Shown here: one piece after another, positions 1 through 64,000 of the stretch | How the letters are laid out: every line of letters begins with the position of its first letter | Position numbering within the stretch: the first letter of the stretch is position 1 | From: Roseobacter cerasinus | GTDB lineage: Bacteria; Pseudomonadota; Alphaproteobacteria; Rhodobacterales; Rhodobacteraceae | DNA length: 64,000 nucleotides | Assembly: GCF_009811755.1 (NCBI RefSeq) | Contig: NZ_BLIV01000007.1 | Span: 186,001 to 250,000 of the forward strand | Direction: 5' to 3' | Position numbers and translations under genes: made by a program | The notes under the pieces: generated by a model | The model's input: the letters and a program-made list of their open reading frames with translations, nothing else | The model's database searches: none | What the model was told of the DNA's origin: nothing

Positions 1-34
1 GTGCCCAGAGACGGGTCAGAACCGGCTTGAGCAT
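1..34 (-). CDS. lptD: LPS-assembly protein LptD, N-terminal start only (partial)
   Basis: An ATG on the minus strand overlaps the lptG stop codon as TGATG. The readable codons give M-L-K-P-V-L-T-R-L-W-A, which looks like the beginning of a signal peptide, and the frame runs off the window edge. In alphaproteobacteria the outer-membrane LPS translocon gene lptD commonly follows lptF-lptG, so the identity comes mainly from position. Only 11 codons are visible, so the product name is an inference. Confidence 0.5.
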   Translation of the reverse strand, partial: MLKPVLTRLWA

Positions 35-1131
35 CAGCCGTCCTCTGCGTGCAAAAGCAGGCCGAGGGCCAGCAGGACGGCGGCAACGGGCGGCGCCCAA
101 GCGGCCAGGGCGATCGGGATCTGCCCGTTCTCACCCAGAATTTGCGCAAAGCTGCGAATGAAATACAAACCGAACCCCAAAAGCACCGCGGCCAGCACCG
201 CAATACCGGTGCCCCCGAGCCGGGTATGCCGCATGGTGAAGGCGCTCGCAACAAGAACCATTGAGACCAGAAAGAGAGGGCGGGCCAACTCGGACTGGAA
301 CCAGACGCGGTGTTGCCGGGACGAGAACCCGGCCTGTTCCAACTGTTCGATAAACTCGGGCAGCTTCCAGATGGAGATTGAACTGGGGCGCCCGAAACTC
401 TCGCGGATCCGCTCCAGAGTCAGGGTGGTTGCAATGAAGTAGTCGTCGTGCAGCTCGGCATCGGCTTCGGCATTGCCGCCCGGCCGCAGCGGCCAGAGTT
501 TCACACCTCTGAGCGACCAGCCGCCGTTTTCGAGGGCCGCACTCTCGGCGGCGATTCGGCGGATTGGCCCACCTCCGGGCGCATAAGACAGGAAAGTGAC
601 GTCGTAGAGGACCGAGGCATCAGAATTCGACCGCCAGGCCCGGATGACCGTCTGCCCTTCTGCGCCGCCCTGGCGCAGCCAGAGCCCTTCACCGGAGATG
701 GAGAGGGTCGACGCCCCGCCGGTGCGGTAGCCCTCGGCCAGTTCGCTGTAGTATTTCGACGTGCCCGCGACGATGGGGTTCAGCATGGTCAACGCCAGCC
801 CGCCAATCAGCAAGGCGACAACGCAAGGTGCAACAAGCGCACGCAGCGCGGAGCGCCCGGCGGCCCGGGTCGCGACCAGTTCGGAGGAACGCGCGAGCCC
901 CACAAAGAACGCGATGGTCGACAGAATGAAGATCAGCGGCAGGATCTCGTTGACCGTCTCCGGGGCCTTGAGCAGCGTCAAGCCAATGATCCGGCCAAAG
1001 CTCACGTCGTACTTGCCAAAACTACCTGTGAGGTCGACAAGGTCGATCACACCAACAATGGCAAATAGCACCGCGGTCAGCATCAACACGCTGAGGGCGA
1101 AGCGCCGTGCGAAATAGGCATGCAGGATCAT
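34..1131 (-). CDS. lptG: LPS export ABC transporter permease LptG
   Basis: This is a 365-aa inner-membrane permease of the LptBFGC complex, which pulls LPS from the inner membrane to the periplasmic bridge. It has the YjgP/YjgQ family layout: two N-terminal transmembrane helices, a large periplasmic beta-jellyroll (roughly residues 130-260, including a 'GEGLWLRQG' stretch), then C-terminal helices. The ATG at 1131 was chosen because it overlaps the lptF stop as ATGA and opens with the typical 'ILHAYFARRF' helix. Reading on upstream only adds out-of-family residues that overlap lptF. The gene is translationally coupled to lptF upstream and to the putative lptD downstream. Confidence 0.92.
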   Translation of the reverse strand: MILHAYFARRFALSVLMLTAVLFAIVGVIDLVDLTGSFGKYDVSFGRIIGLTLLKAPETVNEILPLIFILSTIAFFVGLARSSELVATRAAGRSALRALVAPCVVALLIGGLALTMLNPIVAGTSKYYSELAEGYRTGGASTLSISGEGLWLRQGGAEGQTVIRAWRSNSDASVLYDVTFLSYAPGGGPIRRIAAESAALENGGWSLRGVKLWPLRPGGNAEADAELHDDYFIATTLTLERIRESFGRPSSISIWKLPEFIEQLEQAGFSSRQHRVWFQSELARPLFLVSMVLVASAFTMRHTRLGGTGIAVLAAVLLGFGLYFIRSFAQILGENGQIPIALAAWAPPVAAVLLALGLLLHAEDG

Positions 1132-2264
1132 GCTGACGCCTGTTTGTTGGTCGCCCGTTTGCGCCTGAGCCACCTGGGTCGTGCCAGATAGGCCAGCATG
1201 CCTGTCGCCAGCACAGCACCGAGGGCTGCGGGCAGGTAAAGGACGGGCCAGCGCTGCGCCTCGGCCCGCACCGGGTTCTGTAAGGTCGATCCCAAACCAT
1301 CGATCAGCAACAGCAGGCCAAAGGCGACCCCGATTTCGCGCCAGACCCCAAAGCGGGAATACCCGCCCACCAGAAGGGTCGTGAAGCCGATCATGGCAGC
1401 GACCACGCAAAAGAACGGCTCGGCAAAGCGGTTGTGGAACTCTTCCGCGATATCGCCGACCCGCTGCCCGGTCTGAGCTGACACGTCGCGCCACGAGGTC
1501 ATGAGTGCGAGCGTTGTCATGTTGCGCACGCGTTGCGCATGTGACGGATCGCCTCGAACCAATGCGCTGATGTCGAAAGAGAAATCGCGAAATCGCGCAG
1601 TGGACAGCCGGTTTGTCTTAGAACTGAGGCGCTGCGCCATGCCATCGAGCATGATCAATGTGGTAACGTTCTGATCGCGGAGCAGGTAGGCTTCGGCGGC
1701 TGTGTAGATCACGCCTTCCTCAGGCTTGCGGCGATCCGACAGGAAGACGTCGTTCAGAATCCCGTCTTCGTTGATTTCGCGGGCATAGAATGTGACCGCG
1801 CGCGAGGGGTGCAGAAAGGTGCCTTCGGTCAGCAGGCGCGAGGTCGCGTTCTGCGAAATTTCGGCTTCGCGTTCGCTGAGCTGCTGCAGCGCCAGTGGCA
1901 GAAGGGCGTGATGCAGCGCGGAGGCCATCAGGAACACCACAACCCCGAAGGCCAGCACCGGCCGCGCCAACCGGTAGGGCCCCCATCCTGTCGCCTGCAT
2001 GACGGTCAGTTCGCTCTCGTTGTTCATGCGGTTGGTCACATAGACCGAGGCCGCGAAGGCCGAAATCGGCAGGATCGTCGTGACCAGCCTGGGCAGGCCG
2101 AGGGCCGTGAACTCCAGAAACACCAGCGCCGACTGCCCGTCTCCGATGAGTCGGTCAAACAGGACAACGGCCTGGTTGATCCAGAAAACGGCGACCAGAA
2201 CCAACGAGAAAAAGCCAAACAGGATCAGCAGTTGCGACAGCATGTATCTGTCGATCTTGCGCAC
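1128..2264 (-). CDS. lptF: LPS export ABC transporter permease LptF
   Basis: This is a 378-aa YjgP/YjgQ-family permease, the partner of LptG. It opens with the family-typical 'RKIDRYMLSQ' and a first transmembrane helix, followed by a second helix pair, a periplasmic jellyroll ('LLTEGTFLHPSRAVTFYARE' region) and three C-terminal helices ending in a basic tail. The start is a GTG at 2264 preceded by a purine-rich AGGGGG. An ATG seven codons later is possible but would trim the conserved N-terminus. It is the first gene of lptF-lptG-lptD and is divergent from pepA, with about 135 bp between the start codons for both promoters. Confidence 0.92.
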   Translation of the reverse strand: MRKIDRYMLSQLLILFGFFSLVLVAVFWINQAVVLFDRLIGDGQSALVFLEFTALGLPRLVTTILPISAFAASVYVTNRMNNESELTVMQATGWGPYRLARPVLAFGVVVFLMASALHHALLPLALQQLSEREAEISQNATSRLLTEGTFLHPSRAVTFYAREINEDGILNDVFLSDRRKPEEGVIYTAAEAYLLRDQNVTTLIMLDGMAQRLSSKTNRLSTARFRDFSFDISALVRGDPSHAQRVRNMTTLALMTSWRDVSAQTGQRVGDIAEEFHNRFAEPFFCVVAAMIGFTTLLVGGYSRFGVWREIGVAFGLLLLIDGLGSTLQNPVRAEAQRWPVLYLPAALGAVLATGMLAYLARPRWLRRKRATNKQASA

Positions 2265-2398
2265 CCTGGCCCCCTTTGTTGTTACGTGTCGTCTTTTGCG
2301 CGACGATAAACCAATCGGGCGGGCTGGAAAACTGCTATCTGGTCATTGGCGGACCGGCGCGCTACTCGTTGGTGCACCCCAACCAGAAAGGCCTTGTT

Positions 2399-3871
2399 AT
2401 GACCACACCCACAGCCGTCACTTTCAGCAAAACCGACATCGAGCGTCTGGGCGATCATGCGGGACGCATCGGGTTGGTCGTGGATGCCGAAGGGCGGCTG
2501 GATGTGGCGGGGCGGCGCGTTAACCGGCTGAGCAAAGGGGCGCTGAAACGCGCGCTGGAGGCGCGTGTCGCGGATGGCTTCAAGGAGGGCGACAGCCTGA
2601 CGCTGGCCTATCCGGCAGGTATGGCAGCGGAGGCGGTGGATGTGATCTGCCTGCCGAAAAACGCAGGCGAAGTGGCGGCGCGGCATGCAGGTGCCGCCTT
2701 TGGCGCAAAACGGGGCAAGGCGGATCTGCTGCTGGCTCTGGGGGCGCTGCGCCGGGCCGCTTTTGTCGCGCAGGGGGCTGTGCTGCGGGATTACCAGTTT
2801 CGAGATCACAAGACCTCAGGTGAGGCGCCGAAGGGTGGTATCGAGGTCATGGTGAACGATCCGGGCGCGGCCGAGGCGGCTGCGGTGGATCTGTTGGCTG
2901 CCGCGGAAGGCACCTTCATGACGCGCGATCTGGTGAATGAACCGGCCAATGTGCTGACCACCACGGAATTCGCCGACCGTCTGGCTGAGATGGAAGCCAT
3001 CGGCCTGAAGGTCGACGTGCTGGAGGAGGACCAACTGGAAGAGCTTGGCATGCGGACACTGCTGGCGGTGGGGCAGGGCTCGGCCAGCCCGTCCAAGGTG
3101 GTTGTGATGCAGTGGAATGGCGGCGGGGACGGAGACTCCCCATTGGCGCTCATCGGCAAGGGCGTGGTTTTTGACACCGGCGGCATCAGCCTCAAACCCT
3201 CTGCGGGCATGGAAGATATGACCATGGATATGGGGGGTGCTGGCACGGTCGCGGGCGTGATGCGCAGCCTGGCGCTGCGCAAGGCCAAGGCCAATGTGGT
3301 TGGGCTTGTCGGGCTGGTCGAGAACATGCCGTCCGGCACTGCGATCCGGCCCGGGGATGTGGTCCACTCGATGAAAGGCGACACGGTCGAGATCCTCAAT
3401 ACGGATGCGGAGGGGCGCTTGGTGCTCTGTGACGTGATGTGGTACGCGCAGGAGCGGTTCGAGCCAGCAGGCATGATCGATCTGGCGACATTGACCGGAG
3501 CCATCATCATCGGGTTGGGGCATGAGAATGCGGGCGTGTTCTCGAATGACGATGCGCTGTGCAATGCCTTTCTGAAAGCGGCGGAGGCGGAGGCCGAGGG
3601 GGCCTGGCGCATGCCGCTCGGGCAGGCCTATGACGACATGCTGAAATCGCCGATTGCGGATATGAAGAACATTGGTGGGCGGCCCGGTGGGTCGATCACC
3701 GCGGCGCAATTCCTGCAGCGGTTTGTGAAGGACGGGGTGCCGTGGATTCACCTCGATATTGCGGGGGTGGCGTCCTTGAAGTCGGCCACGAAGCTGGCGC
3801 CCAAGGGGGCCACAGGTTGGGGCGTGCGGGCGCTCGACCGGCTGGTCGCGGATCACTTCGAAAAGGGATGA
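2399..3871 (+). CDS. pepA: leucyl aminopeptidase (M17 family)
   Basis: This 490-aa cytosolic M17 metallo-aminopeptidase releases N-terminal residues from peptides. The diagnostic motif NTDAEGRL is at about residue 334. The metal-binding region 'GKGVVFDTGGISLKP' and the 'GATGWGVRALDRL'-type C-terminal end are also present. The length is normal for the family. The ATG at 2399 was preferred over upstream in-frame codons, because the sequence before it is not family-like and would extend into the lptF promoter. It is followed after 4 bp by holC, an arrangement common in alphaproteobacteria. Confidence 0.95.
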   Translation: MTTPTAVTFSKTDIERLGDHAGRIGLVVDAEGRLDVAGRRVNRLSKGALKRALEARVADGFKEGDSLTLAYPAGMAAEAVDVICLPKNAGEVAARHAGAAFGAKRGKADLLLALGALRRAAFVAQGAVLRDYQFRDHKTSGEAPKGGIEVMVNDPGAAEAAAVDLLAAAEGTFMTRDLVNEPANVLTTTEFADRLAEMEAIGLKVDVLEEDQLEELGMRTLLAVGQGSASPSKVVVMQWNGGGDGDSPLALIGKGVVFDTGGISLKPSAGMEDMTMDMGGAGTVAGVMRSLALRKAKANVVGLVGLVENMPSGTAIRPGDVVHSMKGDTVEILNTDAEGRLVLCDVMWYAQERFEPAGMIDLATLTGAIIIGLGHENAGVFSNDDALCNAFLKAAEAEAEGAWRMPLGQAYDDMLKSPIADMKNIGGRPGGSITAAQFLQRFVKDGVPWIHLDIAGVASLKSATKLAPKGATGWGVRALDRLVADHFEKG

Positions 3872-3875
3872 GGTC

Positions 3876-4349
3876 TTGGGCACGGCGCTCTTTTATCACC
3901 TGACCCGGCGCCCGATGGAGCAGACGCTTGGGATGCTGCTTGGCAAGGCGCAGGGCGCCGGGCTCCGCGTTGTGGTGCGGGGCACGGATCTGGGGCGCAT
4001 GGGGTGGCTGGATGAAAAGCTGTGGTTGGGGCCGGATGAGGGGTTTTTGCCCCATGGGTTGGCGGGTGGAGCACATGACGCCCTGCAGCCGGTCCTTTTG
4101 ACCACGGGGGCGGAGGTACCCAATGGCGCAGCCTGTCTGATGAGCGTGGACGGGGCCGAGGTGCAGGTGACGGAGGTGGCTGAAATGCAGCGCACCTGCG
4201 TGCTCTTTGACGGCAATGACCCGCAGGCTGTTCAGGCGGCGCGGGACCAGTGGAAACGGCTGACGGATGCCGGGGCGGCGGCACAATATTGGTCCGAAGA
4301 GAGTGGCCGCTGGGAGATGAAGGCGGAGAGCGGCGCGGCGGTGGCCTAG
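3876..4349 (+). CDS. holC: DNA polymerase III chi subunit
   Basis: The 157-aa product matches the HolC family, the clamp-loader accessory subunit that links DNA polymerase III to SSB. Recognisable features are 'FYHLTRRPMEQTLGMLL' at the N-terminus, 'LWLGPDEGFLPHGLA' in the middle and a 'RDQWKRLTDAGAAAQYW' C-terminal helix. The start is a TTG at 3876, four bases after the pepA stop, with GATGAGG as a Shine-Dalgarno region overlapping the pepA stop. It is co-transcribed with pepA. A large imperfect palindrome begins at its stop codon. Confidence 0.9.
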   Translation: MGTALFYHLTRRPMEQTLGMLLGKAQGAGLRVVVRGTDLGRMGWLDEKLWLGPDEGFLPHGLAGGAHDALQPVLLTTGAEVPNGAACLMSVDGAEVQVTEVAEMQRTCVLFDGNDPQAVQAARDQWKRLTDAGAAAQYWSEESGRWEMKAESGAAVA

Positions 4350-4460
4350 AGCGTCTGACGAAATATCTGAGATATCAAACATCACATATAGCGTTGAAAT
4401 CTTTGATTTCAGGCAGCGATATGTGATTCAGGTTTTTCGCATGACGCTTTAGAGCGTCTC
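4348..4460. repeat. long imperfect inverted repeat downstream of holC
   Basis: The inner arms ATCACATAT..TTGAAATC (4382-4402) and GATTTCA..ATATGTGAT (4406-4428) pair around a 3-base loop. The outer arms TAGAGCGTCTGACGAAATAT and the reverse complement of TTTTTCGCATGACGCTTTA extend the fold to about 105 nt. A direct repeat TAGAGCGTCT flanks it (4348-4357 and 4451-4460). It has no coding capacity. It could be a REP/MITE-like element or a terminator-like structure for pepA-holC. The strong palindromy is seen directly; the role is inferred. Confidence 0.6.
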
Positions 4461-4605
4461 GAGCATTATTGGTGTGTTTATGACTTTTCGCGTTCGACCG
4501 GAGGGAGAGGCAGCGAACAAGTTATGCGAGATTTGCTCGAAATGCGGAAGAGCCCACCGGACCTGCCGCTCGCCAGCGTGGCCTGACAGTGTCAGACCGA
4601 CGCGG

Positions 4606-5187
4606 CTATCGGGTCAAGGTCAACTCGCCACCTGCGATCTCGATCTTGCCCCAGCGCTGCAGGTAGGTCATGCCCATCAGGCTTTGGGACATCTCTCCGC
4701 TGTTGACCACAGCGGGGACGTTGGTGTCGGTCGCCGGACCCAGCGTCAGTGTTTCAAGCCGCACCGGAGCCGTGCGGACCTCGCCGTTGGCCGTCATGGC
4801 GCGACCGATGTAGTTGAGCCTGTCCGGGTCGAGCCCGGCAGCCGTGGCATCCCGGCGGGTCAGCACCAGCATGGTGGCCCCGGTGTCGAGCACGAAATTC
4901 ACCGGGGCGCCGTTGATTTCAGCGGCGATGTGGTAGTGCCCGTCGGGGCTGCGCGGGACCACGACCTTGCCCTGTTCGGCAAAGACGGCCTGTTGCGGGC
5001 GCACTGTCTGGCGGATGTCGTCCCAAAGGCCGTAGGCTGCGAGCACGCCGAGAAATATCAGCCCCCAGACGGTGGCCTGTTGCAGCAGCTTATTGGTGGA
5101 GAGCCGGTTTTGCGCGAAGAACCAGGTGCAGACCATCAGGCCGAGGATGATCAGATAGATCAATCTGCCGGTGTCAAAGCCATCCAT
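4606..5187 (-). CDS. membrane-anchored retropepsin-like aspartic protease (TIGR02281 type)
   Basis: This 193-aa protein has two N-terminal transmembrane helices (about residues 8-24 and 38-54), then a periplasmic retropepsin-like domain. The aspartic protease motif 'FVLDTGATMLVL' places the catalytic Asp at residue 101. As in other clan AA single-domain proteases, two copies would be needed to form an active site. This architecture is widespread in alphaproteobacteria, and its substrate is generally unknown. It stands alone between the holC-side palindrome and marC, on the minus strand. The start ATG lies close to the membrane helix, which fits the family. Confidence 0.8.
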   Translation of the reverse strand: MDGFDTGRLIYLIILGLMVCTWFFAQNRLSTNKLLQQATVWGLIFLGVLAAYGLWDDIRQTVRPQQAVFAEQGKVVVPRSPDGHYHIAAEINGAPVNFVLDTGATMLVLTRRDATAAGLDPDRLNYIGRAMTANGEVRTAPVRLETLTLGPATDTNVPAVVNSGEMSQSLMGMTYLQRWGKIEIAGGELTLTR

Positions 5188-5238
5188 GATATGCTCCCGC
5201 TGCGCCTTGTTTAGATATAGGGCGGGCTGGCGGTGAAT

Positions 5239-5862
5239 TCACCCCAGACCGGGGCCGAAGCCAAACGCGCGGAGACCGTCGAGCACGAATTGCACGGAGA
5301 GTGCGGCGAGCAGCATGCCGAGCAGGCGGGTCACCACGGTCACGCCGGTTTTGCCCAAGGCGCGTTCGATCAGCCCGCTGGCCAGGAAGAACCCCATCAC
5401 GATCAGCATCACGATGCCGGTTGCGCCCAGCACGATCAGCGTGCCTTCGACGTCGGGGCGCTGGCCCATCAGCAGGATGACCGAGGCAATGGCCCCGGGG
5501 CCTGCGATCAATGGGATGGCCAGCGGGAAGACCGAAGGATCGTTGTGGTCCTCCTCGCTCTGGTCCTCGCGGCGCTTGGTGCGCCGTTCAAAGAGCATGT
5601 CGAGGGCGGTGAGAAACAGCAGGATGCCGCCCGCCACGCGGAAGGCGGGCATGGAGATGCCGATGAAACCCAGAAGCGCCTCGCCGAAGGCGGCGAAGGC
5701 CAGCAGGATCAGGATGCCGAGCGCCGTGGCGCGCAGCGCGATGCGGCGCCGGGCTGCGTCGGGCATGCCTTGGGTCAGGGCAACGAAGAGCGGCGCGAGA
5801 CCAATGGGGTCGATCACGACGAACATGGTCACGAAGGCGGTGATGAAAAAGGCGGTGTCCAT
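5239..5862 (-). CDS. MarC family integral membrane protein
   Basis: The 207-aa protein has about six hydrophobic segments and the MarC/UPF0056 signature near the N-terminus ('FVVIDPIGLAPLFVALT', residues 14-30). The central 'FRVAGGILLFLTALDMLF' is also typical. The charged loop at about residues 92-108 ('RRTKRREDQSEEDHND') sits between membrane halves. The biochemical function of MarC proteins is unsettled despite the name. It is flanked on the left by the protease gene (51 bp away) and on the right by a hairpin-containing spacer, so it may be monocistronic. Confidence 0.88.
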   Translation of the reverse strand: MDTAFFITAFVTMFVVIDPIGLAPLFVALTQGMPDAARRRIALRATALGILILLAFAAFGEALLGFIGISMPAFRVAGGILLFLTALDMLFERRTKRREDQSEEDHNDPSVFPLAIPLIAGPGAIASVILLMGQRPDVEGTLIVLGATGIVMLIVMGFFLASGLIERALGKTGVTVVTRLLGMLLAALSVQFVLDGLRAFGFGPGLG

Positions 5863-5876
5863 GGTTTAGAGAGCGA

Positions 5877-5893
5877 TTGGGGCTTTGCCCCAA
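5877..5893. terminator. short hairpin in a roseobacter-type intergenic spacer
   Basis: TTGGGGC-TTT-GCCCCAA is a perfect 7-bp stem with a 3-nt loop. It is followed by 'ACCCCAGGATATTTTGGGCC', a phrase often found between genes in Rhodobacteraceae. It lies between the ABC-F stop (5928) and the marC start (5862), both on the minus strand. The strong stem without a clean T-run makes it either a weak terminator or a dispersed repeat. Confidence 0.45.
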
Positions 5894-5927
5894 ACCCCAG
5901 GATATTTTGGGCCAGAAGAAGCTCTGG

Positions 5928-7787
5928 TCACGCGGCTTCGGCCTTTTCGAGCTTTTCCAGAGCGGTCATCCACAAGGCTTCGGCGCGCTCCAGCGCCTCC
6001 ATGACTTCGGCATATTTGCGGTTCCAGACCTCCAGCTCGCCGGTTTTGGCATCTTCATAAAGCGCGGGGTCGGCCAGTTTCCTGGCCAGCTTGTCACGCA
6101 TCTCGTTGAGCTTTTCGACGCGGGCTTCGGATTTGCGGGTTTCCGATTTCAGGGCGAGCAATTCATCGCGGCTGGGGCGTTTGGCTTTGGGGGGGGCGGC
6201 TTTTTTCGGTTCTTTGCTGGCGGGTTTGTCGACACTCAGCAGCATCTTGCGGTAGGCTTCGAGGTCGTCGTCATAAGGTTTGACGGTGCCGCCTGAGACC
6301 AGCCAGAGCCGATCCGCCACCATGGAGAGCAGGTGCATATCGTGGCTGACCAGGATCACCGCACCGGAATAGGCGGTGAGCGCCTCGACCAGGGCCTCGC
6401 GCGATTCGATATCGAGGTGGTTTGTGGGCTCATCGAGGATCAGCAGGTGGGGCGCGTCGAGCGTGGCCAGCAGCAGGGAGAGCCGCGCCTTTTGTCCGCC
6501 CGAGAGGCGGCCCACCTCGGTTTCAGCTTGATCCGCGCCCAGGCCGAAGCCCGCCAGCTGCGCGCGCAGCTTGGAGTGCAGAACGCCGGGGCGGGCGGAG
6601 ATGATGTGTTGCAGCGGGCTTTCATCCACATGCAGCTCTTCGACCTGATGCTGGGCGAAGAAGCCGATGCGCAGCTTGTTGGACTGCACGGATTTGCCGG
6701 TCATGAGGGGCAGGCGACCGGAGAGCAGCTTGGACAGGGTCGATTTGCCCTGACCGTTCTTGCCCAGCAAAGCGATGCGGTCATCCTGGTCGATGCGCAG
6801 GTTCAACCGGCTGAGGACCGGCGTGTCCGTATAGCCCACCGCGCCGCCTTCGATGGAGATGATGGGCGGCGACAACTCTTCCGGTTCGGGGAAGGTGAAG
6901 ACGCGCTTGGCCGCCTGTTCGGGGCTGGCGATCATATCCATCTTCTCGATCATCTTCAGGCGCGATTGGGCCTGTTTCGCCTTGGAGGCCTTGGCCTTGA
7001 AGCGGTCCACGAAGGCCTGCATGTGGTCGCGCCGGGCCTGTTGTTTCTTGGCCATGGCGGCCTGAACGGCGCGCTGCTCGGCGCGTTGCCGGGCGAATTG
7101 ATCGTAGGGGCCCTGATAGAGCGTGAGCTTGCGGTCTTCCAGATGCAGGATGGCGCCCACGGCGCGGTTCAGAAGCCCGCGGTCGTGGCTGATGATGATG
7201 ACCGTATGCGGGTATCTGGCGAGGTAGGATTCGAGCCAGAGCGCGCCTTCGAGGTCGAGATAGTTGGTCGGCTCGTCCAGCAGCAGCAGATCGGGTTGCG
7301 CGAAGAGGACGGCCGCAAGGGCCACCCGCATGCGCCAGCCGCCGGAGAAGGCGGAGCAGGGCATCTGTTGCTCGGCGTCGTCAAAGCCAAGCCCCTTGAG
7401 AATACTGGCGGCGCGGCCCTCTGCCGACCAGGCGTCAATGTCAGCCAGCCGGGTTTGGATATCGGCGATGCGGGTCGGGTCGGCAGCGGTCTCGGCCTCC
7501 GCCAACAGAGCGGCGCGTTCGGTGTCGGCGGCGAGTACGGTGTCCAGCAGAGAGGTGGCAGACGAGGGCACCTCCTGCGCGACGCCACCGATGCGGGCGC
7601 GGCTTGGCAGCGAAAACTCCCCGCCATCGGTCCCAAGCTCGCCGCGGATGATGCGAAAGAGCGTGGTCTTGCCCGCGCCATTGCGGCCCACCAGACCCAC
7701 CTTGTGGCCGGTTGGAATCGTGGCACTCGCCTCGTCAAAAAGCGGTCGCCCTTCCACCGCATAGCTGATGTTGGAAATCCGTAACAT
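5928..7787 (-). CDS. ABC-F family ATPase (Uup/YheS-like)
   Basis: This 619-aa soluble protein has two ABC ATPase domains and no membrane segments, which defines the ABC-F class acting on ribosomes. Domain 1 has Walker A 'GRNGAGKTT' (about residue 34) and 'LLLDEPTNYLDLEG'. A basic linker (about 230-280) is rich in K, R and Q. Domain 2 has 'GKNGQGKST', 'LSGGQKARLSL' and 'LILDEPTNHLD'. The C-terminal tail from about residue 520 is lysine-rich and coiled coil ('SRDELLALKSETRKSEARVE'). It could be a translation factor or resistance-type ABC-F, and sequence alone does not separate these. It is divergent from ndk. Confidence 0.9.
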   Translation of the reverse strand: MLRISNISYAVEGRPLFDEASATIPTGHKVGLVGRNGAGKTTLFRIIRGELGTDGGEFSLPSRARIGGVAQEVPSSATSLLDTVLAADTERAALLAEAETAADPTRIADIQTRLADIDAWSAEGRAASILKGLGFDDAEQQMPCSAFSGGWRMRVALAAVLFAQPDLLLLDEPTNYLDLEGALWLESYLARYPHTVIIISHDRGLLNRAVGAILHLEDRKLTLYQGPYDQFARQRAEQRAVQAAMAKKQQARRDHMQAFVDRFKAKASKAKQAQSRLKMIEKMDMIASPEQAAKRVFTFPEPEELSPPIISIEGGAVGYTDTPVLSRLNLRIDQDDRIALLGKNGQGKSTLSKLLSGRLPLMTGKSVQSNKLRIGFFAQHQVEELHVDESPLQHIISARPGVLHSKLRAQLAGFGLGADQAETEVGRLSGGQKARLSLLLATLDAPHLLILDEPTNHLDIESREALVEALTAYSGAVILVSHDMHLLSMVADRLWLVSGGTVKPYDDDLEAYRKMLLSVDKPASKEPKKAAPPKAKRPSRDELLALKSETRKSEARVEKLNEMRDKLARKLADPALYEDAKTGELEVWNRKYAEVMEALERAEALWMTALEKLEKAEAA

Positions 7788-7920
7788 GGGTGGGGTGTGC
7801 CGTATCGCAGAGCTTGCGTCAATCGCCGCTTTTCATGGCTGATGGCCCGTGCTAGGTGGGCCGCGAAATTCAAGGCGGACGGGCAGGGGCCCGGCGCGAA
7901 ATGACAAGCGGAGACTTCAC

Positions 7921-8343
7921 ATGGCCCTTGAGCGGACATTCTCGATCATCAAACCCGATGCCACGCGGCGCAACCTGACCGGCAAGATCAATGCCAAGTT
8001 CGAAGACGCCGGTCTGCGGATCGTGGCGCAAAAGCGCATTCACATGACCAAGGCGCAGGCGGGCGTGTTCTATGCCGTGCATGCAGAGCGCCCGTTTTAT
8101 GACGAGCTGTGCGAGTTCATGGCCTCGGCCCCGGTTGTCGTGCAGGTGCTCGAAGGTGAGGGTGCCATTGCCAAGAACCGCGAAGTGATGGGTGCCACCA
8201 ACCCAGCAGATGCCGCGCCCGGCACGATCCGCGCGGAGTTTGCGGAAAGCGTTGGCGAAAACTCCGTGCACGGTTCAGACGCGCCGGAGACGGCGGCGGT
8301 GGAGATTGCCTACTTCTTCTCAGGCATGGAATTGGTCGGCTAA
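7921..8343 (+). CDS. ndk: nucleoside diphosphate kinase
   Basis: The 140-aa enzyme transfers phosphate between nucleoside triphosphates and diphosphates through a phosphohistidine. It carries '[15 protein letters not shown]' at the N-terminus and the active-site motif 'NSVHGSD' with His117, in register with the E. coli enzyme. The ATG at 7921 is the family start. Upstream in-frame codons are not conserved. A strong intrinsic terminator follows directly, so it appears monocistronic. Confidence 0.97.
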
Positions 8344-8367
8344 GCACCTTCCGGCAAACAGACAGAC

Positions 8368-8397
8368 AAGGGCCTTCCGATTGGAGGGCCCTTTTTT
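8368..8397 (+). terminator. intrinsic terminator of ndk
   Basis: AGGGCCTTCC-GATT-GGAGGGCCCT forms a 10-bp stem with one G-U pair and a 4-nt loop, followed by a run of six T. It lies 25 bp after the ndk stop. Confidence 0.9.
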
Positions 8398-8400
8398 GTG

Positions 8401-8730
8401 TCAAACCGCGGGACGGACCCCGATCTGATCCATCATTTGTTCGAACGCGTCGCGGTCGGCGTCGAAGGATGTGACCTTGATGGCGTCAAAGCGTTTGCGC
8501 AGCGCCTTTTTTTCAGCGTCTTTGCAGTCATTCCAGGGGCGGTTCTGCAGCGCCATGACCAGCACATAATACCAGACAAAATGAGGTTTCATGCCGGAGT
8601 GCAGCAGCCGCGCATAGGCGGCGTCAGCGCCCAGCTTGCGAAGCGCCTCGGCCGAAGGGATACCGGCGCCGGTGCAGGCGGCCTCGAAAGCCGGGCCAAG
8701 ATTGCGAATGGAAGAGACAGGCGTTGCCAT
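8401..8730 (-). CDS. TfoX C-terminal domain protein
   Basis: The 109-aa protein is a stand-alone TfoX C-terminal (helix-hairpin-helix-like) domain: 'IRNLGPAFEAACTGAGIPSA', 'LRKLGADAAYARLL' and the 'WYYVLVMALQNRPWNDC' segment. In gammaproteobacteria the domain occurs in the competence regulator TfoX/Sxy. The isolated domain in alphaproteobacteria has no fixed function. It is convergent with ndk, and its stop codon lies 3 bp beyond the ndk terminator. Confidence 0.8.
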   Translation of the reverse strand: MATPVSSIRNLGPAFEAACTGAGIPSAEALRKLGADAAYARLLHSGMKPHFVWYYVLVMALQNRPWNDCKDAEKKALRKRFDAIKVTSFDADRDAFEQMMDQIGVRPAV

Positions 8731-8779
8731 GCCCGCAGTTTACCGCAGCCCAAGCCTCTTTGTCACCTTGGATCTGCGC

Positions 8780-8881
8780 CTAGATGCTGGCGTAATCCGT
8801 GATTGGGGGAGGCGGGGGCGCTGTCTCTTTGAACCCTTGATCCTGAGGGCGTGGGGCCGGTTTGGGCTGCTCTTTGCTCAT
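8780..8881 (-). CDS. small proline-rich hypothetical protein
   Basis: A 33-aa frame starts with 'MSKEQPKPAPRPQDQG' and ends 'PPPPPITDYASI'. It is rich in proline and charged residues and is likely disordered. It lies on the same strand as, and about 50 bp upstream of, the TfoX-like gene. An upstream ATG would make 67 aa, but the extra part looks non-coding. No family is recognised, and it may not be a real gene. Confidence 0.3.
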   Translation of the reverse strand: MSKEQPKPAPRPQDQGFKETAPPPPPITDYASI

Positions 8882-9022
8882 CGTATCAGTCCTTGGCGAT
8901 AGCGCGGCAGGTGCCGCAGATCCGCTCAACTTCGATGGCATTTCTGCCGGTGAAGCGGCATCGACATGGCGATAACGTGGCATTTGGGGTTAAAATTCCG
9001 GAAGCAGGTCAGAAAAGCTGAC

Positions 9023-9048
9023 AAAAAAAGCGGCCCACCGGGGGCCGC
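9023..9048 (-). terminator. intrinsic terminator of the 9053-9730 gene
   Basis: On the minus strand GCGGCCC pairs with GGGCCGC around a 5-nt loop and is followed by seven T. It sits just past the stop codon at 9053. Confidence 0.85.
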
Positions 9049-9052
9049 CTGC

Positions 9053-9730
9053 TTAGTTTTCCGGCAAACCAAGCTTCTCCGGCGCGGTATAGCGCTCAAG
9101 ATGCATCTCCGTGGGCTGGGCGTGGCCGATCCCGGCATTGAAGATAAAACGTTTCAGAAGTTCGGTTTGAAACTCGAACTCCTTCGCACGCTCCGCAAAC
9201 CCGGTCGGAAGTCTGTCTTTGGAGTCCACCTGCGCATATTCCAGATCGCGGCACATGTTCAGCAGCGGCAGGCAGATATCGGCAAGCACATTGGTTGCCA
9301 GCCGTTCGGCGTGATTGGCGTAAGGCTCCTGCAGGCCGATGTTTGTCAGAAAAGCGTTGTTAAGCGCGCCCATGAACTCCTTGAAGCGGACGATCGCGTT
9401 GCGCATGCCGCTCTTGGCTTCCATTATCAGGACATGCACCCCGGACAGGACCAACCCGGGCAGTTCAACCAGAAAATCGGGTAGCGACAGCACCTGGGTG
9501 CCCTCTGGGATGGAAATCAGGCATTTTCGCAGGGCGTGTGCCAGTTTCGGAGCCAGGATCTGATCCACGTCTTCATAGGCCTGGAATGAAATACGGTTCC
9601 GGAAGCCACGTCCGAGCATCTCGGACGACCGGATTGTGACGGACTGGTCACTCTTGACAACCAGATTGAGTGTCAAAACCCTGTCGGACAAATCCGATGG
9701 CAATGGCGCGACGTTTGATGGATCTGTCAT
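9053..9730 (-). CDS. hypothetical protein divergent from the CheB-CheR fusion
   Basis: This 225-aa soluble protein is not recognised. No transmembrane segment or signal peptide is visible. It has mixed helical content with segments such as 'FVELPGLVLSGVHVLIMEAK'-like hydrophobics (about residues 85-105) and a C-terminal 'FEFQTELLKRFIFNAG' helix. The ATG at 9730 ('MTDPSNVAPLPSDLSD') was chosen because the 53 residues that could be added upstream are arginine- and cysteine-rich in a non-coding style. It has its own terminator. Its start codon faces the CheB-CheR fusion across 223 bp, so co-regulation is possible but unproven. Confidence 0.6.
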   Translation of the reverse strand: MTDPSNVAPLPSDLSDRVLTLNLVVKSDQSVTIRSSEMLGRGFRNRISFQAYEDVDQILAPKLAHALRKCLISIPEGTQVLSLPDFLVELPGLVLSGVHVLIMEAKSGMRNAIVRFKEFMGALNNAFLTNIGLQEPYANHAERLATNVLADICLPLLNMCRDLEYAQVDSKDRLPTGFAERAKEFEFQTELLKRFIFNAGIGHAQPTEMHLERYTAPEKLGLPEN

Positions 9731-9953
9731 ACTATCTATCCAAAAGAGCAATACGGCATGAGGTTTGCACGAAAAATGATGCCAAGGGTTAATCCACCGT
9801 ACTGTGCCCGTTGCGCGGCGCAAAAAGAAATAATATCCGCAGCGAAATCTTTCAGTTGAATCTATGACAGCTTCGTTACTAGATTGCAACTAGGGGTTGC
9901 TTGTGGAACGCTGACCCGTCCGGCCGCGCGCCGCACAACAGGATCAGCTCAGG

Positions 9954-12900
9954 GTGGGGACAAAAGACTTGGACGGAGCAGACACCGGAGAGCTAACGCT
10001 CATTGGCATTGGATCCTCAGCCGGGGGGTTGGAGGCGATCCGCGAACTCGTGGCGACCTTGCCGACAGATCTGCAGGTGGCCTATGTGGTGGTGCAACAC
10101 ATGTCGCCACACCACAAAAGCTTGATGACAGAGCTTGTGGCGCGTCAGACCAGCCTCGTTGTGCGGGATGTGGTTGACGGGTCTGTGCCCGAACCCAATG
10201 TGATCTATGTGACGCCTCCAAAGACCGATGTGGTATATGAAGACGGCAAGCTCAATCTGGTGGATCCCAGCCATGAGGTGGCCTCTCCCAAACCGTCGGT
10301 GGACCGTTTTTTGCTGAGCCTGGCTGATGGGCACGGTGAAAAGTCGATGGCCATCATCCTCTCCGGCACCGGGACCGATGGGGCCTATGGGGTGCAGGCC
10401 ATCCGTGAGGCGGGCGGGATCACCATCGCGCAGGACACCGAAAGCGCCAAATACGACGGGATGCCCATGGCCGCGATGCAGACCGGCTGTGTCGATCTGG
10501 TGTTGCGCCCCTTCGAGATCGGCACGCATCTGCACAAGATCCTGACCAGCCCGCGCGATTTCGACGCCTTCCGGCAGGAAGCCTCCGAGAAAAGCCCGGC
10601 GTCTGATCTGTTGCAGATCCTGCTGGCGCGCACGCGCGTTGATTTCCGCGAGTACAAGCAGACCACCATCAACCGCCGGATCGAACGGCGCATGATCGCC
10701 CTGGGGATCGAAAGCCATGAGGAATACACCCAGTTCTGCCGGGTCAATCCGAACGCTGTTGATGCCCTGTTCAAGGATCTGCTGATCTCAGTCACCCGGT
10801 TTTTCCGGGACAAGAGCGAGTTCGAAGCGCTGAAAGAGCTGCTGCCGGGCTTGCTGAAAAAGAAGACCAATGCGCCGTTCCGCGTCTGGATCGCGGGCTG
10901 CGCGACGGGTGAGGAAGCTTATTCCATCGCCATCCTGCTGTGTGAGGCGCTGGGGGGTGCCAAGGTTCAGTTGAAAGACCACGTGCAAATCTTTGCTACC
11001 GACATCGACAAGGAGGCATTGGAAGTCGCGCGCAAGGGCATCTATGGGATGGCCGCGCTCAACGACATTCCCAAGAATCTGGCGGATCAGTACTTCATCC
11101 AGCAGAACGACGGCATCCGGGTCATCGATTCCCTGCGCTCGGCCATTCTGTTCTCGGACCACAACGTCTGTCAGGACCCGCCATTCCAGAAGGTGGATCT
11201 GCTGTGCTGCCGGAACCTGTTGATCTATTTTGGCAATACGCTGCAGCACAAGGTGATGTCGCGGTTCCACTATGCGTTGACCGAGACCTCGCTGATGTTC
11301 CTCGGAACGGCTGAGACAGTTGCCGGCTCGGACGAGATGTTCATTCAGGACAGTCAGTCCGCGCATATCTACCGGCGCCGCTCGATCCGCCGATCGGAGC
11401 ACACGCCGTTCTCCAACGCACGGTCGGTGCCGCAGTCACGCCAGATCATGCCCGCCGCGACCAAGAGCCCCACGCCTGGCTATTCCACCGACCGGCAGAT
11501 GTTTGAAGCCCTCGCATTGGCCTTGGGCAAGAATTCGGTTCTGGTCACGGATGAATATTCCATCGTGCGGGTTTACGGGAATGTGAGCCCGTTCATCGAG
11601 GTGAACGAGGCCAGCAACCTCAAGATGCACATCGACCTGTTACGCCGCCCGTTCCGCGAGGAAGCACGCAGTCTTGTGACGCTGGCTCTGAAGAACGGCG
11701 AGCACCGCTCGGGCGTGCGACATCTGCTGGCAGAGGATGACGATGCGGAAATCCGGCTGGATGTCTACCCGATCATCGCGCGGGACATCAATGAGCGTGC
11801 TGCGCTTGTGGTGTTCAGCGAAGTGCAGGTGGATCGCGCCAAGGGCCGCGAGACCGGGCCTCAGCCGGAGGGAGAGGCCTTCGAGAGTGATCGTATCCGC
11901 TTGCTTGAGGACGAGGTTGCGACAACGCGCGAGGCGCTGCAGCAGACCATCGAAGAGCTTGAGACCTCGAATGAGGAGCTGCAATCGCTGAACGAAGAGC
12001 TGCAATCCACCAACGAGGAGTTGCAGGCCACCAACGAAGAGCTGGAAACCTCGAACGAGGAGCTGCAATCCACAAACGAAGAGCTGATCACCGTCAACGA
12101 GGAACTGCAGGTCACCGCAGCGGAACTGAGCGGGCGCACGGGCGAGCTGATGTCGGTGTTGGAGACCGCGCCGCTGGCGATCATGGTTCTGGATACGGCG
12201 CTGCAGATCAGCCAGGCGACCAATGCGGCTGCCGAGATGTTTGGCCTGTCTCGTCCGGTCTCCAACCCGCATATCAGCCAGTGCATGCTGCCGGAGAACT
12301 GCCCGCCGCTGGCGCCGATCTGCAACGAGACGCTGAAACTGGGCGAGTCGATCACACGCGAATTCAACTCCAAAGGCTCGCGCTACAAGCTCACCTGCTC
12401 GCCCTTCTTCGATATGCGCGGTCAGATGAAGGGCTCCACCATGGTGGTGTCGGAGTTCCCAGGACTGGCGCAGGAGCTTGATCTGATCCTCGACAATGCC
12501 GAGATCTTCATGCTCAACCGTTCAATGGACGGAACCGTGCTGCGCATCAGCGAGAAGGCGGCCAATGTCTTTGGCACCACGCGGCAAAAGGCCGAAGGGC
12601 GCCTGTTTGGCGAGCTGGTCAATAAAAAGACGGCAAACGCGGTTAAGAAGAGTGACGAACATCTTCTGAAAAGCAAATCGGGGCGCGTCAACGACATCAT
12701 GGATCTAATGTCCAAGGAAGACGGCAAGCACTATTGGATGAACACTGAAAACTTCCTCTTTGCGGATCCGTCGATTGGAGAATCGGCGATCTATTCGGTA
12801 GGCACGGATATCACAGACGTGATTGCGGCACGCGACAGCGCTGAGGAGTCTCTGGCGCAGCTGGAGTTGTTGCAAAACCTGGCCAAGATCGGGCATTGGT

Positions 12901-13211
12901 CACTGGACGTGGATACAGACCAGATACACTGGTCGTCGGAAGTCTACCGTATCCATGGCGAAGAGCCGTCCACGCCCGCGCCGAACCTCAAGAAGGGGAT
13001 CGACTACTACCACCCGGAGGATCGGGCCAGTGTGATGGAAGAGATCGATAGGGTGGCCAAGACGGGCGGCGACTTCCAGTTCAAGAAGCGGTTGATCAAT
13101 CGTCAGGGTGAGGCGATCTTGGTTGAGGTCTTTGGTCTGGCGCGCAAGGACCGCTCTGGAGAAGTGAGCAAAATTGTCGGGGTTTTCCGGGATCTGCCGG
13201 AAGAAGACTGA
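9954..13211 (+). CDS. CheB-CheR-PAS fusion protein (methylesterase/methyltransferase sensor)
   Basis: This is a 1085-aa cytosolic fusion. Residues about 14-195 are a CheB methylesterase ('[14 protein letters not shown]' with Ser21/22, 'VVQHMSPHH', '[12 protein letters not shown]'). Residues about 215-480 are a CheR methyltransferase ('[16 protein letters not shown]', 'CRNLLIYF'). Residues about 655-725 are a coiled coil with an NEEL motif recurring every seven residues. PAS modules follow, the last a PAS_3-type fold at about 980-1085. The protein ends there: there is no histidine kinase domain, unlike many relatives. The CheB part has no receiver domain in front. The start is GTG. It presumably signals by methylation chemistry or by docking to another protein. 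Confidence 0.9.
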
Positions 13212-13314
13212 ATTTTTCGCCTTCTGATTGCAGCATCCTGTCTGGCGGGTCTTTCACCTTGACCTGCCCTCCCACCTGCGCATCTATACGAAAAAACACA
13301 ATGGGAGACTGACG

Positions 13315-14241
13315 ATGACCTTCAAGACAACCGCCAGCGCGCTGGCTTTGATTTCTGTGGCCGGCTTGGCGTCAGCAGACTGTTCGGAGGTCACCTTCTC
13401 TGATGTGGGCTGGACCGACATCACCGCAACCACGGCCGCAACAACTGTGATCCTCGATGCGCTGGGGTATGACACGGACATCAAGGTGCTCTCGGTGCCG
13501 GTGACCTACACCTCGATGGCGCAGGGCGATGTGGATGTCTTTCTGGGCAACTGGATGCCCACCATGGAAGGCGACATCGCACCCTACCGCGAGGCGGGAA
13601 CTGTCGACACCGTGCGCGAGAACCTGTCAGGCGCAAAATACACACTGGCCGTGAACAAGGCGGCGCTTGATCTGGGCATCAAGGATTTCTCGGACATTGC
13701 CAAACATGCCGACGCTCTGGACGAGCAGATCTATGGCATCGAGCCCGGCAACGATGGCAACCGCCTGATCCAGTCGATGATCGACGCGGATGCCTTTGGT
13801 TTGAGCGGTTTCGAAGTCAAGGAAAGCTCGGAGCAGGGGATGCTGGCGCAGGTGGAGCGTCTGTCCAAGAAAGAAGAACCCATTGTCTTCCTCGGGTGGG
13901 AGCCGCATCCGATGAACGCCAATTTCGACATGGGTTATCTGACCGGCGGTGATGACTTTTTTGGCCCCAACCTTGGTGGGGCGTCGGTCTACACCAACAC
14001 CCGCGCGGGCTATGTGGGCGAATGCCCGAACGTGGGCGCGCTGCTGAACAACCTGGAATTCACGCTGGCTATGGAAAACGAGATCATGGGCGCAATCCTG
14101 AATGACGGGGAAGAGCCCTCCGACGCCGCGACGGCCTGGCTCACAGCCAACCCCGATGCCTTTGTCGCCTGGCTCGATGGCGTGACAACGGTTGACGGCG
14201 GCGACAGCGTTGCCGCGGTGAAATCGGCCCTCGGCCTGTGA
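13315..14241 (+). CDS. choX: choline ABC transporter substrate-binding protein
   Basis: The 308-aa periplasmic protein has a cleavable signal peptide (ending 'LASA' near residue 20) and an OpuAC/ProX-type fold with ChoX landmarks 'GWTDITATTAATT', 'FLGNWMPTMEGDI' and 'FLGWEPHPMN'. The aromatic residues in these motifs are those that cage quaternary amines in this family. The ATG at 13315 is preceded by GGGAGA. It is the first gene of choXWV. A stable hairpin separates it from choW. Confidence 0.93.
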   Translation: MTFKTTASALALISVAGLASADCSEVTFSDVGWTDITATTAATTVILDALGYDTDIKVLSVPVTYTSMAQGDVDVFLGNWMPTMEGDIAPYREAGTVDTVRENLSGAKYTLAVNKAALDLGIKDFSDIAKHADALDEQIYGIEPGNDGNRLIQSMIDADAFGLSGFEVKESSEQGMLAQVERLSKKEEPIVFLGWEPHPMNANFDMGYLTGGDDFFGPNLGGASVYTNTRAGYVGECPNVGALLNNLEFTLAMENEIMGAILNDGEEPSDAATAWLTANPDAFVAWLDGVTTVDGGDSVAAVKSALGL

Positions 14242-14248
14242 TCAAGAC

Positions 14249-14273
14249 GCCCCGCATGGGATCCGTGCGGGGC
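14249..14273 (+). promoter_or_regulatory. hairpin between choX and choW
   Basis: GCCCCGCA and TGCGGGGC form a perfect 8-bp stem with a 9-nt loop, starting 7 nt after the choX stop and ending 1 nt before an ATG of choW. No T-run follows. It is likely an mRNA stabilising or attenuating element that keeps binding-protein levels above permease levels. Confidence 0.6.
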
Positions 14274-14274
14274 G

Positions 14275-15138
14275 ATGACGTTTCCGGGAAGGGCGTGTGT
14301 TTTGCTGGACTGGCTGACTGAAACGAAAATACCTGTCGGCAAGAGTGCAGCGGCGTTCTTTGACTGGCTCCAAAGCAATGGCGCGTGGTTCTTCGACGGG
14401 CTTGCCGTGGTGATGGAAGGGATGATCGATGCGATCCTCTGGGTGCTGCAGACGCCGCATCCCTTTGTGATCATCCTGGCCTTTGTGACCCTGACATGGG
14501 TGTTGCAGCGCAGCTGGAAGGTCTGCCTCTTTGTCGCCCTGGGCTTTCTGTTCATCCTCAACCAAGACTATTGGGAAGAGATGACGGAGAGCATCACGCT
14601 GGTGCTCTCGGCCTGTGTGGTCTGCATGGCCATTGGCGTGCCCATCGGTATTGCCGCGGCCCACCGTCCGCGGCTTTATCAGGCGATGCGCCCGGTGCTG
14701 GATCTGATGCAGACCTTGCCGACCTTCGTGTATCTCATTCCAGCGATTGTATTTTTCGGGATCGGCATGGTGCCGGGGCTGATCGCCACGGTGATCTTTG
14801 TCGTGCCCGCGCCTATTCGCCTGACCCATCTGGGGATCAGTACAACACCCAAACCGCTGCTGGAGGCGGTCGACGCCTTTGGCGCAACGCCGGCGCAGAA
14901 GCTGTGGAAGGTGGAGCTGCCCTTTGCCCTGCCGCAGATCATGGCAGGGCTGAATCAGACCATCATGCTGTCGCTCTCCATGGTGGTGATCGCAGCACTC
15001 GTGGGCGCGGATGGTCTTGGCGTGCCGGTGGTGCGCGCGCTCAATCAGGTCAACACCGCGCTTGGGTTTGAGAGCGGCTTCATCATCGTTGTGGTCGCCA
15101 TCATGCTCGACCGGATGCTGCGGGTGGATCGCAAATGA
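14275..15138 (+). CDS. choW: choline ABC transporter permease
   Basis: The 287-aa (as annotated) inner-membrane permease is of the OpuAB/ProW type with about six to seven transmembrane helices. The coupling-helix region 'AVDAFGATPAQKLWKVELP' is clear, and so is the membrane segment with 'PVLDLMQTLPTFVYLIPAI'. The start is uncertain. The ATG at 14275 sits against the hairpin with almost no Shine-Dalgarno spacing. A TTG at 14302 ('LLDWLTETKIP') has GGAAGG 9 nt upstream and matches the usual family N-terminus better. The stop overlaps choV as ATGA. Confidence 0.92.
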   Translation: MTFPGRACVLLDWLTETKIPVGKSAAAFFDWLQSNGAWFFDGLAVVMEGMIDAILWVLQTPHPFVIILAFVTLTWVLQRSWKVCLFVALGFLFILNQDYWEEMTESITLVLSACVVCMAIGVPIGIAAAHRPRLYQAMRPVLDLMQTLPTFVYLIPAIVFFGIGMVPGLIATVIFVVPAPIRLTHLGISTTPKPLLEAVDAFGATPAQKLWKVELPFALPQIMAGLNQTIMLSLSMVVIAALVGADGLGVPVVRALNQVNTALGFESGFIIVVVAIMLDRMLRVDRK

Positions 15139-16172
15139 CCAATGCTGTAGAATTCGACAATGTCTCCATTGTTTTTGGCGAAGCGCCGCAAAAAGCGTTG
15201 CCGGAAATGGACGCTGGCAAATCGCGCGCCGAGGTGCAGGAGGCGACCCATCAGGTTCTGGGTGTGCATAACTGCTCGCTCGATGTAGCCGCCGGCGAGA
15301 TCCTTGTCCTGATGGGCCTGTCCGGCTCCGGAAAATCAACGCTGCTGCGGGCGGTGAACGGGCTAAACCCGGTGGTGCGTGGCGCGGTGCGGGTGCATGA
15401 TGGTGATTGGTCCTGTGACGTCACCAACAGCTCTGCGCCGGATCTGCGCCGGGTGCGTCGCGAATGCGTCTCCATGGTGTTTCAACAATTCGGGCTGCTG
15501 CCCTGGCGCTCCGTGCGCGAGAATGTGGCGCTTGGGCTGGAGTTGGCGGACGTCTCCCGCAAGGAGCGGATGGCGCGGGCCGACCGGCAGTTGGAGCTTG
15601 TGGGCCTGTCTGATTGGGCCGAACGCAAGGTGGGCGAGCTGTCAGGTGGCATGCAGCAGCGCGTGGGCCTCGCGCGCGCCTTTGTGACCGAAGCCCCGAT
15701 CCTGCTGATGGACGAGCCGTTTTCGGCGCTTGATCCGCTCATCCGCAACCGGCTGCAGGATGAGTTGATTGACCTGCAGCGGGATCTCAAACGCACCATC
15801 ATCTTTGTCAGCCATGATCTGGACGAGGCCTTCAAGATCGGGGACCGGATTGCCATCATGGAAGGCGGGCGGATCGTGCAATGCGGCACCCCGCAGGAGA
15901 TCTTTTCCAACCCGATCAACGACTACGTGGCTGATTTTGTGGCGCATATGAACCCGCTAGGTGTGCTTTGCGCCAGCGACGTGATGGAACCTGCCGAGGT
16001 CGCCCCGGCCCAGACCGTTCCGGCGGATACAGAGGTGGAGACCGTGATGCGCATGCTGCTTGATACCGACCACCCGCTGGGTGTGGAGGAGGCGGGCGAG
16101 CTTGTTGGTCAGGTGACTAAGGATGGTGTCATCGCGCGCATCCTCGATCCGCGCGAGACGCCCTCAGCCTAA
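15135..16172 (+). CDS. choV: choline ABC transporter ATP-binding protein
   Basis: The 345-aa ATPase energises ChoW. Motifs: Walker A 'GLSGSGKST', Q-loop 'MVFQQFGLLPWRSV', signature 'LSGGMQQRVGLARA', Walker B 'ILLMDEPFSALDPLI' and H-loop 'IFVSHDLDEAF'. The ~45-residue N-terminal extension before Walker A is typical of the ProV/ChoV group. The region after about residue 265 is a short CBS-like remnant. It is translationally coupled to choW by ATGA and ends by a 3-4 bp convergent overlap with the cytochrome c gene. Confidence 0.95.
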   Translation: MTNAVEFDNVSIVFGEAPQKALPEMDAGKSRAEVQEATHQVLGVHNCSLDVAAGEILVLMGLSGSGKSTLLRAVNGLNPVVRGAVRVHDGDWSCDVTNSSAPDLRRVRRECVSMVFQQFGLLPWRSVRENVALGLELADVSRKERMARADRQLELVGLSDWAERKVGELSGGMQQRVGLARAFVTEAPILLMDEPFSALDPLIRNRLQDELIDLQRDLKRTIIFVSHDLDEAFKIGDRIAIMEGGRIVQCGTPQEIFSNPINDYVADFVAHMNPLGVLCASDVMEPAEVAPAQTVPADTEVETVMRMLLDTDHPLGVEEAGELVGQVTKDGVIARILDPRETPSA

Positions 16173-16558
16173 TCCTGTATGCTCCGGAGCCAGTCGACAA
16201 GATCCACCACGGGCTGGCTGGTCATGATCGGCTGCCCGGTCTCCGCCGGAATGGCGACGCCTGCGCCCTCAAAGAACCATCCGTAGACCGGCATGTCGCT
16301 GCCATGGCTGACCAGCGGATCCCGCCCGTCAATCCGCTTTACGATGCGGTAGACCGGGAACTTCCCGTCATTCTTTGTGCTGAGCGCGGTCAAATCCGAA
16401 GGCTGGATCAGCAAGACCGGGGCCATCGGCCCTTGGCCTTCTGCATCCGCACCATGGCAAGCGGCGCAGTGCAGCCGGAACAGCCGCTCGCCGTCATCGG
16501 TATCCTGCGCGGCAAGCGGTTGACCGAGACAAAGCACCAAAGCGAATAACGCACGCAT
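16169..16558 (-). CDS. periplasmic c-type cytochrome
   Basis: The 129-aa protein has a signal peptide ('ALFALVLCLGQPLAAQ') and one haem-binding CXXCH site ('HCAACHG', residues 31-35). 'SDMPVYGWFF' is a plausible source of the axial methionine. The ATG at 16558 has AAGGAG at ideal spacing. The TTG two codons upstream is less likely. A perfect TTGAT-N4-ATCAA box lies about 60 bp upstream of the ATG, so expression is probably oxygen-controlled. The redox partner is unknown. It is convergent with choV. Confidence 0.88.
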   Translation of the reverse strand: MRALFALVLCLGQPLAAQDTDDGERLFRLHCAACHGADAEGQGPMAPVLLIQPSDLTALSTKNDGKFPVYRIVKRIDGRDPLVSHGSDMPVYGWFFEGAGVAIPAETGQPIMTSQPVVDLVDWLRSIQD

Positions 16559-16612
16559 CTCCAACTCCTTTTCCTGTTTTTGTCAAAGTAGGAGCGCGCG
16601 CCCTCTACCGCG

Positions 16613-16626
16613 TTGATATGCATCAA
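16613..16626. promoter_or_regulatory. FNR/FnrL-type binding site
   Basis: TTGATATGCATCAA is a perfect match to the TTGAT-N4-ATCAA consensus recognised by FnrL in Rhodobacter relatives. Its centre is about 61 bp upstream of the cytochrome c ATG. If it acts as a class II activator site at -41.5, transcription would start about 20 nt before the ATG. Confidence 0.8.
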
Positions 16627-17344
16627 ACAGATGCTGGACACCTGATAGCTATCTGGTGGCGGGCCAAAGACCGCATCTTGAAGAGGCTGTTGAAAAACTC
16701 AGGTTTTCGAGAAGAGGCCCGGCGCTCAAATGCACCGAGTTTCTCCCGCACATGGTCGATGCACGTCCGGCGAAGCAGATGTCGCAGAAGTTTCCCTTAA
16801 AACTGACAATTTGAACGCCTCGACGCACTCTTCCCCTGACGTCACGTCGCGTAAGTCGCGTAACCAGCCATGCTCAAGCCGAAAAGGTCTGGTTCAATGG
16901 ACGGGCACGGAGCACCAGACATGCCCGAAGGTCATCCGGCGTACGGTCCTGGCCTGCATGGAGGCCATCTTTCTCGGATGCTGTTTTCTCAGACTAGCCA
17001 AGCCTGAGACATCAAATGAGACGCACGCGTCATCAGCAGGAATTGTTGAAGGAAAGGTCTCAGGGATAAACGCCGAATAACATCACATGTTCGGACCGGC
17101 CATTGAGGTTCTTAAGAGCGCAGTTGACGCTTTGATTTCAATCGACAGCTCCGGCAAACAGGGCAGACGACCAAGCAGCCAATGAATGGTCTGAGCAAGA
17201 CTGTTCCTGCTGCCTTAGGACGACCAACTTTTACCCACTCCCGTCAGCCTTGCGAGCGAATTCATCACCGGGGGCGGCTAATTCATTGCGACCGCTTGCA
17301 AACACTCCTATCGTCATCGAAATGGCCCCTTAAGACTGGACTTG
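16627..17344. other. gene-poor decayed region with a possible IS end
   Basis: No convincing gene was found. 'GAGGCTGTTGAAAAACTC' near 16682-16700 resembles the terminal sequence found at the ends of several IS families (for example IS1182-like). No transposase frame could be read beside it. The rest shows short frames without family features, suggesting degraded insertion DNA. Confidence 0.35.
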
Positions 17345-17956
17345 ATGATGAATACAAAACTGCTTCTGACCTTGGGCTTTCTCAGTGCCTGGACAAGCGC
17401 TCCGGTGGATGCAGCAACCGTCACCCTGTCATTTATCGAACGGGACGTCGGCGTATTCGGGACCGTATCGGGCAGCGTTGACACCGATGACCTGATCCGC
17501 GGTGTTCCGGCCCTGGCGACGCCGGGCGTGACGATCCTCCCCGCACTTGGGCTGATCAACATAACGGGCCCCTCGGCGACCAGTCTTGATGTTTACAACG
17601 GCTTCGGCGCAGGCCCCTCTGTGCCCTTTGGAACGCCAGGCACGGTTGTCACGGCCACATCGAATACGGGCGATTCCTTTGCCTTCTCCAACCCGTTTGG
17701 AACCGTCGATATTCGCTTGGATCAAGGCTACACATCCCTCAACCCCATCCAAGCTGCCTTCCAGTTTGACGGGGCGACACTCGCCGATTTAGGCCTGAGT
17801 GTTGGAACCACCAATATATCCTTTACCGGTGACAACACCCTGCAGATCGTCGCATCAGTCGAAGCGGTGACACCCGTTCCACTGCCCGCTTCGGTGCTGA
17901 TGCTGCTCATGGGTGTTGGCGCAATTCGGGCTATGGGATCTGCCCGAAAAGCTTAA
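17345..17956 (+). CDS. VPLPA-CTERM sorting domain protein
   Basis: The 203-aa exported protein has a signal peptide ('LLLTLGFLSAWTSAPVDA', cleavage near residue 24) and a beta-rich body. It ends with the tripartite VPLPA-CTERM signal: 'VPLPASVLMLLMGVGAIRA' with a hydrophobic helix and the basic tail 'MGSARKA'. Such tails are processed by exosortase-type enzymes and found on extracellular or surface proteins. No enzyme domain is recognised. Start choice is between ATGs at 17345 and 17348. It is isolated between a decayed region and an inverted-repeat element. Confidence 0.8.
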   Translation: MMNTKLLLTLGFLSAWTSAPVDAATVTLSFIERDVGVFGTVSGSVDTDDLIRGVPALATPGVTILPALGLINITGPSATSLDVYNGFGAGPSVPFGTPGTVVTATSNTGDSFAFSNPFGTVDIRLDQGYTSLNPIQAAFQFDGATLADLGLSVGTTNISFTGDNTLQIVASVEAVTPVPLPASVLMLLMGVGAIRAMGSARKA

Positions 17957-17989
17957 CGAGGTCGGTGCATCCGCAGGATCGAAAACGGG

Positions 17990-18163
17990 CCTAGAGCAGC
18001 GTCCAGAAAATCCGCACCACAGCATCAAACCTGCGCTTGGCCGGCACTGCCGGCCAACCCCCGACCCCTCCTCACGGGAGGGGGCTTCACCCCCACCCAG
18101 GGTCGGGGGCTGGCCTCTGTATTGAAGCCCGAGCGTTTCAGCTTTTCTGGACGCTGCTCTAGG
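17990..18163. repeat. MITE-like element with 21-bp perfect terminal inverted repeats
   Basis: CCTAGAGCAGCGTCCAGAAAA (17990-18010) is exactly the reverse complement of 18143-18163. Nested inside are GGCCGGCA/TGCCGGCC and a longer pairing of 'GGCCAACCCCCGACCC' with 'GGGTCGGGGGCTGGCC', so the whole 174 bp can fold on itself. It encodes nothing. Its right end supplies the TAG stop codon of the RTX acyltransferase gene. This is consistent with a non-autonomous mobile element or a dispersed palindromic repeat. Confidence 0.7.
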
Positions 18164-18737
18164 CCTCTTCATCTTCCGCATCTTTGGCCTGCGTGTTTTG
18201 GCCCGTCCTGAATCCAACGTTATGGCGGGGATGCGCCTTTAGGCTGTCGGCCAGGTCTTGATCCAACTCCTTTCGGATACGTCCCGCTTCATCCCGCGAG
18301 AGCGCGGCGCCGATATAGGTGACGATGCGGGCTTTCGGATCATTCGGCTTCACCCGCAGGCCGCGCACGATGTGCTTTGGAAAGCGCCGCCTCAGCTCGG
18401 CGCGCAAGCCCATGGAGTCGCGGCGCGCAAAGGGCGCGATCCAGTCGATCACCCAGAGCCGGTCACCTGACGCCCAATCCTCAGGCTTCAGACTGTTGGG
18501 GTTCAGAACATATTCGGTCTCGACCTCCAGCGTCATGCGCGCCCAGGAACAATAGGCCTGCGGCACGCCATTGCGTTCGACGATCGCGTATTGCCCAAGG
18601 GTGACGGGCGGCAGAACGAACCGGGTCTGCAACGCAATCGGCCAGGAGCAGTGAAGGTCTGAGTTGCACCACAGCCAGGCGATGCGGCCCATCGCCCCGT
18701 AAAGTCCGTCAAGCTTGCGCAGCTCCTCAGGCGTCAT
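18159..18737 (-). CDS. RTX toxin-activating lysine acyltransferase (HlyC/CyaC family)
   Basis: The 192-aa protein belongs to the family that activates RTX toxins by fatty-acylating internal lysines using acyl-ACP. The catalytic pair is visible: His29 in 'NSDLHCSWPI' and Asp98 in 'LWVIDWIAPF'. 'GVPQAYCSWARMTLE' is the conserved central strand. Its ATG overlaps the toxin stop as ATGA, so the toxin gene comes first and the activator second, the reverse of hlyCABD. The C-terminal tail beyond about residue 165 is charged and its stop lies in the inverted-repeat element, so the tail may be altered. Confidence 0.9.
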   Translation of the reverse strand: MTPEELRKLDGLYGAMGRIAWLWCNSDLHCSWPIALQTRFVLPPVTLGQYAIVERNGVPQAYCSWARMTLEVETEYVLNPNSLKPEDWASGDRLWVIDWIAPFARRDSMGLRAELRRRFPKHIVRGLRVKPNDPKARIVTYIGAALSRDEAGRIRKELDQDLADSLKAHPRHNVGFRTGQNTQAKDAEDEEA

Positions 18738-21700
18738 CCAAGCCCAAGCCAGTCTTCGATATCCCCGAGCAGGGTCTGTTGATAGGAGCCGTTGAGGAAC
18801 TGAGCTTTCCGGGTTTCGGTCTCGATGGCCGCCTCTATCACATCGGAATGGGCAAAAGCGTCATCGCGCGCCGCGAGCATGCTGCGGAACAGAACGGTGT
18901 CGGCGCCGGTGTCTGACTGGATGTCCAGTGTCTCCCGGTTCCCGTTCGCGAACAGAAGATGCTGCCGCAAGGGGCCAGCATCGGGCTGCGCGCCATCTCC
19001 ATAGTAGTTCAACAGCGTCAGAGAATCAGCCGTGTTCCCCTCGAACCACAAGATCAGGTCATCGCCGCTCCTGTTGTGCTCCACCTGATCATCTGCAATC
19101 TTGATCAGATTGTCCTCCCAATCGGAGGCATGAAGCTCCATGATCAGATCGTGACCAGACCCCGCGCGAAAGACGAATGTATCGATCCCGTCGCCACCCG
19201 ACATCGCGTCCGAGCCACCGCCGCCGTCAATGTGGTCATGGCCATCCATGCCGTAGATCAGATCATCATAGGCGCTGCCGATGAAGCTCTCTCCCAGATG
19301 CCCGCCTTGCAGCACCGTGCCGCTGTCTAGCCCGCTGGCATCCAGCATCGCCGCCATGGCCATATTGCCCTCAAGGGTCTGAAACTGCCATGCGACCGGA
19401 TCGCCTGCATCATCCCGCTCTGACGCGATGCCAATCTCGAGCTTGGCGCTGCCGGGGCCTTCCTCGTTCCAGGCGTAGAAGTCGAAGTCATGCCAGCCTG
19501 ATGTTGTCGCGGTAAAGCTGGCCTCGGTGTGATGGTCCGCGCGATCATCCTGAAGGAGGGTGACCGGGCCGCCCGTTCCGCCATCCTCAAGGGTGAACAG
19601 CACCTTGTCTTCGGCGGTTTCGCGGAATTTATAGGTTTCACCCTCCTGCAGCCAGATCTCGCCCTGATAGCGAATGAGGCCACGCGCTGCGATATCCTCC
19701 TCCAGGATACGGCCCGGATTTACCTCCACCCGGTCGGCCTGCTGTTGCTCTGCCCAATCCGCGAGATCGATGCGGATATGTTCGGTTGTGATCTGGCGCG
19801 TATTCCCCCCCTTGCCCAGATTTGGAAACAGGAGCGGTTGCGTCGTCGTATAGGTGGTGCCGGCGTCGTCATAGATCTCCTTGCTGGTGTTGCGCGTCAG
19901 AAACGGCAAACCATGCGAGGCCTGGAGCACACTGGCGATCATGGTGTTGAAATCCTGAGCGTGCCAATGGTTTTCCAGTAGGGCATCGGCCACATTCGAT
20001 CCGGCCAGCATGGGCGAGGTAAAGCCCAACCGCAAAGACGGATCGTCCTGCCCGTTCAGGGTCTGAAAAGCGGTATCCGCATCGACATCGCGGATGAGAA
20101 GCGCCGCCGTGCCCGCCGCATCGGCTGTCCGGGCGTAGTAGTCATATTCGTACCAACCGCCTTCGGTCGCCGTGAAGCTGCCCGACGTCGCCGTGCCAGG
20201 TGTCGTTTCGCGCAAGACCTGGGTGCGGTCTATGTCATCTCCGGCCTGTGCGGGACGCAGATAGACCGCGCCCCAGGTGTCCGCCGATTCCTGAAACTCG
20301 TATGTGACACCCGCCTCCAGATAAACCTGGCCCACGAAATGATGAAGCGCGTTCGCCGCCAGCGATCCGGAAACATCGTCGGTGCGCGTCTCCGTGCGGC
20401 CGGCCGTGGGCTGCGCATAGCCCTCTATCGGCAGCAGCCAATCCTCGATTGCGTTATTCGGGTCGGAGAGAAACGCCGCAAGTGTCAACGGCGGCCCACC
20501 GTCCGGCTCCTCCGCGGCGCGCGGCGCCGTCAGATCATAGGCGTAATGGGTGAAAGCCGCCCCATTCATGCCGGTGTCAACGGGCGGCTTGATGTCGGCG
20601 AGGTCAAACACCAGATGTTCGATCCCCTTGAAGAGCGCCAGGCTGAAATCATCACCCGAGGTGCCCAGAATTTGATCTTCGAAGATTGCGCGCGCCAGGT
20701 CCACATCGACACCCAAGGCGGCCAGTTGCCCGAGTTGATACTCGACGAAGGCGGCGGCCACCTGCTGTTCGGCATATTGCTCTCGGAGCGCCTGCATCGT
20801 CTCGCCGTCGAAAACGACCGCATCGATATCATCGCCACCAAAGAGAAAGACCGCGTCGTCCTGGCTCGCCGTGCCAGCGGCAACCTTCTGCAAGAGGGTC
20901 GCTAGGGTCTTGCCCGCCTCGATCACATCGCTGCCCGCGCCGCCGTCAATGTATTCCGACTGTGCGCCCGTCACGATATGGTCGTCCCCATCGCCCGCAA
21001 GGACAACTTTGGTCTTCTCGCCCGCGTAAATCTGATCATCGCCGTCAAAGCCAAAGATACGTTGAACGGTCGTGTTCCCGCGCAAATCCAGAATGTCATC
21101 CAGATCGGAGGCCTGCAGCACTTCGATATTGGTCAAAAGATCGACGACCGTGGTTTCATGCGCGTGCTGTGCCACTTCGATCGCGCGATACTCAACCGTC
21201 TTGTACTTCGCCTTGCCCCACATGTCCGTCCCGGCCTGTTCCCTCTTGGTCTTGATGACTTCCTGGAGGTATTCGGAACCGGCAGCGAGGTGTTTTTCGA
21301 CGTGGACCTGATTGGCACCGTTCGCCGTCGCCTGGATGCCGCGCGCAAAGCGGTCGTCGTCGATGTTCAGATAGGAGGCGGTATCCTCGCCCGCGCCGCC
21401 ATTAAAAACCACCTTCGCCTGATCCGCGAGATAGGTATCGTCTCCGCCAAGCGCGTTGATCTTGAGCGACAAGTCTTTGATCACGGTCCTATTTGGGTTG
21501 AGCGGCACATAGTCCGTGATCACATTTGTCACGTCGAAGGTCGTCGAGGTCTGCGAAGCTTCGGCCCGTTGGAGCGGGATGGCAAAACCGGGCTTGCCAC
21601 CATCGGTCTGTGACGACTCGGTGTATTTCGTTGTTCCATCCGTAATCGTCCAGCCGGAGACATATGTCGTCGTCGTCCCGCCCCCTTTGCCGAAGTTGAA

Positions 21701-24238
21701 CATCGGGCGCGTGTACACTTCCTCCACGGCCAGCATTAAAGGCGCCATGAAGGTCAGATAAACCGCCTTATCCGCACCACCGTTGGGCAGATCGATCTGC
21801 GCTGCACTTTCATCCAACGTGACGCTCTGATGGTCCCAGTTCCCCTGGCCAAGGTATTCGGTACCATAGTGTTTGGCCGTCTTCCCCATTTCCGAAATCG
21901 TGTCGCTCTGGATCGCGAGGCTGGCATCTGCGTCGGTAAAGGACTGCGATCCCAGACCGATGATGCTGTCAAAATTCTTATCCAGAATTCTGTCGAAACG
22001 CTCTTCATTCTCGGCTGCGATGGCTTCCCAGCGGGTGTCCAACTGCTTTTCGAAAAATTGCGCGATGGTCTGCTGGTCGCCATTGGGCAGGCTGCGCATC
22101 TCGTCGGCGAGCTTATCCGCTTCCCTCTGCCAGGTATTGCCTTCCGTCAGCCGGATGATCGTCGATATGGCCGCGCCCACAAGTGCCACTGCAACCGCAA
22201 CCGGTGCCCCCACACCCGTTGCCGCAATACCGATGGAGGCAATACCAAAGGCGGCGTCAACGGCGGTCGCGGCCGCGTAATGCGCCACCTCCTTGTCATA
22301 GGTATCCTCCAGCCGATCTGCGAGCAGGCCGTTGGTTTCCGTGCCGTCGTCGGTCTCGCGCAAGTGGTCGATGTAGTCTTTTGCCGCGTCGAACCTTTGC
22401 CAGGAGACCGGGTCCAGAACGCTGAGCAAGGTCACCACCGCACCGGCGACGGGCACGCCTTTGGTCGCAAAACTCAGAGCCTTCGCGCTGTGGCTCAGCA
22501 TCGCGGTGGCCGCCAGCGCCCCCTCGGCGGCCATGGCGGCCATCATCGTGCCTTGCAATGCGGCGGCTTGCTTCAGCGCGTCGCGCTGGTCGTCCGTGAG
22601 GTCGGGGTTGTCCAACTGCCGTGTGATATCGGCCAGACCAACCGCCACACTCGCCACGCCGACGGTCGAGGCGAAAAGGCCCAAGGCGGCCGTTGCCTTG
22701 GCATTGCCACCCAAGAAGTCCGCTGTCGACTGCCCGGTATAGAGCCCGTCCGAAGCAATCCCCAGGCCGAATGATGCATGCAGCTCCGCGCTGGATCCTT
22801 CATGGCTCCAGAACCCCAGACCAGCCGCGCCGCGCAACATGGAGATACCATTGTCGGCGATCCCCCATTTCGAGACTGACTTGCCCGCAAGATCCGGATC
22901 CTGCGTCAGATGAGTGGAGATGCCATTGGCCCAGGTCGTCTGTTTGTTCACCGTCTCCGTCGCGGTTTCAAATCGCCGCACTTCGGTGTCGTAATGTGCT
23001 TGGTCTGTTTGAGCTTGTGTGCGCTGCGCTTGCGCTGCGGTCAGCTGCTCTTGCGCGTCGGCAGCGTTCATCCGGACAGTGTCGATATGTGTATTGACCG
23101 CCTCTTGCCAATTCGCGGGGTTTTGTCCCTGAAAATCAGCATTGGCATTCAGATGCCCTTGCGCAATCGCATTCTCCCGCGCCTGAACCTCCTCTGGGCT
23201 CAGATTGCTCCAGTCATCGGGAAAATTCACGCGGTCGGCGGCAATTGCGTCGCGGATCTCTGTTCTGAGCCGGAGTGCGCCTGTCAGAGAATGGCCTGCT
23301 GTGTCCAATGCCTGCGTGGCATTGGCGATGGCAGTGTTTGCAGTTTCCAGAGCCGAACTGGCTTGGGTAAATGCCTGTCTGTTTTGCGATAGATGCTGGT
23401 CCAGATACGTCTGATTATGCTCCAGGAACCGATTATGCATCTTCAGCAGGTCGGGAAAATTCGTCTCCGTCTGAAACCGGTCCCGGGTGTTGCCCAGGTA
23501 GTCAACATCTGTCCCATTGTCTGCGATGTCTTGATGAAACTGCCGGATCTCAAGCGTCATCTCCGCCTGCTTGCGCGTCACATGAAGCGCATTCAGGAAC
23601 ATGATATTCGTAAAGACCTGCGTGCCGCTCAGGACCGCTTCGGCCGCCATAAACCCTTTGCCGGTGTCGTCCGTCTCGGTCCAGAAGCTGTTCACCTTGC
23701 GCGACATGTTCTGGACGGTATCCGCCATCCAGTGGGAATAAGACATCGTGGTCGAAGCGGCCTTCATCACCGTCGTGCCAAGATCCACATTCGACCCTTT
23801 AACGCCCTCGGGGGTGTCTGGCAGACTTGCCACAACCTTCAGAAACGTCGCCGTCTGCACGGCGGCCATATACTGAAAGCCAAAGGTGCCGTAGATCCCG
23901 ACCGTTTCACCCGGCGCCTCGGGCGAGGGCGCGCCCTCTATGCCGCGCTCTGCCAGCATGTCCTGAAACAGGTTCGACAGCACATCCCACCCTGTTTCGG
24001 GGTACTGGTCGAGAAACATCTGGAACACGATCTGATCCGCGATGGGGCGCGAACTGACAAAGTCTCGCAGCGGATCATCTTCGGCCAGCGGAGGGGGAGA
24101 GGTCGGCGCAGACGCGCTGTTTTCCGCAGGCTCGCCCCCGGTGCCGGATGTGTGTGCCGCCATGCCACTTGATGAGGAGACGAGGTCGTCGATTGGGGCG
24201 GTATGTGTCAGATCATCATGGCTGGTCGTCTCGTTCAT
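18734..24238 (-). CDS. large RTX-family toxin-like protein
   Basis: This 1834-aa protein has an acidic N-terminus and an alanine/glutamine-rich coiled region at about residues 280-460. A hydrophobic zone at about 515-700 ('FASTVGVASVAVGLADI', 'GAPVAVAVALVGAAISTI') resembles the membrane-inserting domain of RTX cytolysins. RTX nonapeptide-like repeats occur at about 1060-1110 ('FDGDDQIYAG', 'DGDDHIVTG', 'GGAGSDVIEAG') and again at about 1650-1690 ('GGGGSDAMSGGDGIDTF'). Two repeated beta modules at about 1280-1395 and 1515-1605, each with 'G..YLEAG.TYEF' and a 'GW.(E/D)(Y/F)D(Y/F)YA' end, look PA14-like. It is paired with a lysine acyltransferase. No signal peptide is present, fitting type I secretion, but no HlyB/HlyD genes are nearby. 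The target is unknown. Confidence 0.85.
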   Translation of the reverse strand: MNETTSHDDLTHTAPIDDLVSSSSGMAAHTSGTGGEPAENSASAPTSPPPLAEDDPLRDFVSSRPIADQIVFQMFLDQYPETGWDVLSNLFQDMLAERGIEGAPSPEAPGETVGIYGTFGFQYMAAVQTATFLKVVASLPDTPEGVKGSNVDLGTTVMKAASTTMSYSHWMADTVQNMSRKVNSFWTETDDTGKGFMAAEAVLSGTQVFTNIMFLNALHVTRKQAEMTLEIRQFHQDIADNGTDVDYLGNTRDRFQTETNFPDLLKMHNRFLEHNQTYLDQHLSQNRQAFTQASSALETANTAIANATQALDTAGHSLTGALRLRTEIRDAIAADRVNFPDDWSNLSPEEVQARENAIAQGHLNANADFQGQNPANWQEAVNTHIDTVRMNAADAQEQLTAAQAQRTQAQTDQAHYDTEVRRFETATETVNKQTTWANGISTHLTQDPDLAGKSVSKWGIADNGISMLRGAAGLGFWSHEGSSAELHASFGLGIASDGLYTGQSTADFLGGNAKATAALGLFASTVGVASVAVGLADITRQLDNPDLTDDQRDALKQAAALQGTMMAAMAAEGALAATAMLSHSAKALSFATKGVPVAGAVVTLLSVLDPVSWQRFDAAKDYIDHLRETDDGTETNGLLADRLEDTYDKEVAHYAAATAVDAAFGIASIGIAATGVGAPVAVAVALVGAAISTIIRLTEGNTWQREADKLADEMRSLPNGDQQTIAQFFEKQLDTRWEAIAAENEERFDRILDKNFDSIIGLGSQSFTDADASLAIQSDTISEMGKTAKHYGTEYLGQGNWDHQSVTLDESAAQIDLPNGGADKAVYLTFMAPLMLAVEEVYTRPMFNFGKGGGTTTTYVSGWTITDGTTKYTESSQTDGGKPGFAIPLQRAEASQTSTTFDVTNVITDYVPLNPNRTVIKDLSLKINALGGDDTYLADQAKVVFNGGAGEDTASYLNIDDDRFARGIQATANGANQVHVEKHLAAGSEYLQEVIKTKREQAGTDMWGKAKYKTVEYRAIEVAQHAHETTVVDLLTNIEVLQASDLDDILDLRGNTTVQRIFGFDGDDQIYAGEKTKVVLAGDGDDHIVTGAQSEYIDGGAGSDVIEAGKTLATLLQKVAAGTASQDDAVFLFGGDDIDAVVFDGETMQALREQYAEQQVAAAFVEYQLGQLAALGVDVDLARAIFEDQILGTSGDDFSLALFKGIEHLVFDLADIKPPVDTGMNGAAFTHYAYDLTAPRAAEEPDGGPPLTLAAFLSDPNNAIEDWLLPIEGYAQPTAGRTETRTDDVSGSLAANALHHFVGQVYLEAGVTYEFQESADTWGAVYLRPAQAGDDIDRTQVLRETTPGTATSGSFTATEGGWYEYDYYARTADAAGTAALLIRDVDADTAFQTLNGQDDPSLRLGFTSPMLAGSNVADALLENHWHAQDFNTMIASVLQASHGLPFLTRNTSKEIYDDAGTTYTTTQPLLFPNLGKGGNTRQITTEHIRIDLADWAEQQQADRVEVNPGRILEEDIAARGLIRYQGEIWLQEGETYKFRETAEDKVLFTLEDGGTGGPVTLLQDDRADHHTEASFTATTSGWHDFDFYAWNEEGPGSAKLEIGIASERDDAGDPVAWQFQTLEGNMAMAAMLDASGLDSGTVLQGGHLGESFIGSAYDDLIYGMDGHDHIDGGGGSDAMSGGDGIDTFVFRAGSGHDLIMELHASDWEDNLIKIADDQVEHNRSGDDLILWFEGNTADSLTLLNYYGDGAQPDAGPLRQHLLFANGNRETLDIQSDTGADTVLFRSMLAARDDAFAHSDVIEAAIETETRKAQFLNGSYQQTLLGDIEDWLGLG

Positions 24239-25255
24239 CTATTTCCGCTTTCCCCTAGGTCATCCTCGAACCCTACAGAGACAAAATCACTTGGCAACAA
24301 ATACTTGTTACCTGTCGTGTCTTAATCCGAGCATGCACACTAAATCAGCCGAAGCCAGCATCATGCAATTGCACCGAAGGCTCAATTTGTCCCACGCGAC
24401 CTTTGGATTGGCATCTCGAACCGCGCTCCAACCTGGTCGAATGGCAGGCCTCCGCGCGGTCATGCAGCATCACGAACCAGGCAATGCTGCGGTTTTCACT
24501 GTACTTGCACGCGCAGGATGACATCGCAATGACCGGATAGGGCTTCGGGGCGCGAAGGGCCACGACCCGGCGGCATGAGCACCCGGAAACGGACTGCGCA
24601 CAGACATGAGATACGCGCAAAACTTGCCATCGCTTTGTCCAACGACACATCAGCAACCAACCGCGTCAACCTCGCAGTCTCTTCATCAGGCATCTTCAGG
24701 CGTTTCACTTCAGACGGCGTCGGTCCGCTGTACGTCTCTCGCGTGTTGAAAAATGTCGCTTCGGCAATTCCGGCCTTTCGGCAGACCTCGGCGACTGACG
24801 TGCCGTCTTCTACCTGCTTCGCTGGCACCAAGCTGGAGGCGGATGTGATCGTCTATGCCGCGACGATGGCTCGATGACTGGCAGGGTGGCAGATCCGATT
24901 GATCAGGAGACCGCAGACCGAGGTCGGCAAGGTCTGGAGTCCGGGCTCCGACACCCCCAAGAACCCAGGGTCCTGGGAGGGTGAGCAGCGCAATATGTGG
25001 ACACCTGCGCAGGTGCAGACTCTTTGGCTGCATGGCGGCAAGCTGCATCAGTCGCGGCAGTACTCACGGTTCCTGTCGCCACAGATCAAAGCGCCGGTGG
25101 AGGGTGTCGCGACGCCGGTCAATAGTTTGCAGGATGTGCATCAGCGGGTGAGTATGTGATGGGGCGACCCCGGTTTGGGGCTGACTGCTGGTCAATACGC
25201 TTTCACTTTTTCGTAGAGCGATTGCGCGGCCCGCCCGGATCGGACAGAAGAGCGC
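24239..25255. other. toxin upstream region and IS debris
   Basis: About 1 kb without an intact gene. It holds the toxin promoter side (24239-24320, not resolved), the IS3 orfA fragment listed separately, and two small perfect palindromes (CCCAGG-GT-CCTGGG near 24965 and CACCTGCGCAGGTG at 25002-25015). No other coding signal is convincing. Confidence 0.5.
24630..24870 (-). pseudogene. IS3-family transposase OrfA fragment
   Basis: The minus-strand frame reads 'KQVEDGTSVAEVCRKAGIAE' and then 'YSGPTPSEVKRLK' and 'LTRLVADVSLDKAM'. These match the helix-turn-helix and leucine-zipper parts of IS3-group OrfA. Family-critical tryptophan is lost ('FFNTRETY' where 'FYNW' is usual). The frame has no proper beginning and loses similarity after 'DKAM', and no OrfB could be followed. 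It is a decayed insertion sequence. Confidence 0.7.
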
Positions 25256-25885
25256 ATGTTTGATCGTCATCTGCGCAGACTGATGGACCCGACCCTCAAT
25301 GCCATGGGGCGCCGATTGGCGCGTGCGGGCTGCACAGCCAACGGGATGACATTGGCCGGTCTGGTGATCGGGCTTGCCGCGTCGTGTCTGATTTACGGGG
25401 GGATGACCTTCTGGGCTCTTGCGCCGCTGCTGCTGAGCCGCTTGGCTGATGGGCTCGACGGGGCCGTGGCGCGGGCGACGCGCCAAACCGATTTTGGCGG
25501 ATATTTCGACATATCGGCGGATTTCTTATTCTATGGCAGCGTGCCCTTCGCCTTCGTTTTGCTCGACCCGGCGCAGAACGGGGTGGCGGGGGCCTTCTTG
25601 CTGGCGTCCTTCTACTTCAATGGCACGAGCTTTCTCGGCTATGCCATTATTGCGGAGAAACGGGGGATGAAGACCTCAGCACAGGGGGTGAAGTCGCTCT
25701 ATTACTCCAATGGGCTTTTGGAGGGCGGAGAGACAATTGTGTTTTTCATTGCTTTGTGTCTGTTGCCACATTGGTTTGAGCAACTCGCATGGGGGTTTGG
25801 CGTTGCCTGTTTTGCGACAGGTGCGCTGCGGATCTATGCCGCACAGAAGGTGTTTCGCCCGGCGGAAGAGCGGCAGTCCCCGTAA
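25256..25885 (+). CDS. CDP-alcohol phosphatidyltransferase family protein
   Basis: The 209-aa membrane enzyme has the complete CDP-alcohol motif D-x2-D-G-x2-A-R-x7-G-x3-D-x3-D, with D65, D68, R73, G81, D85 and D89. Around it are four to six hydrophobic segments. The family joins a CDP-activated lipid or alcohol to a second alcohol, but the acceptor cannot be told from sequence. It is flanked by an IS3 scar upstream and an IS5 scar downstream, so its neighbourhood has been rearranged. It has no operon partner. Confidence 0.85.
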   Translation: MFDRHLRRLMDPTLNAMGRRLARAGCTANGMTLAGLVIGLAASCLIYGGMTFWALAPLLLSRLADGLDGAVARATRQTDFGGYFDISADFLFYGSVPFAFVLLDPAQNGVAGAFLLASFYFNGTSFLGYAIIAEKRGMKTSAQGVKSLYYSNGLLEGGETIVFFIALCLLPHWFEQLAWGFGVACFATGALRIYAAQKVFRPAEERQSP

Positions 25886-26235
25886 GAGTATGTTGGGGCA
25901 ATCAAGACGCATCCGCTGTTCCTGCAGAGGGGAGGGTGCGGCGCGACGCTGGGAGATTTCGGCGGGGGTGAGGCACGTATCCGCAGATACAACTCCGTTC
26001 ACACAATTGGTGATCTGTTGATCGCATCTGCCTCCGGCCAGACGACACTGCACCGCTGTGACAGGTTTGAGGGTGCGGCAAGCCGGGCGACGTACTGGCC
26101 GTGCAGCTGGCTTTGGCCACAGCCCTATCAACAGAAAGAAACAGGAACGGCTTCTGCTCACGGATCATGATATGAAGATGATCAGTGACCGCCTCGGGAC
26201 CACCCCTCTCGTGACATTGCTGCGCAATGCACTGC
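25886..26235. other. non-coding spacer
   Basis: About 350 bp with no convincing gene between the phosphotransferase stop and the IS5 fragment. Short frames exist, but none has family features. Confidence 0.4.
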
Positions 26236-26396
26236 CGGGCAATGGCCAAGCGTTGCTACAAACGGCGTAACCGGATCGAGATCATGTTCGGCAGATCGAC
26301 AGATTGGCGGCGTGTTGCAAACCGATACGACCGATGCCCGAAGCTCTTCCTGTCGGCCATCACCTGCGCCGCACTCATCATTTATTGGATGTTAGA
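26236..26396 (+). pseudogene. IS5-family transposase C-terminal fragment
   Basis: The plus-strand frame reads 'KRCYKRRNRIEIMFGRSTDW' and continues 'RRVANRYDRCPKLFLSAI', then 'ALIIYWM'. This is the conserved C-terminal DDE end ('YKRRNRIE..FGRLKDWRR.A.RYDR') of IS5-group transposases. Nothing upstream continues the protein, so only about 54 residues survive. It ends a few bases before the stop codon of the last gene of the chemotaxis operon. Confidence 0.8.
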
Positions 26397-26403
26397 CCTG
26401 GTC

Positions 26404-26778
26404 CTAGAAGAGATCCAGATCTTCTGGCGTGTTCGAAGTTTGGTCGCTGTAGTTTTTGGAGTCGCCATCCAGTATTGCGCGAGTGGCCTCCAATTTTAGC
26501 TTTTCGGAGAGCTTGCAAAGGTCGCTTGCGTTCAGTACCGACTTTTCGGATTGACTGAGAAGCAACAACATAAGCGCCAGATCCTCGAGCGATTGTCTAA
26601 CGAAGTCCAGCGCCTGAAGATTTGTAATCGTCTGCGCATCTGGAGATTGCAAAAGACCTATCGACTGCCCAATCGTTTCTTCGACGTCAAAGATTTGCGC
26701 CGAGAGCTTATCAAGGTATTGCGAAAGGCGGGCTTGAATCTTTGAAACGTGCTCGTCAGTTCGACAGGTCGGCGACAT
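26404..26778 (-). CDS. small helical protein at the end of the chemotaxis operon
   Basis: This 124-aa, predicted all-alpha cytosolic protein is the last gene of the operon, 1 bp after cheY. It has long amphipathic helices (about residues 10-45, 52-82 and 86-105), a flexible acidic linker, and ends 'NTPEDLDLF'. No named family is recognised. The architecture (helical bundle, disordered linker, acidic-hydrophobic C-terminal peptide) resembles CheZ in outline, where the C-terminal peptide docks on CheY. However, the CheZ catalytic 'QD..Q' segment is not evident. Function is unknown; an accessory or phosphatase role for the adjacent CheY is an inference. Confidence 0.7.
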   Translation of the reverse strand: MSPTCRTDEHVSKIQARLSQYLDKLSAQIFDVEETIGQSIGLLQSPDAQTITNLQALDFVRQSLEDLALMLLLLSQSEKSVLNASDLCKLSEKLKLEATRAILDGDSKNYSDQTSNTPEDLDLF

Positions 26779-27165
26779 TTACAAACGGCCCACGACAGCT
26801 TCAATACAATTGCGCAAAGCCGCCTGTTCAAAAGGCTTTTTCAGGTAGTTGTTCATGCCAAGCTTCTTGCCATGGTCGATGATCTGCTGCTCCGCCCGGC
26901 CGGTGATTAGAATGAAGCCGACGCCCTTTGTTTTTGGTCCACTGCGGAGTTGGTGCAATAGCTTCAATCCGTCCATCTCCGGCATGTTATAGTCGGAAAT
27001 AACCAGATGAACGGGGTGCGTAGCCAGCGATTTGAGCGCGTCAACGCCGTTTTCCGCAGTCGATACGTTGCGAACGCCAAAGGCATCAAGCGCTTGCGTG
27101 ATCAGCCCGCGGCTTGTCGACATGTCATCTACTACCATGATCCTGATTTGGTCTCGCAAAGACAT
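26779..27165 (-). CDS. cheY: CheY-like single-domain response regulator
   Basis: This 128-aa receiver domain has no output domain. Acidic pocket Asp13-Asp14, phospho-acceptor Asp58 in 'LVISDYNMPEMDG', switch Thr in 'FILITGRAE' and Lys in 'NNYLKKPF' are all present, so it should be phosphorylated by CheA. The ATG at 27165 was chosen over the TTG two codons upstream because it has AAGGAA at good distance. It follows cheR by 2 bp and precedes the small helical protein. It probably acts at the flagellar motor or as a phosphate sink. Confidence 0.9.
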   Translation of the reverse strand: MSLRDQIRIMVVDDMSTSRGLITQALDAFGVRNVSTAENGVDALKSLATHPVHLVISDYNMPEMDGLKLLHQLRSGPKTKGVGFILITGRAEQQIIDHGKKLGMNNYLKKPFEQAALRNCIEAVVGRL

Positions 27166-27167
27166 AT

Positions 27168-28049
27168 TCAATGTTCCTTCGACAGTGGTTCGGTTGATGT
27201 GCTGGCGGTTGTCGGGCGATAGGTGGTCGGCCCATCAGTTCGAAAGCCGGCTGTATCTGTGTCTGCGATACGCTCTGAATGCCCGAGGAAGAGATACCCA
27301 TCGGGCTTGAGCATTTGATGAAATCGCGGCCAGAGCCGATTTTGTGTATCTAAATCAAAGTAGATAACAACATTTCGGCAGAAAATTATGTCCATCTTCT
27401 GCTTCATTGGCCAAGACGTTAGTAGATTGAGCTCTCGGAAAGCGATCATCTGCTGCAATTCTTTGTTGGCGATGAATACGGTTTCTCCGTTCTCGGAACC
27501 TTTGCGGAAGTGCCGCTGAAGAAGGGTCTCAGGTATCCCGGACGTCAGACGCTCAGGGTAGCTAGCGGCTGTCGCAAACTTGACCACATTGGGATCGATG
27601 TCGGTTGCGAGGATGCGAATGTCGAGATCCAGGACGTTTGGTATCGCTTCGGCCAGCGTCATAGCGATCGAGAGTGCCTCCTGACCATTTGAGCACCCTG
27701 CTGACCAAATTCTCACTTTTTCCCCATTCTTAAGCTTTGGGAGCAACATGTCTGCAATTCGGCTCTGCAAGATATCAAAGTGATGTTTTTCACGGAAGAA
27801 ATGAGACACATTTGTTGTGAGCGCCGAGATCATATGTCGGCGCTCGTCTGCTCCATCTTCCGAACAGACAAACGCACTGTAGTCATCGAAGTCAGCCATG
27901 TTGAGCGCGCGAAGCCGGTGCCGCAGACGGGACTGAATCATTGATATCTTCTCGACAGCAAGTTGAAGCCCGCTTTCACGATATGCAAGTTGAGCAATCG
28001 CTTCAAAGCTTTCGGCCGTGATGCCGCTGTCTCCAACCTGATCCTTCAT
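27168..28049 (-). CDS. cheR: chemotaxis protein methyltransferase CheR
   Basis: The 293-aa enzyme methylates glutamates on chemoreceptors using S-adenosylmethionine. It has the N-terminal helical CheR domain (to about residue 90, 'ALTTNVSHFFRE' at its end). The SAM-binding domain follows, with 'IWSAGCSNGQEALSIAM', 'ILATDIDPNVV', 'DIIFCRNVVIYFD' and 'DGYLFLGHSE'. The start ATG overlaps the cheW stop as TGATG; a GTG one codon earlier is possible. No receptor gene lies in the window, and the operon has no cheB. Confidence 0.92.
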   Translation of the reverse strand: MKDQVGDSGITAESFEAIAQLAYRESGLQLAVEKISMIQSRLRHRLRALNMADFDDYSAFVCSEDGADERRHMISALTTNVSHFFREKHHFDILQSRIADMLLPKLKNGEKVRIWSAGCSNGQEALSIAMTLAEAIPNVLDLDIRILATDIDPNVVKFATAASYPERLTSGIPETLLQRHFRKGSENGETVFIANKELQQMIAFRELNLLTSWPMKQKMDIIFCRNVVIYFDLDTQNRLWPRFHQMLKPDGYLFLGHSERIADTDTAGFRTDGPTTYRPTTASTSTEPLSKEH

Positions 28050-28507
28050 CACGCGGCTTGACCTTGTACAGAAGTCACAATCGAGCTGAGATCCAGGACA
28101 CGGATCATTCTCTCGTCGATCACTGTGAGCGCGCTCACAACATTTGGAGCGTTGCTTGCTTGCATCTCCGGTGGCGGCTGAAGATCATCGTCTGTCAGGG
28201 CGATGATATCGGATACCGCATCGACCAGCAGACCGGTCATGACATCGTCGTGGTTCACGACGATTATGACATTCCGATCAGTTTGTTTCTGAGGCTTGAG
28301 GCCAAGCCTTTCCGACAAATCCATGACCGGGAGCACGGTTCCGCGCAGATTAATGACACCCTTCATGTAGCTTGGAGCGTGAGGGAGTGGCGTTGTTTTG
28401 GTCCACCCTCGGATTTCGCGCACCGACATGATGTCGAGCGAGTATTCTTGCTCGGCAAGCTGGAAAGTCAGCAACTCAATCGATGTTGATGTGTCTTTTT
28501 CACTCAT
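28049..28507 (-). CDS. cheW: chemotaxis coupling protein CheW
   Basis: The 152-aa protein is a single CheW domain that links CheA to receptors. It shows 'LTFQLAEQEYSLDIMSVREI', 'MKGVINLRGTVLPVMDL' and 'GLLVDAVSDII', all canonical. It is coupled to cheA by ATGA and to cheR by TGATG. Length and motifs are intact. Confidence 0.93.
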   Translation of the reverse strand: MSEKDTSTSIELLTFQLAEQEYSLDIMSVREIRGWTKTTPLPHAPSYMKGVINLRGTVLPVMDLSERLGLKPQKQTDRNVIIVVNHDDVMTGLLVDAVSDIIALTDDDLQPPPEMQASNAPNVVSALTVIDERMIRVLDLSSIVTSVQGQAA

Positions 28508-30759
28508 GCCGTTGCTCCTGAAGTTGTCTGTGGCGTCGCCATTCCTGTTGCGCCAATCGCGTTCGTGATAATGTCGGAGGTGTCGAGAATTAGGGCAATT
28601 TGCCCATCTCCGAGAATGGTTGCTGCGGCGATTCCCGGCGCACGGTAGAAGCTGTCATCGAGACCTTTGATGACAACCTGACGTTGATCCTGGATGCTGT
28701 CGATGATCAGCGCGGCGTGGCTTCCATCTTCATGCGCGATCAGGAGTACGACAGATCCATCGTAGTTCTGCACAGGATCACGGTATCCAAGTTCCTTACC
28801 GAGATCAAAAAGTGGGACGAAGCCACTGCGAACGCGGACGACGTGCGCACCGGGGCGTACCATCTCTACATCATTGTCGGTCAGTGTGAGGGTTTCGATC
28901 ACCACGTTGAGAGGGAGAACCAGTGTTTCCTCGGCCACCTGCACAACCATCCCGTCCAACACCGCAAGGGTGAGAGGCAATGAAATCGAGAAAGTGGTGC
29001 CTTCACCGGGGGTCGATGAAATGGATATCCGACCACCAAGCGCTTGAATTGATGTGCGCACAACATCCATGCCGACACCGCGGCCCGAGAGATCGGACAC
29101 CACAGCGGCTGTTGAAAAACCTGGCAAGAACAGCAGGTTGTCGATTTCGCCATCCGAAAGGGACGCATCCGCCGGAATCAAGCCTTTGTCTATCGCGATC
29201 TGCATTACCTTGGGACGGTTGATGCCGCCGCCGTCGTCGGACACCTCAATCACAACCCGCCCGGAGCGGTGGGCGGCTGTGAGATTGACCTGCCCCTGTT
29301 CCGGCTTGCCAGCGGCAACCCTGTCTTCGGAATTCTCCAACCCGTGATCGACAGCATTGCGGATCATATGCGTGAGTGGATCCGCAAGTCTTTCGATAAC
29401 AGTTTTGTCGACCTCGGTACTTTCGCCCTCGGTATGCAGACGAACGTCTTTACCGACGGCTGCGGAAGCTTCGCGCACGATGCGTGACATACGCTGAAAC
29501 AGCGATTTGACCGGTTGTGCGCGGATCATCATCACGCTGTCCTGGATGTCGCGCGTCAGACGTTGAAATTCCTCCAGACCGTTCATCGCATCAGAGTGAG
29601 GTGAAAGACCCGATCGTTCGAGGCTTTGGGCCAGCATCGCCTGATTGATCACGAGCTCGCCTACCAGGTTGACCAATCGTTCGATCCGGTCGAGATCGAC
29701 CCGAACCACGGACTTGGCCGCAGTGGGGGATGATTGTCGTGCGGGGGCGGCTGTGGCTTTGGGCGCCGGAGGCGTGGAGTCTGCCGAGGTCATGGCTGGC
29801 TCCGGCGCGCTGCGATCTTCGCCTGACGGTTGTTGATCCGACTCAGGTTCGACGGCGGGGGGCACGTCGGGTGTTTCATCTGCCGTGTCTTCTGTTGAAG
29901 CATCGTTTGTGGCCGTTTCTTCGTCGGGCTGCTGTATATCGTCAGCCGTTGCTTTTTTTTTGATATCCAGCGTGCACAAACCTTCTACGAATTCGAACGA
30001 GGCCGCGATCTCCGCTTCTTGCGCCTCTGTCTCCAACTCGATCGTCCAGGCGAGATATGAGTTCTCCGGTGCAAGTGTGTCTAGGTCGGGCAGCTCATCG
30101 AGGTGGCAAGTGACCGTGCAGGTCCCCAGATCCTCCAGGGCCCGAAGCATGTGAAAGGGCTCGTTGCCGGTCTCGAAGAGATCATTGTCGGGCTTGAAGT
30201 AGATGATAAACTTTCCGTCGTCTGATGACGTATCCGGCTCCAGGGCTGGCAGTCCCATGCCGTCGTCGTCATCATCCCCACCCAGATCAAGATCGAGCGA
30301 AAGCGTGGCGGGCTGGAAGTCGATGTTCTCTTCTTCGCTGTCATCATCTTCTTCGATACCGGCATCACCCAGAAGGCCGTTCAGAGACGACAGCAGCTCT
30401 GCTGTGACATCGTCCGGTAGCGGACCGTCATCGCGGCTAATGCGGACCAGATCAGACAGGTGGTCGGCGCATTGGAAGAAAATTTTTCTCGCCGTGGTAT
30501 CAGGTGACATACGGCCCGAGCGGACCTCATCCAGTACCGTTTCGAACCGGTGCGCAAATCGCACCAAGGCTTCAAGGCCGAATGCACCAGCCCCGCCTTT
30601 GATGGAATGTACCGCGCGGAAGACGATGTTGATCGTTTCAGGATCATCGTCGCCATCGTCGAGCGCTTGCAGCCCGTCTTGCAGTGCTTCGAGAAGCTCT
30701 TCGCATTCAATAAAAAACGAAGCGCGGATTTCCGCCATTGGGTCATTAGGGTCAGACAT
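28504..30759 (-). CDS. cheA: chemotaxis histidine kinase CheA
   Basis: The 751-aa kinase has an Hpt domain at 1-110 with phospho-acceptor His51 in 'FRAVHSIKGGAGA'. A long acidic linker follows ('DLGGDDDDDG' and others), then a P2-like region at about 190-270, a Pro/Ala/Thr-rich linker, and a dimerisation segment ('RIERLVNLVGELVINQAML'). The HATPase carries 'HMIRNAVDHGLE' and 'SDDGGGI'. A CheW-like domain is at the C-terminus. The ATG at 30759 was chosen for a GAGGAG Shine-Dalgarno 5 nt upstream. It should phosphorylate the two CheY proteins encoded in the same operon. Confidence 0.94.
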   Translation of the reverse strand: MSDPNDPMAEIRASFFIECEELLEALQDGLQALDDGDDDPETINIVFRAVHSIKGGAGAFGLEALVRFAHRFETVLDEVRSGRMSPDTTARKIFFQCADHLSDLVRISRDDGPLPDDVTAELLSSLNGLLGDAGIEEDDDSEEENIDFQPATLSLDLDLGGDDDDDGMGLPALEPDTSSDDGKFIIYFKPDNDLFETGNEPFHMLRALEDLGTCTVTCHLDELPDLDTLAPENSYLAWTIELETEAQEAEIAASFEFVEGLCTLDIKKKATADDIQQPDEETATNDASTEDTADETPDVPPAVEPESDQQPSGEDRSAPEPAMTSADSTPPAPKATAAPARQSSPTAAKSVVRVDLDRIERLVNLVGELVINQAMLAQSLERSGLSPHSDAMNGLEEFQRLTRDIQDSVMMIRAQPVKSLFQRMSRIVREASAAVGKDVRLHTEGESTEVDKTVIERLADPLTHMIRNAVDHGLENSEDRVAAGKPEQGQVNLTAAHRSGRVVIEVSDDGGGINRPKVMQIAIDKGLIPADASLSDGEIDNLLFLPGFSTAAVVSDLSGRGVGMDVVRTSIQALGGRISISSTPGEGTTFSISLPLTLAVLDGMVVQVAEETLVLPLNVVIETLTLTDNDVEMVRPGAHVVRVRSGFVPLFDLGKELGYRDPVQNYDGSVVLLIAHEDGSHAALIIDSIQDQRQVVIKGLDDSFYRAPGIAAATILGDGQIALILDTSDIITNAIGATGMATPQTTSGATA

Positions 30760-30769
30760 GATCGCTCCT

Positions 30770-31135
30770 CTATCCTGCAACCATTTGGAGCGCTTTGATC
30801 AGCTTCGCCGGATCAAACGGCTTCACGATCCAGCCGGTGGCCCCGGCGTCTCTTGCGCGCGCCTTAAGTTCGGGCGCGGCTTCTGTGGTAAGCACCAGTA
30901 TCGGGGTGGCGCGGTGTTTGTCTTGGCCGCGCACCGCATCGATAAAACCAAATCCATCCATCCGTGGCATATTGATGTCAGTGATGATCGCATCCGGTTC
31001 GATGCCGTCCAGCACCTCGATGCCGTGCACGCCGTCATCGGCGGTGTGAACGTTGAAACCGGCAGGCAGCAATGCCAGGCGGATCATATCCCGCATTGTG
31101 CGACTGTCGTCGACGGCTAGTATCTCCAAGCTCAT
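30770..31135 (-). CDS. cheY: CheY-like single-domain response regulator
   Basis: The 121-aa receiver has Asp9-Asp10, phospho-acceptor Asp53 in 'AIITDINMPRMDG', 'LVLTTEA' and 'GWIVKPFDP'. It is closer to the classical CheY pattern than the second receiver of the operon. Its ATG overlaps the STAS gene stop as ATGA, and cheA starts 10 bp after its stop. With two CheY proteins, one is usually the motor ligand and the other a phosphate sink; which is which cannot be told here. Confidence 0.92.
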   Translation of the reverse strand: MSLEILAVDDSRTMRDMIRLALLPAGFNVHTADDGVHGIEVLDGIEPDAIITDINMPRMDGFGFIDAVRGQDKHRATPILVLTTEAAPELKARARDAGATGWIVKPFDPAKLIKALQMVAG

Positions 31136-31407
31136 GTCCGCCCCCCTGCAATTGTTTCCGGGCTCATCCCCATGACGCGCAGCTGGTCGGTCACGCGGTC
31201 GGATGCGTTGATCAACGAGAGGGATCCACCGGCCGCCGCCGCACTTGTCGCTGCAGCCAGCATGACTTGCAGGCAAAGTGCCCCGAGATGCTTGACGTCG
31301 GTCAGATCGAGGACGAGATCCTCGGCTGCGTGGTCCTTCAACTGGGTCTTGAGCGTGGTTGCCGCAGGCAGATCAAGTCGGGACGGGAGTACGATGGGTT
31401 CACTCAT
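31132..31407 (-). CDS. STAS-domain protein of the chemotaxis operon
   Basis: The 91-aa STAS (SpoIIAA-like) domain is the first gene of the operon. The fold pattern is visible: 'LVLDLTDVKHLGALCLQVML' followed by a Gly-rich turn and 'LSLINASDRVTDQLRVMGM'. The position that carries the phosphorylatable Ser/Thr in anti-anti-sigma factors (D-S/T-x-G before 'LQVL') reads G42-A43-L44-C45, so switching by serine phosphorylation is unlikely. It may be a scaffold or ligand-binding component of the signalling array. It is coupled to cheY by ATGA. Confidence 0.85.
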   Translation of the reverse strand: MSEPIVLPSRLDLPAATTLKTQLKDHAAEDLVLDLTDVKHLGALCLQVMLAAATSAAAAGGSLSLINASDRVTDQLRVMGMSPETIAGGRT

Positions 31408-31574
31408 TCTGCGTTCCTCTCAATACAGGATCCTTGCGGGTGCATCATTCTCTCCACATCGACTGGTTGCTCAAACACGGCGGTTGTAGAGCGCAGGATG
31501 TTAAGACCGCGTTACTGACCTCAGAAGTTTTGAGCTTGCCGTGCAGCAAGTCGCAATTGCTGCTTCGACATCCC

Positions 31575-31615
31575 CTAAAAAAACAAAAAACCCCGGCTGC
31601 GAGAGCCGGGGTTTT
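31575..31615 (-). terminator. intrinsic terminator of the methyltransferase operon
   Basis: AAAACCCCGGCT-GCGAG-AGCCGGGGTTTT is a perfect 12-bp stem. On the minus strand it is followed by a T-rich run (the plus-strand AAAAAAACAAAAAA). It lies 20 bp after the stop at 31636. Confidence 0.9.
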
Positions 31616-31635
31616 CAAGAGGGTGACGCATCAGG

Positions 31636-32709
31636 TCAGGCGCGGCGTCGCCTGCGCCCGCCGCGTCCGCGACCTTCCTGACCGGGCTTGGGGGGCGCTT
31701 TGTTGAATTCGATCCAGGCTCCACCGTGCGGGTCGTTGTCGGTGAGGAAATTCGCGGCTCGAATCGCTTCCATCTCTTTGCCGGGGCGTGGCTTGGTCGA
31801 TCCCAGACCGGTGAGTTCGCAGAAAAGCTCGGGATCCATGTCATCGGGGACGATGACACCAGCGGCTGCCAGTTCGGCACGCTTGGCCTCGATCTTGGCA
31901 GGTGACACGGGCAGGGCAACCGGGTTCATGATCGCCGAGGTCATGCCCGCACCCATGGCCATCGGCAGGAACGCATTGTTGATGCCGTGGCGGTTGGGCA
32001 AGCCAAAGGAGATATTCGACGCACCACAGGTGGTATTCACCCCCAGCTCTTCGCGCAGGCGGCGCACAAGGGTGAAAACCTGATTGCCTGCTGTCGCCAT
32101 GGCCCCGATGGGCATCACCAGTGGGTCGACAACAATATCATGCGCGGGGATGCCGAAATCGGCCGCGCGCTCGACAATCTTCTTGGCGACAGCAAAGCGC
32201 ACATCGGGGTCTTCGGAAATCCCTGTGTCATCGTTTGAGATGGCCACCACGGGCACATTATACTTCTTGACCAGCGGCAGTACGATCTCCAGCCGCTCTT
32301 CCTCGCCTGTGACCGAATTCAAAAGGGGGCGACCCTCGCAAGCCTCAAGGCCGGATTCCAGCGCACCCGGTACGGAGCTATCAATGCACAGCGGCACATC
32401 GACGATGGCCTGCACCCGCTGCACCAGTTCTTTCATCAACGGAGGTTCGACAAAATTGTTGTCGGCGTAGCGCGTGTCTTCGGCCATCTTGTTTGTGAAA
32501 ACAGCCCCCGAGTTCACGTCGAGCACGGTCGCCCCTGCGGCCACCTGCGCCAGCGCGTCCGCCTCGACGGTGGAGAAATCCCCCGCTTCAAGCTCCAGCG
32601 CCAGTTTCTTGCGGCCGGTCGGATTGATCCGTTCGCCAATCACGCAGAAGGGCTGATCAAAGCCGATGATCGCGGTCTTGGTCTTGGATTCGACAATGGT
32701 GCGGGTCAT
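31636..32709 (-). CDS. methyltetrahydrofolate:corrinoid methyltransferase (pterin-binding domain)
   Basis: The 357-aa protein is a pterin-binding TIM barrel related to the MetH folate domain and AcsE: 'FCVIGERINPTGRKKLA', 'AAGATVLDVNSGAV', 'VPLCIDSSVPGALESGL', 'VDPLVMPIGA', 'GASNISFGLPNRHGIN'. It would pass the methyl group of 5-methyl-THF to a separate corrinoid protein. The C-terminal tail is very basic ('GRGRGGRRRRRA'). It follows an MTHFR-like gene by 15 bp. Roseobacters have been reported to use a methionine synthase split into separate proteins, and this is a good candidate for the folate-binding part. A one-carbon catabolic role is the alternative. Confidence 0.85.
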   Translation of the reverse strand: MTRTIVESKTKTAIIGFDQPFCVIGERINPTGRKKLALELEAGDFSTVEADALAQVAAGATVLDVNSGAVFTNKMAEDTRYADNNFVEPPLMKELVQRVQAIVDVPLCIDSSVPGALESGLEACEGRPLLNSVTGEEERLEIVLPLVKKYNVPVVAISNDDTGISEDPDVRFAVAKKIVERAADFGIPAHDIVVDPLVMPIGAMATAGNQVFTLVRRLREELGVNTTCGASNISFGLPNRHGINNAFLPMAMGAGMTSAIMNPVALPVSPAKIEAKRAELAAAGVIVPDDMDPELFCELTGLGSTKPRPGKEMEAIRAANFLTDNDPHGGAWIEFNKAPPKPGQEGRGRGGRRRRRA

Positions 32710-32724
32710 TCAGATGTCCTTGGA

Positions 32725-33651
32725 TCAGGTGTTTGCAGGGGCAGTGGACGCGCCACCAGTGTCGATGGCCCATGTGGCGTTGGTCTTGATGCCGCCCAAT
32801 GGGAAGAAGTGCACGTTTGTGATGTTGAAGCCGGGGTGCGCCGCCTTGTGTGCGGCCAATGCACCGACGACATCCGTGGGCTCATAAGGAAGCAGCAGTT
32901 TGGTGACATCCATCGCACGCTTCTGCAGCACCTTCAGGGAGGGACCGACACCACAGGCGATGGCGAATTTGATCAGGGTCTGCAGCTTCGCAGGCCCGGC
33001 GATGCCTATGTGCACCGGCAATGTGATGCCTTGGGCGGCCAGATCGTCTGCCCAGGCGATGATCGGTTTTGCGTCGAAGGCGAATTGCGTGGCAATCGCC
33101 ATCTGCGCATCGGTGCGGCTCTGAAAGTCGTTTTTCCACTTCAGCGCAGCGGTCACATTTGTCATGGAGCCGTCGGCGTCGATGTCGCGGTTGCCCTCGG
33201 GGTGACCGGCCACGTGCAGGCGTTCAAAGCCCGCCTCGTCAAAGAGCCCTGTCTCCATCAGTTGCATGGAGCTGTCGAAGTCGCCATGCGGTTGCGCGAC
33301 GCCACCGGCCAGCAACAGCGCCTGCTTCACATCCGCCTCACCCTGATAGCGCGCAATCCAGTCGGCCAGTGTCGCCTTGTCCTTGATGATGCGCGCGGGG
33401 AAGTGCGGCATCACCGGATAGCCATCTGCGTTCAGGCGTTTGGCGGTGGCGACCATATCGTCAATCGGCGTGCCTTCGATGTGGGCGATATAGACACGTG
33501 TGCCTTCGGGCAGCAGATCGCGGAAATTCTCGACCTTCTCGGCGGTGCGCGGCATCACCTCGATGGAATAGTCCCGCAAGAAGGCTTCAACCTCCGGAGC
33601 GACGGTTTTTTCCGCGCGCGCATCTTTCTTCTTGAAATTCAGCAGAGCCAT
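32725..33651 (-). CDS. methylenetetrahydrofolate reductase-like protein
   Basis: The 308-aa protein resembles the MTHFR/MetF TIM barrel: 'TRVYIAHIEGTPIDDMVATA', 'LLLAGGVAQPHGDFDSSMQL', 'LHVAGHPEGNRDID', 'TQFAFDAKPIIAWADDLA' and 'PVHIGIAGPA'. These match the NAD(P)H:FAD-dependent reductase that makes 5-methyl-THF. The N-terminus (about 20 residues, 'LNFKKKDARAEKT') is lysine-rich. It sits directly upstream of the methyl-THF:corrinoid methyltransferase, so the pair makes and then uses 5-methyl-THF. It is divergent in sequence from classical MetF and may be a paralogue. Confidence 0.8.
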   Translation of the reverse strand: MALLNFKKKDARAEKTVAPEVEAFLRDYSIEVMPRTAEKVENFRDLLPEGTRVYIAHIEGTPIDDMVATAKRLNADGYPVMPHFPARIIKDKATLADWIARYQGEADVKQALLLAGGVAQPHGDFDSSMQLMETGLFDEAGFERLHVAGHPEGNRDIDADGSMTNVTAALKWKNDFQSRTDAQMAIATQFAFDAKPIIAWADDLAAQGITLPVHIGIAGPAKLQTLIKFAIACGVGPSLKVLQKRAMDVTKLLLPYEPTDVVGALAAHKAAHPGFNITNVHFFPLGGIKTNATWAIDTGGASTAPANT

Positions 33652-33699
33652 CAGACGGTCCTTTCGGGTCAGAAGTGGGTCGAGGAAGCGGGGCAGGGG

Positions 33700-33996
33700 T
33701 CAGGCCCAGCCGTCGTTGTTGATCAGGGCCTTGATGCGCTCGCGGTCATATTCGGCATCAAGACGCGCCGCTTGCGCATCGGCGATGGCCTCGGGATCAC
33801 CATCAACCGCGAAGGGATCGGCCTTGCGCCACTCGGCCAGATAGGCATCAGTGTCCTCGGCGCCAACCTTCATCGCCGCGCGGTCAATGGCCTGTTCGAA
33901 CCGTTCCGGCAGCTGTCGCTTGGAGCCACGCCGCCCTTTGCCCACGATCACCTGAGCCGGAATATCGCGCCAGTAGACTATCGTCACATCGGGCAT
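33700..33996 (-). CDS. PF13769-type 'virulence factor' family small protein
   Basis: The 98-aa protein begins 'PDVTIVYWRDIPAQVIVGKG' and ends 'YDRERIKALINNDGWA', the pattern of a small family annotated only as 'virulence factor'. The family often sits next to corrinoid/folate methyl-transfer genes in Rhodobacterales, as here. Its molecular role is unknown and the name should not be taken literally. The ATG at 33996 is preferred; another at 34014 is possible. It is the first gene of the three-gene module. Confidence 0.7.
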   Translation of the reverse strand: MPDVTIVYWRDIPAQVIVGKGRRGSKRQLPERFEQAIDRAAMKVGAEDTDAYLAEWRKADPFAVDGDPEAIADAQAARLDAEYDRERIKALINNDGWA

Positions 33997-34260
33997 GGGC
34001 CGAATCCCCCTCATCTCTTTTCGCCTATCTAACGGCTGCTGATCCGTTTTCGAGGCAGAATTTCGACAGAACACCATCTGTCCGCGACGCACTGTATCTA
34101 TCGCATCTGCCCGTGCAGAGCGAGCGTTGCGATCCGCCAAAATCCTCATGAAGACCGTGAGCCGCAGCGCAGCCCGATATGTCACAGGACACAGCCAGCG
34201 CTTGCGCCCTCGCGCCGGGCGGACTACTCTAAGGTTAACTCGAAATGAAAGGCGCAAAAA

Positions 34261-35376
34261 ATGGCGCCACAGCGTCCCAGAGGTGCGGGCGCGCTCGAAA
34301 AAAAGATGGCTCTGAGCCCCGCGCCAGTACCGTCCAGATCCGGTGAGCTTTATGCCGCGCTCGATCTGGGCACAAACAGCTGCCGCATGTTGATCGCCCA
34401 GCCGAAGGGAAATGGGTTCCATGTGGTCGACAGCTTCTCCAAATCCGTCCAATTGGGGTCGGGGCTGGAGAAAACCGGGCGGTTGTCGCGCGGCTCCATG
34501 ACGCGCACCGTTCAGGCTCTGCGGATCTGCCAGCAAAAGCTGCGGCGCAACAAGGTGCGGCGGATGCGGCTGGTCGCCACCGAGGCCTGTCGCCGCGCGT
34601 TGAACGCTCAGGACTTCCTGCGGCGCGTCCAACGCGAGACGGGGCTGCGGCTCGATATCATCAAACCGCAGGAAGAGGCGCAACTCGCGGTGATCTCCTG
34701 CGCGCCGCTGGTCAGCCGCAATACCGAGAACCTGCTGGTGGTCGACATCGGCGGCGGCTCGACCGAGCTGGTCTGGATTGATCTGACGGATGTGCCGCGC
34801 CACGATCGGCCGCAGTCCATCATGCGGTTGCACAATGGGTTCAAGCCGGTGATGACCGATCTGCCACAGGCGCGCGTCGTCGACTGGATTTCGGTGCCCC
34901 TGGGCGTGGCGACACTGCGTGATCAGTTCAACGATGTGGAAGACGATGCCGCGCGTTTTGCGCTGATGAGCTGGTTTTTTGAAGAGAACCTGGCCGATTT
35001 TGCACCTTATCACGACACGCAGCCGCATGAGAAGTTCCAGATTGTCGGCACATCCGGCACCGTTACAACCGTGGCGGCGAGCCATCTGGGGCTGAAACGC
35101 TATGACAGGACCAAGGTGGACGGGTTGCATATGACATCCGACCAGATTGACCGGGTGATCCGGTCGTATCTGGCGCTTGGCCCTGCCGGGCGGCGAGCGG
35201 ATCCGCGCATCGGGCAAGACCGGCAGGCGTTGATCATGTCCGGCTCCGCGATCTTACAGGCGCTCATGCGCTGTTGGCCAACCGACAGGTTGTCGGTCGC
35301 GGATCGCGGGTTGCGTGAGGGGCTGCTTTACGCGCAGATGAACGCGGATGGTGTGTTGGAAGACGGAGGGATCTGA
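34261..35376 (+). CDS. Ppx/GppA phosphatase family protein
   Basis: The 371-aa protein has the ASKHA fold of exopolyphosphatase/guanosine pentaphosphatase: '[19 protein letters not shown]' (phosphate 1), '[16 protein letters not shown]' (phosphate 2), and '[15 protein letters not shown]'. It hydrolyses polyphosphate or pppGpp. The short single-module length is common in alphaproteobacteria. The first ~30 residues are basic and variable, so an internal start (an ATG near 34306) is possible. Its TGA overlaps the rlmE ATG, coupling the two genes. Confidence 0.88.
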
Positions 35377-36098
35377 TGGCCAAGACGCCAAGCGGCAAAA
35401 ACACCTCTGGCCGGGGCCAGCGGGAGTTGAAGGTCAAGGTGAAATCAGCGCGCGGGCGCAAACTCAGCTCCACGCGCTGGTTGCAGCGGCAGCTGAACGA
35501 CCCGTATGTCAAGCGCGCAAAGGCCGAGGGCTATCGGGGGCGGGCCGCCTATAAGATCATGGAGCTGGACGACAAATACCGATTCCTTGTTCCTGGCGCC
35601 CGCGTGGTGGATCTGGGCGCGGCCCCCGGCGGGTGGTGCCAGGTGGCGGTCAAGCGGGTGAATGCGCTGGGGGAGAAATCGGGTAAAGCCGTCGGCACCA
35701 TTCTCGGGATTGACTTGCAAGAGATGGAGCCCATCGCCGGCTGTGAGTTGTACCAGCTGGATTTCATGGAAGATGACGCGGATCTGAAGGTGAAGGATTG
35801 GCTGGGCGGCCAGGCCGATGTGGTGATGTCCGATATGGCGGCAAGCAGTTCCGGCCACAAGCAGACCGATCATTTGCGGATCATCGCGCTCTGCGAGGCG
35901 GCGGCCTACTTTGCCTTCGACGTGCTGGATGAGGGCGGAACATTTGTCGCCAAGGTGCTGGCGGGTGGCGCCGAGGGCGCGCTTCAACAGCTGTTGAAGC
36001 AGCGATTCTCGAAGGTCGCCAACATTAAACCACCGGCGTCACGGTCCGACAGTTCGGAAAAATTCGTTGTGGCGACAGGGTTTCGGGGTGCAGCCTAA
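35376..36098 (+). CDS. rlmE: 23S rRNA (uridine-2'-O-)-methyltransferase RlmE (FtsJ/RrmJ)
   Basis: The 240-aa SAM-dependent enzyme methylates U2552 of 23S rRNA in the A-loop. Motifs: '[16 protein letters not shown]', SAM loop '[16 protein letters not shown]', '[19 protein letters not shown]' and '[12 protein letters not shown]'. The K-D-K-E tetrad context is intact. The first ~30 residues are a lysine/arginine-rich extension usual in alphaproteobacteria. The gene overlaps ppx by one base, and no terminator was found after it. Confidence 0.95.
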
Positions 36099-36187
36099 AG
36101 GCTTTACCGCCCATTAAAGAAGTTCAGACTAGCGTGAGGTCGATCTGCGCCACTTTGGCGCACCGACCCTGAAAAAGGACTTTGGAT

Positions 36188-36760
36188 ATGTTCCGTGAAT
36201 TCTCACTCGCGCTGCCCCTCGTGGTTGCAGCCAGTATTGCTGGCGCTGTTGATGCACCGCCCGCGATGAAGGCTTTCGTCGAAACCGACATCATGGCCTG
36301 GGCCACGGGCCCGCAGGTGGTGGATGCCATCAACGCGCAGAACGCGGAGACCGCAGGCGCCACCCAGGCGCAGATCGATGCCTGGGACGGGCAATGGCGG
36401 GCCGAGGTTGGCCAGGCTGAACAACCCTTGATCTCCGAAGTCATGGGCCGCTCCCTGTCGGCCTTTCTGGGCGAGCAGGTCGCAGCCTCCGGTGGTCGTA
36501 TCACCGAGATTTTTGTCATGGATGGGCTTGGGCTCAATGTCGCGGCGAGCGACGTGACCTCCGATTACTGGCAAGGGGATGAGGCGAAGTTCCAGAAGAC
36601 CCATGGCGTTGGTCCCGGCACCGTTTTCGTGGATGAGGTCGAATTTGACGAAAGCTCCCAAACCTACCAGGGGCAGGTGTCCGTCGCGCTGACCGATCCC
36701 GCCACAGGTGAGGTGATCGGCGCGATCACCGTTGGCCTGAATGCGGAAGCCTTCTTTTAA
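36188..36760 (+). CDS. exported PDC/Cache-like sensor domain protein
   Basis: The 190-aa protein has an N-terminal signal ('SLALPLVVAASIAGAV'). One soluble domain follows, with 'FVMDGLGLNVAASDVTSDYW', 'GDEAKFQK' and 'TGEVIGAITVGLNAEAF'. These resemble the single Cache/PDC ligand-binding domains of chemoreceptors and sensor kinases. No transmembrane anchor or signalling domain follows, so it would be a free periplasmic domain. Start is ATG 36188; the TTG two codons earlier is unlikely. It is monocistronic, with a hairpin 13 bp after the stop. Confidence 0.7.
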   Translation: MFREFSLALPLVVAASIAGAVDAPPAMKAFVETDIMAWATGPQVVDAINAQNAETAGATQAQIDAWDGQWRAEVGQAEQPLISEVMGRSLSAFLGEQVAASGGRITEIFVMDGLGLNVAASDVTSDYWQGDEAKFQKTHGVGPGTVFVDEVEFDESSQTYQGQVSVALTDPATGEVIGAITVGLNAEAFF

Positions 36761-36772
36761 GTGATCCAGACT

Positions 36773-36799
36773 GCCGCGCGGGAACAGGTCTCGCGCGGC
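36773..36799 (+). terminator. hairpin after the PDC-like gene
   Basis: GCCGCGCG pairs with CGCGCGGC across an 11-nt loop, 13 bp after the stop codon. There is only a weak T content downstream, so it is a probable but inefficient terminator. Confidence 0.5.
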
Positions 36800-37155
36800 G
36801 GTTGTGCTGAATAATCCACGCGGTCGAGGGCGTGACCCGGTTGTTTCAAGAAGGTACTCGGCGTTTGCCTCGTCGCCCTTTCCTCACTGTTTCCCTCACA
36901 CCTCTCCAAAACGGCTGGTCCGGATCGGCACTTGGTCGATTGTCTTCGGCCTCCACGTGATATCGCTTCCTGGCCGTGCGGTCATCGTCCAGTGACCATC
37001 CCCAATTGACCCGCCGTTCCTTTAAGGTGGTGCGCCGCCTCGGCGGTTGAGCTGTCTCCCTCGATAGGAGAGTGTGACGTGAAGCTATTTCTTAAATCCT
37101 CCCTCCTGCGCTAAGATGCTGCCAAATCGTCTGAAAACAGACCAGCTGTCTCGCA
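36800..37155. other. non-coding spacer
   Basis: About 355 bp without a convincing gene. It should hold the promoter of the ABC-like gene downstream, but no clear -35/-10 or operator could be picked out. Confidence 0.4.
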
Positions 37156-40100
37156 TTGGGGGTGCGGACCATCGAAAAGTCTCTCTTTCAATTCATTTGG
37201 AAGCATTCCAGACGTGGGCAATTGAAACTGCTCATCGTCACCAGCAGCCTGTTTCCCTTCCTCTACCTCACGCTGGAACTGCCCAAACGCATCATCAACG
37301 ACGCAATTGGGGCACAAAGCGCGCTGATCCGCGTGCTGGGCGTCGAGGTCACCCAGCTGCACTACCTCGCCATTCTCTGTCTGTGTTTTCTGATCTCCGT
37401 TCTGGTGCACGGGCTGCTGAAGATGCGAATCAACACCATGAAGGGTGTTCTGTCTGAGCGGTTGCTGCGCCGCCTGCGCTACACGCTGATCTCGCGCATG
37501 TTGCGCTTTCCCAAGGTCTACTTCCGGCGCACCTCGCAAGGTGAACTGGTCGCCATGATCACTGGCGAAACGGAGCCGATGGGTGGGATAATGGGTGAGG
37601 CGCTGACGCAGCCGGTGCTGCAGGCCGGGCAGATGATCACGATCCTGACCTTCCTGTTTTTGCAAAGCCCGTGGTTCGGTCTGGCCGCGATGGCCATGAT
37701 CCCCCTGCAGGCCTGGCTGATCCCGCGCCTGCAGCGGCAAATCAACCTGATGAACAAGGAGCGCATCAAGGAAGTCCGCCACCTTGCGGCCCTGATCGGC
37801 GAAAGTGCCGCGGGCGCGTCCGAGTTGCGCATACACGGCGGCTGGCGCTACCGGCTGTCCATGATCAGCCACCGGTTGGGGATCATCTTCGGGATCCGGC
37901 TGCAGATCTATCGCAAGAAGTTCTTTATGAAGTTTCTCAACAACTTCATCACGCAGCTGACGCCGTTTTTCTTCTTCTCTGTGGGCGGATATCTGGTCAT
38001 TCAGGGCGCCGTGTCGCTGGGCGCTCTGGTTGCCGCGCTGGCCGCCTACAAGGATCTCAGCTCCCCCTGGAAAGAGCTGCTGACCTTCTACAACCAGGCC
38101 CAGGACATGAGCCTGCGCTGGCATATCGTGACCGAGAAGTTCTCGCCCGGCGGAACGCTGGATGACCATCTCATTGAGGGCACCGTGGATGATATCCCCC
38201 GGCTTGATGGCCCGATTGTGCTCAACGATGTGACCGTGACGGATCCCGAAGGGCACCCGGTGCTGGAGCATGTCTCAGCCCGATTTGAGCCAGGAACGCT
38301 GGTGGCTGTCGACGCGCCGAGCCTGGAAGACCGGCTTGCATTGGGAGATCTGTTGACCCGCGAGCTGCTGCCCGCCAGCGGCACCATCCACATCGGCGAG
38401 ATCGACCTGTCCGGACTGCACCAATCGGTGATTGCCGCGCGGATTGGCCATGCGGGTGCTGCACCCGTGCTGTTCCGCGGCAGTTTCGAGGATAACGCCC
38501 TGATGGCGTTGAAACCGCGCCCGGTTGGTCAGGTCGCCGAGGAGGCACAGATCGAGGCTGCGGAAAGTGCACTGGCGGGCAACAGCGGCGACCCCTTGGC
38601 CACCAATTGGCTTGATCCGGCGCGCGCAGGGCTGGGGGAGGGTCAGACGCTGGGCCGTTGGTGGCAGACACTGCTGGATGCGACCGGATCCGGTGAGGCG
38701 CTTTATCGCAGGGCGCTCGATCAACCGATCAACGAAACCACCAGTGTGGAATTGACCGACGGGTTGCTGGCGGCGCGGACCCGCGTGTGGGAAAGCGTGG
38801 TGCAGGCCGGGCTCGACAAATATGTGCACCGCTTCGATCCCGAACGCTACAATCCGGCGCTGCCGGTGACCAGCAACCTGCTCTTCGCTACGCTCCGCCG
38901 TTCGCTCAGTCAGCCGGAGCTTGCGGCGCAGACGGAGCTGTTCGAGATGATGCGCAGCTCCGGGCTGGAGCCGCAGTTGCTAGGGTTGGCGCGTGATGTG
39001 ACCGGCATGCTGCACCGGATCTTTGGCACCGATGGCACCGAACATCCGCTGTTTCGCAAGCTGGGGCTGGATCCTGTTCTCTTTAACCAGTCTGTCGCCC
39101 TGGTTCTCGGCGGGGCGAAACGCAGCAATGCCGCGCTGAGCGTGGCGGAGAAGACCCTGTTGATGACGATCCCGGCACAGATCTCGATGGAGCAGGTGGG
39201 GCCCGCATTCACGTCGGATATTCAGGATCGCATCCTTGGCCTGAGAAAGGCAAATGGCGCGCGGGTCACCGGCGGTCTGGAGGCGCTTTATGCGCCCCTG
39301 GCCCCGGACCGGATCGCGCCCGGGTTGTCGGTTCTGGAGAATGCGCTCTACGGCAAGGTTTCGGATACGGCAGGCGGGCGGGCGGACGCCCTGCGCAGGC
39401 TTGTGGCTGATGTGTTGGAGCGGGACGGTCTGCGCACCCCCATTGTCGAGCTGATCTATGCCTTGCCGCTGGGACTGGGCGGTGCGGGGCTGCCCTCGAC
39501 CTTTGCGGAGCCTTTGGCGATCAGCCGTGCGGCGGTCAAGCGGCCCGATATCCTGGTGCTGGATACGGTGCCCGCCAGCGACGCGCCCGAGACCCGCGCG
39601 ACCGTGCTCCGGGCGGTGCGCGCCTTGCTGCCGGAGACCACGGTGATCTATCTGGGCGACAACTTCCCGAATTTCGACGATTTTGACCAGCACATTGAGA
39701 TCCGCCAGGGGCGTATGGTGTCAGAGGAGGGCGCGGCAGACAGGATCGAGGACAGCGCGGCCAGCGCGGATCTGCTGCGCAAGGTGCGCGCGCTGGAGGC
39801 CACACCGCTGTTTTCAGGCCTGAACCGCAAGCAGCTGCGACTTTTGGCCTTTGGCGCGCGCTGGTTCTCGGCGGCGGCGGGGGATGTCATCTTTGAAAAG
39901 AACGACCGGCCCACCGACGGGGCTTATGTCATCCTCTCAGGCGAGGCGGTCCTGTACCAGCCCGAGATGGGCGATCCGGACAGCCCGGTGGCCAGCGTGG
40001 GGGCGGGTGCTCTGGTGGGCGAGTTGGGGGTTATCCGGGACGTCCCACGCGCCCTGACCATGAGCGCGCGCACGGATGTGGAGGCGCTGCGTCTCGGCTC

Positions 40101-40182
40101 CGAAGAGTTTCTGGCTGTTATTGAGAATGATGCCGCGACGGCCTTCAAACTGCTGCAGGTTGTCGCCGGATACACCACCTGA
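37156..40182 (+). CDS. degenerate ABC exporter fused to a cyclic nucleotide-binding domain
   Basis: This is a 1008-aa protein. Residues about 15-335 form an exporter-type transmembrane region with six helices and intracellular loops ('RMLRFPKVYFRRTSQGELV'). Residues about 350-860 correspond to an ABC ATPase domain, but every catalytic motif is lost. The P-loop position reads 'VAVDAPSLEDRLALGDLL', the Q-loop region 'IGHAGAAPVLFRGSF' lacks Gln, the signature position reads 'PSTFAEPLAISRAA', Walker B reads 'DILVLDTVPASD' without Glu, and no H-loop His is seen. About 250 extra residues split this domain. Residues about 870-1000 are a cNMP-binding domain with 'GELGVIRDVPRALT'. The start (TTG 37156 or GTG 37162) is uncertain. 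It is probably a membrane sensor or non-transporting pseudo-ABC protein. Confidence 0.8.
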   Translation: MGVRTIEKSLFQFIWKHSRRGQLKLLIVTSSLFPFLYLTLELPKRIINDAIGAQSALIRVLGVEVTQLHYLAILCLCFLISVLVHGLLKMRINTMKGVLSERLLRRLRYTLISRMLRFPKVYFRRTSQGELVAMITGETEPMGGIMGEALTQPVLQAGQMITILTFLFLQSPWFGLAAMAMIPLQAWLIPRLQRQINLMNKERIKEVRHLAALIGESAAGASELRIHGGWRYRLSMISHRLGIIFGIRLQIYRKKFFMKFLNNFITQLTPFFFFSVGGYLVIQGAVSLGALVAALAAYKDLSSPWKELLTFYNQAQDMSLRWHIVTEKFSPGGTLDDHLIEGTVDDIPRLDGPIVLNDVTVTDPEGHPVLEHVSARFEPGTLVAVDAPSLEDRLALGDLLTRELLPASGTIHIGEIDLSGLHQSVIAARIGHAGAAPVLFRGSFEDNALMALKPRPVGQVAEEAQIEAAESALAGNSGDPLATNWLDPARAGLGEGQTLGRWWQTLLDATGSGEALYRRALDQPINETTSVELTDGLLAARTRVWESVVQAGLDKYVHRFDPERYNPALPVTSNLLFATLRRSLSQPELAAQTELFEMMRSSGLEPQLLGLARDVTGMLHRIFGTDGTEHPLFRKLGLDPVLFNQSVALVLGGAKRSNAALSVAEKTLLMTIPAQISMEQVGPAFTSDIQDRILGLRKANGARVTGGLEALYAPLAPDRIAPGLSVLENALYGKVSDTAGGRADALRRLVADVLERDGLRTPIVELIYALPLGLGGAGLPSTFAEPLAISRAAVKRPDILVLDTVPASDAPETRATVLRAVRALLPETTVIYLGDNFPNFDDFDQHIEIRQGRMVSEEGAADRIEDSAASADLLRKVRALEATPLFSGLNRKQLRLLAFGARWFSAAAGDVIFEKNDRPTDGAYVILSGEAVLYQPEMGDPDSPVASVGAGALVGELGVIRDVPRALTMSARTDVEALRLGSEEFLAVIENDAATAFKLLQVVAGYTT

Positions 40183-40201
40183 TCTGTCGCATCAGGGTGG
40201 T

Positions 40202-40227
40202 CCCGGGGCAACAGTAGCCGCCCCGGG
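40202..40227. terminator. hairpin between convergent genes
   Basis: CCCGGGGC and GCCCCGGG form a perfect 8-bp stem with a 10-nt loop, between the ABC-like gene (ending 40182) and the AGCS gene (ending 40238). The symmetrical position suggests a bidirectional terminator, although the T-run is weak. Confidence 0.6.
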
Positions 40228-40237
40228 GGGATTTGCT

Positions 40238-41788
40238 CTAGTGGGCGAACTTCTTGATTTCGCCGGATTTCAGCCGCGCAGAGTAGGAGTTCAGCTCCGC
40301 CCGCACAATCGACATCAGGAAGTAGAGCGCCGTGATGTTGACCACCGCCATGGCAAAGATCGCCGCATCGGAGAAGTCGATCACCGGGCCGAGGCTGGCT
40401 GCCGCACCGATCACGATGAAGATGCAGAAGATGACCTTGAAGATCAGCTCCGACATTTTGCCCTCGCCAAAGAGGTAGGTCCAGGCCTTCAGCCCATAAT
40501 ACGACCAGGAGATCATGGTCGAGAAGGCAAAGAGCACCACCGCCAGCGCCAGGATGTAGGGGAACCAGCTGATGCCGGAGGCAAAGGCCGCGGAGGTCAA
40601 CGCCACACCGGAGTTGCCATCCACCGTGGCAATCGCGCTGCCCGCGTCGTTCAGCACATAGTTGCCGGTCTCTGCGTCAATGATCAGCTGCTGCGAGATG
40701 ATGATCACCAGCGCCGTCATGGTGCAGATCACAACCGTGTCGATCAGCGGCTCCAGCAGCGAGACAAAGCCTTCGGTGATCGGCTCTTTGGTGCGCACGG
40801 CAGAGTGTGCAATCGCCGCCGAGCCCACGCCCGCCTCGTTTGAGAAAGCCGCACGCTTGAAGCCCTGGATCAGCGCACCGACAAAGCCGCCTGCCACGCC
40901 GAGGCCGGTGAAAGCGCCTGCGAAGATCTGGCCAAAGGCCCAGCCGATCATGTCGTAATTCACGATCAGGATGATCGCGGCGGCACCCACATACATGATG
41001 CCCATGAAAGGCACGACTTTCTCGGTGACCCGGGCGATGGATTTGATACCGCCGACGATGACCGCGAAAACCACAGCGGCAAAGATGATGCCGGTGATCC
41101 AGCCGGGATAGTCGCCAGTGATCTGGGTGATCTGCGCATGCGCCTGGTTGGCCTGAAACATGTTCCCTCCGCCCAAAGCGCCCAAGATGCAGAAGACAGA
41201 GAAGAGGATCGCAAGGATACCGCCCCCCGGCAGGCCGCGTTCCTTGAAGCCCTTGGACATATAGTACATCGGGCCGCCCGAAACGGTCCCGTCCGGGTAC
41301 TCGTTGCGATATTTCACGCCGAGCGTACATTCGGTGAATTTCGACGCCATGCCCAGAAGACCCGCGAGGATCATCCAGAAGGTGGCCCCTGGGCCGCCGA
41401 TCCCGACCGCCACGGCGACGCCCGCGATGTTCCCAAGACCGACGGTGCCGGACAGGGCGGTGGCCAGCGCCTGAAAGTGGCTCACCTCGCCGGCATCGTC
41501 AGGGTCGGAGTAGTCGCCTTTCACCAGCGAAATCGAATGACCGAAGTACCGCAGCTGCACAAAGGCGAAGTAGATGGTGAAAATGGAGGCCGCGACCACC
41601 AGCCACAGCACGATCCAGGGAAAGCTGGTGCCGGGCAGAGGCGCAAAGATCAGGTTGACGAAGGGGCCGGTGAAATCGGCAAAGACGGCGTTCACACGCG
41701 CGTCAAGCGAGGCGGCCTCCTGTGCGGCGGCAGGCAGGGCCGCAAACCCCGCAGCGCCTGTGAGAAGGCTTTTTCTGATGAATGTCAT
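40238..41788 (-). CDS. alanine/glycine:cation symporter (AGCS family)
   Basis: The 516-aa sodium-coupled amino acid transporter has about ten to eleven membrane helices. Family signatures are 'LSGTVGLGNIAGVAVAVGIG', 'FTECTLGVKYRN', 'GGPMYYMSKGF', 'FKRAAFSNEAGVGSAAIAHS' and 'WSYYGLKAW'. It begins with a signal-like stretch ('LLTGAAGFAALPAAAQ'), common in roseobacter AGCS proteins. ATG 41788 is preferred because AGGGGA lies just upstream. It follows a UspA gene by 10 bp and is probably co-transcribed with it. Confidence 0.92.
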   Translation of the reverse strand: MTFIRKSLLTGAAGFAALPAAAQEAASLDARVNAVFADFTGPFVNLIFAPLPGTSFPWIVLWLVVAASIFTIYFAFVQLRYFGHSISLVKGDYSDPDDAGEVSHFQALATALSGTVGLGNIAGVAVAVGIGGPGATFWMILAGLLGMASKFTECTLGVKYRNEYPDGTVSGGPMYYMSKGFKERGLPGGGILAILFSVFCILGALGGGNMFQANQAHAQITQITGDYPGWITGIIFAAVVFAVIVGGIKSIARVTEKVVPFMGIMYVGAAAIILIVNYDMIGWAFGQIFAGAFTGLGVAGGFVGALIQGFKRAAFSNEAGVGSAAIAHSAVRTKEPITEGFVSLLEPLIDTVVICTMTALVIIISQQLIIDAETGNYVLNDAGSAIATVDGNSGVALTSAAFASGISWFPYILALAVVLFAFSTMISWSYYGLKAWTYLFGEGKMSELIFKVIFCIFIVIGAAASLGPVIDFSDAAIFAMAVVNITALYFLMSIVRAELNSYSARLKSGEIKKFAH

Positions 41789-41798
41789 AATGGTCCCC

Positions 41799-42236
41799 TT
41801 ATCCAATGACCGTAACCGGCACCGTTGCGCTCATGACCAGATTGGCGGTCGAGCTGCCGAAAATGCGTTTTGTAAGGCCGCTTTCTGATGTGCGGCAGAC
41901 GATGATCTGATGGCCACCTTCCTTTTCGCAGATGCTGTTGAGCGTATGGGCCACGTCACCGTGACGGACAACGCCCTTGGCCGTGATCCCCTTTTTCTGT
42001 AGCGAGGCCACGGCAGGCTCCACAACGCGTTCACGCGCGGTGGAGATTTCCTCTTCTCGCCGCTTGTGCCGCTGCGCGTTCTCCTCGGCCGTTTGAAATG
42101 AAAACGGTGACCATTCGATCACATAGGCCACGACGAGTTCGCAATCCTCGATCCTGCTGGCCAGGTCTGAGGCAAAGTCGAGCGCGCGGTCCCCGGACCC
42201 CGCCCCATCCAGCCCAATCACCAGTTTGGTTGTCAT
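41799..42236 (-). CDS. universal stress protein (UspA family)
   Basis: The 145-aa cytosolic protein has the Usp alpha/beta fold: 'LVIGLDGAGSGDRALDFASD' at the N-terminus and 'GVVRHGDVAHTL' in the middle. The C-terminal 'RIFGSSTANLVMSATVPVTVIG' is the ATP-binding type G-S-x9-V-P pattern. A long charged helix (about residues 48-75) lies between. Pairing of a Usp with a transporter gene is a recurrent arrangement and may mean regulation of the symporter. The promoter lies in the AT-rich 42240-42400 region. Confidence 0.9.
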   Translation of the reverse strand: MTTKLVIGLDGAGSGDRALDFASDLASRIEDCELVVAYVIEWSPFSFQTAEENAQRHKRREEEISTARERVVEPAVASLQKKGITAKGVVRHGDVAHTLNSICEKEGGHQIIVCRTSESGLTKRIFGSSTANLVMSATVPVTVIG

Positions 42237-42520
42237 TATCTGTCCCTCTTCGGCAGTATTGCAGTTTTGTTATGCCCACCCATGTTCAACGCATACGTGT
42301 GGTCCGGCAATTGTTAATTTTTGCGACCTCCCGAGCGGCTGTCGCCAACCCTCTGCATTTTCACTAATTTTTTGAGGATTATGCGCTGAAAATGCAGGTT
42401 TTTCAGGAAAAACGCCCAAAATTCAGGCCGAATGCAAGGAAAACGCCTGCCCTGGCTTGTGGGCTGATCAGCAGATCTTGGCTTTTTTCGGTCCGCATGC
42501 GCCCGAAATAGGCGCAGCGG

Positions 42521-43993
42521 TCAGGTTTTTGACGGTGGAAACCTGGGTCCGGATGGCTCGATGCGCAGGCCTGCGCGCAGGCGGGTAAAGGGCAGGGTGT
42601 CCAGGTGGCAGGGGTTCGCCCCCGGTGCTTCGGCAAAGAGGATACGGTCGGTGATGCGCAGATAGTCGGCCATGAAATGCACGCCGGATTTGACGCAGAC
42701 AAGCGCGTGGTCCGCAGGCTCGATCCCGACAACGCGGAACATCTCCTGATCGGCGTTCTGGCTGCGGCGGGAGCCGACAACGACGGTGATACCCGTCCCT
42801 TTGAGTTTCAGCCGGGCGATTGGCCCAAGGTGCGCCCGGGCACCGCCATACATGGGTCCGGTGAAGTCGAACACCCCGTTTGAGAGCCGCTCGACACGAA
42901 CCGTTGCAATGACGGGCTGCGAATAGTCCGTGAACGTGCCGCCGAGGGCGATCTCGATTTCGGCGCCTTCGCCAGCAGCATGGGCCTTGGCAGCGGCGTC
43001 GGGGTCATAGAGCATCGACAGCACGGCATCGGGCACCTGCGCGTCGATCAGAGCTTGCAGCACGCCGGTGGTCTCGCCCGTGCCGCCCGCGCCAGGATTG
43101 TCCTGCGGGTCGGCGATGACGACCGGTGCGGGCAGGGTGAGCGCATGCGCAACACAGGCGTCGGCGGGTTCAAGACGCGCGTCAAACTGCGCTTCGGCGG
43201 CGGAAAAAGCGGCAGCGATGCGGTCGACCGCGGCCTGCGCCTTGGTCGGGTCCGAGTCGTAGGCAAAAATGCTGGGGCCGCAGTCCGGGATGTCGGCGGG
43301 CGGAAAGCCCATGGCGATGTCGGCGGAGGTGACGTCGAGGTCCTCCAACATCGCGTAGAGGCTGCGCGCCGGTTCGAACTCGGTGGCCTGTGCGGTGATT
43401 GGCACCAACAGATCGACCTGCGCATAGGCTTTGGCCAGCGGGCCCTGCAACAACCGGTCAAGCAACTGTGCCGTCCGCGCGCCAGTCTCCGCGAGATCGG
43501 TGTGCGGATAGGTGCGGTAGAGCGTGACCCCATCCGCCACCTCAGCCACCGCCGGGGAGAGGTTTGCGTGCAGATCAAAGCTCGCCACCAATGGCACATC
43601 CGGGCCGACGGTGGCGCGCAGGCGCCGCAGGATTTCCGCCTCCGCATCGTCAAAGGCGCGCGTCACCATGGCGCCGTGCAAGTCGAGATAGACCGCATCG
43701 GGCTGTGCCTCGGCCACAGCGGCCACAATCTCGCCGGTGATCGCCTCGAAGGCCTCATCTTCCACGTAGCCACCTGGCTCTGCCCCGGCCCAGAGGATCG
43801 GGATCATTTCATGGGGGCAGGCGGCCATGAAGCCGGAGAGTGGAATGTTCAGCCCGCGCATGGTGTCGTGCAGGACCTCCCCTCGGGTCAGCGCAGGCCA
43901 AGCACCGCCGGTCTCAAAGAGGCTCAGCGGCGTGGGGAAGGGGGCAAAGGTGTTGGTTTCATGTTGAAACCCCGCGACGGCAACGCGGGTCAT
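42521..43993 (-). CDS. M81 family metallopeptidase (MlrC/microcystinase-like)
   Basis: The 490-aa protein matches the MlrC family (DUF1485 plus MlrC C-terminal region). Zinc-ligand-type motifs near the N-terminus and middle include 'GFQHETNTF', 'VYLDLHGAMV', 'ASFDLHANLSP' and 'YPHTDLAETG'. The later 'DPQDNPGAGGTGETTGVL' and 'VVGSRRSQNADQEMF' are typical of the C-terminal half. Only MlrC of microcystin degraders is well studied, where it cleaves linear peptides. Relatives in roseobacters have unknown substrates. The ATG overlaps the stop of the upstream amidohydrolase as ATGA. Confidence 0.88.
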   Translation of the reverse strand: MTRVAVAGFQHETNTFAPFPTPLSLFETGGAWPALTRGEVLHDTMRGLNIPLSGFMAACPHEMIPILWAGAEPGGYVEDEAFEAITGEIVAAVAEAQPDAVYLDLHGAMVTRAFDDAEAEILRRLRATVGPDVPLVASFDLHANLSPAVAEVADGVTLYRTYPHTDLAETGARTAQLLDRLLQGPLAKAYAQVDLLVPITAQATEFEPARSLYAMLEDLDVTSADIAMGFPPADIPDCGPSIFAYDSDPTKAQAAVDRIAAAFSAAEAQFDARLEPADACVAHALTLPAPVVIADPQDNPGAGGTGETTGVLQALIDAQVPDAVLSMLYDPDAAAKAHAAGEGAEIEIALGGTFTDYSQPVIATVRVERLSNGVFDFTGPMYGGARAHLGPIARLKLKGTGITVVVGSRRSQNADQEMFRVVGIEPADHALVCVKSGVHFMADYLRITDRILFAEAPGANPCHLDTLPFTRLRAGLRIEPSGPRFPPSKT

Positions 43994-45609
43994 GCGGTCA
44001 CCTCACCGCCCAGAACAGTCGCCACCACCTCGATATCGCGTAGCGCCATCGGGTCCACGCTCAGCGGGTCTTCACCCAGCACGCAGAAATCCGCGTGTTT
44101 CCCGGTCTGGATCGAGCCGATCTCGTGATCCAGTTTCAGCACGTGCGCCGCCCCCAGCGTGATGCAATGCAGTGCCTGCGGTACGGTGATCTGCTGGCTC
44201 GTGCCCAGCACGCGGCCCGTCTCCGTCACCCGGTTCACCGCTGCCCAGGCGGTGACCAGCGGCGCCATGGGAGTGATCGGCGCGTCGGAGTGGATCGCGA
44301 ATTCATTGTCGAAGATCTCCACCGCATCCCGACAAGCGTTCATGCGGCTCGCGCGGTCGGGGCCAAGGGTCTTGGTCCAATGGATATCGCCGAAATAGTG
44401 GATGTGGTTGCCGAAGATGTTGCAGGTCAGCCCCAGCGCTTTCATGCGTTTGAACTGGTCGCGGGTGGCCAGCTGAACATGCTCCAGCGTATGGCGCAGG
44501 TCCGGGTTGGGATACTTCAGCATGACCTCTTCATAGACGTCGATGGCGAACTCCGAGGCGGCATCCCCATTGGTGTGGATATGCGTTTTCACTCCCGCTT
44601 TGTGCAGCGCCTCGACCGCGCGGCGGTAGTGGTCGAGATCCATGTTCCAGATGCCATTGTCCTCGCCGGTGAAGTACCCCGGCGCCTTGAGCTTGGCGGT
44701 GTAGCCCTGGATCGCGCCGTCGGTGAAGAGCTTGGCGCGGCCCAGCGACAGCCTGTCGGTGGAGCGGGCGCGCAATCGAAGCGCACGGGCGGCTTCCTCC
44801 TCCGGGTCGCCGACCATCGCATTCATGATGGGCACAAAGCGGGCGGGGAAAGCGGGGTCATGCACCACCCGCTCGATCATGGTCACCTCGTCGTCGTGCA
44901 GGTCCGACAGCAGCTCGGCCACCGTCGTCACACCGCAGAGGCGGGCGACTTGACCGTAGGCGCGCAGGCTTGGCTCGGTCGCCATATTGAGGAAGTTGTA
45001 GCCGCTCGCCTCGCACATCGGCGTCATAGCCGCGAATTCCTGCAGCTCGCCATTGGGAGTGCCATCTGGGCCTTTCATCACCCCTTCGATATTCGTGCCA
45101 GCGTCAAAGCCTGCCAGCGCCAGGGCGGCAGAATTCACTGTCATCAGGTGGAAGTTCGAATGCGAGACAATCACCGGATGATCGGTCGAGACCTGATCGA
45201 GGTGGTCCTTGTCGAACCGCCGCCCGGCAAGGAAGTTCGGGTCCAGTCCCCAGCCGATGATCGGCGTGCCCTTGGGCGTGTTTGCCGCGACCGCGCGCAG
45301 TCGTGCGATGATCGCGTCATAGTCTCCGACGCCCTCCCAGGTTTTGCCCTGCGGGTCCGTGCGCGCGTAGTGACCGCAATAGGTATAGTCCCAGATGCCC
45401 CCCGCCATGACGTGGGCGTGGGCTTCGATCAGCCCGGGCAAAATCACCTGGTCGGCAAAGCGATCATCGACTTGCGCCTCCCCCCAACCCTCGGCGCAAT
45501 CGGGCCCGCCGACTGCCAGCACACGGCCATCGCGCACAGCCACATGGGTGGCTTCGGGGCGGTTCGGGTCCATGGTGATGACCTTGGCGGCGCGGAAAAC
45601 TGTGATCAT
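43990..45609 (-). CDS. amidohydrolase family protein (YtcJ-like)
   Basis: The 539-aa metal-dependent hydrolase has 'FADQVILPGLIEAHAHVMAG' (HxH metal site), 'LFTDGAIQGYTAKL', 'HTNGDAASEFAIDVYEEVM' and 'LEHVQLATRDQF'. The late Asp is in 'FAIHSDAPITPMAP'. This is the YtcJ/amidohydrolase-3 pattern, acting on N-acyl or cyclic amide bonds. The ATG at 45609 was chosen with AAGGAC upstream; an upstream start would add non-family residues. It forms a coupled pair with the M81 gene and is divergent from a dipeptide-type ABC transporter, suggesting hydrolysis of an imported amide or peptide. Confidence 0.88.
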   Translation of the reverse strand: MITVFRAAKVITMDPNRPEATHVAVRDGRVLAVGGPDCAEGWGEAQVDDRFADQVILPGLIEAHAHVMAGGIWDYTYCGHYARTDPQGKTWEGVGDYDAIIARLRAVAANTPKGTPIIGWGLDPNFLAGRRFDKDHLDQVSTDHPVIVSHSNFHLMTVNSAALALAGFDAGTNIEGVMKGPDGTPNGELQEFAAMTPMCEASGYNFLNMATEPSLRAYGQVARLCGVTTVAELLSDLHDDEVTMIERVVHDPAFPARFVPIMNAMVGDPEEEAARALRLRARSTDRLSLGRAKLFTDGAIQGYTAKLKAPGYFTGEDNGIWNMDLDHYRRAVEALHKAGVKTHIHTNGDAASEFAIDVYEEVMLKYPNPDLRHTLEHVQLATRDQFKRMKALGLTCNIFGNHIHYFGDIHWTKTLGPDRASRMNACRDAVEIFDNEFAIHSDAPITPMAPLVTAWAAVNRVTETGRVLGTSQQITVPQALHCITLGAAHVLKLDHEIGSIQTGKHADFCVLGEDPLSVDPMALRDIEVVATVLGGEVTA

Positions 45610-45760
45610 GAGACGTCCTTTGCAATGAGTGCCCGCGCTTCGGGCACGGAGGGCTTTGCCGAGAGAAACAGCCCCGCGCGAGATTGACAACCCGCCATGG
45701 CGCGTGCCTCATTAACCTTGCGTAACCAAGAAACAACACAAGACCAAGAGGGAGACGAAG

Positions 45761-47347
45761 ATGTTTGGATGGATGACGCGGCGCAGTCTGCTGGCGACTT
45801 TGCTGGCCGGGCCACTGGCGCTGGGGGCGTTGCCGGGTGTGGCGCAGGCCGAGACGACGCTGCGGGTGATTCCACATGCGGATCTGAAAAATCTCGATCC
45901 GATCTGGACCACCGCTTATATCACCCGCAACCACGGCTACATGATCTACGACACGCTGTTTGCGATGAACGAAAACTTCGAGCCGCAGCCGCAGATGGTC
46001 GATACCTGGGAAACCTCCGAGGATGGTCTGACCTGGACATTTGTGCTGCGTGACGGGCTGACGTTCCACGATGGTGCGCCGGTCACGGCGACGGATGTGG
46101 TGGCCTCGCTGGAGCGCTGGGGTAAACGCGATGGTATGGGCCAACAGCTCTTTGCCAACACCGCGAGCCTTGAGGCGCAGGACGACAAGACAGTGGTGCT
46201 GACGCTGGCCAATGACTATGGGCTGGTGCTGGAGAGCATCGGCAAGATCTCTTCCAACGTGCCCTTCATCATGCCCGCCCGCGTTGCGGCGACCGACCCT
46301 TTTGAGCAAATCACAGACTTCACCGGTTCAGGGCCGTTTGTGTTCCAGGCGGATGAATGGGTGCCGGGCAGCACGGTGGTTTACACCAAGTTTGACGACT
46401 ACGTGCCGCGTGAAGAGCCCGTTTCTGCCGCATCGGGTGGCAAGGTGGCCAAGGTCGACAAGGTTGTCTGGACCTACTTCCCCGATCAGACCACAGCGAT
46501 GAACGCGCTGATGGCAGGCGAAGTGGATTTCTTTGAGCAGCCCGCCAATGATCTTGCACCGCTCTTGGAGGCGAACCCGGATATCACCGTCGAGGTGAAC
46601 GACCCGCTGGGCAACATCGGCTTTGCCCGTTTCAACCACCTGTTGCCGCCCTTCGACAATGCGGATGTGCGCCGTGCGGCGATCATGGCGATGAAGCAGG
46701 AAGACTACATGGCTGCGGCTGTGGGGGATCCGAAGTTCTGGAAAACCTGCTATTCGGTCTTCCCTTGTGGCACCCCGCTCGACAATGATGTGGGTTCCGA
46801 AGTGATCGCCAAGGGGGACATCGATGCGGCCAAGGCGGCCCTGGCCGAGACCGGCTATGATGGCACGCCCGTTGTGATCATGCAGCCGACCGACATCCCG
46901 ATCCTCTCCGCTTTCTCGCTGGTCACAGCGGAAAAGTTGCGCAACGTGGGCTTTGAGGTCGACGTGCAGGCGATGGACTGGTCGACGCTGACGTCACGCC
47001 GCGCCTCGCGTGATCCGGTGGCCGATGGCGGCTGGAACATGTTCCACACCTGGTGGATTGGTGCGGATGTGATTGACCCGATGGCCATCGCCTTCTCCGG
47101 TAACCCGGATGCGGGATGGTTCGGCTGGGCCGAGGATGCCGCCCTCGAAGAGGCGCGCGCCGCCTTCGCGGTTGCGGGCAGCGAAGACGAGAAAAAGCAG
47201 GTCGCCCAGACAGTGCAGGACCGCCTGTGGTCCATTGGTGCGTCCGGCCAGTTGGGGCAGTTCTTCAACCCCGTGGCCTATCGCAGCAACGTAAAAGGTC
47301 TGATCAAATCCCCGGTACAGTTCTTCTGGAACATCTCGATCGAGTGA
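45761..47347 (+). CDS. ABC transporter substrate-binding protein, family 5 (DppA/OppA-like)
   Basis: The 528-aa periplasmic binding protein has a twin-arginine-like signal ('MTRRSLLATLLAG', cleavage after 'AQA' near residue 30). The SBP_bac_5 fold shows 'LDPIWTTAYITRNHGYMIYD', 'WTFVLRDGLTFHDGAPVTA' and 'SGPFVFQADEWVPGS'. The family binds di- and oligopeptides but also other solutes. AGGGAG precedes the ATG. It is the first gene of a four-gene ABC operon divergent from the amidohydrolase-M81 pair. Confidence 0.93.
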   Translation: MFGWMTRRSLLATLLAGPLALGALPGVAQAETTLRVIPHADLKNLDPIWTTAYITRNHGYMIYDTLFAMNENFEPQPQMVDTWETSEDGLTWTFVLRDGLTFHDGAPVTATDVVASLERWGKRDGMGQQLFANTASLEAQDDKTVVLTLANDYGLVLESIGKISSNVPFIMPARVAATDPFEQITDFTGSGPFVFQADEWVPGSTVVYTKFDDYVPREEPVSAASGGKVAKVDKVVWTYFPDQTTAMNALMAGEVDFFEQPANDLAPLLEANPDITVEVNDPLGNIGFARFNHLLPPFDNADVRRAAIMAMKQEDYMAAAVGDPKFWKTCYSVFPCGTPLDNDVGSEVIAKGDIDAAKAALAETGYDGTPVVIMQPTDIPILSAFSLVTAEKLRNVGFEVDVQAMDWSTLTSRRASRDPVADGGWNMFHTWWIGADVIDPMAIAFSGNPDAGWFGWAEDAALEEARAAFAVAGSEDEKKQVAQTVQDRLWSIGASGQLGQFFNPVAYRSNVKGLIKSPVQFFWNISIE

Positions 47348-47420
47348 TCTGACATGTTTTGCCCGGCGCGGTTTTGGGCTGCGCCGGATGTGAAAGTTTT
47401 CCGACAATCGCGGAGGCGCC

Positions 47421-48365
47421 ATGACGCGCTACATCACCATGCGTGTGCTCTCGACCATTCCGGTCATGGTGCTCGTGGCTTTGTTTGTGTTCCTGATGCT
47501 GCGGCTGGCGCCGGGTGACCCAGCCTCCGTGATCGCGGGCGACTATGCCACTGCGGAAGACGTGGCGCGCATTCGCGAACAGTTGGGCTTGTCGGACCCT
47601 ATCGTCGTGCAGTTCCTGCGCTGGGTCGGCGCGCTGATCCAAGGGGATCTGGGCACCTCTATCTTCTCCGGCAAGCCCGTGACCGAACTGATTGGTCAGC
47701 GTATTGAACCCACCATCCTGTTGGCGCTCACGACCATCATCTTCGCCGTTGTCGTGGCCGTGCCTCTGGGCACCATCGCCGCCTTTCGCGCGGGCTCACT
47801 GCTCGACCGAGTGGTGATGCTGTTTTCGGTCAGCGGGTTTTCCGTGCCCGTCTTCGTGCTGGGCTATATCCTCATTTACACATTCTCCATGTCGCTGAAG
47901 ATCCTACCGGTGCAGGGGTACAAATCGCCCCTTGTGGAAGGGTTTGGCCCGTTTCTTTACCACATCACGCTGCCGACAGTGACGCTGTCGGTGATCTTCA
48001 TCGCTCTGATTGCGCGGATGACCCGCGCGTCCGTCATCGAAGTGTTGGAGGAAGACTACATCCGCACCGCCCGCGCCAAGGGGCAGTCGGAGCTAACCAT
48101 CCTGATGCGCCACGCGCTGCGCAACGCCGCCGTACCGGTGGTGACCGTGATCGGCATCGGGATTGCGCTGCTGATCGGCGGGGTGGTGGTGACCGAAAGC
48201 GTGTTCAACATCCCCGGCCTGGGGCGACTGGTGCTCGATGCGGTGCTGGCGCGCGACTACCCGATCATCCAGGGTCTGATCCTGTTCTTCAGTTTCATCT
48301 ATATCTTCATCAACCTGATGATCGACCTCAGCTATACGCTGCTTGACCCGAGGATCCGCTACTGA
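47421..48365 (+). CDS. ABC transporter permease (DppB-like)
   Basis: The 314-aa inner-membrane permease has six helices. It starts with the DppB-type 'ITMRVLSTIPVMVLVALFVF' and 'RLAPGDPA', and has 'ARMTRASVIEVLEEDYIRTA' leading into the EAA-like loop 'RAKGQSELTILMRHALRNA'. CGGAGG lies upstream of the ATG. It overlaps the next permease by one base (TGATG). Confidence 0.94.
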   Translation: MTRYITMRVLSTIPVMVLVALFVFLMLRLAPGDPASVIAGDYATAEDVARIREQLGLSDPIVVQFLRWVGALIQGDLGTSIFSGKPVTELIGQRIEPTILLALTTIIFAVVVAVPLGTIAAFRAGSLLDRVVMLFSVSGFSVPVFVLGYILIYTFSMSLKILPVQGYKSPLVEGFGPFLYHITLPTVTLSVIFIALIARMTRASVIEVLEEDYIRTARAKGQSELTILMRHALRNAAVPVVTVIGIGIALLIGGVVVTESVFNIPGLGRLVLDAVLARDYPIIQGLILFFSFIYIFINLMIDLSYTLLDPRIRY

Positions 48366-49243
48366 TGACTGACGCAACCCTTCCGGCAGCACCCGCCGAG
48401 ACATCGAAGGACATCAGCCTCATCCGCCACGCGCTGCGCAATCGCGGGGTGTTCTGGGGCGGCGTGGTCCTGTTGCTGATCGCGGCCTTCGCCATTGTCG
48501 GCCCGTTCTTTGTGGCAGACCCCACGGCACTGAACCCGATCAACCGTCTGAAACCGCCCGGAAGCGCGGGGCTCTTTGGCACCGACATGCTGGGGCGTGA
48601 CGTCTATTCCCGCGTCGTGAACGGCGCGCAGATCTCGCTGGTGGTGGGGCTGTCGGTCGCGGTGATTGCCGTGGCGCTGGGGCTCTTCCTGGGGTTGATC
48701 GCGGGCTACATCCGGTTGATGGACGCGCTGATCATGCGGCTGATGGATGGTCTGATGTCGATCCCCGCGATCCTGCTGGCGATTGCGCTCATCTCGCTCT
48801 CTGGTGCCACGCTCGCCACGGTGGTTGTGGCCATCGTCATCCCTGAAATCCCGCGCGTGGTGCGGCTGGTGCGCTCTGTCGTGCTGACTGTCCGCGAGGA
48901 GCCTTATGTGGAAGCGGCGATTTCGGCCGGCACCAAGGTGCCCACGATCCTCATGCGCCACGTGCTGCCCAACACCATCGCGCCGCTAATCGTGCAGGCG
49001 ACATATATTTGCGGCTCGGCCATGTTGACGGAGTCCATCCTCGGCTTTCTGGGCGCGGGCATCCCGCCGGAAATCCCGTCCTGGGGCAACATCATGTCCG
49101 AAGGGCGCACCTTCTTCCAACTGACCCCGTGGATCATCTTCTTCCCCGGCGTCTGCCTCGCGCTGACGGTGCTGGCAGTGAACGTGGTGGGCGACGGGCT
49201 GCGCGACACGCTCGATCCGCGCATTGCCAAGGCGATGCGGTAA
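48365..49243 (+). CDS. ABC transporter permease (DppC-like)
   Basis: The 292-aa permease is the DppC-type partner: 'GTDMLGRDVYSRVVNGAQIS', 'MRLMDGLMSIPAILLAIAL', the EAA loop 'YVEAAISAGTKVPTILMRH', and 'TESILGFLGAGIPPEIPSWG'. About six membrane helices follow an N-terminal cytoplasmic tail. The stop overlaps the ATPase ATG by one base (TAATG). Confidence 0.94.
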   Translation: MTDATLPAAPAETSKDISLIRHALRNRGVFWGGVVLLLIAAFAIVGPFFVADPTALNPINRLKPPGSAGLFGTDMLGRDVYSRVVNGAQISLVVGLSVAVIAVALGLFLGLIAGYIRLMDALIMRLMDGLMSIPAILLAIALISLSGATLATVVVAIVIPEIPRVVRLVRSVVLTVREEPYVEAAISAGTKVPTILMRHVLPNTIAPLIVQATYICGSAMLTESILGFLGAGIPPEIPSWGNIMSEGRTFFQLTPWIIFFPGVCLALTVLAVNVVGDGLRDTLDPRIAKAMR

Positions 49244-50841
49244 TGGCGGTTCTGGAGGTCACAGGGCTGACCGTAGAGCTGCCCCCAAGCGCTGACCGTC
49301 CCTATGCGGTCGAAGACATCACCCTGCATGTGAATGCAGGCGAGATCCTCTGCATCGTCGGCGAAAGCGGGTCAGGCAAATCTGTCACAGCCTTCTCGGT
49401 CATGGGGTTGGCGGACAAGCGCGCGCTGACGCCTGTGGCGGGCACCATCACGCTGGAAGGCGAGGATTTGCTGACCGCCAGCGACCAACGCCTGCGCAAA
49501 CTGCGCGGCGAGAAGATGGCGATGATTTTTCAGGAGCCGATGACCGCGCTGAACCCGGTGCTGAGGGTGGGCGATCAGATCGGCGAGATGCTGGAGATCC
49601 ACACCGACCTCTCCGCATCGGCGCGTAAGGCCAAGGTCATCGAGGCCATGCGGGACGTCAGCCTGCCGGACCCGGAGAAGATGTACCGCTCCTATCCGCA
49701 CCAGCTTTCGGGCGGGCAGCGGCAGCGGATCATGATCGCCATGGCGCTGACGCTGGAGCCCCAGCTGCTAATTGCAGACGAGCCGACAACTGCGCTCGAT
49801 GTGACCACGCAGGCGCAGATCCTCAAGCTGATCAAGGATATCCAGCGGCGCAAGGGAATGGGCGTGATGTTCATCACCCATGACTTTGGTGTGGTGGCCG
49901 AGATTGCCGACCGCGTGGCGGTGATGAAGCATGGCCGTATCGTGGAGCAGGGCACCGTGGCCGAGGTGCTGGGCGCGCCGAAGGATCCCTATACCCAGAA
50001 ATTGATTGCGGCAGTGCCGTCGATGACGCCGCCTGAACGCCCCGAGGCCCAAGGTTCTGTGGCGTTGCAGACGCAGGCCCTCGTGAAGACATATGGGCAG
50101 CAGGGCCTCTTTGGCTCGGGCCGCGTTGTCAGGGCGGCGCAAGAGGTGGACCTGACTGTGCGGCGGGGCGAAACGCTGGGGATCGTGGGCGAAAGCGGCT
50201 CCGGCAAATCCACCGTTGCGCGTTGCGTCATGCGATTGATCGATCCGACCTCGGGTGCGATCCTGATCGACGGCGAGAACATCGCGTCCTTGCGCGAAGG
50301 CCAATTGCGTCCGCACCGCCGCGATATCCAGATCGTGTTCCAGGATCCCTATCGCTCGCTCAACCCGCGCCGGACCGTGGGGCAGAGCATCATCGAAGGG
50401 CCCGTGAATTTCGGGCTGGCCGTTCCCGAGGCGAAGGCTCGCGCTGCGGAGCTGATGAAGGTCGTCGGGCTCTCTTCAGATGCGCTGGAACGCTTCCCGC
50501 ATCAATTCTCCGGCGGGCAACGCCAGCGCATCTGCATCGCGCGCGCGCTGGCGATGGAGCCTGCTATCCTGATTGCGGATGAGGCGGTCTCGGCGCTTGA
50601 TGTCTCGGTGCAGGCTCAGGTGCTGGACCTTTTGGACGATGTGCGCGAGCGGTTCGACCTGGCCATGCTGTTCATCACCCATGATCTGCGGGTTGCAGCC
50701 CAGATATGTGACCGGATCATGGTGATGAACAAGGGAGAGGTCGTCGAAACGGGCCACACCGCACAGGTCTACGCCGACCCGCAGCACGCCTACACCCGCG
50801 CATTGCTTGCCGCGGCGCCGGGAACAGGGCCGGGGACCTGA
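49243..50841 (+). CDS. dipeptide-type ABC transporter double ATPase
   Basis: The 532-aa protein fuses two ATPase domains equivalent to DppD and DppF. Domain 1 has Walker A 'GESGSGKS', '[15 protein letters not shown]' and '[11 protein letters not shown]'. Domain 2 has 'GESGSGKST', '[20 protein letters not shown]', '[15 protein letters not shown]' and '[11 protein letters not shown]'. Domain 2 therefore has Ala-Val in place of the usual Pro-Thr after the catalytic Glu. The oligopeptide C-terminal region follows each domain. The ATG at 49243 overlaps the permease stop. Confidence 0.94.
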
Positions 50842-51582
50842 GTTACCCACCACGACTGTGGCGACGGTGGATAGAAAAGGGCCGTCATCTCGCAGTCGTT
50901 GGAGCAGAAAAAGGCTCCAGCGCCCCGCTTCTTGCTGTGTAAGACAGAGCTTGCAACGTCAGATACAGGATCACTTTTGCCCCGCTCTGCAATTGTTAAG
51001 AGATGATCGTACACGAACTCCATGCCCCGGACGTTGTTGGCGCGCAAAACGCCAGTACGGTCTTGCGGAAGCCCTGTCGTTCCCCGTCTCTTGGTAGATT
51101 TGTGTCGCAGTTGCAGACACATCTCTTTGTAAAGGCGAAGATCTTCTGAGTCTTCGCACCCCGACCCTCATGCAACGGAATATGCTGTGCCGAAGGCGTC
51201 CTTCCTCTTACAGAAGGCAATTCGTCACGAAGCTGCTGCGAGCCTCGGCGATGGCAACCCATCTGTGGTCGCAATTTCACGTTGCGAAGTGTCGGAGGAG
51301 TGATGCGCCTCGCCGAAGACTATCTTACCGACAATGGGAGCGAATCTTTAGGCCGAGACCAATGACACCAGAGATGCCGCCTTTTTGGGTCGCATTTTAG
51401 CGATTAAGGTCTGCTTCGGAGAAGCTGCGGTGCAGCATCTTTAGTTCAAGTCAAGGGAAGCAAAGGGCTTATCCTCGATGTGTTATCGCACCACGCGACA
51501 GTGGATGCGGCGGCGCCTCCGAGGTCGGCACCGATCAAGACGCGGACTTTGCTATCTTTCGCTGCGGCAGTACGGATGACCG
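50842..51582. other. gene-poor decayed region
   Basis: About 740 bp with no believable gene. Short frames on both strands lack family features, and base composition is lower in GC than the flanking operons. A plus-strand 'YLTDNGSES'-like phrase near 51322 hints at an old transposase, but nothing else supports it. Confidence 0.4.
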
Positions 51583-52200
51583 CTATTGTCGCGTCGGTTG
51601 TGGACTAACCAACAACAACACTCCGAACACAAACATCGTGACCCCCGATACGCGTTGCATCACTGGCAGCTTTCCAGAAGCAAAGCGGGACGCAAAGTGA
51701 CCTGCAGACGCGTATGCGAAGATCGCAACAGCTTCCATGGTTAGAAACGCAAAGCCGAGTGCCGCATAGCTCTGCCAGTAGCTATTCAAATCGACAAACT
51801 GCGGGAAAAATGCGGCAAATATCAGGATCGCTTTGGGGTTGCTCAGCGCAACTAAACCTTCTGCTCTGAAAGCTCTGCCGAGCGACGAGGTGGATGTTCT
51901 CCCCATCTCAACATCTATGGTCTGAGCGCTCCGCCAAAGAGCTACGCCCAACCAAATTAGATATGCAGCTCCTACGATCTTAACAAAGGTGAAGAGCGTC
52001 GCTGACGCGGTCAAGACAACGCCTAGTCCCAACGCACTGACAACAATCATCGGCACAAAAACCAAGAGCCTACCAAACGCAGCCCTTTGGGCAAAAAGAA
52101 CGCCGGCCCGTGAGCCATGGGTCATCGCGAGAAGGTTATTCGGACCAAAAGCAAGGTTGAGCGCGAAGCAAGCAGGAATGAAAATTAGCCAGTCAATCAT
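51583..52200 (-). CDS. LysE/RhtB family amino acid exporter
   Basis: The 205-aa protein has six hydrophobic helices and the LysE pattern: 'IPACFALNLAFGPNNLLAMT' near the N-terminus, 'KIVGAAYLIWLGVALWRS' and 'EGLVALSNPKAILIFAAFFP' in the centre. Members export amino acids or homoserine lactone-type compounds; the substrate is not predictable. GC content is visibly lower than that of the neighbouring operons, and it lies between decayed DNA and a GNAT fragment, which suggests horizontal arrival. Confidence 0.88.
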   Translation of the reverse strand: MIDWLIFIPACFALNLAFGPNNLLAMTHGSRAGVLFAQRAAFGRLLVFVPMIVVSALGLGVVLTASATLFTFVKIVGAAYLIWLGVALWRSAQTIDVEMGRTSTSSLGRAFRAEGLVALSNPKAILIFAAFFPQFVDLNSYWQSYAALGFAFLTMEAVAIFAYASAGHFASRFASGKLPVMQRVSGVTMFVFGVLLLVSPQPTRQ

Positions 52201-52245
52201 GTTGGATCGCTATCCCGGGTTTGCTTAAGTTCTCGTCAGATCAAC

Positions 52246-52392
52246 TCAGATAGATTTTTCGAAGAAGACTCGATTGAACCCGCTTTCTGTTCGTCTTTCG
52301 ATCTCTCGATACCCCAGATCAGGATAGATGGACAGGTTTTCTGCCATCTTTTCGTCGTATAGAGTTTGTCTCCTCAGTTGGAGAACAGGCTA
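52246..52392 (-). pseudogene. C-terminal fragment of a GNAT acetyltransferase
   Basis: The minus-strand frame reads 'LRRQTLYDEKMAENLSIYPD', then 'LGYREIERRTESGFNRVFFE' and 'KSI' before a TGA at 52246-52248. This is the end of a GNAT fold ('EN...Y..LGY.E..R....GF.RV...K'). An in-frame stop lies near 52390 and no N-terminal acetyl-CoA loop is found upstream. Only about 47 residues remain, so this is a broken gene. Confidence 0.75.
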
Positions 52393-52743
52393 ACCTTAAA
52401 GCGAGGATAGTTCAGGGGAGAAGGTCACCGCCTCAGGTTCCATTTTGCATCGCATGGTAGGTCCTTAACTTGGGCATTTGTTTTTACGGAAAGACGCCAA
52501 ATCGAGACTGTGCTTTCGCCCCAGCTTGCCCCTTCTGTTCAGGAACAATACGTCAATGTTCTCGCGACAAGAATTTCATTGACGGTTTATTCAGTTAGGT
52601 GACAACGCCGCGAAAAATGAAGTGATTGTTGCGCAGGTGGCGGGCCTGACGGCAATCAAACTCTCTCGAAGAACATCGGTTTTCTTTTGTATAGTCCAAA
52701 ATGTTTTGAAGCCATTTTTCTTTGTCGCGCAACTTCCGGATGG
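52393..52743. other. non-coding spacer
   Basis: About 350 bp of relatively AT-rich DNA between the GNAT fragment and the cupin gene. No coding signal or clear terminator was identified. Confidence 0.4.
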
Positions 52744-53079
52744 TTAGTCTAAGAACGCCACGGTTTTGCTCCAGTGGAGAAGCACAACGCAACCATCGTT
52801 GCTCCAAACCCGGTGGCTGCTGTTCTTAGGGTTAATCACGATATCACCAGCGCTGTAGGTCCCATGTTCGTCAGATTGGGAACCGTCGAGCACGAGGATC
52901 AATTCAGCGTCGACGTGACAATGGCGCGGCACCGCAGCGCCAGGGCTATAGCGCAATACGGCGATGCCGGGTTCACCTTCCAACAGCCAAGAGATTTCGA
53001 TGCCTTCGCGAAAAGGCGTGAAGGTCAGGTCGCGCCACCCGCCCGTCAGCAAGTCAGAGATATGGACAGGCTCATCCAT
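52744..53079 (-). CDS. small cupin-domain protein
   Basis: The 111-aa protein is a single cupin barrel of the ChrR-like/anti-sigma cupin style: '[20 protein letters not shown]' carries the His-x-His metal ligands with a downstream Glu, and '[20 protein letters not shown]' gives the second motif. The ATG at 53079 overlaps the upstream hydrolase stop by 8 bp. It is the last gene of the ureide operon. It could be an enzyme (ureidoglycolate-type cupin) or a small-molecule sensor; the metal site is intact but the reaction is unknown. Confidence 0.75.
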
Positions 53080-53740
53080 TGAGCGCACCGGTGATCTCTG
53101 CGGTTGGGGTCGCCCACCCGACGATCCCCCCTTGGGCAACAATCATCTCAATTGCAGCAGTTTTGAAGTCTGGAAAATAGCTCGCCGTCGCGTCTGTCGC
53201 GATCAGGCAGTCAAACCCGCGATCGTTGGCCTCGCGCATTGAGGTTTGCACGCACACCTCTGTCGTGACACCTGCGAAGATCAACTGTTTGATCCCATTG
53301 CCCTGCAAATGGCTCATCAAATCTGTGGCGTAGAACGCGCCTTTGCCAGGTTTGTCGACGACTTTCTCACCGGGATATGGCGCGAGCGCGGGCACAATCT
53401 CGGCACCGGGCTCTCCGGCGACAAGGACCCGGCCCATTGGGCCTTCGTCGCCGATCCGCAGTGTGGGTGCGCCGCGATCACGCTTGGCATCAGGCAGATC
53501 CGACAGGTCGGGTTTGTGGCATTCACGCGTGTGAATGACGGGCAATCCCGCTGCGCGAAACGCGCTTAAGAGCGTGGCGACAGTGGGCACGATTGACCCT
53601 AATTGCGACACGTCATTGCCCAAGCTTTCGCCAAAGCCGCCCGGTTCGATAAAGTCCCGCTGCATGTCGATGACGATCAATGCCAGCATTTCGCGTTGAA
53701 AGGGAAAATCGAAGGGATCGGCCTGGATCACTGGCATCAT
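53072..53740 (-). CDS. isochorismatase-like cysteine hydrolase, BiuH paralogue (possible triuret hydrolase)
   Basis: The 222-aa hydrolase of the isochorismatase-like family has the catalytic triad Asp25 ('[10 protein letters not shown]'), Lys130 ('[15 protein letters not shown]') and Cys163 ('[11 protein letters not shown]'). It is clearly related to the biuret hydrolase encoded in the same operon but differs in the substrate region. In Herbaspirillum a triuret hydrolase (TrtA) and BiuH are homologous neighbours, so this is a candidate TrtA. An N-carbamoyl-amide or ureidoacrylate hydrolase is the alternative. The ATG overlaps the ATPase stop as ATGA. Confidence 0.8.
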
Positions 53741-55242
53741 GCGTGCCCGGCCATGTAGACGCCGATTTCCGAGCGCGTGATGCTGCTCGTCGCCCCTTGA
53801 AAGGTGATTTGCCCGTCCCGGATTGTTGCCAGACGGTCCGAAAGCTCCATGATCTCGTCCAAATCTTCACTGATCAACAGAATCGCAACGCCGCGATTGC
53901 GGGCCGCGATCAATCGTTCACGGATGGCCGCGACCGCGTTGAAATCCAGCCCAAAGCATGGGTTTGCAACAATCAACAGGTCCACATCGCCGCTCAGTTC
54001 GCGGGCCAGCACAGTGCGCTGCACATTGCCGCCCGACAGCGCTGAAATCGGACTATGCGCGGAGGTGGTTTTGATGTTGTAGCCGATGATTTGCGCCTCG
54101 GCGGCGCGTTCCATTGCGCGACGGTCCTGCCAAAGCCTTGGACCGGATGTTCCCATGTCAAAGTCACGAAAGGCAAGGTTTTCAGCGACGCTCATGCTCG
54201 GGGCTGCCGCGTTTTTCAGAGGTTCTTCGGGCAGGTAGCGCACTTTGTGGTCGCGCGCTTCTTGGCGCGTGGCCGAGTAGGCGGCACCTTTGACGTTGAT
54301 GTTCCCGGCGGTCAGCGGGCGTTGGCCGGTCAGCATTTCCATCAACTCGGTCTGTCCGTTGCCCGATATCCCGGCAAGGCCCACAATCTCGCCCGAGTGA
54401 ACGGTGAGATCGTCAATCCGAATATGGGACGTACCGGAGCGAGAGCGCGCCTGGACGCCCCGCACCACCAGAACGGGGCGTTTTTCCGTCTCCTGACGGT
54501 GGGGCGCGCGTGGTGTCGCAGCGTCGCCCATCATCATATGCGCCAGTGCATCGTTGGACAGCCTGGACACCGCCCCACCCCCGACCATACGGCCGCGTCT
54601 CAAAATGGTGACATCGTCGGCATAGGCGCGGACTTCGCGGAACTTGTGGGTGATCAGCAGCACCGAAATCTCGCCCGACATGCAAAGCGCGCGGATGTGG
54701 CTCAGCATCTCATCCGCCTCATCCGGGGTCAGCACTGAGGTCGGCTCGTCCAGGATCAAGAAACGGTTGCCGAGGTAAAGCTGTTTCACGATCTCCAGCT
54801 TTTGCTTTTCGCCCGCCGACAGGCGGCTGACCGGTTGGTCCAGTTCCGGCTGAAAGGGCAGCCTGGTCAGAAACTCCGCGATTTGCGCGCGCTCAGCAGA
54901 CCAATTGATGACGCGTGGCGCATCTGCACGGCTGATCACCAGGTTCTCGGCCCCTGTCAGCGATGGCACAAGCGTGAAATGCTGGTAGACCATCCCAAGG
55001 CCGAGCCGTTGCGCGTCAATCGGGTCGGCGATCCGCGCCTCTCGCCCGTTGACCAAAAGCCCGCCTTCGGTCGCGTGGTAAAAGCCCATGATGCACTTGA
55101 CCAAGGTCGATTTGCCCGCACCGTTTTCACCCAAAAGCGCATGCACAGTCCCGGGCCGCACGGTCATCGACACAGCGTCCAACGCGGTGAATGCGCCAAA
55201 GCGCATTGTCATGCCGACGGTTTCGACCTGCAGCGCCTCCAT
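53737..55242 (-). CDS. BMP-type ABC transporter double ATPase
   Basis: The 501-aa protein has two ATPase domains of the sugar/nucleoside class (RbsA/YufO-like). Domain 1 has Walker A 'GENGAGKST', '[15 protein letters not shown]' and '[16 protein letters not shown]'. Domain 2 is degenerate at the P-loop position ('[14 protein letters not shown]'), as usual for this class, with '[15 protein letters not shown]' and '[12 protein letters not shown]'. It energises the two permeases of the operon. The ATG overlaps the biuH stop by one base. A BMP-type importer with a hydrolase set suggests uptake of ureides rather than nucleosides. Confidence 0.92.
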
Positions 55243-55919
55243 CAGGCCAGCCCGGTGATCAGGCTTTGACTGTCAGAGACCGCGCCAAAGACGCCGCCCT
55301 GCATCGTTACCATCTTTATGGCGGCATCATGGTTGCCCTTGTCGGTGGCACCGCAGCAATCTTCTAGCACGACGCACTCAAAGCCACGATCATTGGCTTC
55401 GCGCATGGTGGTTGAGACACAGACATCCGTGGTGATCCCGCAGATGGCAAGGTTCTCGATCCCGCGTGTGCGCAGGATCATCTCAAGGTCAGTGGCGCAA
55501 AAGCTGCCTTTGCCCGGTTTGTCGATGATCACCTCGCCCGGTTCGGGATAAAGTTCTGGTATGATGTCCCAGCCCTGCTCGCCCCGCACCAAGATCTTGC
55601 CACAGGGACCCGGATCGCCAATGCCTGCGCCAATCTGTTGGCTGCGCCAGCGCTTGTTTGCGGGCAAGTCTGACAGGTCGGGCCGGTGGCCTTCGCGGGT
55701 GTGGATGATGTGATAGCCCTTGGCGCGCATGGTCTTGAGCACCGCTTTGATGGGTTCAATCGGCGCTTGCGTCATCGACAGGTCATAACCCATCGCATCC
55801 ACATACCCACCCTTGCCGCAGAAATCCGTCTGCATGTCGATGATCACAAGGGCGGTGTTTTCCGGCCTGAGATCACCGTTATAGGGCCAGGCGTAGGGAC
55901 GGCTTTGGATGGTGGTCAT
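55242..55919 (-). CDS. biuH: biuret hydrolase (biuret amidohydrolase)
   Basis: The 225-aa isochorismatase-like hydrolase converts biuret to allophanate and ammonia. The triad is Asp28 ('[18 protein letters not shown]'), Lys134 ('[16 protein letters not shown]') and Cys167 ('[17 protein letters not shown]'). Positions are offset by exactly eight from the residues known for the Rhizobium enzyme (D36/K142/C175). The N-terminal '[20 protein letters not shown]' and '[20 protein letters not shown]'-like segment (residues 73-91) also agree. It is coupled to the formamidase by ATGA and to the ATPase by TGATG. Allophanate would then be handled by AtzF encoded nearby. Confidence 0.88.
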
Positions 55920-56932
55920 TCAGCAGCCTCTTTGCTGGGCTGACCAAAGAGGCGTGTGGGCGCGGGAAAGCCGAAGCCGGTGCCGTCGGTCACCTTGACC
56001 TCATCCTCCCACGGCAGGCGGTACTGACCTGCTGCGAGGTCGGTCATGTAGGTGTAGGGACAATCCTGCGCGCCGCCTTTGACGGCAACATAGCCGCGAT
56101 GCCCGAACTGGTAGATGTTGTTCTCGACCCCCCAGCCAGCGCGCGCCTCTCGGATCAGGTCGGGGCGCAGTTCGGCCGTGATGATCTCATCGGCCCGACC
56201 AGAGGTGCCATGGGCGATGATCGACCCGTCGAAGTCGACGATCATGCCTTCGCCCATGCTGTCAAACGTCCCGTCAGAGCCGCACATGCAAACATTTGCC
56301 GTGGCCATCAGATTGCAGAACGCATTGGACTGATTGGTGAACTTCCAACTGTCGCGGATGGGGGCAGTGTAGCCTGCAGTACGGATCATGATCTCCGCCC
56401 CCTTATAGGCGCATTCGCGCGCCATCTCGGGGAACATGCCGTCATGGCAGATGATGAGCGCGATCTTGGACCCGTTTGGTCCGTCACAGACCGGGATGCC
56501 CTGATCTCCTGGCTCCCACGGCTCCACCGGCACCCAGGGGTGCATTTTGCGGTAGTAGAGTTGGATCTCACCTTCATCATCGATGATGAGCCCGGAATTG
56601 TAGGGCATGCCGCCGGGGTTCAATTCCATAATGGAAAAGCAGCCCCAGATTTTGTGTTCCACGCACGCGGCCTTGAACGCGGCAACCTCGGGGCCATCAA
56701 GGCTGCACATGATCTTGGGGTTGATGTCCATCGACAGGCCGTGCAGCGCGTATTCCGGGAAGACGACCAGATCCATCGTGCCCATATTGCGCCGGGCCTT
56801 GCCCACCATATCCACGATCTTTTGCGTCTGCGCGGCGAGGTCGTCTGAGGTTACGATCGTTGGCAATTGCAGCTGCACCATCCCGATGACGACGCCGTTT
56901 TCCGATTTGTTCAAACCACCCAAGCCGTTCAT
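55916..56932 (-). CDS. amiF: formamidase (nitrilase superfamily)
   Basis: The 338-aa cytosolic enzyme hydrolyses formamide to formate and ammonia. The nitrilase triad is Glu60 ('[11 protein letters not shown]'), Lys129 ('LYYRKMHPW') and Cys162 ('[17 protein letters not shown]'). The opening '[20 protein letters not shown]', '[19 protein letters not shown]' and '[17 protein letters not shown]' are formamidase-specific in character and separate it from other aliphatic amidases. It lies between the second permease and biuH. Why formamide hydrolysis belongs in a biuret operon is not obvious; it may act on a related short amide. Confidence 0.9.
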
Positions 56933-56942
56933 GGTGTGCCTC

Positions 56943-57866
56943 CTATTTTGTGATGGACAATTCCCCCGGCGCGCCCTCTTGCGCTTTTCCGGGGGTCGAG
57001 GTGAGGATCAGCAGCGCCAGCGTCAAAACATAAGGTGCCGCAAAAAAGAGGTAGTAGCCCGAGGTCACGCCCACGGTTTGCAGCGCCGGCCCAATCGCGC
57101 CTGCAGCGCCGAAAAGAAGGGCTGCCGCGAGGCACATCACCGGGTTCCAGCGGGCAAAGATCACCAGCGCTACGGCCATCAGTCCTTGGCCGGATGAGAT
57201 GCCTTCGTTCCAACTGCCGGGATAATAGAGCGACAGATACGCCCCGCCGATCCCGGCCAAGGCACCGCCCGCTGCGGTAGACCACAGGCGGATGCCATCG
57301 GGATTCACGCCAATGGCACGGGCGGCTTCGGTGCTGTCACCCACGACGCGGATGCGCAGGCCAAGGGCTGCGTTTTTGAAAAACCATGCCATGGCAAAGG
57401 CCAGCACCACGCCCACAACAAACAGCGCGTTGATCTGCAGGGCCGCCTGAACCTGCGGGATGTCTGACCACCACCCAAAGGGAATAGCCGGCAGGTCCGG
57501 TGCAATGGGCTGGACATAGGATTTGCCGAAAAAGAAGGCGAGGCCAATTCCAAGCAGCATCAGCGCGATGCCCATGGCGATGTCATTGACCCCCCTGAAC
57601 CGGCAGATCCAGCCGTGAAACAGGCCGAAGACCGCACCTGCGATGGCGGCCGCCAGCACACCGACCCAGGGCGAGCCCGTCTCGAAGGCGATGGCATAGC
57701 CTGCCATTGCGCCAAAGACCAACGTACCTTCGAGCCCGAGGTTGATGCGCCCCGAACGCTCCGTCAGGCATTCGCCGAGCGACACAAAAAGGAACGGGGT
57801 CGAAACGCGGATCGCGCCGCCCAGCATTGCGATGGGTACGGCCCAAAGGCCCAGATCTTCGCTCAT
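56943..57866 (-). CDS. BMP-type ABC transporter permease (YufQ-like)
   Basis: The 307-aa inner-membrane permease of the BPD_transp_2 family has eight or more hydrophobic segments. It carries 'ERSGRINLGLEGTLVFGAMA' and 'GLRIRVVGDSTEAARAIGVN' (cytoplasmic coupling loop). ATG 57866 overlaps the preceding permease stop as ATGA; an ATG five codons upstream is possible. It ends 10 bp before amiF, confirming one transcript. Confidence 0.92.
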   Translation of the reverse strand: MSEDLGLWAVPIAMLGGAIRVSTPFLFVSLGECLTERSGRINLGLEGTLVFGAMAGYAIAFETGSPWVGVLAAAIAGAVFGLFHGWICRFRGVNDIAMGIALMLLGIGLAFFFGKSYVQPIAPDLPAIPFGWWSDIPQVQAALQINALFVVGVVLAFAMAWFFKNAALGLRIRVVGDSTEAARAIGVNPDGIRLWSTAAGGALAGIGGAYLSLYYPGSWNEGISSGQGLMAVALVIFARWNPVMCLAAALLFGAAGAIGPALQTVGVTSGYYLFFAAPYVLTLALLILTSTPGKAQEGAPGELSITK

Positions 57867-58963
57867 CTCGGGTCCTCCCACAGCTCGGGCCGGAAGAATT
57901 TGATCCGCCCGTAAAGGGTCTCGGACAAAAGAAGCATCACGAAAACGATGCCCTGCATCACGAGGATTGTGGCGTCGGGCAAGTCCATCCGCCTTTGGAT
58001 CAGGCCAGACGATGCCTCAAACCCGGCAAGCAGGATTGCGACCGGGATGATAGCCAACGGGTTGTGACGGGCGAGAAAGGCCACCAGGATGCCCGTATAG
58101 CCATAGCCCACCACCAGAGACGCGTTGGCTGATCCGTGGATCGCAGCGACCTCAAAAAAACCGGCCAGACCGGCCATCGCACCGCCAAGTGTGGTGAATC
58201 CAACGATCAGCTTCGCCACCGGCAGGCCCTGGACTTGAGCGGCGCGCACATTGTCACCCGCGATCCGAGCGGCGAAACCGATGGTCGTCCGGTCGGTCAA
58301 TACCCAGCAGAGCACGCAAGCAATGGTCCCCACGCCAAAGCCCCAATGCACTTCGATCCCGATGGGCATGTTGCCGACGCGCAGCGCATCAGCGAGAGGG
58401 GCTGTCGATGGCTTGTTCAAACTGGCCGGGTCGCGAAACATGCCTTCGACCAGGTGGTTCATCAGCGCAATCGCGATATAGGCCATCAACAGCGACGCGA
58501 TGGTTTCATTCACACCGCGTTTGATCCGTAACAGCCCGACCAAGCCGATCCAAAGACCACCCACGGCCATCGCCGCAAAGGCCATGGCAGGCAGTCCCAC
58601 AACGCCCGGCAGGCTGGCAAGCCATACGCCCGTGACGGCGGCCGCCAAACCGCCCAGAGCGATGGCCCCTTCGCCCCCAATCACCACGAGGCCGAGGCGT
58701 GCGGGCAGCGCGACGCAGAGCCCGGCAAAAAGCAGCGGGGCCACCCGTGACAATGTGTTCTTCCAGGAAAACGCCGTGCCAAAGGCGGCCTTGAACACCA
58801 AGGAAAAGAACTCGATCGGTGAATTCCCGAGCGCCAGCAAGAACAGCGAAAATACCGCGAGCCCCGCAATGAGAGCTGCCACCGGGATTGCCACCGCCTC
58901 AAGCCGGGGCAGCCAAATGGCCAGCCCCGGTAATGTCGGTACCCGTGTCGCGGTACTGTCCAT
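57863..58963 (-). CDS. BMP-type ABC transporter permease (YufP-like)
   Basis: The 366-aa BPD_transp_2 family permease has an N-terminal extension before the first helix and about nine hydrophobic segments. 'LVVIGGEGAIALGGLAAAVT' is the family glycine-rich motif and 'GFAARIAGDNVRAAQVQGLP' the coupling loop. It is the second gene of the operon, 4 bp after the binding-protein stop. Confidence 0.92.
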   Translation of the reverse strand: MDSTATRVPTLPGLAIWLPRLEAVAIPVAALIAGLAVFSLFLLALGNSPIEFFSLVFKAAFGTAFSWKNTLSRVAPLLFAGLCVALPARLGLVVIGGEGAIALGGLAAAVTGVWLASLPGVVGLPAMAFAAMAVGGLWIGLVGLLRIKRGVNETIASLLMAYIAIALMNHLVEGMFRDPASLNKPSTAPLADALRVGNMPIGIEVHWGFGVGTIACVLCWVLTDRTTIGFAARIAGDNVRAAQVQGLPVAKLIVGFTTLGGAMAGLAGFFEVAAIHGSANASLVVGYGYTGILVAFLARHNPLAIIPVAILLAGFEASSGLIQRRMDLPDATILVMQGIVFVMLLLSETLYGRIKFFRPELWEDPR

Positions 58964-58967
58964 GGCG

Positions 58968-60074
58968 TTAGCTGGTCGAGCCGATCACGCCCTCGACGAG
59001 GTAGTCCATGCTTTCCAGGGCGATGTCGTCCTCAACAAAGCTCTGTCCCGCAGCCGCGATCACGTTGCCCGCGTTGTCCTTCAGCGGGCCTTTGATGGCA
59101 GCAAATCCACCTGCCATGATCTTGGCCTTGGTGGCGTCGTATTGCTTGCGGGCCGCGTCTGAGACCGCAGGGCCAAGCGGGCTCATCTTGATGAAGCCAT
59201 CTGCCAGTCCACCACGCACAAAGTTGTCGATTGTGCCGCCTTCCATCGCGGTTTTGACCATCCCGGTATAGACCCCGGCCCAGTTCCACTCGGCCCCGGT
59301 CAGGTATTTTTCGGGCGCGAGCGGCGATTGGTTGGCGTGGTAGCCACAGATGAGCGCGTCCCGTGCCGCAGCGGTTTCCATCACGACCTTGGGCCCATCC
59401 ACATGGCAGGTGATGACGTCGCAGCCCTGGTCTGCCAAGGCGTTCGTGGCCTCCGCCTCTTTGACGGCGAGCGACCATTCGCCAGTGAAAATGACCTGAC
59501 AGGTGATCTCAGGATCGACCTGACGCGCGCCCAACAGGAACGAATTGATGTTTAGCAGTACCTGCGGGATGGGCTTGGCCGCGACAAAGCCGATCTTTTT
59601 CGTCTTGGTTGCGTGACCTGCGGTGATGCCGTTGAGGTACTGGCCCATGCCGATATAGCCAAAGTAGCTTCCGACATTGGTCGGGTGTTTGTCGGCGGAC
59701 CACAGACCCGCGGCGTGCTGGAACCGCACACCTTCGTGCTTGGGCGCGATATCGAGGATATGCGGGTCGAAATAGCCAAATGAGGTAGGAAACAGCAGCT
59801 TCACCCCATCAAAATTGATCATGGATTCCATTGAGCTTTGGACATCGACAGTTTCAGGCACGTTTTCCTCTTCGACCACTTTAACGCCGTCCATCGCTTT
59901 GACAGCCGCCGCACCCTCTGCGTGGGCCTGGTTGTAGCCAAAGTCATCTTTGGGCCCGACATAGATAAAGCCCACAGTCAGCTCGTCCGCCGCCAGTGCG
60001 GTTTGCGGCAAAAGAGAGGTGGCAGCCACAGCGCCTGTTGAGGCCAGGAGCGTACGGCGTGAAATACGTGTCAT
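58968..60074 (-). CDS. BMP family substrate-binding lipoprotein-like protein
   Basis: The 368-aa periplasmic binding protein is of the BMP/PnrA/Med family. It has a twin-arginine-type signal 'RISRRTLLASTGAVAATSLL' ending 'ALAA', with no lipobox cysteine, so it is probably soluble. The mature start 'ELTVGFIYVGPKDDFGYNQA' is the family hallmark (normally G-x-x-DxSFN), and 'IGFVAAKPIPQVLLNINSFL' and 'ITCHVDGPKVVMETAA' follow. In this operon the ligand is more likely a ureide or amide than a nucleoside. A T-N11-A motif lies about 105 bp upstream of the start. Confidence 0.88.
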   Translation of the reverse strand: MTRISRRTLLASTGAVAATSLLPQTALAADELTVGFIYVGPKDDFGYNQAHAEGAAAVKAMDGVKVVEEENVPETVDVQSSMESMINFDGVKLLFPTSFGYFDPHILDIAPKHEGVRFQHAAGLWSADKHPTNVGSYFGYIGMGQYLNGITAGHATKTKKIGFVAAKPIPQVLLNINSFLLGARQVDPEITCQVIFTGEWSLAVKEAEATNALADQGCDVITCHVDGPKVVMETAAARDALICGYHANQSPLAPEKYLTGAEWNWAGVYTGMVKTAMEGGTIDNFVRGGLADGFIKMSPLGPAVSDAARKQYDATKAKIMAGGFAAIKGPLKDNAGNVIAAAGQSFVEDDIALESMDYLVEGVIGSTS

Positions 60075-60178
60075 GTTTTGAAACCCCCATATTGAGCGCC
60101 GGACATGGGCGCGGCATTGTGCACAAAGTCTAGGACGGGGGTGCGGTGCTGACTTCTGCTCAAATTTCCCCGGATCGA

Positions 60179-60193
60179 TGCATTTTTTGCACC
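60179..60193 (-). promoter_or_regulatory. putative LysR operator upstream of the BMP transporter operon
   Basis: On the minus strand it reads GGTGCAAAAAATGCA, matching 14 of 15 bases of the site at 61111-61125. TGCA-N5-TGCA gives the T-N11-A pattern of LysR-type regulators. It lies just after the lysR stop codon and about 105 bp before the binding-protein start. Confidence 0.6.
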
Positions 60194-60194
60194 A

Positions 60195-61094
60195 CTACTC
60201 CAGGCGCTGCAGCGACTGGACCAGTTGCTGGGCAAAGCGCGCAGATGCGACGGGTAACACGCGCCCGCGCAATTGCCCCAAGAGCAGGTTGCCATGCGGC
60301 ACCTCGGGAGCGGCCAGTGGGCGCGAGACGAGGTTGGTTGCGCCCGACAGATCAAGGCCAATCGGGAATTGGAAACTGATCATATCCTCCCATTGTCCGT
60401 AGTGGCGCATGAAGTCGAAACTTTCGGATTCGATCATCGGGTTAAGCGAAATGGAGGACAGCCGCCGCGACGCGGTCTCAAGGATGTTGCGCACGGCGAA
60501 TTTGCTCGATGGTGCTGTGTGTGGGTGGCGCAGGCAATCACGCAGCCGCACCTCGGGTTGCTCAGCCAATGGGTGATCCGCGCGCATGACCGCATGAATG
60601 GGTTGCGCGATGGCAAAGACCACTTCGAAATCCACCATGGTTTGCGGCTCAAAGACCAGGGCCAGATCACTGGAAAATTCGGCCAATTCACGCTCGGCCT
60701 CGACCCTGTCACGGGCATTGACCGAGAAGGTCACACCTGGATGGTCTTCGCGGTATTGAGCGATTTGATGCGGCAGGAAATAGGGCAAGAGCGCCTGAGA
60801 ACAGGCGACCGAAACGTGGCCGCGTCGCACCCCCGACAGGTCTGCAACCTGCGAGCGCAGGCGCGCAAACTCGGACCCTTGGCTGCGGATGAACTGCAAC
60901 AGCATCTCACCTGCCGGGTTCAGACGGACACCGCGCGGCAGGCGTTCGAATATCTCATAGCCGAACTCATCCTCAAACCGGTTGATCCGCCGGTTGAGCG
61001 CTGAGGCGGTGATGTGCATGTCTTCGGCGGCCTTGCGGATGGACCCTGCGCGGATCACCCCTTCGATGAATTCGTAGTCTTTGAGGTGTCGCAT
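60195..61094 (-). CDS. LysR-family transcriptional regulator
   Basis: The 299-aa regulator has an N-terminal winged helix-turn-helix: 'RHLKDYEFIEGVIRAGSIRK', 'AAEDMHITASALNRRINRFE' and 'LFERLPRGVRLNPAGE'-like text. The periplasmic-binding-protein-like sensor domain spans about residues 90-290. The ATG at 61094 is the normal LysR start; 54 further upstream residues are not family-like. It lies between the BMP operon (same strand) and atzF (divergent), the classical position for a local LysR activator. Two copies of a shared T-N11-A motif flank it. Confidence 0.9.
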   Translation of the reverse strand: MRHLKDYEFIEGVIRAGSIRKAAEDMHITASALNRRINRFEDEFGYEIFERLPRGVRLNPAGEMLLQFIRSQGSEFARLRSQVADLSGVRRGHVSVACSQALLPYFLPHQIAQYREDHPGVTFSVNARDRVEAERELAEFSSDLALVFEPQTMVDFEVVFAIAQPIHAVMRADHPLAEQPEVRLRDCLRHPHTAPSSKFAVRNILETASRRLSSISLNPMIESESFDFMRHYGQWEDMISFQFPIGLDLSGATNLVSRPLAAPEVPHGNLLLGQLRGRVLPVASARFAQQLVQSLQRLE

Positions 61095-61110
61095 CTGCGC
61101 CTTTCCGAGC

Positions 61111-61127
61111 GGTGCAAAAAACGCACC
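61111..61127 (+). promoter_or_regulatory. putative LysR operator in the lysR-atzF intergenic region
   Basis: GGTGCAAAAAACGCACC is itself an inverted repeat (GGTGC/GCACC) and contains T-N11-A. It lies 17 bp upstream of the lysR start and about 107 bp upstream of the atzF start, so it could serve both autoregulation and atzF activation. It nearly matches the site at 60179-60193. Confidence 0.65.
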
Positions 61128-61233
61128 GGTTTTGTGAAAACATAGCATTTGTGTAATCGGCCCCGTCACCCGACCGTTGAAAGAACCAACAACTGGGGGT
61201 CTGAACGATGCCGCGATTGACGCGATCTTTGGC

Positions 61234-63033
61234 ATGAGTGCTGCAATTCCACTCACTTTGGACGCGCTGCGGTCTGCCTATGCCCAAGGGACATCTCCCG
61301 TCGAGGTGGTGGCCCAGGTCTATGACCGAATCGACGCGGTAGCCGATCCCGGCATTTTCATCACTCTGTTTGACCGCGCACAGGTCGAAGCGGCTGCCCA
61401 TGCGTTGGGAGCATACGACCCGAACCTGCCGCTTTGGGGTGTGCCCTTTGCGATCAAGGACAACATGGATGTCGCAGGCGAAGTCACAACGGCGGGGTGC
61501 CCGGACTTTGCCTATACCGCTGAGGCCACATCCACCGTGGTGCAAAACCTCTTGGATGCGGGCGCGCTTCTGATCGGTAAGACCAACCTCGATCAATTCG
61601 CAACCGGTCTTGTTGGGGTACGTACACCCTATGGCGCGCCGTTGAATTCGATTGATCCCGACATTGTACCGGGCGGCTCGTCCGGTGGATCCGGTGTTGC
61701 TGTCGGCCATGGCATCGTCACCTTCGCTTTGGGCACCGATACGGCAGGGTCGGGCCGGGTGCCGGCCGCCTTGAACAACATTGTCGGGCTGAAGCCAACA
61801 CTTGGGTCGCTGTCTGCCACTGGGCTGGTGCCAGCTTGCCGAACCCTCGACACGATCTCGGTTTTTGCGCTCACGGTCGCGGATGCCTACGCGGCCTTTG
61901 GCGTTGCGGCCTCATATGATGCCGCCGACAGCTATTCGCGCGCCATTGGCATTGCCCCCCTTGCGCAACCAGCCCCGTACCCGGTGATCGCGATCCCGTC
62001 CCCGGACAGTATCCGCTTCGAAGGGGACACAGCGCAGGCTGCATCCTTTGCGTCCGTCATCGAAGCGCTGCAGGAACAAGGCGCTGTGATCCGTGAGATC
62101 GACTTTTCAGCCCTCTATGACGTGGCCGAAATGCTCTATTACGGCCCGTGGGTGGCCGAACGCTATGCCGCCACCGAAGCGTTGATGACCACAAACCCGG
62201 ATGCGCTATTCCCGGTGACACGCAAGATCATCAGCGGGGCAGAGGCGCTGACGGCCGTTGATGCGTTCAAGGGGCTCTACCGTCTCAAAGATCTGATCCG
62301 CAAAGCGGAACCGCTGATTGACGGCTGCGACGCGCTGTGTGTGCCGACGATCCCGACCTTTTTTACTGTCGCGGAGCTGGAGGCTGACCCAATTGGGCCG
62401 AACAACAAGCTGGGGACGTATACCAATTTCGTGAATTTGATGGATATGTGCGGCATCGCAGTTCCGGCACCGCCGCGCAGTGATGGCCGCCCTGGAAGTG
62501 TCACGTTTCTGGCAAGCGCGGGCGAAGACGCCAAGGTCGCGTCGCTGGCGACACGCGTGGAGGCCATGGGCACCAGAACCCTGGGCGCAACGGATTGGGC
62601 GAGACCTGCTGCCCCGGTCCTGGCCGCACCTTGTTCCAGCGCGATCCAGATTGCAGTGTGCGGCGCCCATATGGACGGTCTTCCGCTAAACGAACACCTG
62701 ACAAGTCGCGGAGCCATCAAGGTCAAAACGACCAGGACGGCTGCGGATTATGGCTTTTATGCGTTGCCCAGTGACGACGTGGCGCGCCCTGCATTGGTGC
62801 GCCACGCGACCGAGCAGGGCGCTGAGGTCAGCCTCGAGATCTGGGAAATGCCCGAGGCGCAATTCGGCAGTTTCATGAAAACCATCCCCGCGCCCTTGGG
62901 CATAGGCACCATCAAGCTGGTCGATGGGTCTACGGTTCAAGGGTTCCTCTGCGAAGCGGTCGCCATTGATGGCGCCACAGACATCACCGACCTCGCCGAT
63001 TGGCGAGCATATATTGCGCAATCGCGCACATAA
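61234..63033 (+). CDS. atzF: allophanate hydrolase
   Basis: The 599-aa amidase-signature enzyme hydrolyses allophanate to ammonia and CO2, the last step of biuret, cyanurate and urea-carboxylase pathways. The triad is Lys75 ('GVPFAIKDNMDVAG'), Ser149 ('IVPGGSSGGSGVAV') and Ser173 ('ALGTDTAGSGRVPAAL'), offset by 16 from the known AtzF residues K91/S165/S189. The C-terminal AtzF domain (about residues 475-599) is present. ATG 61234 was chosen because 'IPLTLDALRSAYAQG' is the usual beginning; a TTG at 61177 would add 19 residues. No urea carboxylase is nearby, which points to biuret as the source of allophanate. Confidence 0.93.
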   Translation: MSAAIPLTLDALRSAYAQGTSPVEVVAQVYDRIDAVADPGIFITLFDRAQVEAAAHALGAYDPNLPLWGVPFAIKDNMDVAGEVTTAGCPDFAYTAEATSTVVQNLLDAGALLIGKTNLDQFATGLVGVRTPYGAPLNSIDPDIVPGGSSGGSGVAVGHGIVTFALGTDTAGSGRVPAALNNIVGLKPTLGSLSATGLVPACRTLDTISVFALTVADAYAAFGVAASYDAADSYSRAIGIAPLAQPAPYPVIAIPSPDSIRFEGDTAQAASFASVIEALQEQGAVIREIDFSALYDVAEMLYYGPWVAERYAATEALMTTNPDALFPVTRKIISGAEALTAVDAFKGLYRLKDLIRKAEPLIDGCDALCVPTIPTFFTVAELEADPIGPNNKLGTYTNFVNLMDMCGIAVPAPPRSDGRPGSVTFLASAGEDAKVASLATRVEAMGTRTLGATDWARPAAPVLAAPCSSAIQIAVCGAHMDGLPLNEHLTSRGAIKVKTTRTAADYGFYALPSDDVARPALVRHATEQGAEVSLEIWEMPEAQFGSFMKTIPAPLGIGTIKLVDGSTVQGFLCEAVAIDGATDITDLADWRAYIAQSRT

Positions 63034-63078
63034 ATCCGCGGCCCACCGAAACGGCTGCCCGCCAACAGGAGAAGACGC

Positions 63079-64000
63079 ATGACAAAGATAAACCGCCGAT
63101 CCCTACTGGCCGCCGGGGCCGCCAGCGCTTCGATGCTGCCGTTCCTGCGCGCCATGCCGGCCCATGCGGCTGGTGATGACGTGATGGTCGCGGTCAACGG
63201 TCAGACAATCAACAGCCTTGATCTGCACCGCACGGGCACCAACCGTCCCAGCTATCAGGTCGCGATCAACTGCTATGACCGGCTGGTATCATTCGGGACC
63301 AAACCTTCGTCTGGTGGTGGCTTGGAGTTTGATTATTCTAAGGTCGAACCGGAACTTGCCGAAAGCTGGACCGTTTCGGACGATGGGTTGATCCTGACAT
63401 TCACCTTGCGCGATGCCACGTTTCAGGATGGCAGCCCGGTGACGGCAGAGGACGTCAAATGGTCTTTTGATCGCGCGGTTTCTTTGGGCGGGTTCCCGGC
63501 AGTGCAGATGAAAGCGGGAGGGTTTACCCGGCCCGATCAATTTGTGGCCGTTGACGCCAAGACGTTCCAAATTACGCTGGATTTCGCCTCCAAACTGGCG
63601 ATCCCCGACCTTGCGGTGCCGATCCCCTTTGTCATCAACTCCAAGGTGGCCATCGCGAACGCCACCGAAGAGGACCCGTGGGCGACCGAGTATTTACACC
63701 AGAACACCATCGGTTCGGGCGCGTACAAGGCTGCGCGTTGGGTCCCTGGCGAGCAACTCGTCTATGAGCGCTACGATAACTGGGCCAGCGGTCCGCTGCC
63801 TGCCTACAAGCGCGTGGTCATCCGCGAAGTGCCATCGGCAGCCACACGGCGCGCTTTAATCGAAAAGGGTGATGTGCAGCTGTCCTTCAACATCCCCAGC
63901 AAGGACGCCGCTGAGTTGGCGGAGACCCTGACCGTGAACTCCACTCCGATTGCCAATGCGATCAATTGCATCGGGCTCAATACCAAATTTGAGCCGTTCC
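63079..64000 (+). CDS. ABC transporter substrate-binding protein, family 5 (partial, runs off window)
   Basis: The frame opens at an ATG with CAGGAGAAG upstream and stays open to the window end (about 307 residues). It has a twin-arginine-like signal ('KINRRSLLAAGAASASMLPF', ending 'AHA'), then SBP_bac_5 features: 'VEPELAESWTVSDDGLILTF', 'LRDATFQDGSPVTAEDVKWS' and 'TIGSGAYKAARWVPGEQLVY'. It starts 45 bp after atzF and is probably co-transcribed with it, implying a second importer encoded beyond the window. Confidence 0.9.
   Translation, partial: MTKINRRSLLAAGAASASMLPFLRAMPAHAAGDDVMVAVNGQTINSLDLHRTGTNRPSYQVAINCYDRLVSFGTKPSSGGGLEFDYSKVEPELAESWTVSDDGLILTFTLRDATFQDGSPVTAEDVKWSFDRAVSLGGFPAVQMKAGGFTRPDQFVAVDAKTFQITLDFASKLAIPDLAVPIPFVINSKVAIANATEEDPWATEYLHQNTIGSGAYKAARWVPGEQLVYERYDNWASGPLPAYKRVVIREVPSAATRRALIEKGDVQLSFNIPSKDAAELAETLTVNSTPIANAINCIGLNTKFEPF

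Follow-up and report, generated by a model that had tools for sequence, protein, structure and literature searches.

A likely nitrogen-scavenging regulon for triuret and biuret in Roseobacter cerasinus, with a probable dedicated importer and a candidate carboxybiuret decarboxylase

We describe a locus of Roseobacter cerasinus that is likely to be a nitrogen-scavenging regulon for linear polyureas, combining the import and the breakdown of triuret and biuret (Table 1). It occupies positions 52744..63033 of the window, the whole stretch of 64,000 nt analysed here (assembly GCF_009811755.1, contig NZ_BLIV01000007.1, positions 186,001-250,000, forward strand). In the proposed scheme, an ABC importer of BMP type, its purine pocket modified, would take up triuret and biuret; TrtA, by homology, would convert triuret to carboxybiuret and NH3; a small cupin might decarboxylate carboxybiuret to biuret; and BiuH and AtzF, again by homology, would yield allophanate and NH3 from biuret, then NH3 and CO2 from allophanate. 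AmiF may clear formamide, speculatively derived from formylated ureides, and a LysR-type protein would regulate both transcription units by binding a palindromic operator that occurs twice. The bacterium may be marine and may use ureides as slow-release nitrogen. The triuret/biuret pathway is already known; the pocket signature, the cupin assignment and the regulon appear new against the literature searched, in which the entry of triuret and biuret into cells is not settled. For decarboxylation, the available parts of one paper report that trtB is absent from some triuret loci of comammox organisms and ascribe the step on such contigs to an unnamed enzyme or to spontaneous decay (PMC12625717). 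The comparison presented here names one protein for each gap, uptake and decarboxylation, together with residues to mutate.

Table 1. Features of the locus, in window coordinates, with the family match or sequence assigned to each
Feature	Position	Strand	Match or remark
Single-domain cupin, candidate carboxybiuret decarboxylase	52744..53079	-	PF12973
TrtA, triuret hydrolase (by homology)	53072..53740	-	best PDB match 6XIX
ABC ATPase, two ATP-binding domains	53737..55242	-	PF00005, two stretches
BiuH, biuret amidohydrolase (by homology)	55242..55919	-	NF050097, 414.1 bits
AmiF-type formamidase	55916..56932	-	NF009803, 576.7 bits
ABC permease B	56943..57881	-	PF02653
ABC permease A	57863..58963	-	PF02653
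Substrate-binding protein (SBP), BMP/PnrA-type	58968..60074	-	PF02608, 119.5 bits; proposed ureide binder
Predicted LysR operator, upstream of importer operon	60177..60193	-	GGTGCAAAAAATGCATC
LysR-type regulator, head of operon	60195..61094	-	PF00126 + PF03466
Predicted LysR operator, between lysR and atzF	61111..61127	+	GGTGCAAAAAACGCACC
AtzF, allophanate hydrolase, 599 aa	61234..63033	+	TIGR02713, 736.6 bits

Each gene named in an earlier note on this DNA is an open reading frame that matches its expected family at the position given, and the biuret pathway is well supported by sequence comparison. BiuH exceeds the curated cut-off of its model (370 bits), shares 80.1% identity with its counterpart in Rhizobium johnstonii 3841 (221 aa aligned), and matches at 18 of 18 checked positions, including biuret-binding Lys145, Gln215, Phe41, Tyr47 and the Asp-Lys-Cys triad, correctly read before as D28/K134/C167; judged by these matches, this product is a biuret hydrolase. 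The second hydrolase, whose triad D25/K130/C163 had also been read correctly, is 65.6% identical over 212 aa to characterised TrtA (6XIX, E 2.7e-90), and carries all 15 published residues that were checked, including the TrtA-consensus residues F35, N41, A134, E160, Y187 and I205, plus Q202. In a tree it falls within an 18-row clade containing 6XIX (support 100/97), apart from BiuH and RutB. By homology, then, this product is a triuret hydrolase, and the triuret step, previously held merely possible, is strengthened by the residues, the identity and the clade. The phylogeny that had been suggested as a check, of both hydrolases against characterised BiuH and TrtA, left RutB outside both clades, and the grouping named in the earlier note as refuting its view was not seen. 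An assignment to ureidoacrylate enzymes is ruled out by scores and tree, neither hydrolase reaching the RutB NCBIfam cut-off (TrtA scores 94.6 bits against 378), and an assignment to N-carbamoylsarcosine enzymes is ruled out by scores, the tree having contained no such enzyme. A third isochorismatase, 10.7 kb beyond the window end (L014:12719-13336), was rejected as a pathway member at 50.5 bits for BiuH and 56.7 for RutB, far under the cut-offs.

AtzF lies well above the cut-off of its model (511 bits), contains the C-terminal domain PF21986, and has no rival in the genome, where no other allophanate hydrolase passes the cut-off; its residues K75/S149/S173 are as reported, provided that translation begins at the ATG at 61234. 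Proteins of this type also serve urea degradation. Their use in guanidine degradation is described as well, in the available text of PMC12625717, and AtzF might on these grounds belong to guanidine or urea degradation, with the cluster a coincidental neighbour. We consider this very improbable: no urea-carboxylase-family protein passes its cut-off (13 matches across the genome, all partial domains), so that the earlier note's statement that urea carboxylase is absent holds for the genome, and exact copies of the operator are found only next to atzF and the importer operon. A urease alpha subunit that passes its cut-off is also encoded in the genome. The formamidase exceeds its curated cut-off (406 bits) and has E60, K129 and C162, which we take to be its catalytic residues, within the expected motifs.

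The four-part transporter is, as first described, of BMP type, and comprises an SBP of family PF02608, two permeases of family PF02653 and an ATPase bearing two ABC domains. It is probably a dedicated triuret/biuret importer, a role supported by gene linkage and by a changed binding pocket. In a 398-genome sample, 24 of 26 BiuH genomes encode the complete four-part transporter within 6.5 kb of biuH, on the same strand, and in a family sample the set is present in 26 of 29, the remaining three being interrupted by contig ends; these counts are not independent, since loci share species and lineages. Among loci lacking the set, another transporter lies within a few kb in four of five (raw count). 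Only half of the phylum-sample loci (13 of 26) contain the formamidase gene amiF, and loci L165 and L166 have no biuH over threshold. The transporter had been offered as the previously unassigned ureide uptake system; linkage and pocket favour the role, but the system is not wholly unassigned: its nearest solved relative, AtzT, lies by a cyanuric-acid operon (PMC6834077), and a co-location is already in print, the available parts of PMC12625717 (2025) placing bmpA-nupABC beside biuH, trtA and atzF in nitrifiers under the label nucleoside transporter. Those nitrifier loci share the transporter type and the enzymes found here; in the main text of that paper, as available, the word "cupin" is absent.

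The nearest solved relative of the SBP is AtzT (6PI5, E 1.6e-59), and the ligands of its closest characterised relatives are guanine, adenine and 2-hydroxyatrazine, AtzT itself binding guanine with a KD of about 110 nM and adenine having been modelled in 3S99 (PMC6834077). Such family membership, together with the published label, would suit an ordinary purine or nucleoside transporter placed in the operon by chance, a reading that we regard as unlikely in the light of the pocket itself (Y47 S98 F99 Q145 Q171 N175 W200 H224 V225 D226). The aromatic sandwich Tyr45/Trp194 of the AtzT/3S99 type is present as Y47 and W200, and Ser97, Phe98 and Asn169 of AtzT are also kept; however, the Glu165 that hydrogen-bonds the purine is replaced by Gln (Gln171 in the window SBP), Thr139 by Gln and Thr219 by Val. 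Two further changes, His for Asn218 and Asp for Asn220, are shared with 3S99. Among 152 biuH-linked SBPs scoring above 300 bits, position 165 is Gln in 147 and Glu in none, and Val replaces Thr219 in every one; Glu occupies position 165 in all 38 low-scoring SBPs more than 6.5 kb from any biuH, 17 of which lie inside a biuH locus. One exception, the SBP of L089 (192 bits), carries Glu165 within 6.5 kb of biuH. The linked SBPs also form a separate high-scoring group: across 120 genomes searched, eight SBPs exceed 460 bits, all in genomes of the BiuH list, and the others reach at most 363. Another SBP of the window's genome (L201) has the purine-type pocket. By eye, the N-terminus of the window SBP contains a Tat-like motif, SRRTLL. 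If the importer assignment is true, a single pocket position could serve to rename transporters that currently carry a nucleoside- or purine-importer label.

AtzT, from the atzRSTUVW operon of Pseudomonas sp. ADP, is like the window SBP a BMP-type protein beside an allophanate-forming pathway; it adjoins the cyanuric-acid operon and binds some s-triazines (PMC6834077). Of 80 loci, 12 contain atzD, that of R. johnstonii included, and in strain 3841, as in others, the gene sits within the operon itself; this makes cyanuric acid possible as importer cargo. That the operon as a whole is for cyanuric acid, its pocket reading the ring edge and biuret being a mere intermediate, seems to us quite improbable, given that only three of the 26 loci in the phylum sample have atzD in the stretch fetched and that trtA would be left without a role. 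The AtzD family was also unmatched in the window's genome, as in the control genomes, with a model that gives 404 bits for the R. johnstonii protein.

For the decarboxylation step, the trtA-linked cupin is a candidate. It is a protein of 111 aa consisting of the cupin domain alone, and the first 8 nt of its gene overlap the end of trtA. The HxHxxxE motif and the second-motif His are present in 79 of 79 aligned cupin rows (78 distinct). A cupin gene is found in 83 of 147 trtA loci, cupin and AtzH-like genes together in none of the 147, and neither in 13; one cupin locus apparently without trtA (L062) does hold it (68% over 220 aa), within one open frame that also spans the ATPase gene. In a family that we take to include Herbaspirillum, an AtzH-like gene accompanies 35 of 40 trtA loci and a cupin none. 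In the window's genome, a search for AtzH/HpxZ-like proteins (PF11533) gave no matches, the control matching in one of 14 genomes, and among 250 genomes of one family no near-identical copy of Herbaspirillum TrtA was found (best 72%). A quick TrtA tree requires at least four cupin/AtzH-like changes, of which well-supported branches force only two (cupin label). We would entertain as possible, though doubtful, a wider proposal: that the cupin is a second, metal-dependent carboxybiuret decarboxylase family replacing the AtzH-like protein in Alphaproteobacteria, and the Gln165 BMP branch a first linear-polyurea importer family, derived from a purine importer by exchange of the guanine-reading Glu. 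Carboxybiuret decarboxylates spontaneously with a half-life of about 20 min (PMC7948467), so the pathway does not strictly depend on a decarboxylase. The chance that the cupin is instead a sensor, a regulator or an enzyme of another reaction is considerable, not far below even. Its best NCBIfam matches are ChrR anti-sigma models, far under their cut-offs, and some AtzH-like genes adjoin another amidase, so that mutual exclusion of the two genes may mark a different route. The small, stand-alone domain, the overlap with trtA, the invariant metal ligands and the label changes on the TrtA tree argue against such a role. The cupin was absent from the earlier note, whose lower locus coordinate is the cupin stop.

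The 17-bp LysR operator predicted here has exactly two sites in the 4.47 Mb genome, both at the locus, and these paired palindromes suggest a LysR regulon. The AtzT system of Pseudomonas sp. ADP likewise has a LysR-type regulator, AtzR. A search of the window for sigma-54 promoters returned 88 matches against 90.6 expected by chance, and thus no signal.

The enzymes correspond to those of the trtA-trtB-biuH-atzF cluster of Herbaspirillum sp. BH-1, with matching TrtA residues; that strain differs in that TrtB is a separate, characterised decarboxylase (PMC7948467). On plasmid pRL10 of R. johnstonii (leguminosarum) 3841, genes for an SBP, two permeases, a formamidase, BiuH, an ATPase, a TrtA-like protein and a cupin follow one another in the order seen here; that operon differs in having atzD inserted between biuH and the ATPase gene and a GntR regulator upstream, and no atzF is annotated within the 21 kb shown. 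Neither this matching operon nor the predicted operator figured in the earlier note. Strain 3841 is a reference strain, in which the importer and cupin genes both lie beside the characterised BiuH.

Every gene named in the earlier note was found in the window, and the catalytic triads it gave for biuret hydrolase (BiuH), a second hydrolase and allophanate hydrolase (AtzF) proved correct. Read from its head, the minus-strand operon comprises LysR, a BMP/PnrA-type substrate-binding protein (SBP), two permeases, a formamidase (AmiF), BiuH, an ATPase, triuret hydrolase (TrtA) and a 111-residue single-domain cupin that the earlier note had not mentioned.

Coordinates of selected features of the locus (window positions)
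Feature	Position	Strand	Remark
Cupin	52744-53079	-	8-nt overlap with trtA
SBP	58968-60074	-	
Predicted operator GGTGC-N7-GCAYC	60177-60193		upstream of SBP
LysR	61094-60195	-	operon head
Predicted operator GGTGC-N7-GCAYC	61111-61127		between lysR and atzF
AtzF	61234-63033	+	divergent from lysR

The triuret/biuret pathway itself is known (available text of PMC7948467). BiuH scores 414.1 bits against an NCBIfam equivalog cut-off of 370, shares 80.1% identity over 221 residues with the protein of Rhizobium johnstonii 3841 (locus L092), and has all 18 active-site residues checked, which were drawn from the available portions of PMC5806882 and PMC7948467. The second hydrolase scores 252.2 bits on the BiuH model, below the cut-off, and its best solved relative is the TrtA structure 6XIX (E 2.7e-90; 65.6% identity over 212 residues). 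It carries the TrtA residue at each of the positions that, in the accessible text of Tassoulas et al. (PMC7948467), separate TrtA from BiuH (F35, N41, A134, E160, Y187, I205), and also at Q202. The hydrolase phylogeny called for by the earlier note, a tree of 56 rows, divides the two enzymes accordingly: the second hydrolase lies in an 18-row clade containing 6XIX (support 100/97) and the window BiuH groups, in a clade of 25 rows (97/86), with the BiuHs of Rhizobium 3841 and Rhodococcus, with RutB outside both on long branches whose placement is unsure. Genome-wide, AtzF is the sole TIGR02713 match above cut-off, and no match reached the cut-off for urea carboxylase, bearing out the absence claimed earlier; a urease alpha subunit is encoded. 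A genome search for AtzD gave no match, as did its control genomes. A third isochorismatase-family hydrolase, ruled out by score as BiuH or RutB, occurs about 10.7 kb beyond the window end (L014:12719-13336, a stretch of the same contig, G000:C7), by eye behind an apparent spermidine/putrescine-type ABC set.

The BMP importer is closely linked to biuH. In locus sets that overlap in species and lineages, so that their counts share kinship, all four parts (SBP, both permeases and ATPase) share one strand and lie no more than 6.5 kb from biuH in 24 of the 26 genomes with BiuH over cut-off in a phylum-wide sample of 398 (the window and 25 others, all surroundings taken), the remaining two having none; in 26 of 29 such genomes among 295 of the window's family, the other three being truncated by contig ends; in 73 of the best 80 named loci, a set biased by selection on similarity (four partial, three none); and in 33 of 38 biuH loci of a further family (five partial), where loci were taken from 40 of 70 TrtA genomes and two of the 40 lacked biuH and had trtA with an AtzH-like gene. 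No SBP over 250 bits occurred in eight control loci (L165, L166, L194-L199), drawn from many sub-cut-off hydrolase relatives; an ordinary BMP set does adjoin L166, and two permease matches occur in L199. Five biuH loci lack BMP parts: L160 and L164 have an NCS1 cytosine/allantoin-type permease beside biuH where the BMP set would be, a different kind of ABC permease (PF00528) lies no more than a few kb away in L042 and L046, accompanied in L046 by an NMT1-type binding protein, and L083 shows no obvious transporter near biuH; such proximity may arise by chance. L046, a Geminicoccus MAG, has atzF, lysR, biuH, trtA, cupin and operator, followed by the NMT1-type binding protein and atzD. Co-location of a transporter with these genes is already in print for nitrifiers (PMC12625717, available text); the literature found, with most subscription papers outside the reach of the search, names no bacterial biuret transporter gene.

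The predicted ligand pocket of the SBP sets the linked proteins apart. The closest solved relatives are AtzT (6PI5; E 1.6e-59) and 3S99 (6e-53), and each residue of the AtzT guanine site named in the available text of PMC6834077 (Tyr45, Ser97, Phe98, Glu165, Trp194, Asn218 and Asn220, with Asn169 and Thr139 behind) was recovered in the alignment. We compared 194 distinct SBPs, with fragments of 250 residues or fewer and identical copies removed, divided by distance to biuH (6.5 kb) and by score to the window SBP. Among the 152 lying within that distance and scoring over 300 bits, position 165 is Gln in 147, Thr in two, Ser in two, Ile in one and never Glu, while Asn169, Trp194, His218, Val219 and Asp220 are each invariant; all 38 lower-scoring proteins away from biuH have Glu165 and Thr219, 17 of them belonging to second BMP sets inside biuH loci. 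His218 and Asp220 are not special to the linked proteins, since 3S99 has both. Four SBPs fit neither group: low-scoring proteins near biuH in L089 (Glu) and L279 (Pro), and two high scorers lying away from it, one with Leu and one with Ile. The two proteins with Leu or Ile here and no biuH within 6.5 kb (L068:109, L228:1369; intermediate score) perhaps represent another ligand class. From the alignment, the linked SBPs would preserve the aromatic sandwich that holds a flat ligand, and the carboxylate accepting guanine NH groups would be replaced by an amide, which could lie opposite an NH with a neighbouring C=O, an arrangement found in triuret, biuret or cyanuric acid. A search of 120 genomes returned eight SBPs over 460 bits, in eight genomes all on the phylum BiuH list, the next best scoring 363 bits.

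LysR sites follow a T-N11-A rule, which both predicted operators fit. The operator pattern was derived from these two sites themselves, and shuffling predicts 0.05 matches to it in the window; across the 4.47 Mb genome a looser pattern matched exactly only these two, with five more at one mismatch, and the reversed control gave none. In the 20 loci whose LysR is closest (at least 380 bits, the window's included), at least one site lies by lysR in 13 (two in seven) and none in seven; at least one occurs in six of 35 loci with a weaker LysR, and 19 in total among 117 loci without it.

The cupin is a candidate carboxybiuret decarboxylase: its HxHxxxE motif and second-motif His are kept in all 79 aligned rows (78 distinct, the window copy being present twice). 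We examined 184 loci, of which 147 had trtA, 32 had biuH and no trtA call, and five had neither. Within the fetched stretches, some short or cut by contig ends among those scored as having neither protein, the 147 trtA loci include 83 with the cupin, 51 with an AtzH-like protein (PF11533/HpxZ), 13 with neither and none with both at any score with E < 1e-5; with identical trtA rows removed, the figures are 76, 50 and 13 of 139. The 32 biuH loci without a trtA call comprise 28 with neither, three AtzH-like and one cupin locus, L062, which does contain trtA. A divergent eight-row clade (six neither, two AtzH-like) may not be TrtA. This exclusivity largely tracks lineage: a quick TrtA tree requires a minimum of four cupin/AtzH-like changes, only two being forced by well-supported branches for the cupin label. 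Measured from the trtA frame, the median distance is 67 nt for the cupin and 3,894 nt for the AtzH-like gene. In some loci (L058, L154, L158) the AtzH-like gene adjoins a second amidase weakly like AtzF, so these proteins may form part of the AtzE-AtzH route known from Pseudomonas ADP (available text of PMC6219798); on our reading the cupin would fill the carboxybiuret-use slot in either case. PF11533 has no match in the window's genome. The literature search, which did not reach most subscription papers, found no report that connects a cupin with triuret or carboxybiuret; if TrtB, the published carboxybiuret decarboxylase, is this cupin, the assignment is already known.

The formamidase gene is present in 13 of 26 loci of the phylum sample, 20 of 29 of the window's family, 47 of the best 80 named loci and 20 of 40 of the further family, mostly directly upstream of biuH. 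TrtA is weakly active on formylurea, at 0.3% of triuret (PMC7948467, available text); speculatively, this cleavage would yield an unstable acid whose loss of CO2 gives formamide, the AmiF substrate.

By eye, a dipeptide-type ABC transporter begins directly after atzF (63079-64000, continuing in L014), and a further peptide-type cassette occupies 45761-50841 on the plus strand. A binding protein and permease similar to the former lie near the locus in some relatives, for example L192.
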